From contig NZ_CP058601.1 in the NCBI RefSeq assembly GCF_013402815.2, positions 3,596,001-3,660,000 on the forward strand: a DNA stretch of 64,000 nt, read 5' to 3'. The notes beneath the pieces were generated by a model. That model saw nothing but the letters and a program-made list of their open reading frames with translations, was not told where the DNA came from and ran no database searches. Within the stretch, counting starts at the first letter, position 1. Each line of letters begins with the position of its first letter. Made by a program: the position numbers and the translations under genes. Of the stretch, positions 1 to 64,000 are shown in pieces. The DNA comes from Natrinema halophilum. GTDB lineage: Archaea > Halobacteriota > Halobacteria > Halobacteriales > Natrialbaceae.

Positions 1-241
1 TCGTCAGCGTGAACGCGCAAAGCGGTTCGCCCGTCACTCGAAACGTCGTGAGGAATCGGGCCGGTATCTCTGCCGTGCGTTCGTACTCCGGACTCGCCCG
101 CACGTTTCCCCACTGGCGTTCGTCTCCGAGGCCGATCCACGTACGACCCGTCCGCGACGACCATCTCAGGAACCACCTTTTTCCGCTCGGGTCGCCGTCG
201 GCGACCGCTCGCGCAAAAATCTGGGCCAAAAAACCGATCGC
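1..241 (-). CDS. Possible partial gene running off the left edge
   Basis: On the minus strand a frame stays open from just after a TGA at 242-244 to the window edge. Its translation has ordinary haloarchaeal codon choice and reads like protein rather than shadow, for example the stretches RTWIGLGDE and ARFLTTFRVTGEP. It would lie directly downstream of dph6 in the same direction. No ATG or GTG start is visible in the open part (a TTG is possible) and I do not recognise a family. An ATG at 164 opens a different frame that gives Arg-rich, shadow-like sequence. Weak call. Confidence 0.25.
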
Positions 242-251
242 TCACGGGTCA

Positions 252-977
252 TCACTCGAGGTGCGCGTCGGTAATCCGTACGTGGCCGCGCATTCCGTCC
301 CACTCGGTTTCGTACTCGAGAGCGATCCGCCGGGCCATGTGGGGCCCATCGACGACGAACGTCTCGAACTCCCCTCCCTCACCGAGGATGTGAACGCCGT
401 ACTCCTCGTGTAGCGCCTCGAGGTCGGCTATCGCTTCACGGTCGAGCGTTCGACCTAGCCACGATTCGTCCAGTCCGTGTGCCGCAACCTGGATGATCGT
501 AATCTCGAAGCCTGCTTCGAGCATTGCGTCGGCGAGTTCCCGCGGCTCCTGTTGCCAAAGCGGGGCGTAGAGGTCGCAGCCGAGACGGTCGCACATCCCC
601 CGAATGCGGCTGGTCTGGTACTCGCTCTCGACGGCGCCGGCAGTCACGCCCGCGAGTCCGCCGTCGAGTTCGCGACCGAGTTCCTCGAGAGCCGCTTCGA
701 GCGGCTCGAGTTCGTCGTCTCCCCGGGCACTCGAGTCGACTCCCCCGTCGGCTCCGAAGGCATCGGGTTCGACGTCGACGAGTTCGATCCCGAGGCTTTC
801 GGCCGCCAGCGCGGCGAGTTCCGTCGCGGGGACGTGATACATGTACGAGTCGCCTTCGGGATGGACTGTGACGAGTCGTTCGACTGGCAACCCGCGCTCG
901 AGGGCGCGATACAGCGCCCACGAGGAGTCCTTGCCGCCGGAAAAAAGGCTCACCCACGCGCCGTCTCCATCGCTCAT
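252..977 (-). CDS. dph6: Diphthine--ammonia ligase (Dph6-type PP-loop ATPase)
   Basis: The protein has 241 residues. It opens with a PP-loop ATP pyrophosphatase signature, SGGKDSSWAL, at about residues 14-23, and it has the usual length of the archaeal single-domain Dph6/TIGR00290 family. Members activate diphthine with ATP and amidate it, the last step in making diphthamide on elongation factor 2, in the cytosol. The His/Gly-rich core (ITIIQVAAHGLDESWLGR) and the ending are complete, so this is a full-length copy. It is followed on the same strand, after a gap of 50 bp, by the DUF373 gene upstream of it. Family assignment is firm; the enzymatic role is inferred from the family. Confidence 0.85.
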   Translation of the reverse strand: MSDGDGAWVSLFSGGKDSSWALYRALERGLPVERLVTVHPEGDSYMYHVPATELAALAAESLGIELVDVEPDAFGADGGVDSSARGDDELEPLEAALEELGRELDGGLAGVTAGAVESEYQTSRIRGMCDRLGCDLYAPLWQQEPRELADAMLEAGFEITIIQVAAHGLDESWLGRTLDREAIADLEALHEEYGVHILGEGGEFETFVVDGPHMARRIALEYETEWDGMRGHVRITDAHLE

Positions 978-1027
978 GGTCAGTCGTGGGTTCAGACGGG
1001 TAAATGGCTACCGAGTTCGGGAACGGA

Positions 1028-2356
1028 TTATCGATCGTGGTCCCGTTCCCTGGACGGGTCCGGATTCGCGTTCGAATCGGCTCCGCCGTCGGTGAGTTCG
1101 GGATCTGATCCATCCGCTAGCAGCCCGGCCTGACGATTAGCAGTCCCGTCGGCCGGTGTACCACGTTCGACGCTGCTGTCTGGTCCGTCACCGCCGGCGT
1201 TGCGATCCGCGTCTGAGCCGCCGTCCCGACGCTCGTTACCACTGGACCCGGAAACGATCGATGCGATCTGCGCGCCGACGAGGCTCACTACGATCGCGGT
1301 GACGACGAACAGTGCCAGCCGTTCGCCGGCCCCCATCACGAACCGTTCGTTCGAGAGAACGCCGAGTTCGGCCGCTGGGACGACGAACGGATCGATCACG
1401 TTCTGTTGTTCCAGAAAATACGCGGAGAATCCGCGGACGACCAGACTGACGGCGAGGACGATAAACGGCAGGTTCAGAAACGAACTGCGAATCGGCGCCT
1501 CGCCGATCGCCTCGTCGAGTAGTCGGCCGGCGCTTGCAGTCAACGCGGCCATCGCGAGCCAGGGGATGCTGTCGAAGGCGAACTGCGTTGCCGGGATCAC
1601 CACGCCGGGCGTCTCACCGAGATTCGAGACGCCGAGCGCACCGACGAACAGGCCGACGAACGTCAGTCCGGCCGCAACCACGTACGTGACGACCGACACC
1701 TGGCCGGAGTAAAGCGACTCTCGCGTCTGGTGTGCGAGCCGGGTCAACAGTTCGTCGACGTTGAATCCCTTGTAAAGCAAGAAGAGACCGATGACGGTCG
1801 TGATTGCGGCCGCACCCGTCGCAGGGCCGACGGAGGTCGCGAGCAGCGGGAAGACGAGCAGTGTTAATCCGATCGGGACCAGCACCGTCTGACGGAGTTC
1901 CTCGTCCGCGAGGAACTGTTTGAGCAGGTAGTACGTCGACTCGATGTCGCGGGCCTGGCGAACGACGACTCGATCCACGGAATCCACCCGCACGCGACTC
2001 TCCACGATCGGGATGAGCCGTTCGTCCTCCGCGCTGTCGGTCACGACGACCGCCGATTTCGGGTCGTACTCGGCGATCAGGTCGTCGAGTTGCGCGGCGA
2101 CGGATCTGTCTGCCGATACCATCGATTCGTGGTTCCCCGAAACGACCGCGACGACGACCTCTTCGTTCTCGTCGCGCAAATTCTGGGCGACGCGTAGCGA
2201 CTCGAGCAACGTGTTGACACCCGAGTCCTCCGGATCAGCGAGGCCGACGTCGGTTACGAGCGCGCGAACTGCCTCCCAGCCGACGACGGGCGAGCGAAGG
2301 CCGGTCTTACGGCCGACGTCGTCGGTCCGGTCGAGGCAGACGACCAACGTAGTCAC
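1028..2356 (-). CDS. DUF373 family membrane protein
   Basis: A 442-residue protein starting with GTG. Residues 1-150 form a soluble domain that begins TTLVVCLDRTDD and contains repeated short acidic motifs. From about residue 155 there are six or seven hydrophobic segments, so the rest sits in the cytoplasmic membrane. The last ~60 residues are Asp/Gly/Ser-rich and probably disordered. This order is that of the archaeal DUF373 family, whose function is not known. Neighbours are dph6 downstream and the SppA-type peptidase upstream, all on the minus strand. Confidence 0.8.
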   Translation of the reverse strand: MTTLVVCLDRTDDVGRKTGLRSPVVGWEAVRALVTDVGLADPEDSGVNTLLESLRVAQNLRDENEEVVVAVVSGNHESMVSADRSVAAQLDDLIAEYDPKSAVVVTDSAEDERLIPIVESRVRVDSVDRVVVRQARDIESTYYLLKQFLADEELRQTVLVPIGLTLLVFPLLATSVGPATGAAAITTVIGLFLLYKGFNVDELLTRLAHQTRESLYSGQVSVVTYVVAAGLTFVGLFVGALGVSNLGETPGVVIPATQFAFDSIPWLAMAALTASAGRLLDEAIGEAPIRSSFLNLPFIVLAVSLVVRGFSAYFLEQQNVIDPFVVPAAELGVLSNERFVMGAGERLALFVVTAIVVSLVGAQIASIVSGSSGNERRDGGSDADRNAGGDGPDSSVERGTPADGTANRQAGLLADGSDPELTDGGADSNANPDPSRERDHDR

Positions 2357-2536
2357 GGTAGCTGTTGCATTCTGTGCAACGATAAAACCACTTACTCGTT
2401 CGACGACATTCGTGGCAGTATCGGCCGCGCCAATCGAACCGTCCGATCCAGCAACGTCGACCGTATCGAGCGAATTGTTCCGTCGATAGAATCGCCTGCG
2501 ATGGCGACCACCTCCTCGACGCGAGCCCCTGCCGAA

Positions 2537-3532
2537 TCAGCTCCACAGTCGGAAGCTGCGCCCGTCAGCGATGCCCGCGATTCCCGCGCCGAAGGCGTAC
2601 GCGATCTGCTTTGCACCTGCACCGACGCGGGCCATCAGCGGTCGCGAGGGCTCGAACTCCTCGACCGTGACCTCGTCGACCTCGAGTCGGTCGGCCAGTT
2701 CGTCCTCGAGTTCCCGACGGGTACCCAGGTGATCGACGAGGTCGAGGTCGAATGCTCGTTCCCCCAGATAGATCCGCGCCTCGGTGTCTCGGATGAACTC
2801 CGGCTCGAGATCGCGGCCGTCGCTGACCCGCTCGACGAACGTGTCGTAGTAGTCGTCGATAAGCCCCTGAAGGTACGCGCGTTCGTTTTCGTCCATCTCT
2901 TTGAGCGCAGTCCCGGCGTCCTTGTACTCGCCCGCCGCAAACCGTTCGTAGGAGAGTCCGACCTTTTCGGCGAAGTCGCTTGCGTTGATCCGGGAGCCGA
3001 TAACGCCGATCGATCCGACGATGCTTCCCTCGCGGGCCCAGAGCTCGTCGCAGCCGCTTGCAATCCAGTAGCCGCCGCTCGCACAGACGTCAGTCGCGTA
3101 GGCGATCGTCGGGCCATCGAACCGTTTTGCCGCGAGCCGAATGTCGTCACTTGGAACGACCTCGCCGCCGGGCGTGTTCAGCTTCAGCAAAAGCGCCCTG
3201 ACGTTGTCATCGTCGTGCGCACGGTCGATCTGGTCGACGATATCGTCGGCAGGCGTCGCCCCCGGGCTCGACGGAAACCGACCGCCACCGCCGTCCCGGG
3301 TGATCGGCCCTTCGACGGCGACCTCGGCGACGTCGTAGCCCGGAAATACCGACCTGGCAGCGTTGGCCGCGAGACGCGCGCCGACGAGGGCAACCGCCAG
3401 CGCGAGAACCACGCCGAGTAGATCCGTTAGCGACGTCGGAAAGACGACGAACAGCGCGACGCCGATGAGCGCAAACGCGAGCCCGCCACCCACGACGATC
3501 ACCAGCCGACCGATATCCTCGCTACTGATCAT
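2537..3532 (-). CDS. sppA: S49 family peptidase, SppA-like signal peptide peptidase
   Basis: The protein has 331 residues from the ATG chosen here; a GTG nine bases earlier is also possible. Two hydrophobic helices occupy about residues 7-55 and anchor it in the membrane. The ClpP-like core follows, with the nucleophile region CASGGYWIA and, further on, the Lys in AAGEYKDAG that forms the Ser-Lys dyad known for bacterial SppA. Both residues are present, so it should be active. Family members degrade leftover signal peptides in the membrane. It is transcribed in the same direction as the DUF373 gene, about 180 bp away. Confidence 0.85.
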   Translation of the reverse strand: MISSEDIGRLVIVVGGGLAFALIGVALFVVFPTSLTDLLGVVLALAVALVGARLAANAARSVFPGYDVAEVAVEGPITRDGGGGRFPSSPGATPADDIVDQIDRAHDDDNVRALLLKLNTPGGEVVPSDDIRLAAKRFDGPTIAYATDVCASGGYWIASGCDELWAREGSIVGSIGVIGSRINASDFAEKVGLSYERFAAGEYKDAGTALKEMDENERAYLQGLIDDYYDTFVERVSDGRDLEPEFIRDTEARIYLGERAFDLDLVDHLGTRRELEDELADRLEVDEVTVEEFEPSRPLMARVGAGAKQIAYAFGAGIAGIADGRSFRLWS

Positions 3533-3636
3533 TGGGTCCACCTCGAGTCATACCGAATTGCTCGGAGCGGGTTCCGTTAAGCATTGGCGATAGCGGGCGA
3601 TTCGGCCGGGAGAAACCGACGTGAGTTCGGTCGGGG

Positions 3637-4995
3637 TCAACGCGACTCGGACCGAGGGCCACCGTCCGTCTGCGCCGAGCGCGTCGAGTCACCGTCAACC
3701 GTCGGACTCGTTTCGGTCGATTCCGTGCGCCCGTCGTCCGGGCGTCCGGTTTCGGCCATCGCCTCTGGCGCAGCCTCAGCCGGCTGATCTGCGTCAGATC
3801 GCGAATGCAGCCACGCCCGTACCAGGTTCACACCGTCCTGAAAGAACGGTACCGGATCGTCAGCGACTGCGTAATCGAATCGAGGATGCTGGAAGATCGA
3901 CGACGTGACCTCGCGTGCGGCCTCTTTCAACGATGGCCGGTCGACGAGCGGATACTCCTTGGTCGCCACGCTGTGGAGGTAGCTGAGCTCGCCTCGGAGG
4001 AGGTGGCCGCCCATGCCGACTTCGTACGTCGGCCCCGTTTCGATCCGCTCGTCCATCGCCATCTGCCAGTAATAGTACGGAAAATCGGCGCCGGCTCGGA
4101 CGGAAAACGGCAACGAAGACCAGAAGCGAGGGTTGATCTCCATTAGCTTGAACTCGCCGTCCGCGGGATCACGGAGGAACTCGACCATCGCGAGACCGTG
4201 CCACTCGAGCTCGCCGAGCAGCGCACGACCGGCAGTTTCGAGTTCCGGAATGTGGACCGACTCCCGGTAGGCGCTCGGACCGCCGCAATACTCCCATCCT
4301 CGGCGCTGGCAGTGCTGGAAGGTCGCAACGGGGTCGCCGCGGTCGTAGAGCGCGAAGAAGCCGAACTCTCGTGAGTCGGGGATCCGTTCTTGAACGAGCG
4401 GAACGTGGCCACGTTTCTCGATTTCCGCCGCCTGGTTCGGCCGGGACCCCGGCCGCTGGTACTCGGTGGAGCCGATCTCAGCGCGGTCGAACGTCGGGCC
4501 GAGATACTCGGGGGCGGCCACGGTGTAGCGGGGCTTGACGATCGTTTCGCGGTTCCAGTCGTCCCATTCGTCGAGTCGCTCGGTCTCTGGGGCCGCGACG
4601 CCGGCTGCATCGGCGGCATCGAAGAGGTCGATACGATCTTGGACGCGCCGGAGCGTGTCGAAATCCGGCCAGGGGGTCGCGATTTCGTCGGCGAACGCGT
4701 CTTTCCGCTCCGCGAGGACGTAGATGTCCTCTTCTCGAACGGGAATGATCGTCTGGACGTCCGACCGTTCGGCGAGTGAGAGCAGGGCGTCGCCGTACTC
4801 GGGAAGATCAGTCACCGGGTCCGGCAGGCCCACGAACTCGTCGCGGTACCCCGACGTCGCCGCCGGTGTCGTCCGCGTCTCGGAGCCGACGATCGTTCGG
4901 ACGCCGCGCGGTCGAAGCGAGCGGAGACAGGCGACGGAACTCGGCGCGCCGATCCCGGGAACGACCACGCTCGTGCCGTTCCTGTGTCGTTGCAT
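3637..4995 (-). CDS. ATP-grasp family carboxylate-amine ligase
   Basis: This 452-residue protein looks like the carbamoyl-phosphate-synthase-type ATP-grasp ligases. An N-terminal Rossmann-like part (VVVPGIGAPSSVACLRSL) is followed by the preATP-grasp region, a lysine in IVKPRYT, and the metal/ATP site LMEINPRFWSSL. The last ~60 residues are Ser/Thr/Asp-rich and probably unstructured. I start it at 4995 because a TATA-like element (5024-5029) lies about 30 nt upstream, as expected for a leaderless haloarchaeal message; an in-frame ATG at 5022 is the alternative. The amine and carboxylate substrates cannot be told from the sequence. Confidence 0.75.
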   Translation of the reverse strand: MQRHRNGTSVVVPGIGAPSSVACLRSLRPRGVRTIVGSETRTTPAATSGYRDEFVGLPDPVTDLPEYGDALLSLAERSDVQTIIPVREEDIYVLAERKDAFADEIATPWPDFDTLRRVQDRIDLFDAADAAGVAAPETERLDEWDDWNRETIVKPRYTVAAPEYLGPTFDRAEIGSTEYQRPGSRPNQAAEIEKRGHVPLVQERIPDSREFGFFALYDRGDPVATFQHCQRRGWEYCGGPSAYRESVHIPELETAGRALLGELEWHGLAMVEFLRDPADGEFKLMEINPRFWSSLPFSVRAGADFPYYYWQMAMDERIETGPTYEVGMGGHLLRGELSYLHSVATKEYPLVDRPSLKEAAREVTSSIFQHPRFDYAVADDPVPFFQDGVNLVRAWLHSRSDADQPAEAAPEAMAETGRPDDGRTESTETSPTVDGDSTRSAQTDGGPRSESR

Positions 4996-5023
4996 GACCG
5001 ATGGCAGTGGGTCTGGTTCCATT

Positions 5024-5029
5024 GTTATA
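5024..5029 (-). promoter_or_regulatory. TATA element for the ATP-grasp gene
   Basis: TATAAC on the minus strand, 29-34 nt before the ATG at 4995. The spacing fits leaderless transcription and is the reason for preferring that start. Confidence 0.45.
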
Positions 5030-5085
5030 GATCGTATACTCCGACGCGCTAGATTCCAATTCGACGTATCCCCGAACGGACAGTG

Positions 5086-5520
5086 TTAGGCATCGAATAC
5101 CCGTTGTTCGAGGGCAGTATCCCGAAAGGCCCGACACGCTTCGATCATGCCGTCAGTCAGGTCGAACACGTGAGCAAACGCAATGTCAAAGTTCCGTCCA
5201 TCGACCGTTCCGACGTAGGCCCCCTCTACGACCACGGTGTCGCCCGCGTCGGTAAACCGCTCTGGAAGGGCCTGGAGGTGGTCGGCTTGCTTACTCGGTG
5301 TCAGTACTACGTTTTCGAGGACGTCATCGATCCCCGCATACGTTCGATCGGAGCGGTTGCCCGTCGTAACGTCTGTCCACCTCACGTCATCCCTCAGTAC
5401 AGCAGCAAACTCATCGACGTCACTGTGGTTCGTGACGACGTGATTGAATTCGGTATAGAACTCCGTAAGCCGTTCTCGAGCAGTCGCGCTCTCGATCGAC
5501 CGATGTTCGTTTGATGTCAT
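5086..5520 (-). CDS. NTF2/SnoaL-like domain protein
   Basis: A 144-residue soluble protein with the layout of SnoaL-like nuclear transport factor 2 folds. There is an N-terminal helix pair (ARERLTEFYTEFN), then a region of alternating strands with GDTVVVEGAYVGTVDGR and AFAHVFDLTDGMIEACRAF. The fold forms a cone-shaped pocket used by small isomerases, cyclases and binding proteins. No catalytic residues can be assigned. It ends 91 bp before the ATP-grasp start and may be expressed on its own. Confidence 0.65.
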   Translation of the reverse strand: MTSNEHRSIESATARERLTEFYTEFNHVVTNHSDVDEFAAVLRDDVRWTDVTTGNRSDRTYAGIDDVLENVVLTPSKQADHLQALPERFTDAGDTVVVEGAYVGTVDGRNFDIAFAHVFDLTDGMIEACRAFRDTALEQRVFDA

Positions 5521-5798
5521 TACCCTGCTAGATGGTCTCGAACATGCGCGCGAACAAAATAGCTATACTCGGTTTACAGTCTATGAGAATGGAACGATGA
5601 CTGTCATAGCGAGGTGACTGGGCGTCACGATGATCGTTTCCGACGACCATTCAGGACGTTCATTACACGTCGGTGGCTTGCGGCGATTCATCGGGGTAGT
5701 TCCCTCTCGCAACGCTGCAAGGACGAGGATACACGACGGTACGGACCCGCTTACAAATCCCGAAAACCGGGAGAAAAGACGCGGTAGACGGTATCGAT

Positions 5799-6680
5799 CT
5801 AGAGTAGCCCTGTCTTCTGGAGCTTCATCAGGTCCTCGGTGTCGAGGGTTTCGCCTTCTTTGAACTTCTGATAGATCTCTTCGGCTTCTTCTTTGGCTTC
5901 CTCCTTTTTCTTGTCGCGCTCGGATTTGCGCTCTTCTTCTTCTTTCTTGTCCAGTTCGCGCAGGCGTTTCTGGACCCGGACGAAGTCCTCGTGGTGGCGG
6001 TCGGCGGCTTCCTGGGCCTCGACGAACTTCTCGTGCATCTCGTCGGCCTCGTCACGGATGTCGTCGGCCTCTCGATAGGCCTCGATCATCTGGTTGTGGT
6101 GTTCCTGGGCTTTGTCCGCCAGCTCCGTCACCTTCTGGTGGTGCTGGGACGCATCCGATCGCACTTCTTCGGCTTCCTCGACGAGTTCCTCGAGATCCTC
6201 GTTCTGATCGAGCTTCTGTTTGCGCTCTTCGTATTCCTCGCGTTTCGACTCGATTTTCTCGATGAGTTCCTTCTCTTCCTCGCTCGAGAGAACCTCGGTC
6301 TGCTGTTTGAACTCGAGTTGTTCGATCTCATCCTCGAGTTCCTCCAGGTCCTTTCCCTCGTCGAGTTCCATGTCCGACTTGAGTTGCTCGACCTTGTCGA
6401 ACAGCTCGTTGGCTTCGGCGTTGAGCTCGTTGCGCTGTTCTTTGTGCTCCTGGACCTGTTCGTTGAGCTCGTCGCGTTTCTCGCGGTGTTCCTGGGCCTC
6501 GTCGACCTTCTCGCGAGTCTTCGCGTTGAGGTCGTCGCGCTTGGATGCGCGCTCAGAAGCCATTTGGTTCAGGTCGTTTCGCCGGTCTCGCAGTTGACCG
6601 GCCATTTTGATGAGCTGTCCTTTCGATTTGTTCTCGAGGTCGTCCTCTGTCAGTTCGATGTTTTTCGATTCGTCTACCAT
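5799..6680 (-). CDS. Coiled-coil protein (COG1340-like)
   Basis: This 293-residue protein is almost entirely charged heptad sequence (Glu, Lys, Arg, Gln), with only short breaks, so it should form one long coiled coil. Similar archaeal proteins are grouped in COG1340 and have no settled function; some have been loosely annotated as phosphoserine phosphatases without support. The start is placed at MVDESKNIELT because the upstream 40 codons have an unrelated composition. A perfect 12-bp hairpin lies about 55 bp before this start. Tandem Glu/Lys codons explain the apparent long open frames on the opposite strand. Confidence 0.75.
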   Translation of the reverse strand: MVDESKNIELTEDDLENKSKGQLIKMAGQLRDRRNDLNQMASERASKRDDLNAKTREKVDEAQEHREKRDELNEQVQEHKEQRNELNAEANELFDKVEQLKSDMELDEGKDLEELEDEIEQLEFKQQTEVLSSEEEKELIEKIESKREEYEERKQKLDQNEDLEELVEEAEEVRSDASQHHQKVTELADKAQEHHNQMIEAYREADDIRDEADEMHEKFVEAQEAADRHHEDFVRVQKRLRELDKKEEEERKSERDKKKEEAKEEAEEIYQKFKEGETLDTEDLMKLQKTGLL

Positions 6681-7213
6681 GTTATTCAAACCTCTGTGCC
6701 ATACCCGCACCGGAGAAACGGTTGGACGGCACGAAGCGACTCGCCGTACCAACGGCGAGTCGCGCTCGTTGACGGCCGTCCGGCTGTTCGTAGCGTGCAC
6801 TCACGATCTGCGAAACCTCGGTGAATAAGATTTCCTGTCATCGATCGTCGAGCGATACGCGCCCCGGTGGCGTTCTGGTAGCCGCAACTACTGGCGCTTG
6901 TAATTTAAATGTACCGGTCCAGAAACCCCTGAAACCGGTTCTCAGGGCCCTCATCGTGCCATGTTGGACGTTGACAGGGGGGATGGGGGGTCTTATACTG
7001 GTTAGCAGACGAAACACCCACGGTGCATTATACGAGGGAGGGTCCGGATGCTCGTTTTTCGAACCGGTACCTTCGTCTCGAGGGAGAACGCGGGCGGACG
7101 ACTCGACGTCTCTCGCAGCGGAATCGGTGGCGTAAGCACGCCGAACCGTCGTCTGTTCGTTCCGACTCGGCCGACACCGGGTGGTCATCCGCGGTTACCG
7201 CCGTGGGTGCAGG
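6681..7213. other. Intergenic region, no gene seen
   Basis: These 533 bp separate the GH2-like gene from the coiled-coil gene. They hold the hairpin at 6736-6763, a short AT-rich block near 6900-6910 and a G-rich run near 6978-6988. Open frames here have Arg-rich shadow composition and I do not call them. Confidence 0.5.
6736..6763. repeat. Perfect 12-bp inverted repeat with 4-base loop
   Basis: The arms GCGACTCGCCGT and ACGGCGAGTCGC are exact complements separated by ACCA. It lies about 55 bp before the coiled-coil start and about 450 bp after the GH2-like stop, and no T-tract follows on either strand. It could be an operator, an RNA hairpin in a leader, or a processing site; it does not look like a classic terminator. 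Confidence 0.6.
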
Positions 7214-9154
7214 TCACAACTCGTAGCTGTTCCGAATCTTGCGTCCATCGACGGCCACCTCGAGGTCGACTTGCTCTGCATCTTTCGGGATCCGAACCGT
7301 TCCGACGGCGGCGGTCTCGAGCGGCCCGACGCTGACGCGTTCGGTTTCCGTACTGTCGCCGGCCCGCCAACCGACGATCGGTTCGAGCGCGTCGTGCGTG
7401 TCGTTACAGAGGGTGATCCCAACAGTACCCGGACTCGCCGGGCCGTCGAGAACGGCCTGTACGGGCTCGAACGACCGTGCGAGCGCCTCGGCGGCTCGTT
7501 TCGGCTCGCCGTCGACTGTGTAAACCCCCATGCCGCCCCCGGGAGCGCTATCGCGTAGCGTCGACGCCGTGAGGATGCCACAGCTCCGTCGCCGGAGCGC
7601 TTCCGCGATCGTCTTCAGCGTTCGCGCCTGATCGAGTTGCGACGTTTCGGCGTCGTCGGCCCGCCGCTCGAGTAGCGCCGGGTCGATCCCCGGAATCGCT
7701 GCCGGGTCGGCGTCGTCAGTCGCGACAGAGCCGGCCCCAAATCCGCCGACGACCTCGTGGAGAGCGGGGTACGTTTCGAGCAACCAGTCGACATCGTCGG
7801 CCTCGAGGTACTGCCAGCCGAGGGCGAGGTGGGACGCGTCTGCACCGGTTCCGGGCGCGCCGACCGTCGGGACGACGGGGCGGTCGTCGGGGATCGACTC
7901 GGCGATTTCGGTGGCGGGACCGTGGTCGACCGACGTTCGCCACACCCGATAGCGAAGCGCGAGTTTCGCGAGCAGGCCGCTTCCGAGCGGCTCCGCGAAC
8001 GGGTCCATCGGCCGATCGTAAACGCCGTACATCGCGAGACTGGGATGCCGGCCGTACTCCTCGACGAGCGCCGTCGCCAGTTCCGTTCCTCGTTCGATCG
8101 GGAGGTTAAAATCGGAACCGGAACCAGTTCCGGTGGCAGGCAGATCTTGCCAGACCAGAATCCCCGCGTCGTCGCAGGCGCCGTAGAACTCCCGTGGTGG
8201 GACGTGAGCCCGAGCACGGAGCATCGTCGCGTTCGCGTCGACCGCTCGGTCGACGTCTTCGCGCGGATCGCCGCCGGGGAGTCGCGTGAATCCGCGAGCG
8301 CGAACGCGGCGGCCGTTGACCAGGAGACCGTCGGCATCGCGCTCGACGGTCCGGAGGCCGACGGTTCGCTCGACGGCCTCCTCGCCGAGTTTCGCCCGCA
8401 CAGTATACCGCCGCTGGGGCCCGTAACCGCGGGGCCACCACAGCGACGGCTCATCGATCGTGAGCGTTTTCGATACCGTCGTCCGCTGGCCCGCGTCGAC
8501 TCGAACGGGGATGCGCTCCATGGTGGCGCCGCCGCGAAAGCCCTCGGGCCGAAGCGATAGCGACACCGCATCGTCGACACCCTCGCCCGCATCGATCTCG
8601 AGCGTAACGTCGATTGCCGCACCCGCGTCGTCGGGGGATGCGTTCGTGGACGTAGCACCCGCGGTGCCCGCGCTCTGCTTCGAGTCCGAATTCGTGCCCA
8701 GTCGAGGCCGCGCCCGGACCCGTCGGAAAAAGGCCGCGGGCCGGGATTCGATTTCGACGCCCCACCAGATACCCGGCGTCCCGAAGTGAGCGGGAACCTC
8801 GTCCGTCTCGTAGATCCCCGCAAACGAGTCCGGGCGCTCGCAGACGACGATCAGTTCGTTTTCGGGTTCGGGTTCAAACTCGAGTCGAGCGGGGAGGAAG
8901 TGCGGCTCGTTCGTTCCGAGTCGCGCGCCGTTTATCCAGAATGTCGCCCGATCGTAGGCGCCACGACACTCGAGTAGCGCGCGTTCCTCCGCGTCGCGGC
9001 GGGGGTCTTCGAACCTCGTTCGGTAGGCGATCGGTCCCTCGTCGTCGAATCCCGCGGGGCGTCCGGGAACCGACACCGGCCGCCACTCCTCGACGGTCGG
9101 CGGGCCGCCATCACCGTGGTCGGTCACCATCCCACCGACCCACTCCTCGGTCAT
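7214..9154 (-). CDS. Glycoside hydrolase family 2-fold protein, catalytic motif altered
   Basis: The protein has 646 residues and the domain order of GH2 enzymes. A jelly-roll sugar-binding domain comes first (AYDRATFWINGARLGTNEPHF), then an Ig-like domain (SLWWPRGYGPQRRYTVR), then a TIM-barrel start (VNGRRVRARGFTR, ACDDAGILVWQDLP). In GH2 the segment after HPS normally ends in Asn-Glu, the acid/base. Here it reads HPSLAMYGVYDRPMDPF, so that Glu is absent. The C-terminal part also diverges. It may be an inactive or re-purposed relative. The start at 9154 was chosen because upstream codons are Arg-rich shadow sequence. Confidence 0.65.
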   Translation of the reverse strand: MTEEWVGGMVTDHGDGGPPTVEEWRPVSVPGRPAGFDDEGPIAYRTRFEDPRRDAEERALLECRGAYDRATFWINGARLGTNEPHFLPARLEFEPEPENELIVVCERPDSFAGIYETDEVPAHFGTPGIWWGVEIESRPAAFFRRVRARPRLGTNSDSKQSAGTAGATSTNASPDDAGAAIDVTLEIDAGEGVDDAVSLSLRPEGFRGGATMERIPVRVDAGQRTTVSKTLTIDEPSLWWPRGYGPQRRYTVRAKLGEEAVERTVGLRTVERDADGLLVNGRRVRARGFTRLPGGDPREDVDRAVDANATMLRARAHVPPREFYGACDDAGILVWQDLPATGTGSGSDFNLPIERGTELATALVEEYGRHPSLAMYGVYDRPMDPFAEPLGSGLLAKLALRYRVWRTSVDHGPATEIAESIPDDRPVVPTVGAPGTGADASHLALGWQYLEADDVDWLLETYPALHEVVGGFGAGSVATDDADPAAIPGIDPALLERRADDAETSQLDQARTLKTIAEALRRRSCGILTASTLRDSAPGGGMGVYTVDGEPKRAAEALARSFEPVQAVLDGPASPGTVGITLCNDTHDALEPIVGWRAGDSTETERVSVGPLETAAVGTVRIPKDAEQVDLEVAVDGRKIRNSYEL

Positions 9155-9207
9155 TGTCACCTTCAGTGAACCGGAGGTAAAAAGCCCTTCCGACGGTTTA
9201 GAACCGT

Positions 9208-10290
9208 CTAAAAGAGGTTCTCGAGTCGGTCGTCTGCGAACTGTTCGGCGTGGTCCGCCGATTCCGTTTCCTGAGCGCGGTTGGCCTCCTGCGCTCGCTG
9301 CATAAACTTCTGAACGCGATCCGAGCGTTCCGCGCCGCCGAGCAATACCAGCGCGCCGATCCGGTCGCTGTCGAGCGGGAAGTCCCCGCCACGGACCTGC
9401 ATGCTGCCCGTTTCGTCCTCGAGCCATCGCCGCGCTTTCTCGACTCCCTTTCGAGGGATTCGATCTGACTGGCCTGCGATGACCAAAAGCGCCGAATCGG
9501 CTGTCGTCGCATCGGGAAGGCTCGCTCCCGTCAACAGGGCCTGTCTCGAAACGGTCATGGCGGTTGTGATGTTCTCGCCGCTGTCCTCGCTCGCGACTTC
9601 GGTGGCGTAGCCGAGCGTCGCGACCCCGCCCGTGCGGAGCGTGTTGATAACTTCGCTCGAGTCGACCACACTTTCGCCGACGCCCTCGACGGCTTCCCCA
9701 GCAGCGAAGAGCAGCCCGACCCGCCGGGCGATCCGGTCGTTGATCGTCTCGAATGCGTCTTCGACGCTTTCGCCCTGTTCGTGCCAGGCATCGTTGTCGA
9801 TCAGGAGCGTCGAATCTGCCTCACGGAGGAGCGTTTTCAGCGACCGACCGGCGTTGGCCTGATAGAGCACTCCCTCGTTGCGCCCCGGCAGCACGCCGAG
9901 TGCGTAGACGGGCACGTCGTAGACCCGCTGGAGGTGGTGGACGAGGACCGGCGCGCCGCCACTACCGGTGCCGCCGCCGAGTCCTGCCACGACGAAGAGG
10001 GCCTCCGCCTTCGAGGTGATGCGCCCGTCGAGCGAGCCGAGCACCTGTTCGATATCCGACTGCATAACCTCAGTTCCGAGTTCGTTGTCACCACCGACAC
10101 CGTGGCCATTGACGCGGTCGGCACCGATCAACTGCGTGTCGACGTATTCGAGGGACTGGAGGTCCTGCTTCGCGGAGTTGACGGCCAGCGCACCCTGAAC
10201 GGCTCCGAAACCCATGTCCGCGTCGAACCGGACGAGCCGTTCGGTGATTTTTCCGCCGGCCTGACCTACTCCGATCAGGGCAACTTTCAT
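9208..10290 (-). CDS. cetZ: CetZ tubulin-like cytoskeletal GTPase
   Basis: A 360-residue tubulin/FtsZ superfamily protein. The nucleotide site is clear: VALIGVGQAGGKITE at the start, NSAKQDL near residue 38, and the tubulin signature GGGTGSG at about residues 105-111. The form VGQAGGKI and the short acidic tail (ending RLENLF) place it in the haloarchaeal CetZ group rather than FtsZ1/FtsZ2. CetZ proteins polymerise with GTP at the cell envelope and shape the cell, including the plate-to-rod change. It is divergent from the DUF5791 gene, with a 177-bp shared upstream region. Confidence 0.9.
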   Translation of the reverse strand: MKVALIGVGQAGGKITERLVRFDADMGFGAVQGALAVNSAKQDLQSLEYVDTQLIGADRVNGHGVGGDNELGTEVMQSDIEQVLGSLDGRITSKAEALFVVAGLGGGTGSGGAPVLVHHLQRVYDVPVYALGVLPGRNEGVLYQANAGRSLKTLLREADSTLLIDNDAWHEQGESVEDAFETINDRIARRVGLLFAAGEAVEGVGESVVDSSEVINTLRTGGVATLGYATEVASEDSGENITTAMTVSRQALLTGASLPDATTADSALLVIAGQSDRIPRKGVEKARRWLEDETGSMQVRGGDFPLDSDRIGALVLLGGAERSDRVQKFMQRAQEANRAQETESADHAEQFADDRLENLF

Positions 10291-10467
10291 AGCAGCCTCA
10301 TGTGAGTGCGTCCTGTTGAACGTTCCGGTGAGTTGAGACGGTTTCTTCGGACCTGTTCGAGGCAGACACGACGTGTTGCAGTCAGCTACCAGGCGGAAAC
10401 GAGACGGTGGCTCGACCGTCGATCGGAGGTCACAATACATTTCTGCCATATCCCCGTCCCTTCGGGT

Positions 10468-10893
10468 ATGTTCTACGAACAGCGGATGTCCGTCCCCGAC
10501 TCGCCTGCCGACCTTCGTGCCGAGTACGAGGACGATCTCACGTCGATCGTCGAGAGACGCGATCCATCGGCCGTCGCAGCTGAAACCGACATCGAGCAGG
10601 ACGCGCTCGAGGCGCTGGCAGCCGGTGACTCGCCTTCTCTCACGCTCGAGGAAGCGGCCGAGATACAGGCGCTCAAAGACGACGAACCGGAACCGGAGAC
10701 GATCGTGACGATGGCGCTCGAACACCTTTTGCTCGGAATGTCGACGGCGGTCCTCGACGTCGACGCAGTCGAAAGTCACCTCGAGATCGATATGGACCCA
10801 AAGGAGATCCAGCAGAAGATCGAACAGCGGGCGCCGATGTCCTTCGAGGAGTTCGTCCATGTCCAGTACGTGATCGCAGACAGCGCACCGTAG
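10468..10893 (+). CDS. DUF5791 family protein
   Basis: A small acidic 141-residue protein (MFYEQRMSVPDSPADLR...) with predicted helices only and no membrane segment. It matches what I know of the haloarchaeal DUF5791 family, which has no assigned function. The start follows a pyrimidine-rich stretch, and the upstream open frame has shadow composition. It is divergent from cetZ. Confidence 0.7.
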   Translation: MFYEQRMSVPDSPADLRAEYEDDLTSIVERRDPSAVAAETDIEQDALEALAAGDSPSLTLEEAAEIQALKDDEPEPETIVTMALEHLLLGMSTAVLDVDAVESHLEIDMDPKEIQQKIEQRAPMSFEEFVHVQYVIADSAP

Positions 10894-11013
10894 ACACGGC
10901 CGCTTTCCGCCGGTGTTCGCTCACGGCCAACAACGGTGGGAACGGCTTCTGACAGTAGCGGGAAACGATATTAGCCCCCGGAAACTTATCGCCCTCGACG
11001 GTGTCCGATCCGC

Positions 11014-12266
11014 ATGTCGAATTCGGATCGCAACGAGAACCGGCGATGGGAGACGGACGCGATACTGGATCGAAAACCCGGCGCCGAAGCCGTTACCGAT
11101 CTCGAAGATTGATATCGGGTCGTCGGTGCGGCCGATCGTGACACGTACGCGAACTGGCTTCGCCCGTCAGGGATCACTACATCTGTCACCGAAACGAGAC
11201 GCTCGATCCCCCGAGCGACGAGTGGACAGTCGAACTCGCCGGCGCGGTCGATCGAGAGGTCGAACTCGATATGGACGCGATTCGAGAAGCGTATCCGACG
11301 GTTGCGGTCGCACACGATGGAATGTGCCGGTAACGGCCGCGGATACTTCGAACCGGAGACGGGGAGCGTCCAGTGGGAGTTCGGGGCCGTAAGCACGGCG
11401 ATCTGGACGGGTGCGCCGCTGCGCACGATCCTGGCAGAGCACGGTGCAACGACCGACGACGAGATGTGGCTGACCGCGGTCGGCGGCGACCATCCCGAAG
11501 TCGAGGGCGAGAACGACCGGTTCGCCCGTTCTATCCCCATGACGACAGTTCTCGAGGACTGCATCCTCGTCTACGAGGTCAACGGCGAGGACGTGATCGA
11601 AGCTGCGGACGAACACGGCCGGCCGGTTCGGTTACTCGTTCCGGGCTGGTACGGCGTCAACAGCGTCAAGTGGCTCACCGAACTTCACGTGGCGGAGACG
11701 ATGGTCCACGGTGAGGAATGGTCGGACCGCGATGGTCAAGACGACACGCAATGGCAACAGTCCGCCTACCGGATTCACCCGGTGGGCGTCGAGCCCGAAT
11801 CGAACGCGACTGTGCCGACGTTCGACACCTGGGATCAGATCGAGTCCGACGAGATCGACCATCCGTATACGTTCGACGAAAACGTCAAGTCCACGATCGG
11901 AGCCCCAAAGACGGCGAAGCCGTCTCTCCGCGAGCGGATGGCACGGTCGACATCGTCGGCGTCGCCTGGGCGAGCGACGACGAAGTGACGGAAATCGAAC
12001 TCTCGACCGACAGCGGCGATAGCTGGGACACCGGCGAGTTCTTCGGTCCGAACTACGACTGCGCCTGGCGGCTGTTTCGATACGTCTGGGAGCCGTCACC
12101 CGGTTCGTACACGCTCGTCTCTCGAGCGACGGACGAGCGCGGCCGCCGTCAGCCGGCGCGAATCTCGCAGCCGGAGGGGGACGTCGGCAACAACTATCCG
12201 TGGAACGAGGGCGGTTACGCCGAGAACGTCTCTCTTCCCCACGCGGTCGAGGATACCGTCGAATGA
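11014..12266 (+). pseudogene. Broken sulfite-oxidase-family molybdopterin oxidoreductase
   Basis: Read across frames, this stretch gives a nearly full sulfite oxidase/YedY-type protein. It has an N-terminal RYRVVGAADRDTYANWL-like segment, HYICHRNETLDPP, the molybdenum-ligating Cys in MECAGNGRG, RLLVPGWYGVNSVKWL, and a C-terminal Mo-co dimerisation domain (ELSTDSGDSWDTGEF). It is interrupted four times: a TGA at 11110-11112 and apparent losses of one base near 11166, two bases near 11313 and one base near 11905. Enzymes of this family transfer electrons from sulfite or related substrates. With these lesions no full protein can be made unless the sequence contains errors. Confidence 0.8.
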
Positions 12267-12386
12267 GCGATATCGCCGCGGACCGTCTTCGACCGGGTAT
12301 ACTGAACCCGAACGGTATGTAGCGCGGTCGTCCGAAACGGCTCACCCGAGCGGTGACATTATGTGCACCCGACCGCGAGTTCGGCT

Positions 12387-13286
12387 ATGAACGTTGCAAT
12401 TCTGGGCTGTGGCTACGTCGGCATCGAACTGGGCCGACAGCTCGCTGACCGGGGTCACGAGCCGATCGGCGTTCGCCGATCGGACGAGGGCGTCGAGCAG
12501 ATCGAGGCAGCCGGCATCGAAGCGATACGGGCCGACGTCACCGACCGCGAAGCTCTCGAGTCGATCCCCGACGCCGATGCGGTCGTGTTCGCAGCGAGCA
12601 GCGGCGGTCGCGGGGCCGACGCTGCCCGAACGATATACGTCGAGGGGTTGCAAACGGCGATCGAAGCGTTCGGCGAGCGCGAGAACGCCCCCGATCGGCT
12701 AGTTTACACCTCTTCGACGGGCGTCCACGGCGACCACGACGGAAATTGGGTCGACGAGGAAACGCCGCTCGAGCCCACCACCGACAAGACCGAAGTACTC
12801 GCCGAGGCCGAGCGGATCGCACTCGACTACGCGCCGGAATACGGCATCGACGGGACCGTCGCGCGCTACGCCGGCCTCTACGGTCCGGAACGATATCGGC
12901 TCGAGCGCTACATCGAGGGTCCTGTAACGGAGGGGTACCTGAACATGGCTCACCGGGACGATGCGGCCGGCGCGGTCCGGCATCTGCTCGAGGAGAACCT
13001 CGCCCGAGGTGAGGTGGTTCAGGTCGTCGACGACGAGCCCGTCTCGAAGTGGGAATTTGCGGACTGGCTGGCCGACGAATGCGGGGTGGGGGAGCCGCCG
13101 AAGCGAACGAAAGCCGAACGGCTCGCAGACGACGATATCTCGGCGGCTGGCCGACGGCGGATTCTGACGAGCAAGCGCTGTTCGAACGAGAAACTGCGGG
13201 CGCTTGAATACGAGTTTTCCTATCCGACGTTCCGCGACGGATACCGCGGTGCTGTCGAGCGCTTCCGCGTCGAGTCGGATATCTGA
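12387..13286 (+). CDS. NAD(P)-dependent epimerase/dehydratase (SDR superfamily)
   Basis: A 299-residue extended-SDR protein. The dinucleotide-binding motif is ILGCGYVGIELGRQL at the N-terminus, followed by VFAASSGGRG after strand 4. LVYTSSTGVHGDHDG supplies the serine/threonine site, and RYAGLYGPER is typical of the YeeD/YfcH-like group of epimerases. The canonical YxxxK is not evident. The substrate may be a nucleotide sugar but cannot be assigned. The start ATG is at 12387; the reading further upstream is not conserved-looking. Confidence 0.75.
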   Translation: MNVAILGCGYVGIELGRQLADRGHEPIGVRRSDEGVEQIEAAGIEAIRADVTDREALESIPDADAVVFAASSGGRGADAARTIYVEGLQTAIEAFGERENAPDRLVYTSSTGVHGDHDGNWVDEETPLEPTTDKTEVLAEAERIALDYAPEYGIDGTVARYAGLYGPERYRLERYIEGPVTEGYLNMAHRDDAAGAVRHLLEENLARGEVVQVVDDEPVSKWEFADWLADECGVGEPPKRTKAERLADDDISAAGRRRILTSKRCSNEKLRALEYEFSYPTFRDGYRGAVERFRVESDI

Positions 13287-13339
13287 TGGAAGCGGCAGCT
13301 ATGGGGAAAATTCTTGGTGGTTCGATTTGATTTGCTGAT

Positions 13340-14530
13340 ATGAGCGTTCGGAGCGGCTCGAATGGGGTCGGGTCCGTCGGGGCAAACCCGCTGGTTGCCG
13401 AGCCGGTCGGCGATTCGCTCCGCTCCCTCGAGCCGCTCGTTCTCTCCCTTCTCGTTCTCGTCGTCGTCGGGATCGCCATCGGTTGCTGGTGGGCGGTTCG
13501 GTGGTTCCGTCGACCCCCAGGCGTTCGGCTCCAGCGCGTGCTGGCAACTCACGAGGACGTGACGGTGCTGATGCACCCCAATCCGGATCCCGACGCCATG
13601 GCGTGTGCGATGGGTATCGCGTCGATCGCCGACTCGGTCGACACCGACGTAACCATGCAGTTTCCCGGCGAAATCCGCCACCAGGAGAATCGGGCGTTTC
13701 GGACCGTTCTCGATCTCGATCTTGAACCCGTCGAGGCCAGTTCACAGCTCAGTTCGGACGCGGTGGTGCTGGTCGACCACAATACGCCGCGGGGGTTTAC
13801 TGGAGCCCAGACGGTCGAGCCGATCGCGGTCATCGATCACCACCCGGGGAACGGGGCTGGCACGAAATTCACTGACGTGCGGACCAACTACGGGGCGGCG
13901 TCGACGATCATCGTCGAGTACCTGAACGACGTCGGTGCGACGATCGATGAGGATGACGACTCGAGCGAGTTCGAGGTTTCCCCGGAACTGGCCACAGGAT
14001 TGCTCTACGGCATTCAGTCCGATACGAATCACCTGACGAACGGCTGCTCGCGGGCCGAATTCGACGCCTGTGCCACGCTCTTTCCGGGGATCGACGAGGA
14101 CCTGCTCGATCGTATCGCCAATCCACAAGTCAGCGACGACGTGTTACGGGTCAAGGCGACGGCGATCACCCAGAAACGCGTCGAGGGCCCCTTCGCAGTC
14201 TGCGACGTCGGCGAGATCGGAAACGTCGACGCGATTCCCCAGGCTGCGGACGAACTCATGCACCTCGAGGGTGTGACGGCGGTCGTCGTCTACGGCGAAA
14301 ACGACGGAACGCTTCACCTCTCCGGACGATCCCGCGACGACCGGGTCCACATGGGCGAAACGCTTCGTCACGCCATCAGTGACATTCCGATGGCCAGCGC
14401 GGGCGGTCACGCGCGGATGGGCGGCGGACAGCTCTCGGTCGATCACATGAACGGAATCGGCCCTTCAGACGGGATTAGCCGCTCTGACTTCGAGGAACGC
14501 CTCTTTTCGGCGATGGCCGGCGAACGCTAG
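13340..14530 (+). CDS. Membrane-anchored DHH family phosphoesterase
   Basis: This 396-residue protein has a single transmembrane helix at about residues 34-55. A DHH domain follows with the metal ligands HPNPDPDAMACAM, VLVDHNTPRG and VIDHHPGNG, and a DHHA1 domain at the end with the GGHARMGGGQLS motif. The order resembles NrnA-like nanoRNases and cyclic-dinucleotide/pAp phosphatases. Anchoring to the membrane suggests a signalling or RNA-turnover role at the cell periphery, but the substrate is unknown. It converges with the PfkB gene, with only 6 bp between their stops. Confidence 0.8.
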   Translation: MSVRSGSNGVGSVGANPLVAEPVGDSLRSLEPLVLSLLVLVVVGIAIGCWWAVRWFRRPPGVRLQRVLATHEDVTVLMHPNPDPDAMACAMGIASIADSVDTDVTMQFPGEIRHQENRAFRTVLDLDLEPVEASSQLSSDAVVLVDHNTPRGFTGAQTVEPIAVIDHHPGNGAGTKFTDVRTNYGAASTIIVEYLNDVGATIDEDDDSSEFEVSPELATGLLYGIQSDTNHLTNGCSRAEFDACATLFPGIDEDLLDRIANPQVSDDVLRVKATAITQKRVEGPFAVCDVGEIGNVDAIPQAADELMHLEGVTAVVVYGENDGTLHLSGRSRDDRVHMGETLRHAISDIPMASAGGHARMGGGQLSVDHMNGIGPSDGISRSDFEERLFSAMAGER

Positions 14531-14536
14531 CTCGGT

Positions 14537-15634
14537 CTACCGGTCTCGCTCGCTGCGCTCGAGTATCGAGCGTACGGCCGCTGGGCCGGCGGTTTCGCCG
14601 GTCCCGACGAAGTGTGCCGCACAGGCGTTTCCGAGCGCGAGCGCCGTCTCGAGGGACCATTCGCGAGCCAGCGCGCACGCCACCCCAGCCGAGAATCGAT
14701 CACCCGCGCCCGTCGTGTGTTTGGTTTCGCCGACCTCGAGCATGTTCACGACGGTCGTCCCGTTGCGGGTCGCTCCGGCAGCGACGGCCGTACCGTGAGA
14801 GATCACGCCACTGATCCCGATCGCCGAGCGGAGGGCCACTGCCCGGCCGAGAGCCCGATTCCGATCTCGAGTCCCATCGGAAGTAACGCCGGATGCGTCG
14901 GAGACCCGATCGGAAGCACGGCCCGAGACGTCGGTGGCTGCAACGGCGGCTTCGAGTTCGGTCGGGTTAACGGAAAGAACGATTTCGATGGACTCGCTGG
15001 CCCCATCTGTCCGCGAGAGCACGTCGAACAAGTCTTCGAGTGCCGACGGATCGACAGCATCGATCGGACCGGGATCGAGGACGATCGTGAGCGACTCGTC
15101 CGGCGGGGCCGACCGAAATCGATCGAAGACGGCCGTGAGGCCGCGAACCGAGACCCAGTTCGCACAGCAGAGTGCGTCGGCATCGAGGATTCGGTCCCAG
15201 TCGACGACCGCACGGAGATCCGCCAGTTCCCACGTTTCGGCCGCCCCCGGTTCCGAGAAGAGGAGGTCGTCCTCGTCGAGCATGACGACGCGGACCGTCG
15301 CCGGCGGGCCCATCGAACGCGTTTCGAACGGAAACTCGGCCAGGACGGGATGATCGAGGTGACCGACGAGGGTCGCCGAATCGCCGAGGGCGTGGACCTG
15401 TCTGGCCGCGTTGACCGCCTGACCACCCGGTCGGACGTCGACCGGCTCGAGTGAGAACGCGCGGCTGCCCGCTGCAAGCTGGCTCCTGAACTCGTCGGCT
15501 CGCTCGACTCGCACGCCGCCGGCTCCCGAGAGAGCGTACCGGTGATCGACGCTGCCGTCGGGGAGTGCGACGACGTGGCGGCGACCGTCTCCTTCGAGAG
15601 CGTCGAGGTGGTCGCAAAGGTCGGCGTAGCTCAC
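14537..15634 (-). CDS. PfkB family carbohydrate kinase
   Basis: A 365-residue ribokinase-like protein. The first PfkB region is DVRPGGQAVNAARQVHALGDSATLVG, and the ATP-side signature HTTGAGDRFSAGVACALA carries the catalytic Asp. A GTG start at 15634 is chosen because a TTTTA element lies roughly 27 nt upstream; an ATG 105 bp earlier has non-protein-like sequence after it. A low-complexity insert (about residues 245-270, Asp/Arg/Ser) sits before the ATP site. The sugar or nucleoside substrate is not identifiable. Confidence 0.75.
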   Translation of the reverse strand: MSYADLCDHLDALEGDGRRHVVALPDGSVDHRYALSGAGGVRVERADEFRSQLAAGSRAFSLEPVDVRPGGQAVNAARQVHALGDSATLVGHLDHPVLAEFPFETRSMGPPATVRVVMLDEDDLLFSEPGAAETWELADLRAVVDWDRILDADALCCANWVSVRGLTAVFDRFRSAPPDESLTIVLDPGPIDAVDPSALEDLFDVLSRTDGASESIEIVLSVNPTELEAAVAATDVSGRASDRVSDASGVTSDGTRDRNRALGRAVALRSAIGISGVISHGTAVAAGATRNGTTVVNMLEVGETKHTTGAGDRFSAGVACALAREWSLETALALGNACAAHFVGTGETAGPAAVRSILERSERDR

Positions 15635-15737
15635 ACCCGTAATTGGGGCACTCGTCAGTAAAAGCAGTTGGTCGCGGCGATCCTCGACGATCGCCGAAGT
15701 GCGGAACGGCCCGTCGGTGAAACACGCGACACGCGGC

Positions 15738-15835
15738 ACAGCGTGTTACGTCGCAGCGGCAAGTGGTGGTAGCGACAGCAGTACAGCGTGTTACGTCACA
15801 GCGGCAAGTGGTGGTAGCGACAGCAGTACAGCGTG
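15738..15835. repeat. 45-bp tandem repeat, two copies plus an 8-bp start of a third
   Basis: Copy 1 spans 15738-15782 and copy 2 spans 15783-15827; they differ at about two positions. The first eight bases, ACAGCGTG, recur at 15828-15835. The unit length is a multiple of three, so both strands stay open across it, but neither frame looks like a gene. The repeat lies in the gap between the pfkB start and the zinc-finger gene, about 100 bp behind the pfkB start. Confidence 0.85.
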
Positions 15836-15934
15836 CTGTTTGATCACATGGCATGGAAAACGAATTAGATCGAACTCTCGAGTCCGCACCACCAACCCAC
15901 TACGGTCGTTTCGGGTCGACGTGACCGGTCGTCC

Positions 15935-16105
15935 CTACCGGATCTCCTTCCACTCGGCGTTGCAGTCCGGACAAATTCGGACCGTCTTGATCTCGTCGGG
16001 ATCGTTTTCGGTCTTTAGTGGCTTCTCGCACTCGCCGCAAACGAGCCGATCGTAGGTGTCCTTCTCGAGTTCGCCCTCTCGAAGTGCCTTTCGGACTGAT
16101 TTCAT
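15935..16105 (-). CDS. HVO_0758-type small zinc-finger protein
   Basis: A 56-residue protein with two CxxC pairs: LVCGECEKPL and RICPDCNAEW. It starts MKSVRKALREGELEK and ends WKEIR before a TAG. The two pairs should bind one zinc ion in a rubredoxin-like ribbon. It matches the haloarchaeal HVO_0758 family of tiny zinc-finger proteins, many of which are real, expressed and of unknown role. It was found by reading the minus strand directly, since it is shorter than most ORF cut-offs. Confidence 0.8.
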   Translation of the reverse strand: MKSVRKALREGELEKDTYDRLVCGECEKPLKTENDPDEIKTVRICPDCNAEWKEIR

Positions 16106-16670
16106 GTTCCCCCTGTAGGGAGGAGGGGAAGAAAAAGACCGGTGCTTTATCGAGTTTCGACTCGACTCACACGGCTGGTGTGCCGTCGAACATATGTGTG
16201 TTCACAGACAATTATTGATCGGTGGCAATTATTTGCAAGCGGCAGAGGAGACTGCCCCGGGTCGTTCGAGAGAGCGAAGCTCTCTCGTGATCTGGCGAAA
16301 CCGTTGGTATGGCTGACCTCGCGGAACTCCGCTCCGCTTGGTGACGAAAGGACGAAGGCCGTTCGATCCACCTGACCCCGATGCGGCTCACGAGGAGACA
16401 GCCGTACTCGACCGATCGGTCTTCGACCGTTCTATCCGATAGTTCGAGCGACCGACGTGTCCACTCCGCGAGTCGGCCCGCTACGGTGGCCCGCGTAGTG
16501 CTCCTGTCGTGTGGTTTTCCCGGATCGCGTGGCCGATCATCGGTCGCGAATGCCGAGCCCTCGTTCGGTTACTCGGCAGACGTCGACTCGACGGCCGTCG
16601 ACCGGCCGTCGGTACACCCTATCTGGCCGCATTCGTGGGCGTTTTACCGGTTCGCTCGAACACACCATCG
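16106..16670. other. Intergenic region with a hairpin, no gene seen
   Basis: These 565 bp lie between the divergent zinc-finger gene and glycosyltransferase gene. They include an AT-rich block near 16190-16235 and the hairpin at 16267-16287. A TTTTA element at about 16642 sits ~28 nt before the next start and is a likely promoter. The 16380-16620 part is GC-rich and without a convincing frame. Confidence 0.5.
16267..16287. repeat. Perfect 9-bp inverted repeat with 3-base loop
   Basis: CGAGAGAGC and GCTCTCTCG flank GAA. No T-tract follows, and the surrounding sequence is not coding. Possibly a remnant of a small non-coding mobile element or a transcript hairpin. Confidence 0.5.
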
Positions 16671-17816
16671 ATGGAGTACGTCCAGGAGCGAATCGCGACG
16701 CTCCACGAATTCGGCGGAGGGGATGGACCCGACGGCACCCTCGCGCGCGAAGCCGCCGCGGCGGTCGCCGAAACGTCCATCGTCGTCCCGATGACCGCTC
16801 GCGAGTACGAGAGCCCCGCCGCAGAACGCGTCCTCGTCGAACTCGAGCAACTGGTGCCAGCGCCCGCCGCAGTCTTCGTTCCCGTCCGCGCCGACCCCGA
16901 TCAGATCGGGCCGTTTCGAAAGTGGCTCACCTCGTTTGCGCTTCCGATCCGCGTCCTCTGGTGTACCGCACCCGGCGTCGACGCGTTACTCTCTGATGCG
17001 GGTTTAGGCGGCGACTTCGGGAAAGGGCGGGACGTCTGGCTCGCGCTCGGCCCGGCGGCCGACCGCGGCGAGGCGGTCGTCGTCCACGACGCCGACGCCC
17101 GAAGCTACGAGGCCGAACACGTCCATCGTCTGCTCGCCCCGCTGACGACGAACTTCGACTTTTCGAAGGGTTACTACGCCCGGGTCGAACGTGGCAGGCT
17201 CTACGGACGGCTCTTCCGCCTGTTTTACGAGCCGCTCGTTCGAACCGTCGCCGATGCCCACGACGCGCCGATCGTCGACTACCTCGGCGCGTTTCGCTAC
17301 GCGCTTGCCGGCGAATTCGCCGCGACCGCCGCTCTCGCCCGCCGACTGCGAACGCCCCGCGCGTGGGGACTCGAGGTCGGAACGCTCGGCGATGCGTACG
17401 AAGTCGCTGGCTTCCGTGGGACTGCCCAGGTCGATCTCGGCCGCCACGAACACGATCACAGAGACGTCGCGGGCGACACCGGCCTCGAGGGGATGAGTCG
17501 CGAAGTCGGGGCCGCGCTGCTTTGCGTACTCGAGGAACACGGCGTCGACCCCGCGTACGAGACGCTGCCCGAGCGATATCGTGCCGTCGGCGAAGAATTG
17601 ATCGACCAATACCGCGTCGACGCGGCGTTCAACGGTCTCGAGTACGACCCTGCGAACGAACGGGACCAACTGGAGCGCTACGCCGAATCGATCGCCCCGC
17701 CGACGGACGACGCGCGTCTTCCGCGCTGGACCGACGCGCCGTTCGAACCGACCGACGTACTCGAAGCCGCCCGGCCCTGGCGGGAGCGTCGGGTCGGCTC
17801 CCGCTCACAAGACTAA
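16671..17816 (+). CDS. Glucosyl-3-phosphoglycerate synthase-like glycosyltransferase
   Basis: A 381-residue GT-A fold glycosyltransferase. It has SIVVPMTAREYE early, a DxD-type metal motif in VVVHDADARSYE, KGYYARVERGRLYGRLFRLFYEPL in the middle, and GLEVGTLGDAYE plus QVDLGRHEHDHR near the acceptor site. These are features of the GT81/GpgS group, which makes glucosylglycerate-type compatible solutes from an NDP-sugar and 3-phosphoglycerate. No phosphatase partner is adjacent. A TTTTA element about 28 nt before the ATG supports this start over longer versions. Confidence 0.65.
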   Translation: MEYVQERIATLHEFGGGDGPDGTLAREAAAAVAETSIVVPMTAREYESPAAERVLVELEQLVPAPAAVFVPVRADPDQIGPFRKWLTSFALPIRVLWCTAPGVDALLSDAGLGGDFGKGRDVWLALGPAADRGEAVVVHDADARSYEAEHVHRLLAPLTTNFDFSKGYYARVERGRLYGRLFRLFYEPLVRTVADAHDAPIVDYLGAFRYALAGEFAATAALARRLRTPRAWGLEVGTLGDAYEVAGFRGTAQVDLGRHEHDHRDVAGDTGLEGMSREVGAALLCVLEEHGVDPAYETLPERYRAVGEELIDQYRVDAAFNGLEYDPANERDQLERYAESIAPPTDDARLPRWTDAPFEPTDVLEAARPWRERRVGSRSQD

Positions 17817-17842
17817 TCCCATCACCGGCCGTTGGACCGGGT

Positions 17843-18343
17843 ATGGACGCGACCGCCGACGAACTGGCCGGCGTGGTCGACCTCTTCGGCGGGTTGACCC
17901 ACGATGAACTCGAGCGGGCGCTCGCCGAGGCCGCGTACCGAGCCGACGGGCAGTCGGTAGACGACACGGCCCTCGAGGCGGCGATCGAGGCGGCGCTCGA
18001 ATCGTTCGCGCTCGTTCGATACGACCCCGCCCGAAAGAGCGATGCGACAGCGGACGCGGACGGCGAGGCACTTTACGTTGCCGGACCGACGGCGTTTCCG
18101 TCGGTACCGGAATCCGCCGAAGACGTCCCCCACATTCTCGACGTCGAGCGGCGGCGGCTCGATCGCACGATGCTGGGCGAGGCAGCCCGCGATCGCTTCG
18201 TCGCAGCCGCAGACGAGGCTGTCGCTGCAGGCGACGACGCGCGGTGTCGGACCTTGCTCGACGTCAGCTACGATCTCGAGTCCTGGGCACCGGTCGATCT
18301 CACGGACGAACGGACGCGCTTGGAGGATGCCCTCGAGGAATGA
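17843..18343 (+). CDS. Conserved haloarchaeal protein (DUF7109-like)
   Basis: A 166-residue acidic, helix-rich protein without membrane segments or metal motifs. I believe it belongs to the haloarchaeal family catalogued as DUF7109, which often sits beside a NUDIX hydrolase, but that name is from memory. Its TGA overlaps the ATG of the following NUDIX gene (ATGA), so the two are translationally coupled. The conserved core is near FGGLTHDELERALAEAAYR. Function unknown. Confidence 0.6.
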   Translation: MDATADELAGVVDLFGGLTHDELERALAEAAYRADGQSVDDTALEAAIEAALESFALVRYDPARKSDATADADGEALYVAGPTAFPSVPESAEDVPHILDVERRRLDRTMLGEAARDRFVAAADEAVAAGDDARCRTLLDVSYDLESWAPVDLTDERTRLEDALEE

Positions 18344-18933
18344 CACCGAAGAGACTGACACTCGATCCGGTTGCGAATCACACCCCCTCCGCGATCGACG
18401 ATCAGGAGTACGACGCCGCCGTCCTCGCGCCGATCGTCGACCGAGATGGCGAGGACCATCTGCTCTTTACCCGGCGGGCCGACCACCTCGGCGAACACCC
18501 CGGACAGATGAGCTTTCCCGGTGGCGGTGCCGAGCCGGTAGACGGAACGATCCTCGATACCGCACTTCGGGAGGCCAACGAAGAGATCGGTCTCGAGCCG
18601 TGCGAGGCCGAAGTCGTCGGCCAACTGGACGACATCCGGACCATCTCAGAGTACGCAGTAACGCCATTCGTCGCCAACGTCCCGGATCGGGACTACGACC
18701 GCAACGACGACGAAGTCGCCGAAATTGTCGTGCTTCCTCTCTCCGGATTGCTCGACCCGGATAATTACGAGTACGAGCGTCGGTCCCATCCCTACTACGG
18801 CGATATCGTCATCCACTACTTCCACGTAAACGACTACACCGTCTGGGGCGCAACTGGCCGAATCCTCGTGCAGTTGCTCGAGCTGGCGACGGAGTTCGAA
18901 GCGGCCGAAACGGTCGACCGGACGGAGAAGTAA
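18340..18933 (+). CDS. NUDIX hydrolase, CoA pyrophosphatase type
   Basis: A 197-residue protein with a complete NUDIX box (GAEPVDGT...ALREANEEIGLE), preceded by MSFPGGG, as in the CoA/acyl-CoA pyrophosphatase (NudL/UPF0035) group. These enzymes split CoA into phosphopantetheine and 3',5'-ADP. Downstream EYAVTPFVANVP and TVWGATGRIL also fit. It overlaps the previous gene by four bases. Confidence 0.8.
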   Translation: MTPKRLTLDPVANHTPSAIDDQEYDAAVLAPIVDRDGEDHLLFTRRADHLGEHPGQMSFPGGGAEPVDGTILDTALREANEEIGLEPCEAEVVGQLDDIRTISEYAVTPFVANVPDRDYDRNDDEVAEIVVLPLSGLLDPDNYEYERRSHPYYGDIVIHYFHVNDYTVWGATGRILVQLLELATEFEAAETVDRTEK

Positions 18934-19138
18934 CCGCTTTCGCGCCGCCCTCTTGATCTCAGTTGCACTCTCCGTCACTACCCTGACTCCGTGCTCGTTC
19001 GGTCGATCCGTTCTCACTCGGCCGTCCTCTCGCGCCGTCCGTAATTCTTCAACGACCGTCGTCTCGAGTTCGGACAGCGCTTCGTTCTACTCGTCTGCGT
19101 TTCATGGGATGGCCGTTTTCAGCGGTGGCGTACATGCA

Positions 19139-19250
19139 GCCGAGTCGCGACCGCACGACGGAGACATACACCGGCCGAGTCGAAGCCGCACGACGAGGAT
19201 GGACACTGGCCGAGTCGAAGCCGCACGACGAGGATGGACACCGGCCGAGA
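19139..19250. repeat. 35-bp tandem repeat, three copies plus a partial fourth
   Basis: Copies span 19139-19173, 19174-19208 and 19209-19243, then the unit restarts at 19244 for about seven bases. Copies 2 and 3 are identical except for one base; copy 1 is more diverged. The block occupies part of the 340-bp gap 18934-19273 between the stops of two convergent genes, where I see no gene. The spacerless arrangement excludes a CRISPR array. Confidence 0.85.
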
Positions 19251-19273
19251 GAGCAGAATACGGTATCGGTCGC

Positions 19274-19744
19274 TTACAGTCCCTCGAGCGACCGGAGTTT
19301 CTGTTCGACGTCCGGCGGTGCGGCGCTGGGGCCGTCGCGGATGCGATGATCCGGAATGAGAAGTGGGGCCGGATTCTCGTCGAGCGCCGTCCGGACGAGA
19401 ACGATGTCGTCTTCGTCCTCGTGATCGAGACCCGAAGTCATCCGGGCGAGGGTCTCGACGGTGACCTGGTCGCCGTAGGGTACCTGTTGGACCTGCTCGA
19501 GAACTGACCGCTGATCGGTCGGCATCGTCATCGCGACCTGGACGTCGTCGAAGGTAACCGGCTCGAGACCGTCGAGGTACTCGAAGACCCGGTCGAGGAT
19601 GGGGTGTTCGTCTTCGGCGTCGTCGTCCGGTATCTCGGGAAACGAGACGCTCAAAACGCGCCCGCTTGCGACTCCGAGCTGGATGTATCGATCGAGATAC
19701 GATGACTCCCGCGCGTAGATTCCAGCGTCCGTAACGTCCTCCAT
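19274..19744 (-). CDS. MGMT-like protein lacking the acceptor cysteine
   Basis: A 156-residue protein with the C-terminal fold of O6-alkylguanine-DNA alkyltransferases: TDQRSVLEQVQQVPYGDQVTVETLA is the DNA-binding helix-turn-helix, and ALDENPAPLLIPDHRIRDGPS is the active-site loop. In true MGMT the loop is PCHR; here residues 131-134 are PDHR, so it cannot take up an alkyl group. It resembles alkyltransferase-like proteins, which bind damaged bases and flag them for repair. The start is the ATG at 19744, since the extension upstream is not protein-like. Confidence 0.7.
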   Translation of the reverse strand: MEDVTDAGIYARESSYLDRYIQLGVASGRVLSVSFPEIPDDDAEDEHPILDRVFEYLDGLEPVTFDDVQVAMTMPTDQRSVLEQVQQVPYGDQVTVETLARMTSGLDHEDEDDIVLVRTALDENPAPLLIPDHRIRDGPSAAPPDVEQKLRSLEGL

Positions 19745-20197
19745 AGGTGGGTGTAAGCGGCCATGACTTGAATAGCCGCCGGTCTCGGTTCTCAGCTCGG
19801 TACGGCCCTGCGATCGATTGCCGCCTGCGTTTCGTCGACCGGCAGTTGGCACTCGACTCGTGACAATATCTCGTCCCTTTTCACCGGTCGTCGTTCGTCT
19901 CCTCGATGTCCCGATTCCGGGAACTGGACGAATTCGAGCAGCTGCTCGGTGAACTGGGCGACGACGGGCCGGAGCGAAACCAATTCAGTGAATTCGGCGA
20001 AACGGCGAAACGGCGAAACCGACGGCGACGTTCGATCACAAGACGAACGAACTATTGCCACTCGCCAACGGCGTCGGCACTCGTCGTGACCACTGTATCC
20101 GCTGGCACACGGACGCGCCACTCGACGCCTCCGACCCCCGTTGAATTCTGGCAGCCAAACGGAGCGACTGGTCCGCTGGTCGACGCGATGACGCAAG
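19745..20197. other. Upstream region of trpC, no gene seen
   Basis: About 450 bp between the MGMT-like start and the trpC promoter. It has a short triplicated GGCGAAAC-type repeat at about 19997-20022 and weak open frames that are probably not genes. No Trp-rich leader peptide or attenuator hairpin was seen. Confidence 0.45.
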
Positions 20198-20198
20198 T

Positions 20199-20228
20199 CT
20201 TATGTACATATGAGTACGTCGATGTACA
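20199..20228 (+). promoter_or_regulatory. trpC promoter with two TGTACA boxes
   Basis: TGTACA occurs at 20203-20208 and again at 20223-20228, 20 bp apart, and the second ends three bases before the trpC ATG. The first lies inside the 10-bp palindrome TATGTACATA (20201-20210), which overlaps the expected TATA position about 28 nt before the start. TGTACA is the TRP-box consensus bound by the TrpY repressor of Methanothermobacter. A repressor seated here would block TBP and the start site. Confidence 0.55.
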
Positions 20229-20231
20229 ATA

Positions 20232-21035
20232 ATGAACTCCGAGACGGAGCTTGCGCCCGCGGTCAAGTCGATTCTCGCGGCCGCTCGAGAGCGGTCGGGC
20301 GGCGAGGGCGTCGTAAACGTCGACGCGCGGTCGATATCCGACGCGCTGGCGCGGGCGGAGGCTGACGGACGGGTGCCGGTAATCGCGGAGGTGAAACCGA
20401 CGAGTCCGACGGCCGACGGAACGCGGACCGACGATCCAGTCGAACTGGCCGAGGCGATGGTCGAGGGCGGTGCGGCGGCGATTTCCGTTCTCACGGAGCC
20501 GACTCACTTCGGCGGATCCCCCGAGGCACTGACCCGTATCCGCGAGGCCGTCGACGTCCCGGTTCTGCGAAAGGATTTCGTTCTGGACGAGGCTGGAATG
20601 GACGTCGTTGCGGCCGACCTGTTGTTGGTGATCGCACGGTTCGTAGACGACCTTTCGGAACTCGTCGCGGCTGCGCGCGACCGCGGGTTCCAGCCGCTGG
20701 TCGAAGTGCACGACCGGGACGAACTCGAGGACGCACTCGAAGCGGGTGCGGAGATAATCGGGGTGAACAACCGAGATCTGGCGAAGCTCGAGGTCGACCT
20801 CGAAACCTTCGAGTCGGTGGCCCCCCACGCTCCGGACGACGTGACGGTGATCGCCGAGAGCGGAATTTCGTCGCCGGTCGACGCCCGTCGGATGCGCGAA
20901 GCCGGTGCAGACGCGTTGCTGGTCGGTAGCGCCATCATGGACCACGGTGCAGACGAAAGCGATGTGACCGAGAATACGCGGCGACTCACGCGGGCAGAAA
21001 CGGCGGAATCGACGACGGAGACCGAGACGACATGA
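20232..21035 (+). CDS. trpC: Indole-3-glycerol phosphate synthase
   Basis: A 267-residue TIM-barrel enzyme. It closes the indole ring of CdRP to give indole-3-glycerol phosphate, the fourth step of tryptophan synthesis. The catalytic strand [10 protein letters not shown], the [10 protein letters not shown] segment and the phosphate-binding end GIGVNNRD / [15 protein letters not shown] are all present, though IAESGI replaces the usual form only slightly. It leads the trpCBA operon, with its ATG right behind the TGTACA boxes. Confidence 0.92.
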
Positions 21036-21060
21036 GTGAACACGACGGAGACTCCCAGAC

Positions 21061-22383
21061 ATGAGTACAGGCGAACGCGAACGCGACGAGAACGGTTCCG
21101 GGCGCACGGGTACGTTCGGCGACTACGGCGGTCAGTACGTTCCGGAGGCGCTAATGCCGGCCCTGCAGGAACTCGAGGATGCGTACGAGCGATACGTCGT
21201 CGAGAACGAGGACGGGTTCATGGACGAGTTCCGCGAACGAATGCGCGACTTCGGCGGCCGCCCGACACCGCTTCAGCGCGCGGATCGGCTGAGCGAACGC
21301 TACGACCGCGAAATCTACCTCAAACGCGAGGACCTCGTCCACGGCGGCGCGCACAAATTAAACAACGCGCTCGGACAGGTCCTGCTGGCCAAGTACATGG
21401 GCAAAGAGCGGATCATCGCCGAGACTGGCGCGGGTCAACACGGCACCGCGACGGCGATGGCCGCAGCCCACCTGGACATGCCCTGCGAGATCTACATGGG
21501 TCGGACCGACGTCAACCGCCAGCGACCGAACGTTTACCGGATGCGGATGAACGGGGCCGAGGTGAACCCGGTCGACGCCGGTAGTGGAACCTTGAAGGAA
21601 GCGATCAACGAAACCATGCGCGACTGGGCGACCACCGTCGAGCGGACGCACTACGTGATCGGCTCCGTCGTCGGCCCGCACCCGTTCCCGAAGATGGTCC
21701 GGGACTTTCAGGCGGTCATCGGCGACGAAGCTCGGAGCCAGATTCTGGAAAAAGCCAGCCGACTCCCCGACAGCGTCATCGCCTGCGCCGGCGGCGGCTC
21801 GAACACGATGGGGACGTTCCACGCGTTCGTGCCCGACGAGGAGAGCGCGGAGCCACGCTCCGCGGATGACTCGAGCGGGCCCAATCCGCAAGAGCGCGTC
21901 GACCTCTACGCCGTCGAAGCCGGCGGTTCGTGCCTCGATATCGACGAAGACGCGGGCCTCGCGCCTAACTCCGCGACGCTCTCGACGGGCACGGACGGCG
22001 TCCTCCACGGCGCGATGACGAAGCTCCTTCAGAGCGGAGACGGCCAGATCGTCGAGTCACACAGCGTTAGCGCGGGGCTGGATTACGCCGGCGTCGGGCC
22101 CGAGCTCTCACACCTCGTCGAAACGGGCCGTGTTACGCCCGTGAGCGTCGACGACGAGGACGCGCTCAACGGCTTCCACCGGCTCTCCCGACTCGAGGGA
22201 ATCATCCCCGCGCTCGAATCGAGTCACGCGCTTGGATACCTCGAAGAAGCACACGAGGATCTCGGCGACCTCGTCATCGTCACCGTCTCCGGCCGGGGAG
22301 ACAAGGACCTGGAGACTGTACTCGAGGAGACGGAAAAGCGCGATCTCGAGGCCGCACCCGCAGTCGAGGTGTTCGACGGATGA
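21061..22383 (+). CDS. trpB: Tryptophan synthase beta chain
   Basis: A 440-residue PLP enzyme joining indole and serine. The PLP lysine lies in [12 protein letters not shown], followed by [13 protein letters not shown] and [10 protein letters not shown] for phosphate binding. An acidic insert (around residues 260-280, [13 protein letters not shown]) is typical of haloarchaeal copies. It starts 25 bp after trpC and overlaps trpA by four bases. Confidence 0.95.
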
Positions 22384-23300
22384 CCGCAGATTCGGCAGGT
22401 ACCGACAGCGACGTCGAAGCTGCCGTCCGCGAAAACCACCCGGCACTGATAACCTACATTACGGCGGGCGATCCGTCGCTCGAGGAGACCAAAGCGTACG
22501 TCGAGGCGCTCGACCGCGGCGGCTCGGACCTGATCGAACTCGGGTTGCCGTTCTCGGAACCGATCGCGGAAGGGCCGACGATCCAGGCGGCGATCAACCG
22601 CGCGCTCGAGGCGGGCACGACCCCCGAGGGCTTTTTCGAGTTGGTCGACGACCTCGAGACCAAGGCACCGCTCCTGGTGATGACGTATTACAACATGATC
22701 CTGCAATACGGGGCAGGCGAGGCGCCACGCGTCTCGGATAGTGACGCGGTTTCGTCGCGGAACAAACCCGACGTTCGGCCGTTCGTCGAACGCGCGGCCG
22801 AAGCGGGACTCTCGGGGATCATCGTTCCCGACCTGCCCGCCGAAGAGGCCGATCCGCTTCGCGAGGCTTGCGACGACAACGGGCTCGATCTAGTCTTCAT
22901 CATCGCGCCGACGACCGAGGGCGACCGTCTCGAGACCATCATGTCGCAGGTCTCGGGCTTTGCCTACGTCCAGGCTCGACTCGGAACGACGGGCGCGCGC
23001 GAGAACGTTTCTGGCGCGACTCACGACAGCCTCGCGCGACTGTCAGCGTACGACGTGCCCAAGGCCGTCGGTTTCGGCGTCAGCAAAGGCGACCACGCGG
23101 CCGAAATCGTCGAGGCGGGTGCCGACGGCGTGATCGTCGGCAGCGCACTCGTGGATATAATCGCCTCGAGCGACGATCCACGCGAGGCAGTCGACGAACT
23201 CGAGACCAAAGCGGCGGAGCTCAAACGCGGCGCGCTCCGTGGCTCGACCGGCGAAACTGCGGCCGGCGCGGAAGATGCACCAGAACCAGAACAGCCATAA
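22380..23300 (+). CDS. trpA: Tryptophan synthase alpha chain
   Basis: A 306-residue TIM-barrel protein that cleaves indole-3-glycerol phosphate and channels indole to TrpB. Catalytic Glu sits in [10 protein letters not shown]. The second catalytic position, Asp in bacterial enzymes (ADGPT), is Glu here (IAEGPTIQ). The phosphate site is formed by [10 protein letters not shown] and VIVGSALVD. The C-terminal 25 residues are an acidic extension. ATG overlaps the trpB stop, so they are translationally coupled. Confidence 0.93.
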
Positions 23301-23324
23301 CTGCTAGCTTGCTACACTCCCGCA

Positions 23325-24119
23325 ATGACCTCCGGAATTGACGCACGACTCGAACGAATCGGGACAGACGGATCGTACGTGATCGTCCCAATGGACCACG
23401 GCATCACGATGGGTGCAGTCCAGGGGCTGAAAGACATCGAATCGACCATCGACGGCGTCACCAGCGGTGGCGCGGACGCGGTCCTCACGCAGAAGGGAAT
23501 CGCGCCTCGCGTCCACGAGAACAAGAACGGGAAGGGGTACATCGTGCATCTCAACGGCTCGACGACTATCGGGCCCGACGAGAACGACAAGCGAGTGACC
23601 GGCACCGTCGAGGAGGCGATTCGGGTCGGCGCCGACGCGGTCTCGTTCCACATCAACGTCGGTTCCGATCACGAGCCAGACCAGCTCACTCAGCTCTCCG
23701 ACGTCACCGAGACGGCCGAACGGTTCGGGATGCCGGTCCTCGCAATGGCCTACGCCCGCGGCCCCGGTGTCGACCCCGAGGACCCCGAGGCGCTGGGCCA
23801 CGCGGTCCGACTCGCCGAGGAACTGGGCGCGGACGTCGTCAAAACGGGCTACAGCGGCGACGCCGAAAGCTTCCAGCACGTCGTCGAGTCGACCCGGCTC
23901 CCGGTCGTCATCGCCGGCGGCTCGAAAGGGACTGATCGCGATACGATCGAGATGGTCCGCGGCGTGATGGATGCCGGTGGCGCCGGTGTCTCGATGGGTC
24001 GTTCTATCTTCCAGCACGAAGACCCCGAGGCTATCGCGCACGCGGTCGCCGGAGTCGTCCACCACGATCTTTCGACCGACGAGGCACTCGCCGAGGCGGG
24101 GCTGGCGCTCGAGGCCTGA
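23325..24119 (+). CDS. 2-amino-3,7-dideoxy-D-threo-hept-6-ulosonate synthase (AroA')
   Basis: A 264-residue class I aldolase of the DeoC/FbaB group. It resembles archaeal MJ0400-type enzymes that start the alternative route to dehydroquinate, used in place of DAHP synthase. The Schiff-base lysine is in GADVVKTGYSGD. PMDHGITMG near the start and VIAGGSKGTD near the end hold phosphates. It follows trpA by 24 bp, so this operon couples the first step of aromatic synthesis to tryptophan production. A plain fructose-bisphosphate aldolase is the alternative but the context argues against it. Confidence 0.85.
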   Translation: MTSGIDARLERIGTDGSYVIVPMDHGITMGAVQGLKDIESTIDGVTSGGADAVLTQKGIAPRVHENKNGKGYIVHLNGSTTIGPDENDKRVTGTVEEAIRVGADAVSFHINVGSDHEPDQLTQLSDVTETAERFGMPVLAMAYARGPGVDPEDPEALGHAVRLAEELGADVVKTGYSGDAESFQHVVESTRLPVVIAGGSKGTDRDTIEMVRGVMDAGGAGVSMGRSIFQHEDPEAIAHAVAGVVHHDLSTDEALAEAGLALEA

Positions 24120-24195
24120 CGTCTCTTCTCGAGGCTAGATCTCTGTTCTCCGGACGGTTTTTCACTCGTTTATCGAGACTCGTCTCGGGGCGCAC

Positions 24196-25158
24196 TCAAT
24201 GGCAGTGCGTATCGAGATGCACGTCGCGGTCCGCGTAGCCAGGCCCGAGTTCGACGGTGGCGTGATCGATGCCGTGGCTCGCGAGTTCGTCGTGGACGCG
24301 ACGGAGGACTGACTCGGCTTCGGTCATCGTTTCGACGTCCGTTTCAATGTGCATAGTCGCGACCGTGATCTGGCTGCAGATCTGCCAGACGTGGAAGTCG
24401 TCCACCTGGTCGACGCCCACTATTTCGCGGACGTGGGCCCGAATTTCGTCGCTCTCGAGCGGCGTTTTGAGGAAAAATATCTCGCCGCTCCCGCGCAACA
24501 CCGTCACCGCGGACCAGGCAACGACGGCGGCGATGAGGGCCGCGGTGATCGGGTCGATCACGCGGATGCCGGTCACTTCGATGGCGAGTACGGAGACGAT
24601 GACCGCGACCGAGCCGCCGGCGTCGCCCAGCAGGTGGTAGAACGCGCCCTTTTCGTTGAGGCTCATCGCGTCGCCGTGGAGAACGAGAACCGAGCCCACG
24701 TTGACGACGAGCCCGCCTGCCGCGATGGCGAGCGTTGGAACGACACCGATGGAAATGAGAGCGGGATCGAGGAACCGTTGATACGACTCCCAGATGATAA
24801 AGCCGACCATCGGCAGGAGCAGGAGTCCGTTGATGAAGGCGGCGAACGGTTCGAGGCGGTGGAGTCCGTACGACCAGCGGTCGCCGTCGCCGTAATGTTC
24901 GGCGACGTGAGAGGCTGCGAAGGCCATCACGTACGCGAGCGCGTCGAACAGCATGTGGAACGCATCGCTGAGGAGTGCGACGGAGCCAAACGCCAGTCCG
25001 CCTGCAAGTTCGACGAGGAAGCCGACGATATTGATGAGCGAAACGGCAGCGAGCTTGCGACTGCTCGTCGATTCTCCGCCGTGGCCGTGACCCTCGTGAT
25101 CGTGTGCGTCGTGCGACCGAGAGTCGTCGTGGGTGTGCGCCGACTCGTCGTGGCTCAT
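24196..25158 (-). CDS. Cation diffusion facilitator (CDF) metal exporter
   Basis: A 320-residue transporter with a His/Asp-rich N-terminus (HDHEGHGHGG), six transmembrane helices and a C-terminal metal-binding domain with VDDFHVWQICSQITVATMHIE. The metal site HMLFDALAYVMAF matches the zinc/cadmium-type HxxxD motif of CzcD/ZitB transporters. It should export divalent metal in exchange for protons. Its upstream gap holds TTAAT and ATTAA arms flanking the centre near 25190-25207, a possible metal-regulator site. Confidence 0.85.
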   Translation of the reverse strand: MSHDESAHTHDDSRSHDAHDHEGHGHGGESTSSRKLAAVSLINIVGFLVELAGGLAFGSVALLSDAFHMLFDALAYVMAFAASHVAEHYGDGDRWSYGLHRLEPFAAFINGLLLLPMVGFIIWESYQRFLDPALISIGVVPTLAIAAGGLVVNVGSVLVLHGDAMSLNEKGAFYHLLGDAGGSVAVIVSVLAIEVTGIRVIDPITAALIAAVVAWSAVTVLRGSGEIFFLKTPLESDEIRAHVREIVGVDQVDDFHVWQICSQITVATMHIETDVETMTEAESVLRRVHDELASHGIDHATVELGPGYADRDVHLDTHCH

Positions 25159-25386
25159 CGTAGTTCGAACTCGGAACGTCCGTCTTATTAATTCAGCTGC
25201 TATTAATCGGTGTATAGACTAGCAATCGTAACAAAAATCCCCTGCCGGATTAATAACGAGGTGAACAGATCAGGTTATCGGTCGTCTCGACCTTCCTTCC
25301 CTACCCTACCACATGTTCGATCGTCGTTCAACACTCGATACGCTTTCCGGCGTCACTCGATTACCCGCTATCGCAACGGGATTCGC

Positions 25387-26499
25387 TTACCGACGCGCTC
25401 GTTGCGACGTTTCTCGCCTGACCTCCGAGAGCTCTACCGCTCGACCGGACTCGCTCGAGCGATAGATCGCGTCGATGACGCGCTGGACAGTCATCGCCTC
25501 GTCGACGGTATTGGTCTCCGGCGGTACGTCCGCGGCAATGGCCGCGAGGAACGCATCGTCCTGCTCGGTGTAGCCGGTCAACGTGGCATCGCCGCTCATG
25601 TTGACGTCGGTGTAGTGATCACAGCCGGCGGTTCCCGACTCGAGGATCTGCATATCGGTATCGCCGATGTCGAATTGTGCCCCCGCCTGCGTCCCCCGAA
25701 CGCGAAAGTTCATGCTCTCCTCGCGGTTGGTCGCCCACGCGGCCTCGAGCGACACGGTCTGGCCGTCGGCACAGCGGATGAAGGCGCTGACGGAGTCGTC
25801 GACCTCGTAGGTCTCGGCCTCGGCGTTCCAGTTGTCTCCGAACCCTTCCGGATCGGCGTACTCCTCCGTCGCGCCGAACGTGGTCCGCGTGACGCCGCTC
25901 ACCTCGACGATTTCGGGGAAGTCGAGCGCGTACAGTGAGAGATCGAGGGCGTGGACGCCGATGTCGAGCAATGCACCACCGCCGGCGAGTTCGGGATCGG
26001 TAAACCAGGACCCCGGGCCGGGGACGCCGCGTCGGCGGACGTAGTTTGCTTCGACGTGAGTCAGATCGCCAAACCGGCCGCGAGCGTGCTGTTCGTCGAA
26101 CATAGCCATCGAGGCGGCATGGCGATTGTGAAATCCGACCATACAGATTCCATCGGCTCTGGCCGCCGCCTCGGCGATCCGTTCTGCACTCTCCAGCGTG
26201 TGTGCGAGTGGCTTTTCGACGAGGACGTCACATCCTGCCTCGAGGGCCGCGGTGGCGATCGGCTCGTGGAATCGGTTTGGCGTCGTCACGATGACGGCGT
26301 CGACCGCTCCGTCAACGACGAGCTCCTCGTGGGTCTCGTAGGTGGTCGCGTCGAATTCGTCGGCGAACCGCCTTCGTTGCTCCGGGACGAGGTCTGCACC
26401 GGCAACGACGTCAGCACCGAGATCCCGAATACTTCGTGCATGGAGGGTTCCCATACCGCCAAGACCGACGATGCCGACGCCGATTCCGGTTCCGATCAT
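25387..26499 (-). CDS. Gfo/Idh/MocA family oxidoreductase
   Basis: A 370-residue sugar dehydrogenase-like protein. The NAD-binding motif VGIVGLGGMGTLHA, the family lysine in LVEKPLAHT, and GGGALLDIGVHALDL in the substrate domain are all seen. Such enzymes oxidise inositols, sugars or sugar acids. The divergent ThuA gene points to a shared carbohydrate pathway and a common regulatory gap (26500-26776). Confidence 0.8.
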   Translation of the reverse strand: MIGTGIGVGIVGLGGMGTLHARSIRDLGADVVAGADLVPEQRRRFADEFDATTYETHEELVVDGAVDAVIVTTPNRFHEPIATAALEAGCDVLVEKPLAHTLESAERIAEAAARADGICMVGFHNRHAASMAMFDEQHARGRFGDLTHVEANYVRRRGVPGPGSWFTDPELAGGGALLDIGVHALDLSLYALDFPEIVEVSGVTRTTFGATEEYADPEGFGDNWNAEAETYEVDDSVSAFIRCADGQTVSLEAAWATNREESMNFRVRGTQAGAQFDIGDTDMQILESGTAGCDHYTDVNMSGDATLTGYTEQDDAFLAAIAADVPPETNTVDEAMTVQRVIDAIYRSSESGRAVELSEVRRETSQRARR

Positions 26500-26776
26500 A
26501 TCTCAGCCTCCGATTTCGATTCTGCAGAAACGAACGCACAGTGAGAAACGAACCATTTCGGTGACGTTTGAGTGCGATGCCAGTCCATAGAGAGAGGCAG
26601 GGTGCGATCGAAATAAGGGTTATGACCGATTAATCCGTCTAATCATTTCCCATTCCATACCCTACCATACTGTTACCTGATAAATGTTCAAATCTATTGA
26701 ATAAATACATCATTGATGGAGAAATTCTCTCCGCAGACTCCGACTGACCTAAGTCCTCGTCGGCCAACGAACTGGC

Positions 26777-27472
26777 ATGGTCGACGTTACGGTCTGGAAC
26801 GAATTCCGCCACGAACGCGAGGACGAAGCAGTCGCGGCCGCTTACCCGGACGGCATCCACGAAACCATCGCCGATGCGCTCGACGACGAACACGACGTCG
26901 GGACCGCGACGCTCGACGAACTCGACCACGGACTCACGGACGACGTTCTCGAGGCGACCGACGTCCTCCTGTGGTGGGGCCACGAGGCCCACGACGAGGT
27001 AACGGATTCGGTCGTCGACCGCGTTCACGACCGCGTTCTCGAGGGAATGGGATTTATCGCCCTGCACTCGAGCCATTACGCGAAGCCCTTCAAGCGACTT
27101 ATGGGGACGTCCTGTAGCTTGCAGTACCGGGAGGACGGCGGCACCGAGCGCCTGTGGGTCGTCGACCCCGGTCATCCGATCGCGGATGGATTGGACGGCT
27201 CGATAGAACTTCCCGAGACGGAGATGTACGGTGAACCGTTCGACGTGCCCGAACCCGACCGGCAGGTATTCATCAGTTGGTTCGAAGGCGGCGAGGTGTT
27301 TCGAAGCGGCTGCTGTTATCGGCGCGGCAACGGCAGAATCTTCTATTTCCGTCCGGGTCACGAGACGTACCCGATTTACGAACACGCGGCGATCCGACGA
27401 GTGCTCCGAAACGCGGTCGAGTGGGCTAGCCCGCCCGAGGGTTCGCCGCGGACGTTCGGCGAACGAACGTAG
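26777..27472 (+). CDS. ThuA domain-containing protein
   Basis: A 231-residue protein with the glutamine-amidotransferase-like ThuA fold. It includes [35 protein letters not shown] and [22 protein letters not shown]. ThuA proteins are found in trehalose/glucoside use operons and may form or hydrolyse 3-ketosugars with a Gfo/Idh/MocA partner, as here. The ATG at 26777 is preceded by a 270-bp AT-richer region shared with the divergent gene. Confidence 0.8.
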
Positions 27473-27608
27473 CGGGCTGGTAGAATGCAGTTGCACCGTC
27501 GGATTCCGATCGGTTCGATACCGACTGTCTGGACTGCCGACGACGCGTGTGTGTCGATCACCACGTAATTCGCCCCCGGCGGCGGAGCCTTGGAAACCGA
27601 TCGACCGG

Positions 27609-28460
27609 TCAGAACGTCTGCCGGCCGTCGTCGGTAATTACGCTCTCGAGTAGGTCGACCGGCGTCGCGTCGTAAGCGGGATTCTCGACGTCGAATCCTT
27701 CGGCGGGTTCGGCCATTACTTCGCTGTCAGGGCGAAATTCGTTCTCGAAGACGAATCCTTCGCTTACGATCTTCGAGGCCGAACCGAGGACGGTGACCGG
27801 CACGTCTACCTGGTCGGCTGTCGCCGCGATCGGAAACGTCCCGACGCGGTTGTACAGCGTCTCGTCGACGATACAGTCCATTCCGACGATGACGCGGTCG
27901 CACTCCTCGAGGTAAATCCCGTGTGCGCTGTCTGTGACCAGTGTCACGTCGACTCCCTCGAGGTCGGCCAGCGTCCGAGCGGTCTTGCGTCCCAGGTACC
28001 GGGGTCGGGCCTCGGTGACGTAGATGTCGAACGTCTTGCCGGCCCCGGTCGCCTGCTCGAGCGCCTCGAGGACCGTCGAGGAATAATCGTGCGTCAGCAG
28101 GGTCGCGCCGTCGGTGAGTTCTTCCACGGCGTTTTCGGCCGCCAGTCGCTTGCCGGATTCGATCCGCGTGACCACCTCGTCGATCTTCTCGCTCGTGAGT
28201 CGCCGGGCCGCCTCGACGCTCTCGGGGTCTGCATCGGTCACGTCGTCGACGACCTCCCGAACGGCGTTTTGCAGCGACGCGTGGGAGGGATTCGCCTGCC
28301 GCAGGACGGAGCCGTTTCGCTCGAGTGCGCGGGTGTACTCCTCGACGGTGGCGAACTCCCGCTCGACGAGCTCCTCGAGGGCTCGCGTAGCGTTTACGGC
28401 CACCACGGAGGAGCTGTGCGTTTGCATCTCCCTGATTTCCTCGGCCGTCTCGTCGATCAT
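27609..28460 (-). CDS. Ribose-1,5-bisphosphate isomerase (eIF-2B alpha-like)
   Basis: A 283-residue protein of the eIF-2B/MtnA fold. TLLTHDYSSTVLEALEQA, EARPRYLGRKTARTLA, VTDSAHGIYL and DCIVDETLYNRVGTFPIAATA form the sugar-phosphate site, with the catalytic Asp in VGMDCIVDE. In archaea this group turns ribose-1,5-bisphosphate to ribulose-1,5-bisphosphate in the AMP-degradation pathway; MtnA is the next candidate. It starts two bases from the divergent pseudogene start. Confidence 0.75.
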   Translation of the reverse strand: MIDETAEEIREMQTHSSSVVAVNATRALEELVEREFATVEEYTRALERNGSVLRQANPSHASLQNAVREVVDDVTDADPESVEAARRLTSEKIDEVVTRIESGKRLAAENAVEELTDGATLLTHDYSSTVLEALEQATGAGKTFDIYVTEARPRYLGRKTARTLADLEGVDVTLVTDSAHGIYLEECDRVIVGMDCIVDETLYNRVGTFPIAATADQVDVPVTVLGSASKIVSEGFVFENEFRPDSEVMAEPAEGFDVENPAYDATPVDLLESVITDDGRQTF

Positions 28461-28462
28461 AC

Positions 28463-28912
28463 GTGGACGATTTCCCGACAGCGGGAAAGGTGTTCCGGGT
28501 GTACGGATCTGCCCTTTCGCGGGGGTGTCACCGTCGCAGCCGAAAGATCGACGAGGAGTTCCTCGTGACGCGGAACGAGCGACTCCGTGAGTACCACAAT
28601 TGGATGGATGCAGCCGACGTCGCCGGCGCGGCACTGCACCACCTCGGTTCGAAGGAGAGACACGAGGAGATATTCGGCCACGACCACCACAACAACGTCA
28701 CTACCGTATACGGCGACGCCGATACCGGAACCATCGCGGAGCTTCGCCGGTACGCTCACCGAATTCGGGAAAAGTCGACTACGTCGTCGCTTCCGGAGCT
28801 TCCTTCGAGCGGTTGAGTCCGCATCAGCGATTGAGCCCGGGCGAACACGTCGACGGGGCGGGACGACGAGATCGGCGAGAAGTACAGGTTCCTGGAGTCC
28901 CTACCATCGCTG
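28463..28912 (+). pseudogene. Possible degraded gene of unknown family
   Basis: Coding-like sequence switches frame at least twice. The first frame (from GTG 28463) reads RLREYHNWMDAADVAG, then HHLGSKERHEEIFGHDHHNN to about 28780. The next frame gives DYVVASGASFERLSPHQRL. The third reads DDEIGEKYRFLESLPSL up to 28912. Each piece has good haloarchaeal codon use, and together they would make about 150 residues. I do not recognise a family; the GHDHHNNVTTVY piece only faintly recalls tyrosine recombinases. Alternatively only the first frame is real and ends at 28816. Confidence 0.35.
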
Positions 28913-29236
28913 ATGACCGTCACCGTCCGATACACCTGTCCTCACTGTGGTGCCGTAGTCAGTCTCGACCGGCCGGCGGATCTGGCGGACAGATCTGTCA
29001 CGATGGTCCGTCAGCCGGGGTGGGAGTACGCTCAGCCGGACGATCCGGACCGCGAGGAGGCCGACGGAATCGAGTTCCTCTGTGGCGAGGATGGACCCGT
29101 CACCGATCTCGAGGGCACCCCGGTCGAGGGCTGTGGTCGCCCGTTCTACCTCAATTTCGTCCGCTACGAGCACGGGGTGGAACTCGAACCCGATCCGCCG
29201 ACGTACGGCGGGCCGCGATTCGATTTCAGGGAGTAA
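28913..29236 (+). CDS. Small zinc-ribbon protein
   Basis: A 107-residue acidic protein. CPHCG near the start and two further Cys (LCGEDG and EGCGRPFYL) make a likely four-Cys zinc site split by about 50 residues. The rest includes PGWEYAQPDDPDR and YEHGVELEPDPP. It appears to be a conserved haloarchaeal protein; no function assigned. The start ATG follows the degraded reading without a clear promoter. Confidence 0.6.
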   Translation: MTVTVRYTCPHCGAVVSLDRPADLADRSVTMVRQPGWEYAQPDDPDREEADGIEFLCGEDGPVTDLEGTPVEGCGRPFYLNFVRYEHGVELEPDPPTYGGPRFDFRE

Positions 29237-29314
29237 TTCACTGAGACGGGTGCCGGTTGACGACGGACCGGGCCCGAACACAACCCTTTTCGACGCTGGG
29301 AAGTACCTACAGAC

Positions 29315-30391
29315 ATGGACGAAGCCGCCGTTCGCGACCGCCTTCGGACGGTCGAAGATCCGGAACTCGGCGACGACATCGTTTCGCTCGGACTAGTCAA
29401 CGACATCAGCGTCGACGGCGAGCACGTTGACGTCGATATCGCTCTCGGAGCGCCCTACTCTCCCACGGAGAGTGACATCGCCGCAGACGTTCGACAGGTG
29501 TTGACAGATGACGGGCTCGAGCCCGGCCTCACCGCGAGCGTTCCCGACCGAGACGATCTCACCAGCGAAGAACAGGTACTGCCGAACGTCAAGAACGTCA
29601 TCGCCGTCGCCTCCGGGAAGGGCGGCGTCGGAAAGTCGACGGTCGCGGTCAACCTCGCTGCCGGGCTCTCGCAGCTCGGTGCCCGCGTCGGGCTGTTCGA
29701 TGCCGACGTTTACGGACCGAACGTTCCACGAATGGTCGATGCCGACGAACCACCGATGGCGACCGAAGACGAAACCCTCGTCCCGCCAGAGAAGTACGGC
29801 GTCAAGCTGATGAGCATGGCCTTTCTCACAGGTGAGGACGATCCGGTCATCTGGCGCGGCCCGATGGTCCACAAGGTCATCACGCAACTTACCGAGGACG
29901 TCGAGTGGGGCCACCTCGACTACCTCGTCGTCGACCTTCCGCCGGGAACCGGCGACACCCAGCTGACGATGCTCCAGACCATGCCCGTCACCGGGGCCGT
30001 TATCGTGACGACTCCGCAAGACGTTGCACTCGACGACGCCCGAAAAGGCCTCGAGATGTTCGCCAAGCACGACACCGTCGTTCTCGGCATCGCCGAGAAC
30101 ATGTCGACGTTTGCCTGCCCTGACTGCGGCGGCGAACACGACATCTTCGGCTCCGGCGGCGGCGAGGAGTTCGCGGACGAACACGAACTGCCCTTCCTCG
30201 GCTCGATTCCCCTCGACCCGGCCGTCCGCGAGGGCGGCGACGGCGGGAAGCCGACCGTCCTGAAAGACGAGGACGGGACCAGCGACGCGCTTCGGACGAT
30301 CACCGAGAACGTCGCGAACAACACCGGGATCGTCCACCGGCAGGGGATCGCCCAGACGCGACAAAGCGAACCCCTCTCGCCGGATCGATGA
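29315..30391 (+). CDS. Mrp/NBP35-type iron-sulfur carrier ATPase
   Basis: A 358-residue protein. Residues 1-85 are a MIP18/DUF59 domain (VEDPELGDDIVSLGLV). The deviant Walker A GKGGVGKSTVAVNLA follows at about residue 100, then YLVVDLPPGTGD as Walker B, and CPDCGG, the CxxC that bridges a [4Fe-4S] cluster in dimers. It carries clusters to apo-proteins. Its stop overlaps the following small gene by four bases. Confidence 0.9.
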   Translation: MDEAAVRDRLRTVEDPELGDDIVSLGLVNDISVDGEHVDVDIALGAPYSPTESDIAADVRQVLTDDGLEPGLTASVPDRDDLTSEEQVLPNVKNVIAVASGKGGVGKSTVAVNLAAGLSQLGARVGLFDADVYGPNVPRMVDADEPPMATEDETLVPPEKYGVKLMSMAFLTGEDDPVIWRGPMVHKVITQLTEDVEWGHLDYLVVDLPPGTGDTQLTMLQTMPVTGAVIVTTPQDVALDDARKGLEMFAKHDTVVLGIAENMSTFACPDCGGEHDIFGSGGGEEFADEHELPFLGSIPLDPAVREGGDGGKPTVLKDEDGTSDALRTITENVANNTGIVHRQGIAQTRQSEPLSPDR

Positions 30392-30648
30392 CCCCTGACG
30401 CGGGCGACGACGCTACGGACTGCGAAACGAGCGACGACCGGTTCGACCCCGATCCCGAACGCGTCGAACTCCTCCGCGAGATCGCCGACGACGTTCGCGG
30501 CGATTCCAGCGAACGCGAACAGCTCGCAAACGTCCTGTACCGCACCAGCGACCTCTACGACGAGGACGAGGATACCTCGCCAGAGGAAATCATTCGTAAC
30601 GTGAAGTTCATTCTGGAAATCACCGAACACGGCGGCCTCGAGCGCTGA
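30388..30648 (+). CDS. Small conserved haloarchaeal protein coupled to Mrp
   Basis: An 86-residue, very acidic, helical protein. Core: VELLREIADDVRGDSSEREQ and SPEEIIRNVKFILEITEHG. It overlaps the Mrp gene (ATGA), which suggests a role with it, perhaps as an adaptor. No metal-binding residues are seen (one Cys only). Function unknown. Confidence 0.6.
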   Translation: MTPDAGDDATDCETSDDRFDPDPERVELLREIADDVRGDSSEREQLANVLYRTSDLYDEDEDTSPEEIIRNVKFILEITEHGGLER

Positions 30649-30836
30649 GGGTACATCATCCCGCTGGTCGTCGATTCGGGCGTTTGCAACCTCTTCGTTT
30701 GGCCCGCCCGGCATTTCCAATGGAACGTCGTTATATTTTGTCTGTCACGACCAAATACAGTCCATTGTGCTGTGTGAACGAATAACAATTTCTGTTTGGC
30801 CGACATATTCTTGTTTATTCTCTTCGTTCCGTTCCT

Positions 30837-33806
30837 ATGGGCAGCTTCTTGCGAACGAACGGGGGAGACACTAACTGGACACTTCGATTCGGTGCGGTTC
30901 TCTTCGGAGCAGCGAGCATAATGGCGGTTGCCGGCTCCGTCGGTGGGATGCCTGGACTCGTTCTCGGAGCGGTCCTCGTCGGGGGGACGGGGACCGCCCT
31001 CGGCCACCGCGTCGACAGCGCACACGAGGACGTGGTTTCGAACGTCGAAGCCGCGCTCGATGAGTCCGATTCTGCGGCCTTCGATGGCGGGTTTCGGGAA
31101 CTGGACGGTGCCTTCGATAAACGCGTCTCCGAGAACCGAGACCTCCGACAACGGGTCGACGAGTTAGAGGCGACTCTCGAACGCACAACGCGGCGAAACG
31201 AGCGCATCGAGAGCCAGAGCGAACGGTTGCAGGAGGCAATGCAACTGTGTGCCGCCGGCCAACTCGCGCATCGAATCGATTTCGACGAGGAATCGCCACT
31301 GGACGTTGCGGACGACTTCAACGAGATGATGGACGAACTCGAGGCGACGGTGCGACACCTGAAAGACTTCATCACTCTCGTCGTTTCCTCGAGTAACGAA
31401 GTGATGTCGGGAACCGAGGAAGTCAGCGAAGCCAGCGACCAGATCAGCGAGACGATCCAGAAGATCGCAGCGGGTGCGAACGTCCAGTCCGAGCGACTGC
31501 AGTCGGTCAACGGCGAGATGGAAACGCTCTCCTCGAGTATCGAGGAGATCGCCAGTCTGTCGGACGAAGTCGCGACGCTCTCCGAGCGGACGGCGGAAGT
31601 CGGTCGGCAGGGCCAGGAAGCAGCGAAGACGGCGATCGATGGCCTGAACGACATGGAGGACGGCTCGACGGAAGCAGTCGAAGCGATCGAGACGCTCCAG
31701 TCGGAGATGGAAGCGATCGACGAACTGGTCGAGTTTATCAGCGATGTCGCTCGCGAGACGAACATGCTGGCGCTGAACGCCAACATCGAGGCGACTCGCA
31801 ACAGTAGTGGCGATCAATCCGGCGAGGGCTTTGCTGCAGTCGCAAACGAAGTCAAGGAACTCGCGGCCAAGAGCAGAGAGGCCGCCGAAAACATCGAGAA
31901 GCGCATCGAGGACGTTCACGAAAAGACCGAGGTCGCGACGAACACCGTCCGAGAGACCGAGAGCCGAGTCGCTGCACACACCGATTCGGTCGAAAACGCC
32001 CTCGACGCGCTCGACGAAATCGCGGAGTACGCCGAGGAGACCAACCACGGCGTCCAGGAAATGCATACGGCGGCCGACGAACAGGCCAAGTCGACACAGC
32101 AGGTGGTCGCCCTCGTCGACGAAACGGCGACGATCAGCGACCAGACCTCCGATCTGGCCGAAGACGTCTCCGCCTCCGCCCAAGAACAGACGGCCTCGCT
32201 TACCGACGTCGCGACGAACACCGAGCAACTCGCGCAGAACGCAAACTGGCTGCTCGACACGCTCGAGATGTACAAAGCGCGACAGGACGTGCCGGGGATG
32301 GATCAACAGTCGCCGACAGCTCAGGTCGATTCCCCGCCAGCGGCGACGGCGGGGGCGGCCAGTGATACCGGCTCGCCCCTCCCGGGTGCGACGACGCCCG
32401 GCGGAGCGGAAATGTCGTCCGGATCGACAGCTGAAGGACTCGCTTCTCCGGACGATACCGCCGACGAAGTCCCGTCGCCGGCGAGCGAAACCGCTCCCGA
32501 GACGTCGCCAGACTGGGTGACGAAATCGAACTCCTGGCCGACGGATGAATCCGAAGAGTTCACGTTCGGAGAGGCGGCGGACACCGGTGGGCTCCCGACG
32601 CAGTTCCAGACGGGAATGGCGATCGATGACGATAGTTACGAGGCTGGCCGTCGGGCAACGGCGCAGGCGTTCGACGCGATGGATACCGAGCGGGTAGACT
32701 TCTGTCAGGTCTTCTGTTCGCCGGCGTACGAGTACGAGGCGGTTCTCGAGGGAATCCGAGACGTCATCGGACCCGACGCGAAGTTGATCGGTGCCTCGTC
32801 GTCGGGCGAGTTCACCGAAGAGTCGGTCGCCGAAGGGACCGTCACGGTGTCGCTGGTGGCCAGTGACACGATCGAATTCTTCACGGGACTCGGGACGGAC
32901 CTCTCCGACGGGGTGGTCGGCGCGGTGAACGAAGCCATCGAGACGCTTCCCACGTCGGTCGAGGGATATCCGCATCTTTCGGCGATCAACCTCCACGACG
33001 GATTGGCCGGAATCAGCGACCAGATCGCGGTCGTCACACAGCGGAATCTCGGTCACGAGGCCAGTTTCGTCGGCGGCTCCGCAGGTGACGACCTCGCGAT
33101 GGAAGCGACCCACGTCTTCCACGACGACACCATCGCGACCGATTCGGTCGTCATCGCCCTCATGGCCTCGAAAGAGCCCGTGACGATCGCGGTCGGACAC
33201 GGTCACTCGCCCATCTCCGAACCGGTGACGGTGACGAAGTCCGAGGGTGGGACAGTCCGGGAACTGGACGGCCGGCCCGCCTTCGAGGTGTGGCGCGAGG
33301 CGGTCGAATCGTATCTCGCCGAGACGGATCGAACCATCGACTTCGACGCTATCGAAGACGACAGCATGGAACTGCTCGGGTTGTTGACGGAGTTCGAGTT
33401 CGGCCTCGAAGAAGGGCAAGGTGCGATCAGCGACGGATACAAGATCCGCTGGCCCGGCTTACGACAGAAAAAAGAGGGCCCGCTCGACTTCCCCGTCGGC
33501 GTCCCCGAGGGGACGGTGCTGCGCGTGATGCACAGTCCTCCGGAGGAACAGATCGTCTCCGCTCGCGAGACGGCTAACACGGCGATTCGAAACGCGCCCG
33601 GTGAGGTTTCCGGCGGCTTCGTCTACGATTGTGCGTGTCGGTCGATCATCCTCGGAGAGAACTTCGACGAGGCGGTCGACGCGATGAACGAGGAACTGGG
33701 CGTCCCCTTCAGCGGGTTCGAAACGTACGGCGAACTCTGCATGGAGCGCGGCCTGATGAGCGGGTATCACAACACGACCTCTGTCGTGATGTTGCTTCCG
33801 AAGTAG
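30837..33806 (+). CDS. Methyl-accepting protein fused to FIST sensory domains
   Basis: A 989-residue fusion. Residues ~14-57 hold two hydrophobic stretches; ~130-480 are a methyl-accepting signalling coiled coil with the hairpin tip ETNMLALNANIEATRN and GEGFAAVANEVKELA. A Pro/Ser/Thr/Asp linker (~480-585) leads to FIST N (~590-760, with IGASSSGEFTEESV) and FIST C (~780-975). FIST domains are thought to bind small ligands such as amino acids. The order is odd: the sensory part is C-terminal and on the same cytosolic side as the signalling tip. No chemotaxis genes are adjacent. An AT-rich 188-bp promoter region precedes it, with a TTTATT element about 24 nt before the ATG. Confidence 0.85.
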   Translation: MGSFLRTNGGDTNWTLRFGAVLFGAASIMAVAGSVGGMPGLVLGAVLVGGTGTALGHRVDSAHEDVVSNVEAALDESDSAAFDGGFRELDGAFDKRVSENRDLRQRVDELEATLERTTRRNERIESQSERLQEAMQLCAAGQLAHRIDFDEESPLDVADDFNEMMDELEATVRHLKDFITLVVSSSNEVMSGTEEVSEASDQISETIQKIAAGANVQSERLQSVNGEMETLSSSIEEIASLSDEVATLSERTAEVGRQGQEAAKTAIDGLNDMEDGSTEAVEAIETLQSEMEAIDELVEFISDVARETNMLALNANIEATRNSSGDQSGEGFAAVANEVKELAAKSREAAENIEKRIEDVHEKTEVATNTVRETESRVAAHTDSVENALDALDEIAEYAEETNHGVQEMHTAADEQAKSTQQVVALVDETATISDQTSDLAEDVSASAQEQTASLTDVATNTEQLAQNANWLLDTLEMYKARQDVPGMDQQSPTAQVDSPPAATAGAASDTGSPLPGATTPGGAEMSSGSTAEGLASPDDTADEVPSPASETAPETSPDWVTKSNSWPTDESEEFTFGEAADTGGLPTQFQTGMAIDDDSYEAGRRATAQAFDAMDTERVDFCQVFCSPAYEYEAVLEGIRDVIGPDAKLIGASSSGEFTEESVAEGTVTVSLVASDTIEFFTGLGTDLSDGVVGAVNEAIETLPTSVEGYPHLSAINLHDGLAGISDQIAVVTQRNLGHEASFVGGSAGDDLAMEATHVFHDDTIATDSVVIALMASKEPVTIAVGHGHSPISEPVTVTKSEGGTVRELDGRPAFEVWREAVESYLAETDRTIDFDAIEDDSMELLGLLTEFEFGLEEGQGAISDGYKIRWPGLRQKKEGPLDFPVGVPEGTVLRVMHSPPEEQIVSARETANTAIRNAPGEVSGGFVYDCACRSIILGENFDEAVDAMNEELGVPFSGFETYGELCMERGLMSGYHNTTSVVMLLPK

Positions 33807-33994
33807 CCGGTGTCCGCGACGGTATCAATCCCAGAGTCGCCGGTGTCTCGGGAGCATCGTCGGCAGTGATCCCGGCCGGTCCGGCATTTTCCCCTCCAGT
33901 CGTGACGAACGTACCCCCGGCCTACCGGATCGCCACCGTTCCGACGAGCCCACTGAGCCGCGGCACTTTTGCGTTTCTGCCACGAGATCCGTAC

Positions 33995-34636
33995 GTGGAC
34001 GCGAATCAACAGTCTCGAGCGAACCCCTTCGGCATGGACGAGGAGTGTCGGAACTGTCCGGCGCTGTGCCAAACGCGCACGCAGGTCGTCCACGGCTACG
34101 GCGACGTCGGCGCTGATTTCCTGTTCGTCGGCGAACGGCCGACGGCGCGTGCGGACGAGGTGGGTGTCCCGTTCGCCGGTACAGGCGGGAGTGACGGTGA
34201 CGGTGGGCTTCGGCGCATGCTCGAGCGTCTTGGCCTCTGTGACGTCTCTTCCCCGGCCGACGAACCGATACTCGAGAACGTCTATCTGACGAACCTCACC
34301 CGCTGTCGCGACCCTGATCGGCAGCCGACCGACGAGGAAGTCACTACCTGCGAGCCATATCTCAACGCCGAAATTCGGATGATCAACCCGGAAATTCTCG
34401 TCCCCGTCGGCGAGCGCGCACTGACTGAACTGGGTACGGACTATACGACGACCCCGGCCGAAACCCTCACGCTCCCCGACGACCACGCCGCGCGAATTCG
34501 CGGTCGCGGGTTCGAACTGGTGCCCATGATCGATCCGCGTGACCAGACCGAAGAACAGACGCGAGCGTGGCTCGAGGCATTCGCGACACTGATGGCGTCG
34601 GATTATCGGCAGACGAAGGGAAGACAGGAACGGTAG
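33995..34636 (+). CDS. Iron-sulfur uracil-DNA glycosylase (family 4/5-like)
   Basis: A 213-residue protein from a GTG start, with the first motif FLFVGERPTARADEVGVPFAG and the VYLTNLTRCRD region of the UDG superfamily. CRNCPALC near the N-terminus plus Cys in LTRC and TTCEPYL supply cluster ligands. It removes uracil from DNA, important in organisms exposed to cytosine deamination. A TTTTG element is about 28 nt before the GTG. The longer frame upstream is shadow-like; an ATG at 34034 is too late because it would cut the start of the conserved part. Confidence 0.85.
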   Translation: MDANQQSRANPFGMDEECRNCPALCQTRTQVVHGYGDVGADFLFVGERPTARADEVGVPFAGTGGSDGDGGLRRMLERLGLCDVSSPADEPILENVYLTNLTRCRDPDRQPTDEEVTTCEPYLNAEIRMINPEILVPVGERALTELGTDYTTTPAETLTLPDDHAARIRGRGFELVPMIDPRDQTEEQTRAWLEAFATLMASDYRQTKGRQER

Positions 34637-34730
34637 ACTGGCACCGGTACGACACCAGGAACGACCGGAACGATGGAACAATCGGAACGAACGACCGGGG
34701 CCGAAATGGAGCCGAACCGGCGGCCGCTAC

Positions 34731-34946
34731 CTACCAGTACGGGTTTTCGCGCCAACGTTTCGAGCCCGCGCCCAGGCCGATCAGTGAACCGACGGCAAGT
34801 ATCGCGACGACGAGGGCGCCGACAGTCGACGTGAGGTAATCGGATGAGTTGATCAGGTAGCCGTTGCTGAAACCGTATACGCCGAGGACTGCAAGCGCTG
34901 CGATCACGAGCGTCGCGAGCAGTCCGGCGATCGAGCGATCGTCCAT
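34731..34946 (-). CDS. Small two-helix membrane protein
   Basis: A 71-residue protein with two transmembrane helices (LLATLVIAALAVLGVYGF and VGALVVAILAVGSLIGLGAG) and a short Arg/Trp tail (KRWRENPYW). It appears to be a small haloarchaeal membrane protein of unknown role. The start ATG is clear and upstream is intergenic. Confidence 0.6.
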   Translation of the reverse strand: MDDRSIAGLLATLVIAALAVLGVYGFSNGYLINSSDYLTSTVGALVVAILAVGSLIGLGAGSKRWRENPYW

Positions 34947-35079
34947 ACACGGCCGAAGACACTCCGCCGTTATAATTCGTCGCTATTTCGGTTCCGGTCT
35001 CGGTCTTCGACGCTTGAAACCCATACCTTCGAGGCCCGGAAGCGCCGCGTTCAAGGACCGCGCGCCCGGACTAGTCGGC

Positions 35080-35820
35080 ATGATCGTCGTCGTTCCGGTC
35101 GATCCACCCCGGGAAGGCCTCGTCCTGTCGTCGCTCGTCGAGCAGTCTCCGATTTCCGACGGCGAGGCGGTCTCGCTGTACGAAGCCGCCGTCGCCGACG
35201 TCCTCTGGGCCGTCGCACGGAGCGGTGGCGACCTCCTGATCAACTACCGCGACGCGGAGAGTTTGCCCGAAGCGCACTCGGGCGGCGACCCCGAGAGCGA
35301 AGTCCGAGCCCTCGCCGTCGACGTACTCGGGGAGAGCGCGGACGTCCGATTCGAACGGCAGGTCGGCTCGAGCCGATCGGCGCGCGTCGGAAACACCGTC
35401 GCGCACCTTCTCGAGCGCGAAGATGCACAGAGCGTCGGCGTCCTCGAGCCGACCGTCCCGCTCGTCAATCGGACGGAGATAGACGGGGCGGCGATGTCGC
35501 TGCGTCGTCACGACGTCGTGCTCGGGCCCGCCGACGGGGGCCGAACCTATTTCGCAGGGTTTTCGGAGCCGATCGACTTTGCGGACGCGTACGCGACGCC
35601 CGAACTATCGTCGCTCGCACAGCGCGCGGTCGCCGATGGCTTCGGCGTCGGCTTCGCCCCGATGCTTCCAACAGTCGCGACGCCGGCCGGCCTCCGGTCG
35701 ACACTCGTGGGGCTTGAGGCCCGGCGTGTCGCCGATCGGCCGATTGCCGAGGCGACGGCCGCCCTCGTGGATGAACTGGGGATTTCGGTCGGTGAGGACG
35801 GCGGGCTGGTGCGCGAATAG
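35080..35820 (+). CDS. DUF2064/CofC-like nucleotidyl- or glycosyltransferase fold protein
   Basis: A 246-residue soluble protein. It has the GT-A-like pattern of the DUF2064/CofC group: MIVVVPVDPPREG, then ARVGNTVAHLLE, then SLRRHDVVLGPADGGRTYFAGF, which corresponds to the family's GPAxDGGY motif, although the aspartate-based metal site is altered. Enzymatic role not known. It ends 41 bp before tRNA-Ser. Confidence 0.6.
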   Translation: MIVVVPVDPPREGLVLSSLVEQSPISDGEAVSLYEAAVADVLWAVARSGGDLLINYRDAESLPEAHSGGDPESEVRALAVDVLGESADVRFERQVGSSRSARVGNTVAHLLEREDAQSVGVLEPTVPLVNRTEIDGAAMSLRRHDVVLGPADGGRTYFAGFSEPIDFADAYATPELSSLAQRAVADGFGVGFAPMLPTVATPAGLRSTLVGLEARRVADRPIAEATAALVDELGISVGEDGGLVRE

Positions 35821-35861
35821 ACCGACAACCCTTTTTGAACGTACGGCAAATCGGGAGGTGA

Positions 35862-35945
35862 GGTGGGGTGGCAGAGCGGCCCAACGCGCCTGCCTTGAGA
35901 GCAGGTGGCTGTCAAGCCTCATGGGTTCAAATCCCATCCCCACCG
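35862..35945 (+). tRNA. tRNA-Ser (anticodon TGA)
   Basis: An 84-nt class II tRNA. The acceptor arms GGTGGGG and CCCCACC pair, the anticodon stem CCTGC/GCAGG encloses CTTGAGA, giving anticodon TGA for UCA codons. A long variable arm and the ATGGG-TTCAAAT-CCCAT T-arm follow. Discriminator G is normal for serine. The CCA is not encoded. Confidence 0.93.
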
Positions 35946-36254
35946 TTACTGTCGCGAACACGTTCGTGAGCGACAGCGAGGTCGATGGGATTCGAATCAG
36001 ACCAGTCGTGCGCAGCGAAGCGAGCACGTCTGGGCGTGGTTCAAATCCCGTTCCTACCGCTTGTGCGACGGAGGACTCCGTGGGCGCCAGCGGGGATGGT
36101 GGAAATTCGAACGGAGTGCGAACCGGCCGCAATTCGGATTCCATCGTACCGGCCTCCGCCTACAACGGCGGAATCTCGAGGCCGATCGTTCTCGTTCGAT
36201 GGTGGCCGACATCCGAGACGGCAGTTTTAGCGGCGTCGGTCGCACCGACAGCCG
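35946..36254. other. tRNA-Ser flank with tRNA-like debris, no gene seen
   Basis: About 310 bp downstream of tRNA-Ser. It contains the direct partial copy at 36035-36059 and a second, inverted T-arm-like stretch around 35982-35999. Frames here are shadows of tRNA sequence. Likely an integration scar. Confidence 0.5.
36035..36059 (+). repeat. Partial copy of the tRNA-Ser 3' end
   Basis: The 25 bases align without gaps to the last 25 bases of tRNA-Ser (35921-35945), with 19 identical, including GGTTCAAATCCC and ACCG. No acceptor 5' half or anticodon arm is present, so this is not a tRNA gene. It resembles an att-type end left by an integrated element. Confidence 0.6.
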
Positions 36255-37019
36255 TTAGCGTCGGCACCGATCGCGGTACATTAGCAACCCTACGCCGGCC
36301 AGTACCGCGAGGACGGCGGTCCCGACGCTAAATCCGGGGACACTCCCACCCAGTCCATCGTCGGCTCCCGCTTCACCGTTCGACGGGGCGAACGTCGCCT
36401 CGAACCCATCGAAGTCGGTTCCGCCGCTCCACACCGCGTCGTTCTGCGATCGTTCGGTCGGCTCTGGCGACACCGACGCGAGTTCGTAGCCGTCGGGCCT
36501 CGTGACGCGGAACGGACGGTCGAGCGAAAACTCACTGTCGAACGGCTCTTTGAGCACGAGCCGATCCCCCTGTTGGGCGGCGAGTCCGTCCCACGTCACC
36601 GACAGCGTGACGACCCCGGTGTCGTTTCGTTCGCGGAACGAAATTCCGGCGTCGGTAATCTGCATCGCCCGTCCGGTTTCGTTTTCAGCCCTGGTTGCAA
36701 TGGCCCGCATCCGTGCAGCGAAGCGCTCCGTTCGCTGCTCGCGCGCCGTCTCGTTTTGGCGAAGGGCCTGGAACGCCTGCCGTTCACCGTCGGTGGTCAG
36801 ATTGAACGTGGTCGCGAGGGTTACGTGAGCCGACCCGTCCGCCTCGAGCGCCACGCCGAACGCCGGTTCGGCTGCTACCGCTTCCGACGTCTGATTCGCT
36901 TTCGCTCCCGCCGGTGCTGTGACCGAAACGGTCACGAGGAGTGCAATCATCACGAGAACGCACGCAGTGCGAACTCGTCGTCTGTTCGACCATACCGGGG
37001 ATCGTTCATTAGCAGTCAT
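36255..37019 (-). CDS. Secreted protein with PGF-CTERM sorting tail (DUF7345-like domain)
   Basis: A 254-residue precursor. A signal peptide covers about residues 16-39; the mature domain runs about 53-210. The tail has the PGF motif at 228-230, a hydrophobic helix and a basic end (YRDRCRR), the pattern cut and lipid-linked by archaeosortase ArtA. The domain (ETGRAMQITDAGISFRE, GVVTLSVTWDGLAAQQGD) is homologous to the outside part of the winged-helix regulator at 38553. Function is unknown. Confidence 0.7.
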   Translation of the reverse strand: MTANERSPVWSNRRRVRTACVLVMIALLVTVSVTAPAGAKANQTSEAVAAEPAFGVALEADGSAHVTLATTFNLTTDGERQAFQALRQNETAREQRTERFAARMRAIATRAENETGRAMQITDAGISFRERNDTGVVTLSVTWDGLAAQQGDRLVLKEPFDSEFSLDRPFRVTRPDGYELASVSPEPTERSQNDAVWSGGTDFDGFEATFAPSNGEAGADDGLGGSVPGFSVGTAVLAVLAGVGLLMYRDRCRR

Positions 37020-37136
37020 ACCGTTGAATCATGTCTCTCGAATCGTGGCATCGAATAGCGTCGTCAGCCGGGTCGGAACCGCGAACTCGGCCGAAGAATC
37101 GGCTCCGCATTTTCTTCGTCGGTGCCGATCTTCGTC

Positions 37137-38339
37137 CTAATCGGTTTCCGTTTCAGTCTCCTCGTCTTCGGTTTCCGTTTCGGTCTCGGCTTCGGTCTCC
37201 TCGTCTTCGGTTTCCGTTTCGGTCTCGGCTTCGGTCTCCTCGTTTTCGGTTTCCGTTTCGGTCTCCTCGTTTTCGGTTTCCGTTTCGGTCTCCTCGTCTT
37301 CGTCTTCCCGTTCATCATCGTCCTCTCGCTCGTCTTCGTCTTCCCGTTCATCATCGTCCTCTCGCTCGTCTTCATCTTCGTCGTCACCGTCTCGAGCCTC
37401 GATCTCTTCTTCGAGCTTGTACACCTTGCCCGACGAACCGTCGACACGAACTTCCGCTTCGCCCGTTTGGTCCGGCGCGTTCCGGAGAGCGAACTCGAAT
37501 TCGTAGGCGCCTTCATGATCTTTCACGCTCGATTCGACGTGTTGCCAATCTCCCGTCTCGGGCGTCGCGATCGCTTTTCGAGCCGTCTGAAGGGCAGTCG
37601 ACTGGCTCACAGAGATGGTTCGGTCGTCGTCGCGCGTTCGTTCGAGTTCGCGCGACCGTTCGCCGTCTTCACCCGTCACCTCGATGCTGAGCCCGTCGGC
37701 AGTCTCGAGTTCGATTTCGCCTTCCGCCTCACCGGTGAATCGATCGAGAAGCGCCGCCGCACCCGTTCCGCTGACGCTACTCACGTTGTCGATCGGATCG
37801 TCGAGCGTCGCTGGGTCGACGCCGGACGATCGGAGTTCAGACGCGGAGACGTTCGCCGCTCGTCGTTGGAGTTGCTCGTAACTGTCGGCTATGTTAGTCG
37901 CACGCGCGTTTAGGGTTGCGAGCCGTTGAGCGTACTCTGACTTACTGATATCACCCTCCTCGTATTCTTCGGTGGCATCCTCGTACTCTTCGCGGATGTC
38001 TTCGGCCTCCTCACGAAGCTCTTCTGCGCGCTCAGCGACGGCTTCGGCTTGCTCCTCCTCGCTCGCTTCCTCGACGGATACTTCGAACGCCGTGTTCTCG
38101 AAGTCCGTCTGTACCTCGTCGCTCGACACTCCGATGACCGTCGAGAGCTGCTGCCCGACCGTGACGTCCACGCTCGAGTCCGAGTCAGTTTGTATTGCGT
38201 TCTCCTGTCCCTCTATTTCAGCCGCCCCGGAACTCGCGGCGGCCGAATGATCGCTGGTCACCGAGGTCGCTGCCCCTGGGATGGTCATCCCGATGGTGAG
38301 CATCGCGATCAGTACGAAACCGATCGTCGTTCGTTTCAT
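37137..38339 (-). CDS. Exported PepSY-like protein with acidic repeat tail
   Basis: A 400-residue precursor; the ATG at 38339 starts MKRTTIGFVLIAML, a good signal peptide (an ATG four codons earlier is possible). Residues ~85-180 form a charged coiled-coil. The 225-315 region has PepSY-like features (SQSTALQTARKAI, GEAEVRVDGSSGKVYKLEEE). The last ~80 residues are repeats of Glu/Asp with Thr or Arg (DEREDDDERED, then ETETETE blocks). It may bind cations or act as an inhibitor outside the cell. It sits between two genes with a shared outer domain. Confidence 0.65.
   Translation of the reverse strand: MKRTTIGFVLIAMLTIGMTIPGAATSVTSDHSAAASSGAAEIEGQENAIQTDSDSSVDVTVGQQLSTVIGVSSDEVQTDFENTAFEVSVEEASEEEQAEAVAERAEELREEAEDIREEYEDATEEYEEGDISKSEYAQRLATLNARATNIADSYEQLQRRAANVSASELRSSGVDPATLDDPIDNVSSVSGTGAAALLDRFTGEAEGEIELETADGLSIEVTGEDGERSRELERTRDDDRTISVSQSTALQTARKAIATPETGDWQHVESSVKDHEGAYEFEFALRNAPDQTGEAEVRVDGSSGKVYKLEEEIEARDGDDEDEDEREDDDEREDEDEREDDDEREDEDEETETETENEETETETENEETEAETETETEDEETEAETETETEDEETETETD
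37141..37385. repeat. Coding tandem repeats of the acidic tail
   Basis: Short units such as TCTCCTCGTCTTCGG and related TTTCCGTTTCGG runs repeat through the end of the PepSY-like gene. They encode the Glu/Thr and Asp/Glu/Arg tail and are prone to length change by slippage. Confidence 0.75.
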
Positions 38340-38552
38340 CGCAGGTGACACTCACACCACTCCGATAATAAACCGGGATGGTATTCGACGTGATTTGCAG
38401 CCGCTTTCAGTCTCTCTTGCGACCGTTTGCACTCATTTTCACACCTTTTCGTCCGTGGGATGTAATTTCGTCCATTTGCAGCCTCGATCACGGACGACGC
38501 GTCCAATTCGGCCGACGGCTTTATACGAAGGACCTCTAAACAGGTTCATTAG

Positions 38553-39626
38553 ATGGTCGGGTCGAAAAGAATCGTTCCGGTGACGGTTCTGTTGTTCGGA
38601 GTCGTCGTGCTCTTGCCCGGGATGATGATCGTCCCCCAGGAAATCGTAGATGGTGTGTCACAACAGGCTGAGCCCGAAACTGACAACACCGTCACACGGA
38701 TCGACGTGTACGCTAACGGGTCGGCACAGTGGACGATTCACATCCGAACACGACTCGATACGGACGAGCGCGCCGAGGAGTACGAGGCGTTCCGCACTCG
38801 CTTTCGGAATGACACGTCGCGATATCTCGGCCCGTTCCGAGAACGAATGCGCGGTGTCGTCGCCAACGCGGCAAACGCGACCGGTCGAGAGATGCAGGCG
38901 ACCCGGTTTACTGCCTCCACCAGCATCCAGGAAGTCCCTCGTCGCTGGGGGATCGTCACCTATCAATTCACCTGGACGAACTTCGCCGCCCGAACTGACG
39001 AGTCCGTCGTCGTCGGCGACGCCTTTCAGAGCGGGTTTTTCATCGGGGCGAACGACACGCTCACGATCGAAGGTCCGTCGAACCACGCGATTGGTGGCGT
39101 AGAACCCGAACCGGACAGTCGGGACGGGAAAACGGTGACGTGGGTCGGCCGGGCAGATTTTGCAACCGATCGCCCGCACGTCACGTTCGATCCGAATAGG
39201 AAAGACGCCACGTTTCCCGCCGGTCGAGACGGTCTCGGGCTCATGCTCGTCGGAATCGCGGCGATGGGTTTCGTCATCACTACCGGATACACGGTCTATC
39301 GGTTGCACGGTGGGTCCGCCGAGACGGAGCAGTCGGTGACGATCGAGGCCGAGGAATCATCGGGCGATTCGACGCGACCGGCGACCGATCCCGCCGAGCA
39401 ATCCGACGGCTCCTCGTCGGAGAAACCGGTCATGACGGACGAAGAACGTATCGTGGCGCTTCTCGAGGAGAACGGTGGCCGAATGCGCCAGGCGGCGATC
39501 GACGAGGAATTCGACTGGTCGCCGTCGAAAACGTCCCGGGTTATCGGACGGCTGGTCGACGAGGGATCGATCGAGAAACGCAGGCTCGGTCGAGAAAACC
39601 TGATCGACCTCGTGGACGACGAATAA
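38553..39626 (+). CDS. Membrane-anchored winged-helix regulator (DUF7345/DUF7343-like)
   Basis: A 357-residue protein. An N-terminal helix (about 7-27), an extracytoplasmic domain (45-215), a second helix (227-250), a disordered linker (255-293), and a C-terminal winged helix (294-357; RMRQAAIDEEFDWSPSKTSRVIGRL). The outside domain (ATGREMQATRF, WGIVTYQFTWTNFAA) is homologous to the neighbouring secreted PGF-CTERM protein. It could sense an envelope signal and act on DNA at the membrane. It is divergent from the PepSY-like gene across a 213-bp gap with a plausible promoter. Confidence 0.75.
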   Translation: MVGSKRIVPVTVLLFGVVVLLPGMMIVPQEIVDGVSQQAEPETDNTVTRIDVYANGSAQWTIHIRTRLDTDERAEEYEAFRTRFRNDTSRYLGPFRERMRGVVANAANATGREMQATRFTASTSIQEVPRRWGIVTYQFTWTNFAARTDESVVVGDAFQSGFFIGANDTLTIEGPSNHAIGGVEPEPDSRDGKTVTWVGRADFATDRPHVTFDPNRKDATFPAGRDGLGLMLVGIAAMGFVITTGYTVYRLHGGSAETEQSVTIEAEESSGDSTRPATDPAEQSDGSSSEKPVMTDEERIVALLEENGGRMRQAAIDEEFDWSPSKTSRVIGRLVDEGSIEKRRLGRENLIDLVDDE

Positions 39627-39793
39627 CGAGTCGGGGTGCGGTGTTCTCGACCGACCATTCGGCATCGGTCGCCGTGTTCGCCGTTTTCGACGGGAAGATA
39701 GCCGGTTCCGGATCGGTAGAAGCATCGGGTAATCGTCGATCCGCAACCGACCAAAAACCGAAGCAGGAATATGCCCGTGGGCTGTTCGAGCGC

Positions 39794-40837
39794 TTATCGG
39801 TAGGATAGCTCGAGCTCCCGCGCTCGAGACAGCAGGTCGCCGTCGTAGTACTCCTTGGTCTGAGAGGGGCGGATATCGTCGATAGCGCGGACCTGCTGGA
39901 CGGTGTTGCGGAAGTTCTTGAAGGTGGCTTCGTCGACCATCTGGCCGTCGATGGTGACCGCGCCAGTGCCCTCGCGTTTGGCTTCGTTGAAGCGCTCGAT
40001 CTTGTGGACGTCGCGCTCGAGTTCCTCGGGCGTGGGCATGTGGATGGTGTTGGCCTGAATGGTCTGTTTCGGGTACAGCGACCAGGAGCCGTCGAGACCG
40101 AGCTGTGCTTCGTGCTCGACCTGGTCTGCGTAGTCGTCGGCGTTGTAGTAGGTCAGGCCGGCGCGTTCCTTGAACAGGTCGTCGAAGGGACCGCCGATCG
40201 AGAGCAGATCGGCTGCGCTGGATTCGTTCGAAAGCGCCTCGAGCAGGCCGTCCCAGCGGGGCATGCCGTCGCCGAGATCGCGACCGCCGAGTTCGGCGGC
40301 GTAGTCGACGGGACCGAAGACGAGTGCGGTCAGTCGGGAGTTCTCGCCGAACTTGGAGATCTCGCGCAGATCGGAGCGGGCGCGGCCGGTCTCGATGATG
40401 ACCGAGAGGCCGATCGAACCATCCTCGTAACCGTGTTCGGCCTCGGCCTCGGCGACGACCTCGGCGGCACGCTGGACGTCCTCGAGACGGCCGACCTTGG
40501 GGACGACGACGCCTTCGATTTCGTCGCCGATCTCGGCGACGAGTCGGTCGATCTGGTTGCGTCCTTTCTCGCAGTATTCTTCGTCCTCGTAGCTCCACTC
40601 GACGCGGGGCCAGATTTCGCCGGGGAAGTCGTACTGGGGAACCTTCTCGATGGTGTTTTCGAGCCCTTCGGCTTTCATGTCCGGAGCCGTCCCGTCTTCC
40701 ATGTCGGGAACGAGCCAGTCGGGTGCCTGAAAGCCCTCGGCCTCGAGAGCGGAGACGAGGTACTTCGCCGAGTCGTCTTTCGGAACGGCGGCCGGTGCGG
40801 TCTGGAACGTACGGCAGAGTCGGATGTCGTCGGTCAT
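39794..40837 (-). CDS. mcl: Beta-methylmalyl-CoA lyase (HpcH/HpaI citrate lyase family)
   Basis: A 347-residue CitE-like TIM barrel that splits beta-methylmalyl-CoA into glyoxylate and propionyl-CoA in the methylaspartate cycle. WLVPDMEDGTAPDMK carries the Asp/Glu metal ligands, and VVPKVGRLEDVQRAAEV and LTALVFGPVDYAAELGG follow as in the family. It is the last gene of the minus-strand glm/mal cluster and starts 49 bp beyond mch, which supports the specific assignment over a plain citrate lyase. Confidence 0.9.
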   Translation of the reverse strand: MTDDIRLCRTFQTAPAAVPKDDSAKYLVSALEAEGFQAPDWLVPDMEDGTAPDMKAEGLENTIEKVPQYDFPGEIWPRVEWSYEDEEYCEKGRNQIDRLVAEIGDEIEGVVVPKVGRLEDVQRAAEVVAEAEAEHGYEDGSIGLSVIIETGRARSDLREISKFGENSRLTALVFGPVDYAAELGGRDLGDGMPRWDGLLEALSNESSAADLLSIGGPFDDLFKERAGLTYYNADDYADQVEHEAQLGLDGSWSLYPKQTIQANTIHMPTPEELERDVHKIERFNEAKREGTGAVTIDGQMVDEATFKNFRNTVQQVRAIDDIRPSQTKEYYDGDLLSRARELELSYR

Positions 40838-40885
40838 GTGTCTGAATTCGTTGTCGCTTGCGGGCGTTTTTGATAATCGATCGTG

Positions 40886-41965
40886 TCAGTTAGAACGCTT
40901 TCGGATCTCGGCCGTTCGAGTCCCGGAGTAGACCGGTTCGTCGTTCTGATTGAACGCGATGTGTTCGAACGTAACGGTGCCCGCCTCGTCGCTCGAGGCG
41001 TCGTTCTCGGCCTCGATAACCCGTGTAAAAGCGTAGACCGTATCGCCGACCGCGACGAACGTGTGGAACGATTCGTCGTCGAAGCCGACCTCACGCCACG
41101 TTCGTTCGTCAGAGCGGGCGTGTCCGAGTGCGGTCGAGCGGGTCACGTCACCGTAGGTGACGATGTTACCCGACGGGGAGTCGGCCATTTCGTCGACGTT
41201 GTGGTGCTGCTTGGCCGTGTTGAGCGTCGACAGCGGCAGCGAGGCGACGGTAACGTCGTCCTGCGTTCGCCCACGTTCGTGGCGGTACGCGACGGCGGCG
41301 TCGCGATCTTTGGCTTCCTCGAGTGCGTCGACGAAGTCCTCGAAGTACCCTCCCTCGGGAGTGACGAACTCCTCGGGGAGATCGGGACCGTCGTCCGCTT
41401 CGGCGGTCGTCGTGCCACCATCGGTTCGCTTTCCGCTCCCGTCCGTCGCGACGGGTTCGCGGCGGGGAATCATGTTGGTCCGTTCGTATGAACACAGCAC
41501 CTCGCCGGTCTCGGCGTCTTTACCGCGAGTCCGCCAGGAGACGATGCCGTAGTTGGGCCGAGAACTCGAGGTGGCGCAGTTGACGACTTCGCTTTCGACG
41601 TGGAGTTCGGTGCCGGTGTAGACCGGCGCGGTGGGGAACCGCACGTCAGTTCGACCGAGGAAGTAACCCCCTTTCTCACTGAGGTCCTCGACGGTGATAC
41701 CGAGCGTCGCGGCGGTCAGGTAGTCGGGGTGGACCGGCGGCTCGTCGAAGCCGCGTTCTTCGGCGGCGTCGGTCCGCCAGTAGGCGGGGTCGTGGTTGAG
41801 CGTCTGGCCCATCCACTGCTCGTTGCCGAACTGGGTGAGGGTGAGTCCGGGATCGTGTTCGATCACGTCGCCCTCTTCGAAATCCTCGAAGCAATTCCCT
41901 TTCTCCTTGATTTCGACCTGTTCGAGCGCCTGTGCGAACGTATCGGGATCGGTCCACTCAGTCAT
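40886..41965 (-). CDS. mch: Mesaconyl-CoA hydratase (MaoC-like)
   Basis: A 359-residue double hot-dog protein. Residues 25-150 are the first MaoC-like domain and 210-350 the second, with NTAKQHHNVDEMADSPSG close to the active site. It adds water to mesaconyl-C1-CoA to give beta-methylmalyl-CoA. The start overlaps the mal stop by eight bases. Identity comes from length plus its place between mal and mcl. Confidence 0.88.
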   Translation of the reverse strand: MTEWTDPDTFAQALEQVEIKEKGNCFEDFEEGDVIEHDPGLTLTQFGNEQWMGQTLNHDPAYWRTDAAEERGFDEPPVHPDYLTAATLGITVEDLSEKGGYFLGRTDVRFPTAPVYTGTELHVESEVVNCATSSSRPNYGIVSWRTRGKDAETGEVLCSYERTNMIPRREPVATDGSGKRTDGGTTTAEADDGPDLPEEFVTPEGGYFEDFVDALEEAKDRDAAVAYRHERGRTQDDVTVASLPLSTLNTAKQHHNVDEMADSPSGNIVTYGDVTRSTALGHARSDERTWREVGFDDESFHTFVAVGDTVYAFTRVIEAENDASSDEAGTVTFEHIAFNQNDEPVYSGTRTAEIRKRSN

Positions 41966-43235
41966 CTGCTGTCACCTCGTCTGTGTCTACCGTTAACTGT
42001 TCTCGCTTCCGTCGGGCGATCGTTCGTCGCATCTCGTTTTCGACGATCATGTACCCCTCGTCGAAGCCCATGCCGGGTTTTGCGAGCACCTGTGCGGCGT
42101 TCGTCGCGAGTGCAACGTGAGCGCAGGCGCGCGCAGAGGTTTCCGTCTCGTTGCAGGTTCCGCCGAGGTAGGCTTCCGTATCGGTCCCCTCGCAGTAGCG
42201 GACCGCCTGTCCGCTGCGGTGGATGCCGCCCAGATCGGGCGTCTTGACCTGTACGAGGTCGGCGGCTTCGGCGTCGACGAACGCCTGCACGTCCTCGAAG
42301 GTGTTACACCACTCGTCGGCGACGATGTCGACGGAAACGTTCGTCTCGGCGAGTCCCTCCCGAAGTTCGACCATCGCTTCGATCTGGTCGGCGCGGTTGC
42401 CGACGTCCATCGGTCCCTCGATCTGAATCGGGAACGGCGCTGCGGCCTCCTCGAGCGCGGCGAAGTACTCGACCACTTCGTCGCGGTCGTACGGAGCGCC
42501 GAAAACTTCGCCGATCATCCCGTAGACGTCGATGTGGAACCGCGGCTCGTACCCGTCGGGACCAAGCTCCTGGGACCGTTCGACGAGCCACTCGACGTAT
42601 TCGAGCAGCGTCTCCCCGTCCTCGCCGATCTTCTCGACGCTGTTGATGAGCGCGTGGGGCAAGACGGGAACGCCCTTGATGAACATCTTCTCGGTGTTGG
42701 TGTAGCGGTCGTCGCCAGATTGCCCGAAGACGGGGACCGGTTCCATCGCAGGCTCGGTGCCGAGCGCGTCGGCCACGACGTCCGTTCGGGTCGTCTTCTC
42801 GGCCTCGGCAGCCGCCGCGAGCAACGCCTGCGAGACGCCGTAGCGGATCGCAGTGTGAAGTCGATCGCCCTCCACCGTCATCTCCTCGAGCAGTTCGGCG
42901 TTCGTGAGGAACTCGGTCGCGTCGCGGCCCTCGAGTTCGTCGGCAACGGGGCCGTCGATGACCGGTGCGTATTCGTCGGCTTTGAAGAGGGGGTCGCGGC
43001 CGCCGGCACCGGAATACTGGACTGCGGCACAGTCGCCGCGCACCACGGAGCCGTCCGCGAGTTCGATGTCGACGATGATCGACTCGCCTGCCTGTCGAAT
43101 CTCGTCGAAGCCGTCGGTGACGGGGTCGCCTTCGTAGGTGAACCCGTCCTGCGTTGCTCCCCGCTTGATCGCGCGCTGGTCGTCGAAAAAGAACCCGGAG
43201 TAGCCGGGCGTGGCGTACACTCCTTTAATTTCCAT
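41958..43235 (-). CDS. mal: Methylaspartate ammonia-lyase
   Basis: A 425-residue enolase-superfamily protein that eliminates ammonia from 3-methylaspartate to give mesaconate. PVFGQSGDDRYTNTEKMFIKG, FHIDVYGMIGEVFG, IQIEGPMDVGNR, IVADEWCNTFEDV and LVQVKTPDLGGI (catalytic Lys) match the bacterial enzyme. The start at 43235 is chosen because it begins MEIKGVYATPGYSGFF and lies one base past the glmE stop; the longer frame is not protein-like. Confidence 0.93.
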   Translation of the reverse strand: MEIKGVYATPGYSGFFFDDQRAIKRGATQDGFTYEGDPVTDGFDEIRQAGESIIVDIELADGSVVRGDCAAVQYSGAGGRDPLFKADEYAPVIDGPVADELEGRDATEFLTNAELLEEMTVEGDRLHTAIRYGVSQALLAAAAEAEKTTRTDVVADALGTEPAMEPVPVFGQSGDDRYTNTEKMFIKGVPVLPHALINSVEKIGEDGETLLEYVEWLVERSQELGPDGYEPRFHIDVYGMIGEVFGAPYDRDEVVEYFAALEEAAAPFPIQIEGPMDVGNRADQIEAMVELREGLAETNVSVDIVADEWCNTFEDVQAFVDAEAADLVQVKTPDLGGIHRSGQAVRYCEGTDTEAYLGGTCNETETSARACAHVALATNAAQVLAKPGMGFDEGYMIVENEMRRTIARRKREQLTVDTDEVTADD

Positions 43236-43236
43236 C

Positions 43237-44670
43237 TTAAACGTCACCCTGTGGTCGACCGATGAGTTTTCCGTCGCTGATCGCGTCGACGTCGTCTGCG
43301 ACCATCCGGAACGACTGGTCGCGGCCTTCGGTGGTAGCACGTTGCGAGAGCCGAGCCCTGTGGATCTCCTTGATGTCTTCGTCCATCGCGAGGTCGGCCC
43401 ACTCGAAGATGCGAACTCGACCGTCGTCATCCCGCGCCGGGAGGACGGCACCCTTCGCACTGTCGCTGGGTGCGAACGGGACGTCGAGCGCTCCGGAGTC
43501 GAAGGCTTTGAGCGTTCCCTGGACGACGTCGCCGTCGCCGTGTTCGAAGATCGTATCCATCAGACACCGAGTCTCGCGCTCGATAAGGTCCTGTTCCTCC
43601 TCGATGCCGTCGATGTCTATTTTCTGTTCGATCGCCATGTCGATGACCTGCCGCGTGGTGCGCAGCCCAGATGCATTGGCCTCCTTGGTCGGAACCCCCT
43701 GGAACTCCTGGGGTGACTTGGTGATGACCTTGTCGGGCTGGGCGATTGCGGCGGTCATCCCACCCAGACTGATGACGCCGTTTGCGCGCGCTTCGTCCGG
43801 CGGGAAGCCGCCCATCCACTCGTGGAAGACGGTCGTGACGACGACCTCGTCGGGCAGGTACTCGTTGCCGAGTTTCTTCAAGGCGTTCAGGGCGGCGACG
43901 TCCTGTACGACGTTACCGACCTGGCCGTAGCCGAGCGTGATCGATCGCACGCCCTGCGTCGCCGCCAGCTTTCCTTCGACCAGCATGATCGCGATCGCGA
44001 TAGAAGGCGGGACGAGCGTCCCCGTAAGCGGACCGAACGGCTCGCGGTTGATCCGCACGCCGCGTTCGGTGTATGCCCCCGCCAGCCGATCGACGAACTG
44101 CCATTTCTCGATCGTCTCTTCGAGTCCGTGTCGTTTCGTGTACGGAATGTTGTACGAAATCGGCCCTCCCTCAAAACTCTGGAAGCCGCCGGCGAACGTA
44201 ATCGCCGCGAGCAGCCTGGCGTCCGGCGTTCCGTGGCGGACTTCGATCGGCGCGTCGATCGCATCGATCAGCTGCCGACAGCCGTCGACGCCGTGATTGA
44301 CTGCGGGGAAACCGTTGAGAGTATCGTCACCCGTCTCGCGGGCCTTTTCTAGACCCTGCTGGGCCTTCTCGTACTCGTTGTCGCGCGTGTACGAGTCGAT
44401 GGTGGTCGGCAACAGATCCGCCTGCCCTTCACGGTGAAGGTACTGCAGGAGTTCGATTTGATCGTCGAGCCGGGGAACGCCGGCTCGGGGCTGGAGAAGC
44501 GGTTTGTCGGCCGACTCGAGGACGTCAGCGAAACGCTTGCGGTCCGGAAGCGACTCGTGGTACTCGATCGCTTCCTCGAAGTCGACGTCCGCCCCTGTCG
44601 ACCAGTTCGACCGAATCTCCTCGTCGATACGCTGTAGCTCGTCGGATGGTATGCGTTCGTCTCGTATCAT
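43237..44670 (-). CDS. glmE: Glutamate mutase epsilon subunit
   Basis: A 477-residue catalytic subunit of adenosylcobalamin-dependent methylaspartate mutase, which turns glutamate into 3-methylaspartate. QPRAGVPRLDDQIELLQ, EVRHGTPDARLLA and FEGGPISYNIPYTKRHGLEETIE are conserved in GlmE. It pairs with GlmS, encoded 8 bp upstream, to form the active complex. Confidence 0.93.
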   Translation of the reverse strand: MIRDERIPSDELQRIDEEIRSNWSTGADVDFEEAIEYHESLPDRKRFADVLESADKPLLQPRAGVPRLDDQIELLQYLHREGQADLLPTTIDSYTRDNEYEKAQQGLEKARETGDDTLNGFPAVNHGVDGCRQLIDAIDAPIEVRHGTPDARLLAAITFAGGFQSFEGGPISYNIPYTKRHGLEETIEKWQFVDRLAGAYTERGVRINREPFGPLTGTLVPPSIAIAIMLVEGKLAATQGVRSITLGYGQVGNVVQDVAALNALKKLGNEYLPDEVVVTTVFHEWMGGFPPDEARANGVISLGGMTAAIAQPDKVITKSPQEFQGVPTKEANASGLRTTRQVIDMAIEQKIDIDGIEEEQDLIERETRCLMDTIFEHGDGDVVQGTLKAFDSGALDVPFAPSDSAKGAVLPARDDDGRVRIFEWADLAMDEDIKEIHRARLSQRATTEGRDQSFRMVADDVDAISDGKLIGRPQGDV

Positions 44671-44678
44671 TTAGTCAT

Positions 44679-45119
44679 CTACGAACTGATAGTTGCCCGT
44701 TCCGACTCCGTCGGTCTGATCTGGAGGTCTTCGCGGAGCGCGGCAATCGCGTCCTCGGGATCGGTTTCGGAATCGAAGACGCGGTCGAACCCGAGCTCCC
44801 GGAACGTTCGCCGGGTTTGCTCGAAATCGTCCTGACCGACGGCGAGGTTGCCGCCGATGTACGTGACCGCGTCGACGCCAGCGTCCTCGAGGACGCTGTG
44901 GAACCCCTGGCAGTCCTGTTCGGCGTGGCCGTAGAGCGAAGAGACCAGTACAGCCTCTGCGTCGTGTGCTACCGCCGCCTCGGCGAATTCCTCCTGAGAG
45001 GTCTGGACACCGAGGTTCACGACTTCGAAGCCGGCTGCGCTGAAGGCTTGCTCGAGGATTGTGATGCCAACGACGTGGGCATCGGAGCCGATCACGCCGA
45101 GGACGACCGTGTGGGACAT
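44679..45119 (-). CDS. glmS: Glutamate mutase sigma (B12-binding) subunit
   Basis: A 146-residue cobalamin-binding protein with the DxHxxG motif in GSDAHVVGITILEQA, whose His replaces the lower ligand of B12, and SLYGHAEQDCQGF and YIGGNLAVG that line the tail of the cofactor. The start at 45119 is preferred because a TATAAA element lies 28 nt before it; a start 16 codons upstream would put that element inside the gene. Confidence 0.92.
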   Translation of the reverse strand: MSHTVVLGVIGSDAHVVGITILEQAFSAAGFEVVNLGVQTSQEEFAEAAVAHDAEAVLVSSLYGHAEQDCQGFHSVLEDAGVDAVTYIGGNLAVGQDDFEQTRRTFRELGFDRVFDSETDPEDAIAALREDLQIRPTESERATISS

Positions 45120-45146
45120 CGTATGCAGAACCATGAGGAACTCCCG

Positions 45147-45152
45147 TATAAA
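45147..45152 (-). promoter_or_regulatory. TATA element for glmS-glmE-mal-mch-mcl
   Basis: TTTATA on the minus strand, about 28-33 nt before the glmS ATG, in the 184-bp gap shared with mct. Tight spacing downstream implies one transcript for the five genes. Confidence 0.5.
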
Positions 45153-45303
45153 CCTAATGATCTTCAATGATAATACCCCTTAAACATCCTAGCAGCGTCT
45201 CTATGGGGAATGATCACATGAGATGTGGTACTGAGCATCCAAGTACATGATCAATGGTAAAGGTTTTGGCGATGGTTTCGGTAGGTGGCGGTACAGACGA
45301 AAT

Positions 45304-46479
45304 ATGGGAGCCCTTTCAAACCTGCGCGTATTGGACCTGACTCAGGTGCTTGCGGGACCGTACTGTACGATGTTACTCGCCGACATGGGAGCAGACGTAG
45401 TGAAGATCGAGCGCCCAGGTGGCGACATGATACGGTCGTACCCGCCGTTCATCGACGACCCCGAAACGGAAGCGTACGGCGGCTACTTCCAGAGCGTCAA
45501 CCGCGGCAAGAAGAGCATCGAACTGAACCTCGGCGACGACGAGGATCGTGCCGATTTCCTCTCGCTCGTCGAGGAAGCCGACATCGTCGTCGAGAACTAC
45601 CGGTCGGGGACGATGGAGAAATTCGATCTCAGCTACGAGACGCTTACCGAGTACAACCCGGACCTGATTTACTCGTCGATCCGCGGCTTCGGCGACCCGC
45701 GGACGGGCGAAACCGACCGACAGGGACAGCCATCCTTCGACCTCATCGCGCAGGCACTCGGGGGCGTCATGGAAACGACCGGGCAATCCGACGGCCCACC
45801 GACGAAGACCGGCCCCGGCGTCGGCGACCTCTTCACCGCGACGCTGAACTGCATCGGCATTCTCGCGGCGGTCAACCACCGCGAACAGACCGGCGAGGGC
45901 CAGTACGTCGACACCGGCATGTACGACTCGATGCTCAGCTTTACCGAGCGCGCCATCTACCAGCAGTCCTACACCGGCGAGGCACCGACCCGACGGGGCA
46001 ACTCCCACCCCACGCTCTTTCCCTACAACGCCTTCAAAACGGACGACGGGTACGCTGTCATCGCTGCCTTCAACAACAACCACTGGGCGGAACTCTGCGA
46101 CGTGATGGACCGCGAAGGCTTGGCCGAGGAGTATCCCACGACGCAGGAACGGTTCGAGAACCGCGAGGCACTTCGCAAGGAGATCGCCGACTGGGCCCGC
46201 GAGCAGACCAACGACGAACTCGTGGGCAAGCTCGAGGGCTGCGTCCCCGCCGCCCCCGTCCAGAACACAGAGGAAATCTTCGACGACCCGCACGTCCACG
46301 CTCGAGACATGCTCGTGCCCGTCGAACAACCTGGTGCCGACACCGACGTCGAGATAGCGGGCACCCCGATCAAAATGAGCGAGACGAACCCCGAACCACG
46401 CGGTCGCGCACCGCTGCTCGACGAGCACCGTGACGAAGTGCTGGGCGAGAAAGCAGACGTCGAAACGGCCGACGACTGA
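45304..46479 (+). CDS. mct: Succinyl-CoA:mesaconate CoA-transferase (CaiB/BaiF family)
   Basis: A 391-residue class III CoA-transferase. The start MGALSNLRVLDLTQVLAGPYC holds the usual N-terminal helix, GADVVKIERPGGD follows, and the family's catalytic Asp is in VDTGMYDSM. It activates mesaconate with CoA from succinyl-CoA, the step between mal and mch. It is divergent from glmS. An in-frame ATG 19 codons earlier adds non-conserved residues, so I use 45304. Confidence 0.87.
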   Translation: MGALSNLRVLDLTQVLAGPYCTMLLADMGADVVKIERPGGDMIRSYPPFIDDPETEAYGGYFQSVNRGKKSIELNLGDDEDRADFLSLVEEADIVVENYRSGTMEKFDLSYETLTEYNPDLIYSSIRGFGDPRTGETDRQGQPSFDLIAQALGGVMETTGQSDGPPTKTGPGVGDLFTATLNCIGILAAVNHREQTGEGQYVDTGMYDSMLSFTERAIYQQSYTGEAPTRRGNSHPTLFPYNAFKTDDGYAVIAAFNNNHWAELCDVMDREGLAEEYPTTQERFENREALRKEIADWAREQTNDELVGKLEGCVPAAPVQNTEEIFDDPHVHARDMLVPVEQPGADTDVEIAGTPIKMSETNPEPRGRAPLLDEHRDEVLGEKADVETADD

Positions 46480-46726
46480 ACCGTCTATCAACTGATTCCC
46501 GTCCGCAAATTTCGCTTCTTAGTCCGCTGGTTCCCCGGTACAGTCGTCCACGCTTCGACTAACTGTGTCTCCGGTATCCGTCTCGTCGGTCCACTGACCG
46601 ACACCCCGGCAGTACTGGCCGAGTAGCCGAAGTACGAACGGATATCGGTAGCTTTCGGCTATCTCTGTGGCATTCCCTTTGAAAAATGTCCTACGATCGA
46701 AAATGAAAAATCGATCCCATGAGTAA

Positions 46727-46735
46727 TTTTAAATA
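46727..46735 (+). promoter_or_regulatory. TATA element for the halocin-like gene
   Basis: TTTTAAATA, 29-37 nt before the ATG at 46764, in a local AT-rich block. The spacing fits a leaderless or nearly leaderless message. The block differs clearly from the GC-rich flanks. Confidence 0.5.
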
Positions 46736-46763
46736 GAAGATAGTAATTACTTTTGGATACACG

Positions 46764-47678
46764 ATGGCAAACAAGAGAAGTCGTCGGAGTATCCTTCGAA
46801 ACGTCGGGACCACCGCAACAGTTGGTCTGGCTGCAGCACAGACGGGAGTTGCAGCCGATGAGGATGCGACTACCATCGAAAAAACACCCCTCGATGATTG
46901 GACACTCGCCGCGCTCGACCGAACGATTCGACGGGCACCCGAATTCACCGACATCACGGCCCAGATTCGACGGTCGACGAATCGCGATATCGAGATCAGG
47001 AACGTCGGCGGGTACGTCGTTTCCGACTCGAGAGCGGAAGCGGAATTCCACGCCGTCTACTTCCAGTTCACGCCAGCGGCGGATGATCTTCAGGCTGGTG
47101 TCGTGTGGACGAACTCCCCGGATGGACAGCGGATTTTCGGTCGACTTGCTGGCACGGGGACGGAACTAACGGAGACACCGCGAGTACTGGATGAGGCCAC
47201 CGCCGCGATACCTGACCACGACTCCGAACAGATCAGAATAGAGCGGTTCATCGAACCCGACTCGGACATCGCAGTCGCTTCGATTGTCCCTGCAGACGGT
47301 GATCTGGCGGCGCAGTCGGAACGCGACGCTCTCGAGTACTTCGGTACCGTCGATTTACAACAAGAGACCGTACGCGCCCAATCGGTATCGGACTTTATCG
47401 GCTGTGTCACCAGCGGCGCAGGCGGAATCGTCACCGGCGGTGGAGCCTGTGCGATCACCTGTCGTGACGGGTGTTTCAAAAAGCCGAACTACCTCGGGTG
47501 TCTCGTGTGTGCAGGATGTTCGGTAGCAGTCGCATGTTACCTCGGCAAGTGTGCAGACGAACATCTCAGCAGTGCATTTTGTAACGCAGCCCTTGCAGAC
47601 TGTGTGTTTCCCACTCCCAATGCCGGCTCCTGCGGGGTCGCATACGGATGTAAAATAGGCAACTGCTCGATAATTTAA
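46764..47678 (+). CDS. Tat-exported halocin C8-like preproprotein
   Basis: A 304-residue precursor. It opens with a Tat signal (RRSILRNVG then an Ala-rich helix to about 31). Residues ~35-205 are an acidic soluble domain with no Cys. From 214 to 301 come 14 Cys (214, 229, 233, 237, 246, 249, 252, 258, 263, 273, 280, 290, 296, 301) among Gly/Ala-rich hydrophobic residues. Halocin C8 is made the same way: a Tat precursor whose N-terminal domain gives immunity and whose Cys-rich end (10 Cys) becomes the toxin. Resemblance is in layout and flavour (GAGGIVTGGGACAITC), not close identity. A small membrane protein follows at 47706. Other reading: a Cys-rich protein without killing activity. Confidence 0.7.
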   Translation: MANKRSRRSILRNVGTTATVGLAAAQTGVAADEDATTIEKTPLDDWTLAALDRTIRRAPEFTDITAQIRRSTNRDIEIRNVGGYVVSDSRAEAEFHAVYFQFTPAADDLQAGVVWTNSPDGQRIFGRLAGTGTELTETPRVLDEATAAIPDHDSEQIRIERFIEPDSDIAVASIVPADGDLAAQSERDALEYFGTVDLQQETVRAQSVSDFIGCVTSGAGGIVTGGGACAITCRDGCFKKPNYLGCLVCAGCSVAVACYLGKCADEHLSSAFCNAALADCVFPTPNAGSCGVAYGCKIGNCSII

Positions 47679-47705
47679 TCAGATAGGTCGGCGTACTATC
47701 CACGA

Positions 47706-48041
47706 ATGACTGCCCATCTGGCGCTCGCTCGCCACCAGACGGCTGCGATGATCGTCGGATCGATCGTCATTATTGGAGCCGGTCTGGCGACGATGGTCGA
47801 GCCAGCGTTACAGCCGCTTAGTGTCGTCGCCGTTGGCACTGTAATCGGCTTCGCAGTACTCGCTCCGTATCTCCCCATCGTCGATATTGGCCACCCGCCG
47901 ATGTCTCTGGTGGGAATTTTCATCGGCAGCATCGGCATCTTTGGTATCATCACCGAGCTCGGCCCAACCGTACTGATGTGGGTGTACATTCTCGGCGGGA
48001 TCGGGATGATCCTCGAAGAGCAGATACGTCGACGACGATGA
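47706..48041 (+). CDS. Small four-helix membrane protein next to the halocin-like gene
   Basis: A 111-residue protein with about four transmembrane helices and a basic tail (EEQIRRRR). It starts 27 bp after the halocin-like stop and is probably on the same transcript. It could be an immunity or export partner, or an unrelated small membrane protein; the sequence does not decide. No ATP-binding or protease motifs. Confidence 0.6.
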   Translation: MTAHLALARHQTAAMIVGSIVIIGAGLATMVEPALQPLSVVAVGTVIGFAVLAPYLPIVDIGHPPMSLVGIFIGSIGIFGIITELGPTVLMWVYILGGIGMILEEQIRRRR

Positions 48042-48552
48042 GGGGTGTTCCGTTGAGAACAAGTACCCCGTCAATCAGGTATTGCAGCTACGGATAACAC
48101 GGTCCCGGAGTCGACTACGAACACCGATTGTCGAGGTATGACGATGATACAATCCGGTTAGTTCCACACCTCGTTCTCAGTTGCTATTGTCCTCTGTGGC
48201 TATGGTAGTCGTTGAACGTCATTGCACACTCCGCTCGCGAATTCGCAGCCAGCGAGCACTCACTGGCCGCAGCAGTGCGAGCGGTGGGGACATCGTTTCA
48301 CCGACTACGGTTTGGACGCTGAGAGTATGGACGTGAGGTCCCGTCCTCGAACAGGCCGTTCACTGCGAGCCAGTCCCGGGCTGTGTCGTGATGTATCGCA
48401 GCGTCGTACCTCCTGTCGATATCGGCAGCTGGACGGCTGACCGTCACGATTCGAGGGGTGTTTCGTGGGATCGGAAGTCGGAGAGCGGACGACCGACGAT
48501 CCACCGGCTCGATCCAGAACCGCTATCCGTCCAGGGCCACTGTCGGAAAGTC
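48042..48552. other. Intergenic region, no gene seen
   Basis: About 510 bp before the histidine kinase. Open frames on both strands lack protein-like composition. It is mildly AT-rich around 48060-48225. Promoter of the kinase should lie in the last part. Confidence 0.45.
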
Positions 48553-50616
48553 ATGACGCTTAGGACGGAGGTCATATCGGACGTCGGCGGCCGGCGCTCG
48601 GTTCTGACCCTCGGGGCGTTGTACGCCACAACCGGGATGATCTGGCCGCTCGTGCAGATCGGCGGGCCGCGATCGCTCGAGGAGTGTCTCATTATTACCG
48701 TTCTGGTCGGCGGGTCGGGCGCCGTCCTCCTCTATGGCGGGTATCGCCTCCCCCAAACCGACATCCATCCCGAGTTCTTTCCGTCCATCGCCAGCTGGTG
48801 TTTCCGTGCTATTGGTGCGATAGTTGTCATCCTCCTCTTCATCATGCTCGTCGGCGAACTATCCGATCCGTCGGGCAATTTGCTCATCCTTTCTGCGCTC
48901 GCCGCAGTTGCCGGCTTCGGGGCCGGAAGCTACGATGCGCGCGCGAAGTCGCGGGCGTACGTTCTCGAACAGCGCAATCAGGAACTTCGACAGACGCAGG
49001 CGCAACTCGAAGAAACGGTCGCTCGACTCGAGGAATCCGAGCAGCGATATCGGACCCTCGCTGAGAACGTTCCGAACGGAGCGGTTGCGCTTCTGGACGA
49101 CGACTTGCGACACACGCTCGTCGCTGGGCAGGGCTTCGAACAGGTCGACTACAGCCCCGCTGAGCTTCGAGGACAACGCGTTCAAGAGGTCTACCCAGCA
49201 GATATCGTCGAGCGGGTCGAACCACACTACCACACGACGCTCGAGGGCACGCCGACACAGTTCGAACTCGAGATGCAGGGACGGATATTCGAGTTCCGTA
49301 CCCAACCGCTGACGGCCGAGGACGGCGACGTCTACGCCATTTTAGTGATGGGGCAGGATATCACCGGGCGGAAGAACCGCGAACGGGAACTCACGAAGCG
49401 GATAAGCCAACAACAGACCGTCTCCGATCTCGGACAGTTTGCGCTCGAAACGGACGATCTGGACGAACTCATGCACGAAGCGTCCCGCCAGGTGTCGGAC
49501 GTCCTCGGGACGGAGTACTGCAAAGTACTCGATCTGAACGACCAGACGGACGAACTCCTCCTCCGTCAGGGCGTCGGGTGGGACGCCGGCATCGTCGGGA
49601 CGGAAACGGTATCAGCCGTCGAAGCCGACTCTCAGGCCGCATACACGCTGGCGAACGATCATCCCGTCGTCGTCGAGGATCTCGAGACGGAAACGCGCTT
49701 CAGCGGCCCCGAACTGCTCCGTACTCACGACGTCCGCAGTGGTGTCAGTACCATTATCGGACCGTTCGACGAACCGTGGGGGATTTTGGGCACTCACGAT
49801 ACCGAACCACAGGCTTTCAGCGATGAGGACGTCACTTTCGTCCAGAGCGTCGCTAACATCCTCGCGGAGGCGATCGAGCGCGATCAATACCAACGCAAAC
49901 TCGAACAATCGATTGCCGACCTGAAAGAAACCAACAAACGACTCGAACAGTTCGCCTACGCCGCGTCACACGATCTGCAGGAACCGCTCCGAATGGTCTC
50001 GAGTTATCTTCAGCTCATCGAACGGCGATACGGTGATGCCTTCGATGAGGATGGGCGGGAGTTTCTCGAGTTCGCCATCGACGGGGCAGACCGGATGCGA
50101 GGGATGATCGACGGATTGCTCGCGTATTCTCGAGTCGAAACGAATGGCGAGCCGTTGGAACCGGTCGATCTGAACGCCGTGTTCGACGGTGCGTGTCAGG
50201 ACCTCAAGATGAAAATTTCACGGAGCAATGCAGACGTCACGAGTGAGTCGCTCCCTCGAGTCGAGGGCGATGTGAATCAGTTACGACAGGTCTTCCAGAA
50301 CCTGTTGAGTAACGCGATACGATACAGCGGTGACGAACCTCCGTCGGTCCACGTTTCGGCCGAACGGAACGGTTCACGGCAGGTAATTTCGGTTCGAGAC
50401 GAGGGAATCGGAATGGAGTCCGAAGCGGCAGCCAACGTATTCGACGTGTTCCATCGGCTTCACAGCCGTGACGAGTACGAGGGAAGCGGGGTTGGACTGG
50501 CCGTTTGCGAGCGAATCGTCGAACGACACGGCGGTGACATCTGGGTGGAGTCCGAACCCGGAACTGGCGCCACCTTCTCGATTACGTTGCCCGCAGTCGA
50601 TACGCGCGATGGATGA
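48553..50616 (+). CDS. Membrane PAS-GAF histidine kinase
   Basis: A 687-residue sensor kinase. About four helices in residues 15-125 form a membrane domain; PAS (~155-275, ENVPNGAVALLDDDLR), GAF (~290-440, GVSTIIGPFDEPWGILGTH), then HisKA with the phospho-acceptor His in AYAASHDLQEPLRMV, and HATPase with N (NLLSNAIRYSG) and G boxes (DEGIGMES, GSGVGLAV). The membrane and kinase parts are paralogous to the kinase at 59845, which lacks PAS and GAF. No response regulator is adjacent. Confidence 0.85.
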   Translation: MTLRTEVISDVGGRRSVLTLGALYATTGMIWPLVQIGGPRSLEECLIITVLVGGSGAVLLYGGYRLPQTDIHPEFFPSIASWCFRAIGAIVVILLFIMLVGELSDPSGNLLILSALAAVAGFGAGSYDARAKSRAYVLEQRNQELRQTQAQLEETVARLEESEQRYRTLAENVPNGAVALLDDDLRHTLVAGQGFEQVDYSPAELRGQRVQEVYPADIVERVEPHYHTTLEGTPTQFELEMQGRIFEFRTQPLTAEDGDVYAILVMGQDITGRKNRERELTKRISQQQTVSDLGQFALETDDLDELMHEASRQVSDVLGTEYCKVLDLNDQTDELLLRQGVGWDAGIVGTETVSAVEADSQAAYTLANDHPVVVEDLETETRFSGPELLRTHDVRSGVSTIIGPFDEPWGILGTHDTEPQAFSDEDVTFVQSVANILAEAIERDQYQRKLEQSIADLKETNKRLEQFAYAASHDLQEPLRMVSSYLQLIERRYGDAFDEDGREFLEFAIDGADRMRGMIDGLLAYSRVETNGEPLEPVDLNAVFDGACQDLKMKISRSNADVTSESLPRVEGDVNQLRQVFQNLLSNAIRYSGDEPPSVHVSAERNGSRQVISVRDEGIGMESEAAANVFDVFHRLHSRDEYEGSGVGLAVCERIVERHGGDIWVESEPGTGATFSITLPAVDTRDG

Positions 50617-50846
50617 TCGACGACACGCTGGTGGTGCTTCCCTGCCGCTCGCGGAAAATAATTTGGCGACGTGATTCGAGTGGCTTGCGAGTACGACACC
50701 GAGAAGTCGACCGCGAATGGTCGGACGACATGGTGGTACCGCCAGCCCCTGCGCGATCGATCGTCGAGTTATTCTGACGACAGGACGTCGACACTTATTT
50801 GCCTTCGCTTAGTCGACGTCCCCCGTTTCGGTGGCGGACGAAACGG

Positions 50847-50990
50847 CTACAGCGTGTCGATGTCGTCCGGAAGGTCGTCGACGCCGTAGGCCTGTATCAC
50901 CTGACGAATGTGGAAGTCCTTTTCCGATGGATCGTCGTTCTCCAATGCCTTCTCGAGATGCTCCTTACTCCCCTTACTTAACCCCGTCAT
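50847..50990 (-). CDS. Tiny acidic protein
   Basis: A 47-residue frame, ATG to TAG, found by reading the minus strand directly. It contains SKEHLEKALENDD and KDFHIRQVIQAYG followed by an acidic end (DDLPDDIDTL), with codon use like real haloarchaeal genes. An AT-rich, promoter-like 90 bp lies upstream. I recall short haloarchaeal proteins with a similar EK(D/N)xHIR segment but cannot name a family. No toxin-antitoxin partner is evident. Confidence 0.5.
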   Translation of the reverse strand: MTGLSKGSKEHLEKALENDDPSEKDFHIRQVIQAYGVDDLPDDIDTL

Positions 50991-51087
50991 CTGTAGCAAT
51001 GATATGTGCTCCATCATTAAATAATGTACTATTTACTATAGATCTAGCCTTTGGAAATCCCAGGAGGAAATATCTAAAACCTCGTTT

Positions 51088-51294
51088 TTAGCATAGCTGG
51101 CACTCACAGCATCCGACTACACCGATCGGACGGACGTTCGACTGGGCGATAGCTCGGAATTGATAGGTTCCGGGCCCGCCTTCGAGAACGAGCCGAAACG
51201 CCCCATCGACATTCCACCGATGTGACACACTGTTGTACACGGCGTATCCATCCTCCGGAACGAACTGTCGAACCCCTTCCTCGACACCCGTCAC
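51088..51294 (-). CDS. Small protein with Cys-rich C-terminus
   Basis: A 68-residue frame from a GTG. It has strand-like sequence (DGAFRLVLEGGPGTYQFRAIA) and ends VVGCCECQLC. The upstream TGA in frame limits extension. It may be a fragment of a larger, lost gene, or a small secreted domain whose signal peptide is missing. No family recognised. Confidence 0.35.
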   Translation of the reverse strand: MTGVEEGVRQFVPEDGYAVYNSVSHRWNVDGAFRLVLEGGPGTYQFRAIAQSNVRPIGVVGCCECQLC

Positions 51295-51351
51295 CGGAAT
51301 TTGGTGCCGTGCCTGGCCAGATTTTCACTCAAACAGGAGAAGAGCGCGATC

Positions 51352-51591
51352 ATGGACGCGATGCGGACTGGGGTCGTCGGCGACGAAGTAAGCGAGCCAG
51401 TACTGGAGGAGGTCAACCTCAAACTGTCGCAGGTCGATCAGGGCCACAGCACCGTCAACGAAAGGGAAGAACAGTACGACGAGTTCTGGCGTCAGCGCGC
51501 TCACGAGTTCGGTCTTCAGTCCGCTTTTCTTTCCGAGCGAGAAAAGCCCCAGGACATCGATACGGCCGACGATGGCGCGACGAGGGAGTGA
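51352..51591 (+). CDS. Possible small hypothetical protein
   Basis: A 79-residue acidic, Gln/Glu-rich helical frame (LEEVNLKLSQVDQGHSTVNE, YDEFWRQRAHEFGLQ). Codon use fits the genome. An earlier ATG-like start at 51301 is possible. It ends 80 bp before the DUF5785 gene. No homologous family known to me. Confidence 0.35.
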   Translation: MDAMRTGVVGDEVSEPVLEEVNLKLSQVDQGHSTVNEREEQYDEFWRQRAHEFGLQSAFLSEREKPQDIDTADDGATRE

Positions 51592-51671
51592 GAGCCGACT
51601 CGGCGGCATCGCGGTTGGCCCCACAGCGACGGAGAGTAATCCTTTTGCGGGACCCATGCGCACGTCCGAGT

Positions 51672-51998
51672 ATGAGCAACGATTGGCCGGTCGATCCCGA
51701 CGGCGAGGAGGGTAGCGAGGGGATGCGAAAGTTCGATATGCGAATCATCGCTGACAAGGTCGACGAGGAGGAGGACTTTCCGATGGACCGCGACGAGTTC
51801 GTCGACGAGTACGGCGACTATCCGATACGGATCAACTACAAGACGATCGTCCCGATGAGCGAGATCTTCGAGTACGTCGAACCCGAGGAGTTCGAAACGA
51901 TGGTCGACATGCACAAGGCGGTCGGCGCGGCGATGCGCGCAGGCGTCTTCTGGGACTATCACCCGCAGGGTGAAGATCCCGAGAAGAAACACGCGTAA
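51672..51998 (+). CDS. DUF5785 family protein
   Basis: A 108-residue, very acidic protein (MSNDWPVDPDGEEGSEGMR, MDRDEFVDEYGDYPIRINYKT, FWDYHPQGEDPEKK). This matches the haloarchaeal DUF5785 family. Function unknown; no membrane or metal motifs. Confidence 0.75.
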   Translation: MSNDWPVDPDGEEGSEGMRKFDMRIIADKVDEEEDFPMDRDEFVDEYGDYPIRINYKTIVPMSEIFEYVEPEEFETMVDMHKAVGAAMRAGVFWDYHPQGEDPEKKHA

Positions 51999-52280
51999 GC
52001 CGTTTTCCACGACTCGTTCCAGTACTCGGGAACCGAACGCGGACGGCGGCGTTCGGCGACGCTACTGCGCCGAGCCTCGAGACCGTCGACTCGGGAGAGA
52101 CCTCGCTGACCGCACGGACGAAAGCCTTGCAACTGCGAGTTCGGACCACTACCCGAGCAGAACCATACCAGCAGCAATCGAACCGGTAGCGACCAGCTGA
52201 TACGATTTTGGCTGTTAGCTTCCGACCTGCCCCTGAACGGCCCGACACTACGAGCCGTATCACGAATCTGGATTACGTAT

Positions 52281-52288
52281 CACTTATA
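52281..52288 (+). promoter_or_regulatory. TATA element for GTP cyclohydrolase III
   Basis: CACTTATACG near 52281-52290 lies about 28 nt before the GTG at 52316, supporting that GTG as a leaderless start. Confidence 0.5.
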
Positions 52289-52315
52289 CGACGGCGTTCG
52301 AAAGAATCGGACACA

Positions 52316-53086
52316 GTGACTAACACGCAGGTAACGCTCGTTCAGATCGACAACTACGGGCCGTGGACAGTGACGCCCGAGCCGCGACGAGAGGCGGACC
52401 TCCAGACCATGCAATCGCGGCTATATGCAGACATCTCCCAGTTCGTCGGCAACCGCGGTGGCTACACTTTTTTCACTCGTTTCGACAACATGATCGCCGT
52501 GACGAACGGCTGCTCGCTCGAGGATCACGCGCTTCTTCAGGAGTCGGTCGGCAACCGGTATCCCGTGACCCTCAGTCTGGGCGTCGCGACCGGAACGAAC
52601 CCGGTACAGGCCCTGGCCGATGCGACCGAAACAATACAGGACGCCGGCAGCGCACAGGACAAGAACCGACGTGAGTGTCTGAAGGGTCGGGTCATCGAAC
52701 CACCCCACCGATCCGAGGGGGACATCCAGATCGCACACTTCGACGTGATCAACGCGACCGGTAATTACACGGACGAACTCAACGCCTTCGATACGTTCAT
52801 CGAGATCGAGCAGGGATACGCGGAACTCATGCGCCACATGCGCTACGCCCACGGCAGCCTCTCGTTTTTCGTGGGCGGGGACAACGTAATCGTCGTTTGT
52901 CCTGACCTCGGAAGGGACGAGTACGACGAAGCACTCTCCCACGTCGAAGAGGCCGTCGACGTCGAGATGCAGGTCGGCGTTGGCCGCGGAAAGAGCGCTC
53001 ACGAAGCCGGCTACGCGGCGAAACACGCCCTCGAGACCTGCCGAACTGATGGAACCCGAGTCGAACTCGAGTGGGACACGGCCTGA
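52316..53086 (+). CDS. GTP cyclohydrolase III
   Basis: A 256-residue protein from a GTG. VTLVQIDNYGPWT begins it, as in the archaeal GCH III (MJ0145-type) family. RFDNMIAVTNG and SLSFFVGGDNVIVVCP form the two related GGDEF-like halves that bind GTP and metal. It opens GTP to a formylated FAPy nucleotide for riboflavin and F420 precursors. Lengthwise complete. Confidence 0.88.
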   Translation: MTNTQVTLVQIDNYGPWTVTPEPRREADLQTMQSRLYADISQFVGNRGGYTFFTRFDNMIAVTNGCSLEDHALLQESVGNRYPVTLSLGVATGTNPVQALADATETIQDAGSAQDKNRRECLKGRVIEPPHRSEGDIQIAHFDVINATGNYTDELNAFDTFIEIEQGYAELMRHMRYAHGSLSFFVGGDNVIVVCPDLGRDEYDEALSHVEEAVDVEMQVGVGRGKSAHEAGYAAKHALETCRTDGTRVELEWDTA

Positions 53087-53170
53087 TCCCCGGAGTTGTT
53101 GAACTTCGCTGCCGTTTTTCTTAAGTGTAGCGGGGGTAGCTTTTAGCCCGTCCGTGCGATTCATTCACAC

Positions 53171-53779
53171 ATGGAATCGGAACTGTCCGTCAGAGACGTC
53201 TTGACGACCGACTACGTCGGCGTCAGCGAGTCGGATACCGTCCTCAGTGTCGTCCGACTTATGCGCGAGGAGCGGACGAGTTGCACGCTGGTCGTTCGCG
53301 GCACGGAACCGGTCGGTATCGTGACCGAGTGGGACGTCCTCGGTCTCGTAGCAGACGAGTTCGATCCCGCCGAGACGACCGTCGAGGCGGTGATGACGAC
53401 GCCGGTAATCACGGTGGACCCCGACCGATCGCTCACCGACGTCGCCACGACGATGGCTCGCGAGAACATTCGGAACGTCGTCGTCGAGGACGACGATGGC
53501 ATCACCGGCGTCGTGACCCAGCGGGACGTCATCGCCGCTGCGGGCTCGTTTCAGGCGACGATGAACCCTACTCGGTCGAGCGGGGCGTCGATCGATCGAG
53601 AGGGCGAACTCGCCGACCCTGCGCCCCCTCGAGCGACGTCTGAGGGCGACAACCGCCTGCTTCCCAACGGGGGCGACGAGTATACCACTCAGGGAGTCTG
53701 CGAAGCCTGTGGCTCGCTTGCGGATTCCCTGTGGGATTCTAACGGCCAACTCGTCTGTGCGGACTGCCGGACGGTCTAA
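53171..53779 (+). CDS. CBS-pair protein with C-terminal zinc ribbon
   Basis: A 202-residue protein. Two CBS motifs (residues 1-60 and 65-125; VGIVTEWDVLGLV and ITGVVTQRDVI) bind adenosyl ligands. A linker of about 40 residues follows, then CEACGSLADSLWDSNGQLVCADC, a CxxC pair of a zinc ribbon. It may be an energy-sensing regulator. Its partner is not clear. Confidence 0.75.
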   Translation: MESELSVRDVLTTDYVGVSESDTVLSVVRLMREERTSCTLVVRGTEPVGIVTEWDVLGLVADEFDPAETTVEAVMTTPVITVDPDRSLTDVATTMARENIRNVVVEDDDGITGVVTQRDVIAAAGSFQATMNPTRSSGASIDREGELADPAPPRATSEGDNRLLPNGGDEYTTQGVCEACGSLADSLWDSNGQLVCADCRTV

Positions 53780-53881
53780 TCGAGAGCCGGTCCAAACGAC
53801 GACACTGGTCGAACTCTTCGCAACCGGCCGTTATCAGACCGATAGAAAGACCTTTCGGGTGGCGCGGTGGATGGGTCGACA

Positions 53882-55105
53882 ATGATCGAGACCCTCGACG
53901 ATCTGGACGTCGAAGGGACTACCGTCGGTGTTCGCGTCGACGTCAATAGTCCGATCGACGACGATGGTACGCTTGCAGACGACGCTCGACTGCGTGCCCA
54001 CGTCGACACCCTCTCGGAACTGCTCGAGCGTGGAGGTCGCGTCGCCGTCCTTGCCCACCAGGGCCGTCCCGGCGGGGACGACTTCGTTTCCCTCGAATCT
54101 CACGCCAATCGGCTTTCGACCCTGCTCGACCAGCCCGTCGAGTACGTCGATGCGACGTTCAGTAGTGCCGCTCGCAAGACTATCAGAACCCTATCGAACG
54201 GTGACTGCGTCGTCCTCGAGAACACCCGTTTTTACAGCGAGGAGTACATGGAGTTCGACCCCGAGCGAGCCGCCCAGACACACCTCGTCACGGGCCTCGA
54301 ATCGGTCTTGGACGCCTACGTCAACGATGCCTTCGCCGCGTCCCACCGCTCGCAACCGTCTCTCGTCGGTCTCCCGACGGTCCTTCCCGGCTACGCTGGC
54401 CGAGTGATGGAGGCGGAACTGGACGTACTGGGTTCTATCGAGGAAACTCCCGACCCCCGGGTCTACGTAATCGGCGGCGCGAAAGTCTCCGATTCGATCG
54501 ATGTCGCCTGGAGCGTCCTCGAAAAGGGGCTGGCCGATCACGTCATCACTGCAGGCGTCGTCGGCAACGTCTTTCTGATCGCCGACGGCGTCGATCTTGG
54601 CGACGCCAGTTCGGATTTCATCTACGACCAGGGCTACTGGGACGAAATAGACCGCGCCGCAGACCTGCTCGATGCCTACGGCGACCGAATCGCGCTCCCG
54701 CGAGACGTCGCCGTCGATCGAGACGGCGACCGCTACGAACTCGGCGTCAACGCTTTGCCACCCGGCGACGGCGAGTCAGCCATGGATATCGGCGATTCGA
54801 CGTTAGAGTACTACCAACGCATTCTCGCCGACGCGGAAACGGTCATCCTCAACGGTCCCGCCGGCGTCTTCGAGGACGATCGCTTCCAGAAGGGAACCAG
54901 ACGGCTGTACGATACCGCGACGGACAGTTCCACGAGCATCGTCGGCGGCGGCGATACCGCTTCCGCCCTGCGCAAACTCGGCGTCGAGGGGTTCTCTCAC
55001 GTCAGCACCGGCGGCGGGGCTGCACTACGGATGCTCACCGCCGAACCGTTACCCGCCGTAACGGCACTCCAGAATGCCCCAGAACAACCCGCAGCCGACG
55101 ATTGA
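53882..55105 (+). CDS. pgk: Phosphoglycerate kinase
   Basis: A 407-residue two-domain kinase. VGVRVDVNSPID, VLAHQGRPGG, VYVIGGAKVSDSI and ILNGPAGVFED match Pgk; SIVGGGDTASAL is the nucleotide loop. It makes ATP from 1,3-bisphosphoglycerate in the lower glycolytic route used by haloarchaea. An upstream in-frame ATG five codons earlier is less likely. It overlaps the next gene by 32 bp. Confidence 0.93.
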   Translation: MIETLDDLDVEGTTVGVRVDVNSPIDDDGTLADDARLRAHVDTLSELLERGGRVAVLAHQGRPGGDDFVSLESHANRLSTLLDQPVEYVDATFSSAARKTIRTLSNGDCVVLENTRFYSEEYMEFDPERAAQTHLVTGLESVLDAYVNDAFAASHRSQPSLVGLPTVLPGYAGRVMEAELDVLGSIEETPDPRVYVIGGAKVSDSIDVAWSVLEKGLADHVITAGVVGNVFLIADGVDLGDASSDFIYDQGYWDEIDRAADLLDAYGDRIALPRDVAVDRDGDRYELGVNALPPGDGESAMDIGDSTLEYYQRILADAETVILNGPAGVFEDDRFQKGTRRLYDTATDSSTSIVGGGDTASALRKLGVEGFSHVSTGGGAALRMLTAEPLPAVTALQNAPEQPAADD

Positions 55106-55589
55106 ACGCGCCTCGCAGGCGGACCTCGAGACGGTGACAGAGCTGTGGCTTCGGCTCGCCCGCGATCAACGTGCGTACGACTCGGCGGTTCGGCCCGATG
55201 CGAACCGCGAAACGATGCGCAACACACTCGCTGCCTACCGGGTCAACGACGGCCTGCTCGTCGCCCGCCTCCAGGGCGAAATCGTCGGTTTCGCGTCGGT
55301 ATCTATCGAGCACGGCTCTCTCGAACTCGACGTCACCCGCGGATTGCTCTCGAACGTCTACGTCGATCCCGCCGTCCGCAACCAGGGAATCGGGACCGCG
55401 CTGCTCGAGGCTGCCGAGGATACGCTCGCCGAACAGGGGGCTGACGTCATGCTGCTCGAGGTAATGGCCGGCAACGAAGACGCACGGCGATTTTATCGCA
55501 GCCGGGGGTACGACGAGTTTCGGGTAACGATGACTCGGTCGCTCGGTGATCGAGACGAAAACGATACACACTCAAAGGAGGATGGCTAA
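55074..55589 (+). CDS. GNAT family N-acetyltransferase
   Basis: A 171-residue GNAT fold. The acetyl-CoA loop is VYVDPAVRNQGIGTALLEAAE, with NEDARRFYRSRGYDEF near the end. It overlaps the pgk 3' end by 32 bp in another frame, so the two are likely co-transcribed. Substrate unknown. Confidence 0.8.
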   Translation: MPQNNPQPTIERASQADLETVTELWLRLARDQRAYDSAVRPDANRETMRNTLAAYRVNDGLLVARLQGEIVGFASVSIEHGSLELDVTRGLLSNVYVDPAVRNQGIGTALLEAAEDTLAEQGADVMLLEVMAGNEDARRFYRSRGYDEFRVTMTRSLGDRDENDTHSKEDG

Positions 55590-55600
55590 TCTCGGCTTGC

Positions 55601-55674
55601 GCCAGGGGAGCATGGGCGGTTCATGCACTCGACTTGTAATCGAGACTTCGTGGGTTCAAATCCCACCCCTGGCT
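55601..55674 (+). tRNA. tRNA-Thr (anticodon TGT)
   Basis: A 74-nt tRNA. GCCAGGG and CCCTGGC form the acceptor, CTCGA/TCGAG encloses CTTGTAA with anticodon TGT for ACA, and GTGGG-TTCAAAT-CCCAC is the T-arm. CCA not encoded. It borders the AT-rich degraded region to the right. Confidence 0.93.
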
Positions 55675-55932
55675 TGGTCGCGCAAAGAGGCCGCATGCGC
55701 TCCGACGTACTGCCAACCGTTTCTGCCACGAGACAAAACGACGCACCTCCCAGTTTGGTAACTGTTTTAGAAACGCCGAACCGAACACCGTCGACACATG
55801 GCTGCAGCGCTCCGCCTACTGTTGGAAGCAGCTAATCTGTCCACTGCCGGAGAGCGCCCAGTAAATTGTGCCGCAATCGAACATTGATCATTCATCCAAC
55901 ATTACGGTAATATTTAGCCCTAGTTAGAAACG
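55675..55932. other. Left edge of AT-rich degraded region
   Basis: No gene seen. The composition turns AT-rich from about 55865 onward. No second copy of the tRNA-Thr 3' end was found in the next 3 kb. Confidence 0.4.
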
Positions 55933-56275
55933 ATGGTCGAGTATCCGGAAGGAATCAAGCCCGACACTTCTTCTGCAGAGATTCTGGAGCGATTCCCGAA
56001 AATCACATCGCACGAAAAGAAAATAATTACGAATGATTTCAATACGTTGTACAATGTGTCCGTTCCCCATGGTGGAGACAACCCGGCTGCCCGAGTACCA
56101 CTTTTATGAACCGGAGTGGGATTTCTGAGATTAACTTGTAACCCAATTCGAATGGAATGTTCCAGACACATTCAATCAAGCAGCATACGCCTGCGACCGG
56201 TGGGCAGAAAGTGACGGATCGATGGTCGCTATGCATTCAATATCTGCTGATGGCGATGCAGAGGTATACACGTAG
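55933..56275 (+). pseudogene. 5' remnant of an acyl-CoA synthetase (AMP-forming)
   Basis: Pieces of one protein lie in different frames. MVEYPEGIKPDT... runs 55933 to about 56096. YHFYEPEWDF continues in a second frame to a TGA near 56126. QFEWNVPDTFNQAAYACDRWAE through GDAEVYT ends with TAG at 56273-56275. YACDRWA and nearby residues are typical of the start of archaeal acyl/acetyl-CoA ligases. The rest, including the AMP-binding core, is missing and the next remnant begins at once. Confidence 0.6.
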
Positions 56276-56636
56276 TGAACTACGCCGGCCTCAGTGGAAT
56301 CTACGACCCGATACACTTGGATAAAGAACACTTGGCCGATTCGGAGTTTGGCGGCCGGCTACTGTACGGACAGCTCGTACACGTCGTGATGGAAGGCCTA
56401 AAAATTCAAACCGGAATTCTTGCGGACTCTGTCATAGCCTCGTACGGGATGGATTCGGTTCCGGTTGTAAATCCGGTACTGATTGGCGACACAATCCACA
56501 ACGAAATACAGGTCATTAATTTGGGTCGTCGCGACGCTGATAGCGGATCCCCGTCCGAGAAGAAAAGGGGGGTAACCAACAGTCAGAAACTGTCTGCGTT
56601 GCCAAGACGAGAACGCTAATCGAGTCGCGTAAATAG
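56275..56636 (+). pseudogene. Remnant of a MaoC-like acyl-CoA hydratase
   Basis: NYAGLSGIYDPIHLDKEH is the hot-dog active-site segment of MaoC (R)-hydratases, followed by GGRLLYGQLVHVVMEGL and VNPVLIGDTIHNEI. The first frame runs from a GTG to about 56566, then a shift gives GNQQSETVCVAKTRTLIESRK ending in TAG at 56634-56636. The N-terminal part of the domain is missing. It directly abuts the ligase remnant, as if a deletion joined two genes of one operon. Confidence 0.65.
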
Positions 56637-57086
56637 CCGGATAGAACGGGTAGTCTCCGACAGATCGAATCGAGCCGACGTCAAGATCGTAACCCACTAG
56701 TCGTATATTTATAGCAGTCGTGAGAAGATTGCTGTTCGCTAGTCACATTGCGACGAATCCTAACCCCATATTTTCACATTCCAAGTTCGAATCCCGATCG
56801 CGGTGTTTGAATTCTGCAAATTCGTCTGTGACCCGTCGCTGCGGGGAGAATTTATTATACGGACTCCTACGAGCATCCCGGATATCTGTGCGTCTACCAG
56901 TTGCAGGGTACGCCTCCGAGCAAGCACCAAACAAAGTAGTAAAACAGGATATATTACGGCATTAAACTATCCTATCCGCTTATTCTGAGGAAAAAGGTCT
57001 ACTTTCATCTGCCGTTTTCAGGCACTGATCCGAGACCGCCTCTCAGTCCGATCTGGGGCGGCCGTTACGAACCGTTTCCGGCGTCG
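56637..57086. other. AT-rich degraded region, no gene seen
   Basis: About 450 bp with low GC and no convincing frame. The GTTCGAATCCC string near 56785 resembles a T-loop but has no pairing arms. Probably eroded mobile or acquired DNA. Confidence 0.45.
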
Positions 57087-57479
57087 TCAGCCATTGTAGC
57101 TCTCGCAGATTCTGAGCTTTGCATTCTCGCCGAGTTCTTCGATTTTGACGTCACGTTTTCCATACTGGAACTCGAACGCATCGTAGATCGGTTTTGCCGA
57201 ATCGTTGACGTACCCTTCCACGATCGCCGTATCCTCCCGATAGTTCCGTTCGATGCTGTCGTTCCCTTCCAGGTTCTTACCGATGACTCGAGCATCGGGG
57301 ATCACGAGGCGATACTTGGCGCGACCACCGTCGGCCTCGATACGTGCGGATCGTTTGTGCGCATGTATCGCAGCGGCGCTGGACGTTGCGAGGGCGCCGC
57401 CAGTAACGACTGCGGCGGCGGCTGCGCCTTTTTTCAGAATCGATCGTCGATCAACCGGTAGTCTACTATCTTCCGACAT
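57087..57479 (-). CDS. Tat-exported small protein
   Basis: A 130-residue precursor from the ATG at 57479. It has a Tat motif RRSILKKG followed by an Ala-rich helix. The mature part has ARVIGKNLEGNDSIERNYRED and ends LRICESYNG. It resembles small haloarchaeal secreted proteins of unknown role. The next gene upstream on this strand (57867) is also a Tat substrate. Confidence 0.6.
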   Translation of the reverse strand: MSEDSRLPVDRRSILKKGAAAAAVVTGGALATSSAAAIHAHKRSARIEADGGRAKYRLVIPDARVIGKNLEGNDSIERNYREDTAIVEGYVNDSAKPIYDAFEFQYGKRDVKIEELGENAKLRICESYNG

Positions 57480-57866
57480 GCAAGATACTCCGTTCATATT
57501 ATGCTATAAGAGATTAGTCCTAATACATGTTTTACTAATAGATATTGCTAGAAGATATTCAAAAAAATAATTACCAACAGGGTGGTAAAACGGGCGCGGG
57601 CCAAACGAAAATAGGAATCCGGGAACTGCCCGAGGGAGACGATACTGTCCGAAGCGGTGGCGCTACCGACAAAAAGGGTCGATCTGCACGCGGTGATCGC
57701 TCGGGTCCGACTATCGTCTCGAGCGGTGCCAGTCGCGTCTCGAGCGGTGCCTGGCTCTCAATATACGCGGTTCGCTGATTTCTCTTTTCCTCTCGAGGAT
57801 TTCGGTAAATATCCCGTGGCGGCTTTGCCGGCTTCGATAGCCGCTCCGAACGGTCTCCCCGAGCGA
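57480..57866. other. Intergenic region, no gene seen
   Basis: About 390 bp. A 16-base direct repeat (CGTCTCGAGCGGTGCC) occurs at 57715 and 57736, and TTACCA/TGGTAA arms occur near 57570-57588. Nothing coding was convincing. Confidence 0.45.
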
Positions 57867-59489
57867 TTACTGCGGGCGCTGTGGAAGCCGGATTTCGGAC
57901 CGGGAGGGAACGACCGTCACGCCGTCGGATCGGTTGGATTCTTCGAAGAGGATACTCTCGACGCTGATGCGTACCGACAGCGTGTCGCCGGCAGCGAGGA
58001 ATCGCTGGAGGGCGGGGAAGTCGAACTGGGCGCGTTGGCGACCAGAACCGTCGATGCGATAGGCCTCGGTCACGGGTTTGCCGATGTGGTCCAGATCGGA
58101 ACCGTTGTGCCTGATTTCGAAGAACAGTCGGGCTTCGGAGCCCGCGACGTCGAAGGTGAGGTCGAACTGCGGCGTCCCGATGATCTCGATGTCCCGGTCG
58201 ACACGCCACACGTACGTCACCTCAGAGTCGTGGAACCAGCTCTGCTGTTCGATGTGCGGTTGGTCGCTCTCGTAAGCGTCTCCCAGGTTGTACGTGGTCA
58301 TCGAGACGTCGTCGGGCAGGAACTGCGATCCGGTTCGCCACTCGTCGCGCTGCTTGAGGTACATCGATACCGTCGGAATCTCGCTTTCCGCCCCCCGGAG
58401 ATGCTCGTCCATCCAGCGGACGGCGAGGTCGTTCATGTATTTGCGCTCGTGAAGCGGGACGAAGATCTCCTCGATCGCGTGGCCACCTTCGTAGAACGCG
58501 ATAGCCGAATCGATACCCCGAGCCTGGAGGTCGTAGAACCACCTGAGGCCTTCGTTGGGATTGAACAGCGTATCGTCCCAGCCCTGGATCAGGAACGTCG
58601 GTGTGTCGAATTCCTCGAGGTTGTACGCGAGCGATCGTTGCTCGAACCCCGCCTCGGGGTCTGGGGGTAGTCCGTTGCTCCCGATGATATCCCCGTACCA
58701 CTCGTACATTCTGTCTGACAGACGAGTATCCGGGTCGAAGTCGAACGTCGATGCGGCACCGACCACGAGCAAGATGGTGAGCCAGCTATTCTTGACGACG
58801 CCGTTCGGTACGAACGAGTAAGTGAGGTCGTACCACCCCATCCGGGGCACGATGGCGTTGACCCGATCGTCCGCCAGAGCGACGAAGGGCTGTAGTCCCC
58901 CGGCGTACGAGATGCCGTCCATCCCCAGTTTGGGATCGTTCGGTCCCTCCAGTTCGACTTCCGAACGCCCTGCGAGCCAATCGATGAGATAGATCGCGTC
59001 TTTGACCTCGTTCTCGCCGTTTATGGTCGAAATACCATCGGAACCGGACATGCCGCGCGAATCGTACGTCAATACGACGTAGCCACTTTTCGCGTACCGA
59101 ACGGCTTTCGCTACCGTCAGCGGCGAATTCCGACTTTGTCCCCAGCCGTGGGTCATCATAATCGCTGGATTCGGCCCGTCCGCATCGGGCGTGTACAGCG
59201 TCGTCGCGAGGTCGGTTCCGTCGAACGAGGAGATGGTTCGGTGACTCTTCGAAAAACCACCGTGCGAACTCCAGCCAGCCGCCGTTCCCGATCCGAAGGC
59301 GAGCAGCGTCGCAGTCCCGCCCGTTGCCTGCAGGAACTGGCGTCTATCGACCCTGCTTGAACGGACCCGTCCGGTGTTGACATCGGCCGCAGTCGTCGCC
59401 TCCCTCTCTATCCTCGCTTCAATCCGTTCGTTCGACGTTTCGTTTTCACTGTCATGCTTTGACACCTCATTATTGTGGTATGAAACCAT
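57867..59489 (-). CDS. Tat-exported CocE/NonD family hydrolase (X-Pro dipeptidyl-peptidase fold)
   Basis: A 540-residue precursor; the ATG at 59489 is used because the 13 codons before it are atypical. A Tat signal (RRQFLQATGG) sits at about residues 50-80. The alpha/beta-hydrolase core has the nucleophile in GMDGISYAGGLQPF, an Asp in GWDDTLFNPNEG and a His in YEGGHAIEEI. A C-terminal jelly-roll (WRVDRDIEIIGTPQFDL) follows. Such enzymes cut X-Pro peptides, cocaine-like esters or acyl compounds outside the cell. Confidence 0.8.
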   Translation of the reverse strand: MVSYHNNEVSKHDSENETSNERIEARIEREATTAADVNTGRVRSSRVDRRQFLQATGGTATLLAFGSGTAAGWSSHGGFSKSHRTISSFDGTDLATTLYTPDADGPNPAIMMTHGWGQSRNSPLTVAKAVRYAKSGYVVLTYDSRGMSGSDGISTINGENEVKDAIYLIDWLAGRSEVELEGPNDPKLGMDGISYAGGLQPFVALADDRVNAIVPRMGWYDLTYSFVPNGVVKNSWLTILLVVGAASTFDFDPDTRLSDRMYEWYGDIIGSNGLPPDPEAGFEQRSLAYNLEEFDTPTFLIQGWDDTLFNPNEGLRWFYDLQARGIDSAIAFYEGGHAIEEIFVPLHERKYMNDLAVRWMDEHLRGAESEIPTVSMYLKQRDEWRTGSQFLPDDVSMTTYNLGDAYESDQPHIEQQSWFHDSEVTYVWRVDRDIEIIGTPQFDLTFDVAGSEARLFFEIRHNGSDLDHIGKPVTEAYRIDGSGRQRAQFDFPALQRFLAAGDTLSVRISVESILFEESNRSDGVTVVPSRSEIRLPQRPQ

Positions 59490-59844
59490 GGTACATGCTA
59501 CCTCCTGCGCACAAATTACCGGGAGCAATAAGTGATTTTTGCAATTGATGGATGGTAGATTAAGTACTCAGTGATGCGCATCAATCGGTTACGATGGGTA
59601 CGAGTTTGTCGTCGAACGGGAGGACGGTCGCGAGCGATTGATCTCACTGTCACGCCGCTCTCGACGCCAATTGTGAGTCCGCGTCCGGTGTTGCATTCGC
59701 TCCTCAATCAGTGCTCGGCCGGATGGTCTGGGGCAGGACGTGGTCTGGCGCTCGGACACGTCTGAGCGGGAGAGCAGGGAGGGTGAACCTTCGTGGCGCG
59801 AGACGGCACAATGCTAATGTCGGTCGTTCGTGACCATAGAATGA
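59490..59844. other. Intergenic region, no gene seen
   Basis: About 355 bp between the divergent hydrolase and kinase. AT-rich near 59520-59580, where promoters are expected. No frame with protein-like composition. Confidence 0.45.
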
Positions 59845-61014
59845 GTGGCTCGCTTACGACGCTTCACACCCGATATCGGTGGCAGATTTCCCCTCCTTGC
59901 TCTCGGTGGGCTGTACATCGCGCTCGCACTCGGCCTCGCATTCCACGAGGTTACAGCGGGTTCGACGGCCTTCAACGAAGCGATCACGTTCGTACTGATC
60001 GCCGTCCCGGGAGTGGTCCTCCTCGTCGGGGGGCATCGGTTGCCGCGTACCGACATCCGACCCGTTTTCTACTCTACTATCACGAAGTGGAGTTTCGGCG
60101 GTCTGGGGGCCATGGCTGGTGTTCTCGCGTTCTACAGCCTTCAGCCTGGCGAAGCCGTCGACGATCTAACGGCGATCCTCATTTTGACCTCCCTTGCCAG
60201 CGTTGCGGGCTTCGCCGCTGGCACCTACGATGCGCAAGCCAGGACGCGCGAACGCGAACTCGAGGAAACGCTCGAGCAAGTTCGCGCGTCGAACGAGCGC
60301 TTGGAGCAATTTGCGTACGCGGCATCCCACGATTTACAGGAACCGTTGCGAATGGTGACGAGCTACCTCCAGTTGCTCGAAGAGCGATACGGCGAAAAAC
60401 TGGACAAAGATGCCGGGGAATTCATCGAGTATGCGGTTGAAGGTGCCGAACGTATGCGCACCATGATCGACGATCTTCTCGAATATTCCCGCGTTGAAAC
60501 GCAAGGTGATCCGTTCGAATCGGTTCATCTCGAGGACGTTCTGGCCGATGTTCGCGAGGACCTTCAGGTTCGGATCGACGAGTACGACGCCGAGATTACG
60601 GCGGAGTCGCTGCCCCGCGTACAGGGTGACGTAAGCCAACTTCGGCAGGTGTTTCAGAACTTGCTGGTGAACGCGATGGAGTATAGCGGTGACGAACCGC
60701 CGCGGATCCACGTCAGTGCGAAACGGAACGGGATGGACTGGAACATCTCGGTTCACGACGAGGGGATCGGCATCGATCCCGAGGATCAGGAGCGTATCTT
60801 CGACGTATTTCAGCGGCTTCACAGCCGAGAGGAACATCCGGGAACGGGTATCGGGCTGGCGCTGTGCAAACGGATCGTCGAACGCCACGGTGGCGATATT
60901 CGGGTCGACGACGGGCCAAACGGCGGAACGACGTTTTCGTTTACGCTTCCGGCGGTCGATGCTCCGGCATTCGGAAGCGATTCGAAAACGACCCTGCCGA
61001 ACGTATCAGAATAA
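59845..61014 (+). CDS. Membrane histidine kinase, short form
   Basis: A 389-residue sensor kinase starting with GTG. Four helices occupy about residues 15-130, then a short coiled linker, HisKA (AYAASHDLQEPLRMVTSYLQLL) and HATPase (NLLVNAMEYSG, DEGIGIDP, GTGIGLALC). It lines up along its whole length with the kinase at 48553, except that PAS and GAF are absent. An ATG four bases earlier opens another frame and is not used. Confidence 0.83.
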   Translation: MARLRRFTPDIGGRFPLLALGGLYIALALGLAFHEVTAGSTAFNEAITFVLIAVPGVVLLVGGHRLPRTDIRPVFYSTITKWSFGGLGAMAGVLAFYSLQPGEAVDDLTAILILTSLASVAGFAAGTYDAQARTRERELEETLEQVRASNERLEQFAYAASHDLQEPLRMVTSYLQLLEERYGEKLDKDAGEFIEYAVEGAERMRTMIDDLLEYSRVETQGDPFESVHLEDVLADVREDLQVRIDEYDAEITAESLPRVQGDVSQLRQVFQNLLVNAMEYSGDEPPRIHVSAKRNGMDWNISVHDEGIGIDPEDQERIFDVFQRLHSREEHPGTGIGLALCKRIVERHGGDIRVDDGPNGGTTFSFTLPAVDAPAFGSDSKTTLPNVSE

Positions 61015-61767
61015 CCACCACTCTGGTGGCGACGTGGGCTACTGTCCTATCGTTCCCTCAAACGAGGGGTCAAATCATGTGTCTAGAGGTCGTGTATTTT
61101 ATAGAATCCTTGTTCAGTTTGAGTAGGTTTATCCATCCTGCCTTCTCGTTTGTGACTGCCCGTGGGGCTGATCTCGAAACCACTCCACCACCTACCGCCC
61201 CGCGGGCGACGACTGCCGTCTTGACTTCGGGCGATTCGAGGTCAGACGGCGGTTCTCGTCCGTCTCTACTTGAACCAATCTCCCGACGATCGAATCGCTA
61301 TTCCGAGATGTTCGGTTTCCTCGAGATTCGGCGATCGAGAGCGGCCGATAGGTTCGTCCAGCAGAGAGTCGACGAAGCGTTTTTCGACCATCGTAGCGAG
61401 ACGCTCTGTCGTTTCATCGGTGCCACCGCATCGACGCGGTCGAAACGCCGGCCGGAGGCCGACGTTGGATGAGATCCCTGATCGGTGACGAGGGGCGGGG
61501 CCGTACGATCGGAACCCCAAACCGGGCAACGACCAGCACTCTGCCCCCCGCAATCTCTTCGAGGGAGCATGTTCGTATAGTGCTATTGGCCATACATATT
61601 GGCCTGATAGTTTCGCCAGCCTGTTCGCGACGCGGCGCCCGCCGATTCACGATGGTGGACCGTTCACTTCCATTCTCCGCCGCTTGAGGGTGAACCGCCC
61701 CTTTCAGCTAACAGCAAACTTATGCCGCTCTGCTCGAGACACCGAAGCGATATATCTAGAACTGACG
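61015..61767. other. Long intergenic region, probably no gene
   Basis: About 750 bp. A minus-strand frame ending at 61266 has a part that looks almost coding (KRFVDSLLDEPIGRS... DWFK) but no family or start signal. TATATATC at 61749-61756 is a possible promoter element for the HTTM gene, though close to its start. Confidence 0.4.
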
Positions 61768-63330
61768 ATGAGTAAGCGAAACACCTCCTTCATTACGGAT
61801 AGCTCACCGACGGATGTCATCGACCGGATCTCGCAGGCGATCACGCGTCGGTTTGCAGTGGATACGCGAGCGCTCGCTGCATTTCGAATTGCGCTCGGAC
61901 TCTTGCTTATCGCTGACCTCGCAGCCCGATCACGGAACCTCGGGGCGTTCTATACGGATTCGGGTGTTCTCCCGCGAACGGCGTTGTATTCGGACTATTC
62001 GACCGTTTACTCGCTTCACGCCGTCTCCGGGGAGGCGTGGGCGATCAGCCTCCTCTTCGTCGTCGCAGCCGCGTTCGCCGTAGCTGTGATCGTCGGCTAT
62101 CGAACGAGGGTCGCGATAGTTTGCTCGTGGCTGTTACTGCTCTCACTACACGTTCGCAATCCGATGGTCCTCAACGGTGGCGACGTACTGTTACGGATGC
62201 TGGTCTTCTGGGCGATGTTTCTCCCCCTAGACGAGCGATGGGCGGTCGACGCTTCTCCAGCGGATTCCGATCGGGCAACTGTCTCGAACGTGGCGACGAT
62301 GGCGCTGTTGCTCCAAGTCGTCGTCATGTACGTCGCAAACGCCATCCACAAGACGGACGGTGAGATGTGGCTGAACGGAGAGGCGGTCGTCTACGTCTTT
62401 AGTCTCGACTATCAGTTCACGATTCTGCTTGGTAACGTGCTAGCCGAGTACCACGACCTGCTGCGGCTTATGACGTACCTGTGGGTCGCACTGGTCATTT
62501 GTGCGCCATTGTTGCTCATTTTGACTGGGCTCCCGCGAGCGCTGCTCGCGTCGGGGTTCGTCGGTATGCACGTCGGGATGCTCGCAACGATGCGAATCGG
62601 GCTCTTCCCGCTGATCGTCGTGGCCGCATTCATCCCGTTTTATCCGCCGACAGTCTGGAACTGGATTTCGGCACTCGCGTCCCGTATCGGTCTCGCGCAA
62701 CCGCTACACCGCTGGTTGAGACGACTCGACGCCGTCGTTCCTGACCGTCCCGCGGCTGGCCGTGGTGGAATCGCCCTTCCTGGTCCACGAAACCTCCTCT
62801 CGGCCGGCCTCGAACACGGACGCGCGGTGTTCTCGACAGCTTTACCCGCGCTGTTTCTCGTCCTCATCGTCCTCTCGAACGCTCAGGCGGTCGGATACAC
62901 GCAGGTTCCTGACCCGGGCGAATCGGTCCTCGATGCGACCGAGACGGACCAGAGCTGGCGTATGTTCGCACCGGAACCGCTCCAGACGGACGGCTGGTAC
63001 GTCGTCCCGGGCGAACTCGAAAACGGGACGGAGGTCGATGCCATGTACGAATCCGAGGTGAGCTGGGAGCCACCGCCGGACGGGAATGCGGTGTACCCCA
63101 GTGCCCGCTGGAGGAAGTACCTCTCGAACGTCTGGGGAGCAGACAATACGAATCACCGGTCCTACCTCGGGAATTACCTCTGCGATCGTTGGAATCGCAA
63201 CCACGGGACGAACCTCGAGGAAATTCAAATATACTACGTGGCACAGCCCTCACAGCCGTATAACGAGACCGAACCGACGAACGAGATCATGATCAAGCAG
63301 TACAACTGCAGCGGCGATCTAGTTCAATAA
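61768..63330 (+). CDS. HTTM domain membrane protein
   Basis: A 520-residue protein. Residues ~30-310 have several transmembrane helices in the HTTM (gamma-carboxylase-like) pattern: ALAAFRIALGLLLIADLAAR, VLPRTALYSDYSTVYSLH, LLRMLVFWAMFLPLDERWAVD, LQVVVMYVANAIHKT. The C-terminal third lies outside, with DQSWRMFAPEPLQTDGWYVVPGEL as in related proteins and many Trp/Tyr. Function unknown; vitamin-K-type carboxylation is not implied. The start at 61768 fits the MSKRNTSF onset. Confidence 0.8.
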   Translation: MSKRNTSFITDSSPTDVIDRISQAITRRFAVDTRALAAFRIALGLLLIADLAARSRNLGAFYTDSGVLPRTALYSDYSTVYSLHAVSGEAWAISLLFVVAAAFAVAVIVGYRTRVAIVCSWLLLLSLHVRNPMVLNGGDVLLRMLVFWAMFLPLDERWAVDASPADSDRATVSNVATMALLLQVVVMYVANAIHKTDGEMWLNGEAVVYVFSLDYQFTILLGNVLAEYHDLLRLMTYLWVALVICAPLLLILTGLPRALLASGFVGMHVGMLATMRIGLFPLIVVAAFIPFYPPTVWNWISALASRIGLAQPLHRWLRRLDAVVPDRPAAGRGGIALPGPRNLLSAGLEHGRAVFSTALPALFLVLIVLSNAQAVGYTQVPDPGESVLDATETDQSWRMFAPEPLQTDGWYVVPGELENGTEVDAMYESEVSWEPPPDGNAVYPSARWRKYLSNVWGADNTNHRSYLGNYLCDRWNRNHGTNLEEIQIYYVAQPSQPYNETEPTNEIMIKQYNCSGDLVQ

Positions 63331-63404
63331 CTCGGTGCCCTGCGGGCGCTGTCTACTGAATCGGGACACCAACTCGCAGCAGGGGCACCGATCACTGGGT
63401 CTCG

Positions 63405-64000
63405 TTACTCCGTTGATCTGTTTGCGATCCGGGCCTCACCCGTCACGGCATCGACGTGGACGTGGACGGGCCCGGCGTCGGTGTCGAGCGGGACGATCCA
63501 CGAGGCGCTGGTCCGGTGTGGTTCCTCCAGGACAGTGATATCGTCGTACCCGTCCTGTTCTGCGGTGATGCGAGCGATCCGTGCGGCTTCGTCGGTGTCT
63601 TCGATCCTGACCTCGTCTGTCAGTCGGACGGTCACGACGGGTACGTGAGCCATTCGGACGACTCGCTCGGTGACGCTGCCAACGAGCACCCGGTCGAGTC
63701 CGGTACGGCCTTGCGTTCCCATGACGATCATGTCGATTCCGTTATCGTCGGCGTACTCGAGGATCTGTTCGTGTGGAACCCCCTGTTCGATCGCCGTTAC
63801 GACGTCGATGCCCTCTCGCGTCCCTTCAGCTTCGATACGCTCGACCGCACGATGGGCGGCCGGGATCGCTTCGTCCGTTTGGAGCGTCCCGAGAGGTCCT
63901 TCGGGAACGACGGAAAGTGCGTGGATCGTTGCATCGAAGCGATCCGCGATCGTCACCCCGTGGTTGATCGATCGGCGGGTGCCGTCGCTCCCATCCGTCG
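63405..64000 (-). CDS. Universal stress protein (5' end outside window)
   Basis: The frame is open to the right edge, so the start is missing. TDGSDGTRRSINHG at the edge is the usual USP beginning after the first strand. MIVMGTQGRTGLDRVLVGSVTERVVRMAHVPVVTV is the ATP-binding G-2x-G-9x-GS motif. A C-terminal extension of ~75 residues (PVHVHVDAVTGEARI) is a small extra domain. USPs help in stress responses; the precise role is unknown. Confidence 0.85.
   Translation of the reverse strand, partial: TDGSDGTRRSINHGVTIADRFDATIHALSVVPEGPLGTLQTDEAIPAAHRAVERIEAEGTREGIDVVTAIEQGVPHEQILEYADDNGIDMIVMGTQGRTGLDRVLVGSVTERVVRMAHVPVVTVRLTDEVRIEDTDEAARIARITAEQDGYDDITVLEEPHRTSASWIVPLDTDAGPVHVHVDAVTGEARIANRSTE

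Follow-up and report, generated by a model that had tools for sequence, protein, structure and literature searches.

Organization of the trp operons and of the trpC promoter

The window, i.e., the whole 64,000-nucleotide stretch of Natrinema halophilum DNA that was analyzed, contains the tryptophan operon trpCBA-aroA', headed by a promoter carrying three TGTACA-type boxes. Its features are given below in window coordinates, promoter offsets being counted from the trpC ATG.

20192..20197, + strand: BRE-like element CGCAAG, −40 to −35 from the ATG, kept in 34 Natrialbaceae and 21 other haloarchaea
20199..20206, + strand: TATA-like element CTTATGTA, −33 to −26, overlapped by box 1; CTTAT/CTTTT conserved
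20203..20208, unstranded: TRP-like box 1, TGTACA; TG and CA invariant in the 21 non-Natrialbaceae
20213..20218, unstranded: TRP-like box 2, the degenerate AGTACG; −18 (G) and −15 (C) without variation in 55/55 sequences
20223..20228, unstranded: TRP-like box 3, TGTACA; −8 (G) and −5 (C) without variation in 55/55 sequences
20232..21035, + strand: trpC, indole-3-glycerol phosphate synthase (NF041303, 427.9 bits, cut-off 380)
21061..22383, + strand: trpB (TIGR00263, 584.5 bits)
22380..23300, + strand: trpA (TIGR00262, 241.4 bits)
23325..24119, + strand: aroA', 2-amino-3,7-dideoxy-D-threo-hept-6-ulosonate synthase, the last gene of the operon (TIGR01949, 359.6 bits)

A sequence-only reading of this DNA had proposed trpCBA-aroA' as the target of a TrpY-like control. 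Its gene calls hold, TrpC, TrpB, TrpA and the ADH synthase all passing the NCBIfam cut-offs, and trpDFEG is added here as a second candidate target. An operon orthologous to trpCBA-aroA' is present in Halobacterium salinarum (PMC4162585). The N. halophilum genome has its other set of tryptophan genes, the trpDFEG operon, at about C1:1.31 Mb, with trpC at 3.62 Mb; the trpDFEG promoter reads CGATACGCTTAAGTGGATGTACGAATTTGGACATTGTAAGACAACTACGTACATTGGTGACCACAATG. Besides, both haloarchaeal operons are found end to end in one contiguous cluster, trpD-F-E-G-C-B-A-aroA', at L249 (f24 genome) and L252 (f16 genome); this arrangement suggests that the haloarchaeal split may derive from a gene order of that type.

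TGTACA is the TRP-box sequence of Methanothermobacter TrpY. As had been read from the sequence, two copies of it stand 20 bp apart at trpC (20203-20208 and 20223-20228), the first overlapping the TATA-like element and the second stopping three bases short of the ATG (20232). The number of boxes has to be corrected from two to three, the degenerate AGTACG having been overlooked. The GTAC cores begin at 20204, 20214 and 20224, i.e., in exact 10-bp steps, AGTACG lying exactly midway between the two TGTACA, so that all three boxes share the same helical face. The array reaches from the TATA element as far as the start codon. Upstream of trpC, the window also contains a 35-bp unit in tandem (19139-19249; 3.2 copies, 86% matches) and the 8-mer CGGCGAAA three times without mismatch (19995-20019).

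In a whole-genome pattern search, TGTACA-N14-TGTACA occurred only once in the 4,842,193-base genome, and the array including its central AGTACG found no second match with up to 3 mismatches allowed. Further targets were searched in the same genome with triple-array and two-box patterns, and only trpC rose above background: the remaining three-box matches equaled the reversed control (4 vs 4), and two-box matches numbered 3 vs 2 in the control, two-box patterns with one mismatch being at background level genome-wide. An acyl-CoA-synthetase-like gene with a two-box match was not supported as a target, and a repeated GTAC site of genus g28 was rejected, as it sits between unrelated genes. Two boxes at 10-bp pitch also occur where an AMP-ligase-like gene begins (TGTTCATCTATGTACA, L139 at about 1501, G000 C1:4246233), within chance expectation. 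The list of regulon members may be short, because such searches miss arrays as degenerate as that of trpD described below.

The possibility that the two TGTACA at trpC came together by chance draws on the background level of the one-mismatch two-box patterns just mentioned and on the enrichment of the motif across the window (10 observed vs 3.2 expected, a count reached in 0 of 100 shuffles). Against it, the three-box array is unique in the genome and conserved across the class; because of this conservation, a chance origin is already refuted, and we give it practically no weight. At least five of the eight TGTACA copies of the window that lie away from trpC fall within long ORFs, and three copies (47983, 51234 and 56048) are outside long ORFs.

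Conservation of the arrays within Halobacteria

The upstream regions of trpC were compared at 56 loci found by TrpC protein search. In 34 Natrialbaceae sequences (window counted in), the block bounded by the BRE-like GCAAG and the ATG is nearly invariant; the DNA at −130 to −60 is effectively random, with a mean of 0.06 bit per column. Three GTAC cores at 10-bp pitch were found in 68/81 Natrialbaceae genomes, nearly always at the trpC site, and the reversed control pattern gave one match. Outside this family, 21 trpC sequences (Halorubrum, Haloarcula, Halorussus, Halosimplex, Halovenus, Natronomonas and others) carry the array TGNNCA / nGNNCn / TGNNCA at an exact 10-bp pitch. The invariant positions in these promoters are −29/−28 (TG), −25/−24 (CA), −18 (G), −15 (C), −8 (G) and −5 (C), and those at −9 (T) and −4 (A) are almost invariant. 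In each box the middle two bases vary, without any change in the 10-bp spacing. As the box edges are fixed and the two central bases variable, the functional unit would be TG-NN-CA, best TGTACA, at 10-bp pitch. The boxes are thus kept at trpC in relatives from Natrialbaceae and from other families, which was the check proposed with the initial reading; TGTACA as the box sequence is valid for Natrialbaceae, the fixed part in the other families being TGNNCA.

Boxes on the same 10-bp pitch were found in the trpD promoters of all 40 non-Natrialbaceae genomes examined (nine families). The conserved ones are tGTAC (−48), TTGTACA (−38) and cGTACA (−18), 10 and 20 bp apart, with an invariant C at the intervening position (−24); an additional box near −8 is doubtful because of its overlap with GGTG. 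In these 40 genomes the DNA upstream of the array holds 0.056 bit per column. The boxes are flanked by the TATA element upstream (CTTAAG, at about −58) and by the start codon downstream, and the positions of CTTAAG and GGTG (about −13) suggest that the trpD mRNA starts with a short leader, probably of about 28 nt, that includes a ribosome-binding site; for trpC, a leaderless transcript is predicted.

The conserved block could be merely a frozen core promoter (BRE, TATA and start region) that serves no regulator. Indeed, the block includes the BRE-like CGCAAG, a TATA-like CTTAT and the start codon, and box 1 overlaps the TATA element. However, G-NN-C is invariant also in box 2 and in the inner part of box 3, neither of which belongs to these basal elements. 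Fixed edges around a varying centre (TA) are the signature of protein contacts, and the trp promoters of methanogens display the same 10-bp pitch. Moreover, trpC and trpD share the pitch but have the array at different distances from the TATA element, an observation that speaks against basal elements as the whole explanation. We regard a merely frozen core promoter as very unlikely.

A TrpY-family protein in haloarchaea

An ACT-domain search of the N. halophilum genome yielded a 167-aa protein (L063, 1471-1974, minus strand), encoded as follows.

G000 C1:2843131-2843619, minus strand: TrpY-family gene, 167 aa, predicted HTH plus ACT domain

This protein scores 239.8 bits against the NCBIfam profile TrpY_fam NF053754 (cut-off 180), its residues 2-164 aligning with positions 1-163 of 163. 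The ACT match reaches 22.2 bits, below the Pfam cut-off of 27, and the HTH IAREIGVDRRVVDSTT was recognized by inspection only. Another ACT protein, L064 (188 aa), was ruled out as TrpY on comparison with the NF053754 profile. The TrpY homologue that was to be searched for is therefore encoded in this genome, in one copy, and in all 194 Halobacteria sampled, almost always as a single copy. As trpD is likewise present in 194/194 Halobacteria, both genes are universal and the class offers no loss event with which to test their link. The trpY gene (C1:2.84 Mb) is far from, and unlinked to, both trpC (3.62 Mb) and trpD (1.31 Mb). No TGTACA was found upstream of trpY in this genome and 30 other haloarchaea.

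Arrays and TrpY in other Halobacteriota

The trp operons of 32 non-Halobacteria genomes from the same phylum, Halobacteriota, were then considered. In the first 20 of these genomes, the 110 bp preceding the leading trp gene contain 12 exact TGTACA in all, shuffles averaging 1.2. When sites matching TGTACA at 5 or more of the 6 bases were counted as boxes, 27 of the 29 box-to-box distances were multiples of 10 (shuffles 0.53, with a maximum of 5 in 1000 shuffles). Scoring of four-box chains at pitches from 7 to 13 singled out 10, with a mean of 5.5 vs 2.8-3.0 for 7-9 and 11-13. TGTACA-TCAT-TGAGCA-TTGT-TGTACA and TGTACA-ACGG-CGAACA-TAAT-TGTACA are examples of such arrays.

An array is present in 11/15 genomes whose TrpY has the recognition helix DRR[VA][VI]D and in none of the five with DRKVV (four Archaeoglobaceae, one f17), counts that are not independent because the genomes are related. 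Two f19 genomes with a full trp operon but without TrpY showed no array, and neither did several f13 and f28 genomes that carry TrpY. G260, 78% complete, had no TrpY match, yet displayed a weak array. At L199 and L275 (f17), the TrpY gene and a trpCDFEG(BA) operon are transcribed divergently, an arrangement shared with Methanothermobacter, and no TGTACA array was found; the TrpY of L199 has a recognition helix of the DRKVV type. In 5/20 non-haloarchaeal genomes (L190, L196, L197, L198 and L202), TGTACA occurs at most about 80 bp upstream of trpY, which could reflect autoregulation, a trait that haloarchaea lack.

Comparison with known regulators

The closest parallel is the TrpY/TRP-box system of Methanothermobacter thermautotrophicus (trpY-trpEGCFBAD), with which the haloarchaeal case shares TGTACA-type boxes over trp core promoters, a regulator of the TrpY family and tryptophan biosynthesis as target, binding and the effect of tryptophan being deduced on the haloarchaeal side. 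It differs in several respects. The haloarchaeal trpY is unlinked to trp, whereas in Methanothermobacter it adjoins the trp operon in divergent orientation; its promoter has no box, whereas the Methanothermobacter trpY gene carries promoter boxes that mediate repression by its own product; and the candidate haloarchaeal TrpY would address two split operons. In a published tree, the haloarchaeal TrpYs are on a different branch from MtTrpY (PMC6737238). The suggestion of a control as in methanogens is thus borne out for the TrpY-family gene and the conserved boxes, and falls short at the unlinked trpY and its box-free promoter. From sequence comparison, the haloarchaeal system would work like the TrpY/TRP-box system and belong with it by protein family, as a candidate member without the linkage or the trpY boxes of the type case.

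Thermococcus kodakarensis also has a TrpY-family homolog, TkTrpY (TK1227), which neither binds nor regulates the trp operon (PMC6737238). In this organism, Tar (TK0271) serves trp instead, via TGGACA-N8-TGTCCA. The Tar regulon of Thermococcales resembles the present case in its aromatic amino acid operons and in its similar half-sites, TGGACA/TGTCCA, but Tar is an activator of a different family and uses one inverted repeat instead of an array at 10-bp pitch.

The array could also be a real operator that is read by another regulator, e.g., the Lrp-type LrpA2/Trh1 of H. salinarum, likewise a proposed regulator of haloarchaeal aromatic amino acid genes. LrpA2/Trh1 was induced 14.9-fold in H. salinarum without aromatic amino acids, and its role in aromatic amino acid synthesis was proposed from this induction only, no site being known for this Lrp-family protein (PMC4162585). 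The lack of linkage between haloarchaeal trpY and trp, together with the behavior of TkTrpY, would also fit another regulator. Conversely, outside the class the occurrence of the array follows that of TrpY and the type of its recognition helix, and nothing was found that connects Lrp proteins with TGTACA at 10-bp pitch. The box itself is of the type of Methanothermobacter TrpY. For the latter protein, binding to its boxes and repression of the trp operon through them are established (PMC6737238). On balance, another regulator appears unlikely, and a TrpY-family protein is the preferred reader of the array.

Proposed mechanism and significance

The three trpC boxes are probably the operator of a tryptophan-responsive repressor of the TrpY family, encoded elsewhere in the same genome. 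We infer that the N. halophilum TrpY-family protein binds the boxes of both trpC and trpD, that tryptophan is its ligand and that repression is the outcome. According to this model, TrpY units would sit on one TGTACA-type box after another, at intervals of a helical turn and all on the same face of the DNA. Tryptophan bound to the ACT domain would lead TrpY to fill the array, and the filled array would keep TBP/TFB or RNA polymerase off the promoters of trpCBA-aroA' and trpDFEG, blocking either assembly or escape. When tryptophan becomes scarce, the array would empty.

TrpY could instead act on the array mainly as an activator or as a weak modulator, in line with the description of Haloferax volcanii trpCBA as not tightly regulated (PMC13147458), which also counts against the repressor model. 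However, the boxes lie on or downstream of the TATA element, where a bound protein should block, and all seven trpCBA and trpDFEG genes of H. salinarum, i.e., both operons, go up without aromatic amino acids (PMC4162585). An activating or modulating role is hence improbable compared with repression by TrpY.

Taken together, the class-wide TGTACA array at 10-bp pitch and a TrpY relative in each genome checked indicate that haloarchaea probably share the tryptophan-sensing switch of methanogens. A broader proposition, to which we assign about even chances, is that a TrpY operator of this design, a ladder of three to five TGNNCA boxes spaced by exactly one helical turn, was the original tryptophan switch in the phylum Halobacteriota. 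It would have outlasted the split of the trp genes, the relocation of trpY and the loss of trpY's boxes, a single unlinked and non-autoregulated TrpY coordinating both halves of the pathway by cooperative filling.

In agreement with the initial reading, no described TrpY-like control in haloarchaea was found in the literature searched, which covered few subscription-journal papers. In Haloferax volcanii, trp genes are standard markers and the main inducible promoter is driven by tryptophan. The regulator of tryptophan synthesis in haloarchaea had hitherto no name in the literature searched, and this analysis offers one candidate gene and two promoters. The site code, TGNNCA at 10-bp pitch, provides a readable basis for target prediction. 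Finally, these results suggest an early origin for TrpY control, which was described for a single methanogen, and its occurrence across most of the phylum.
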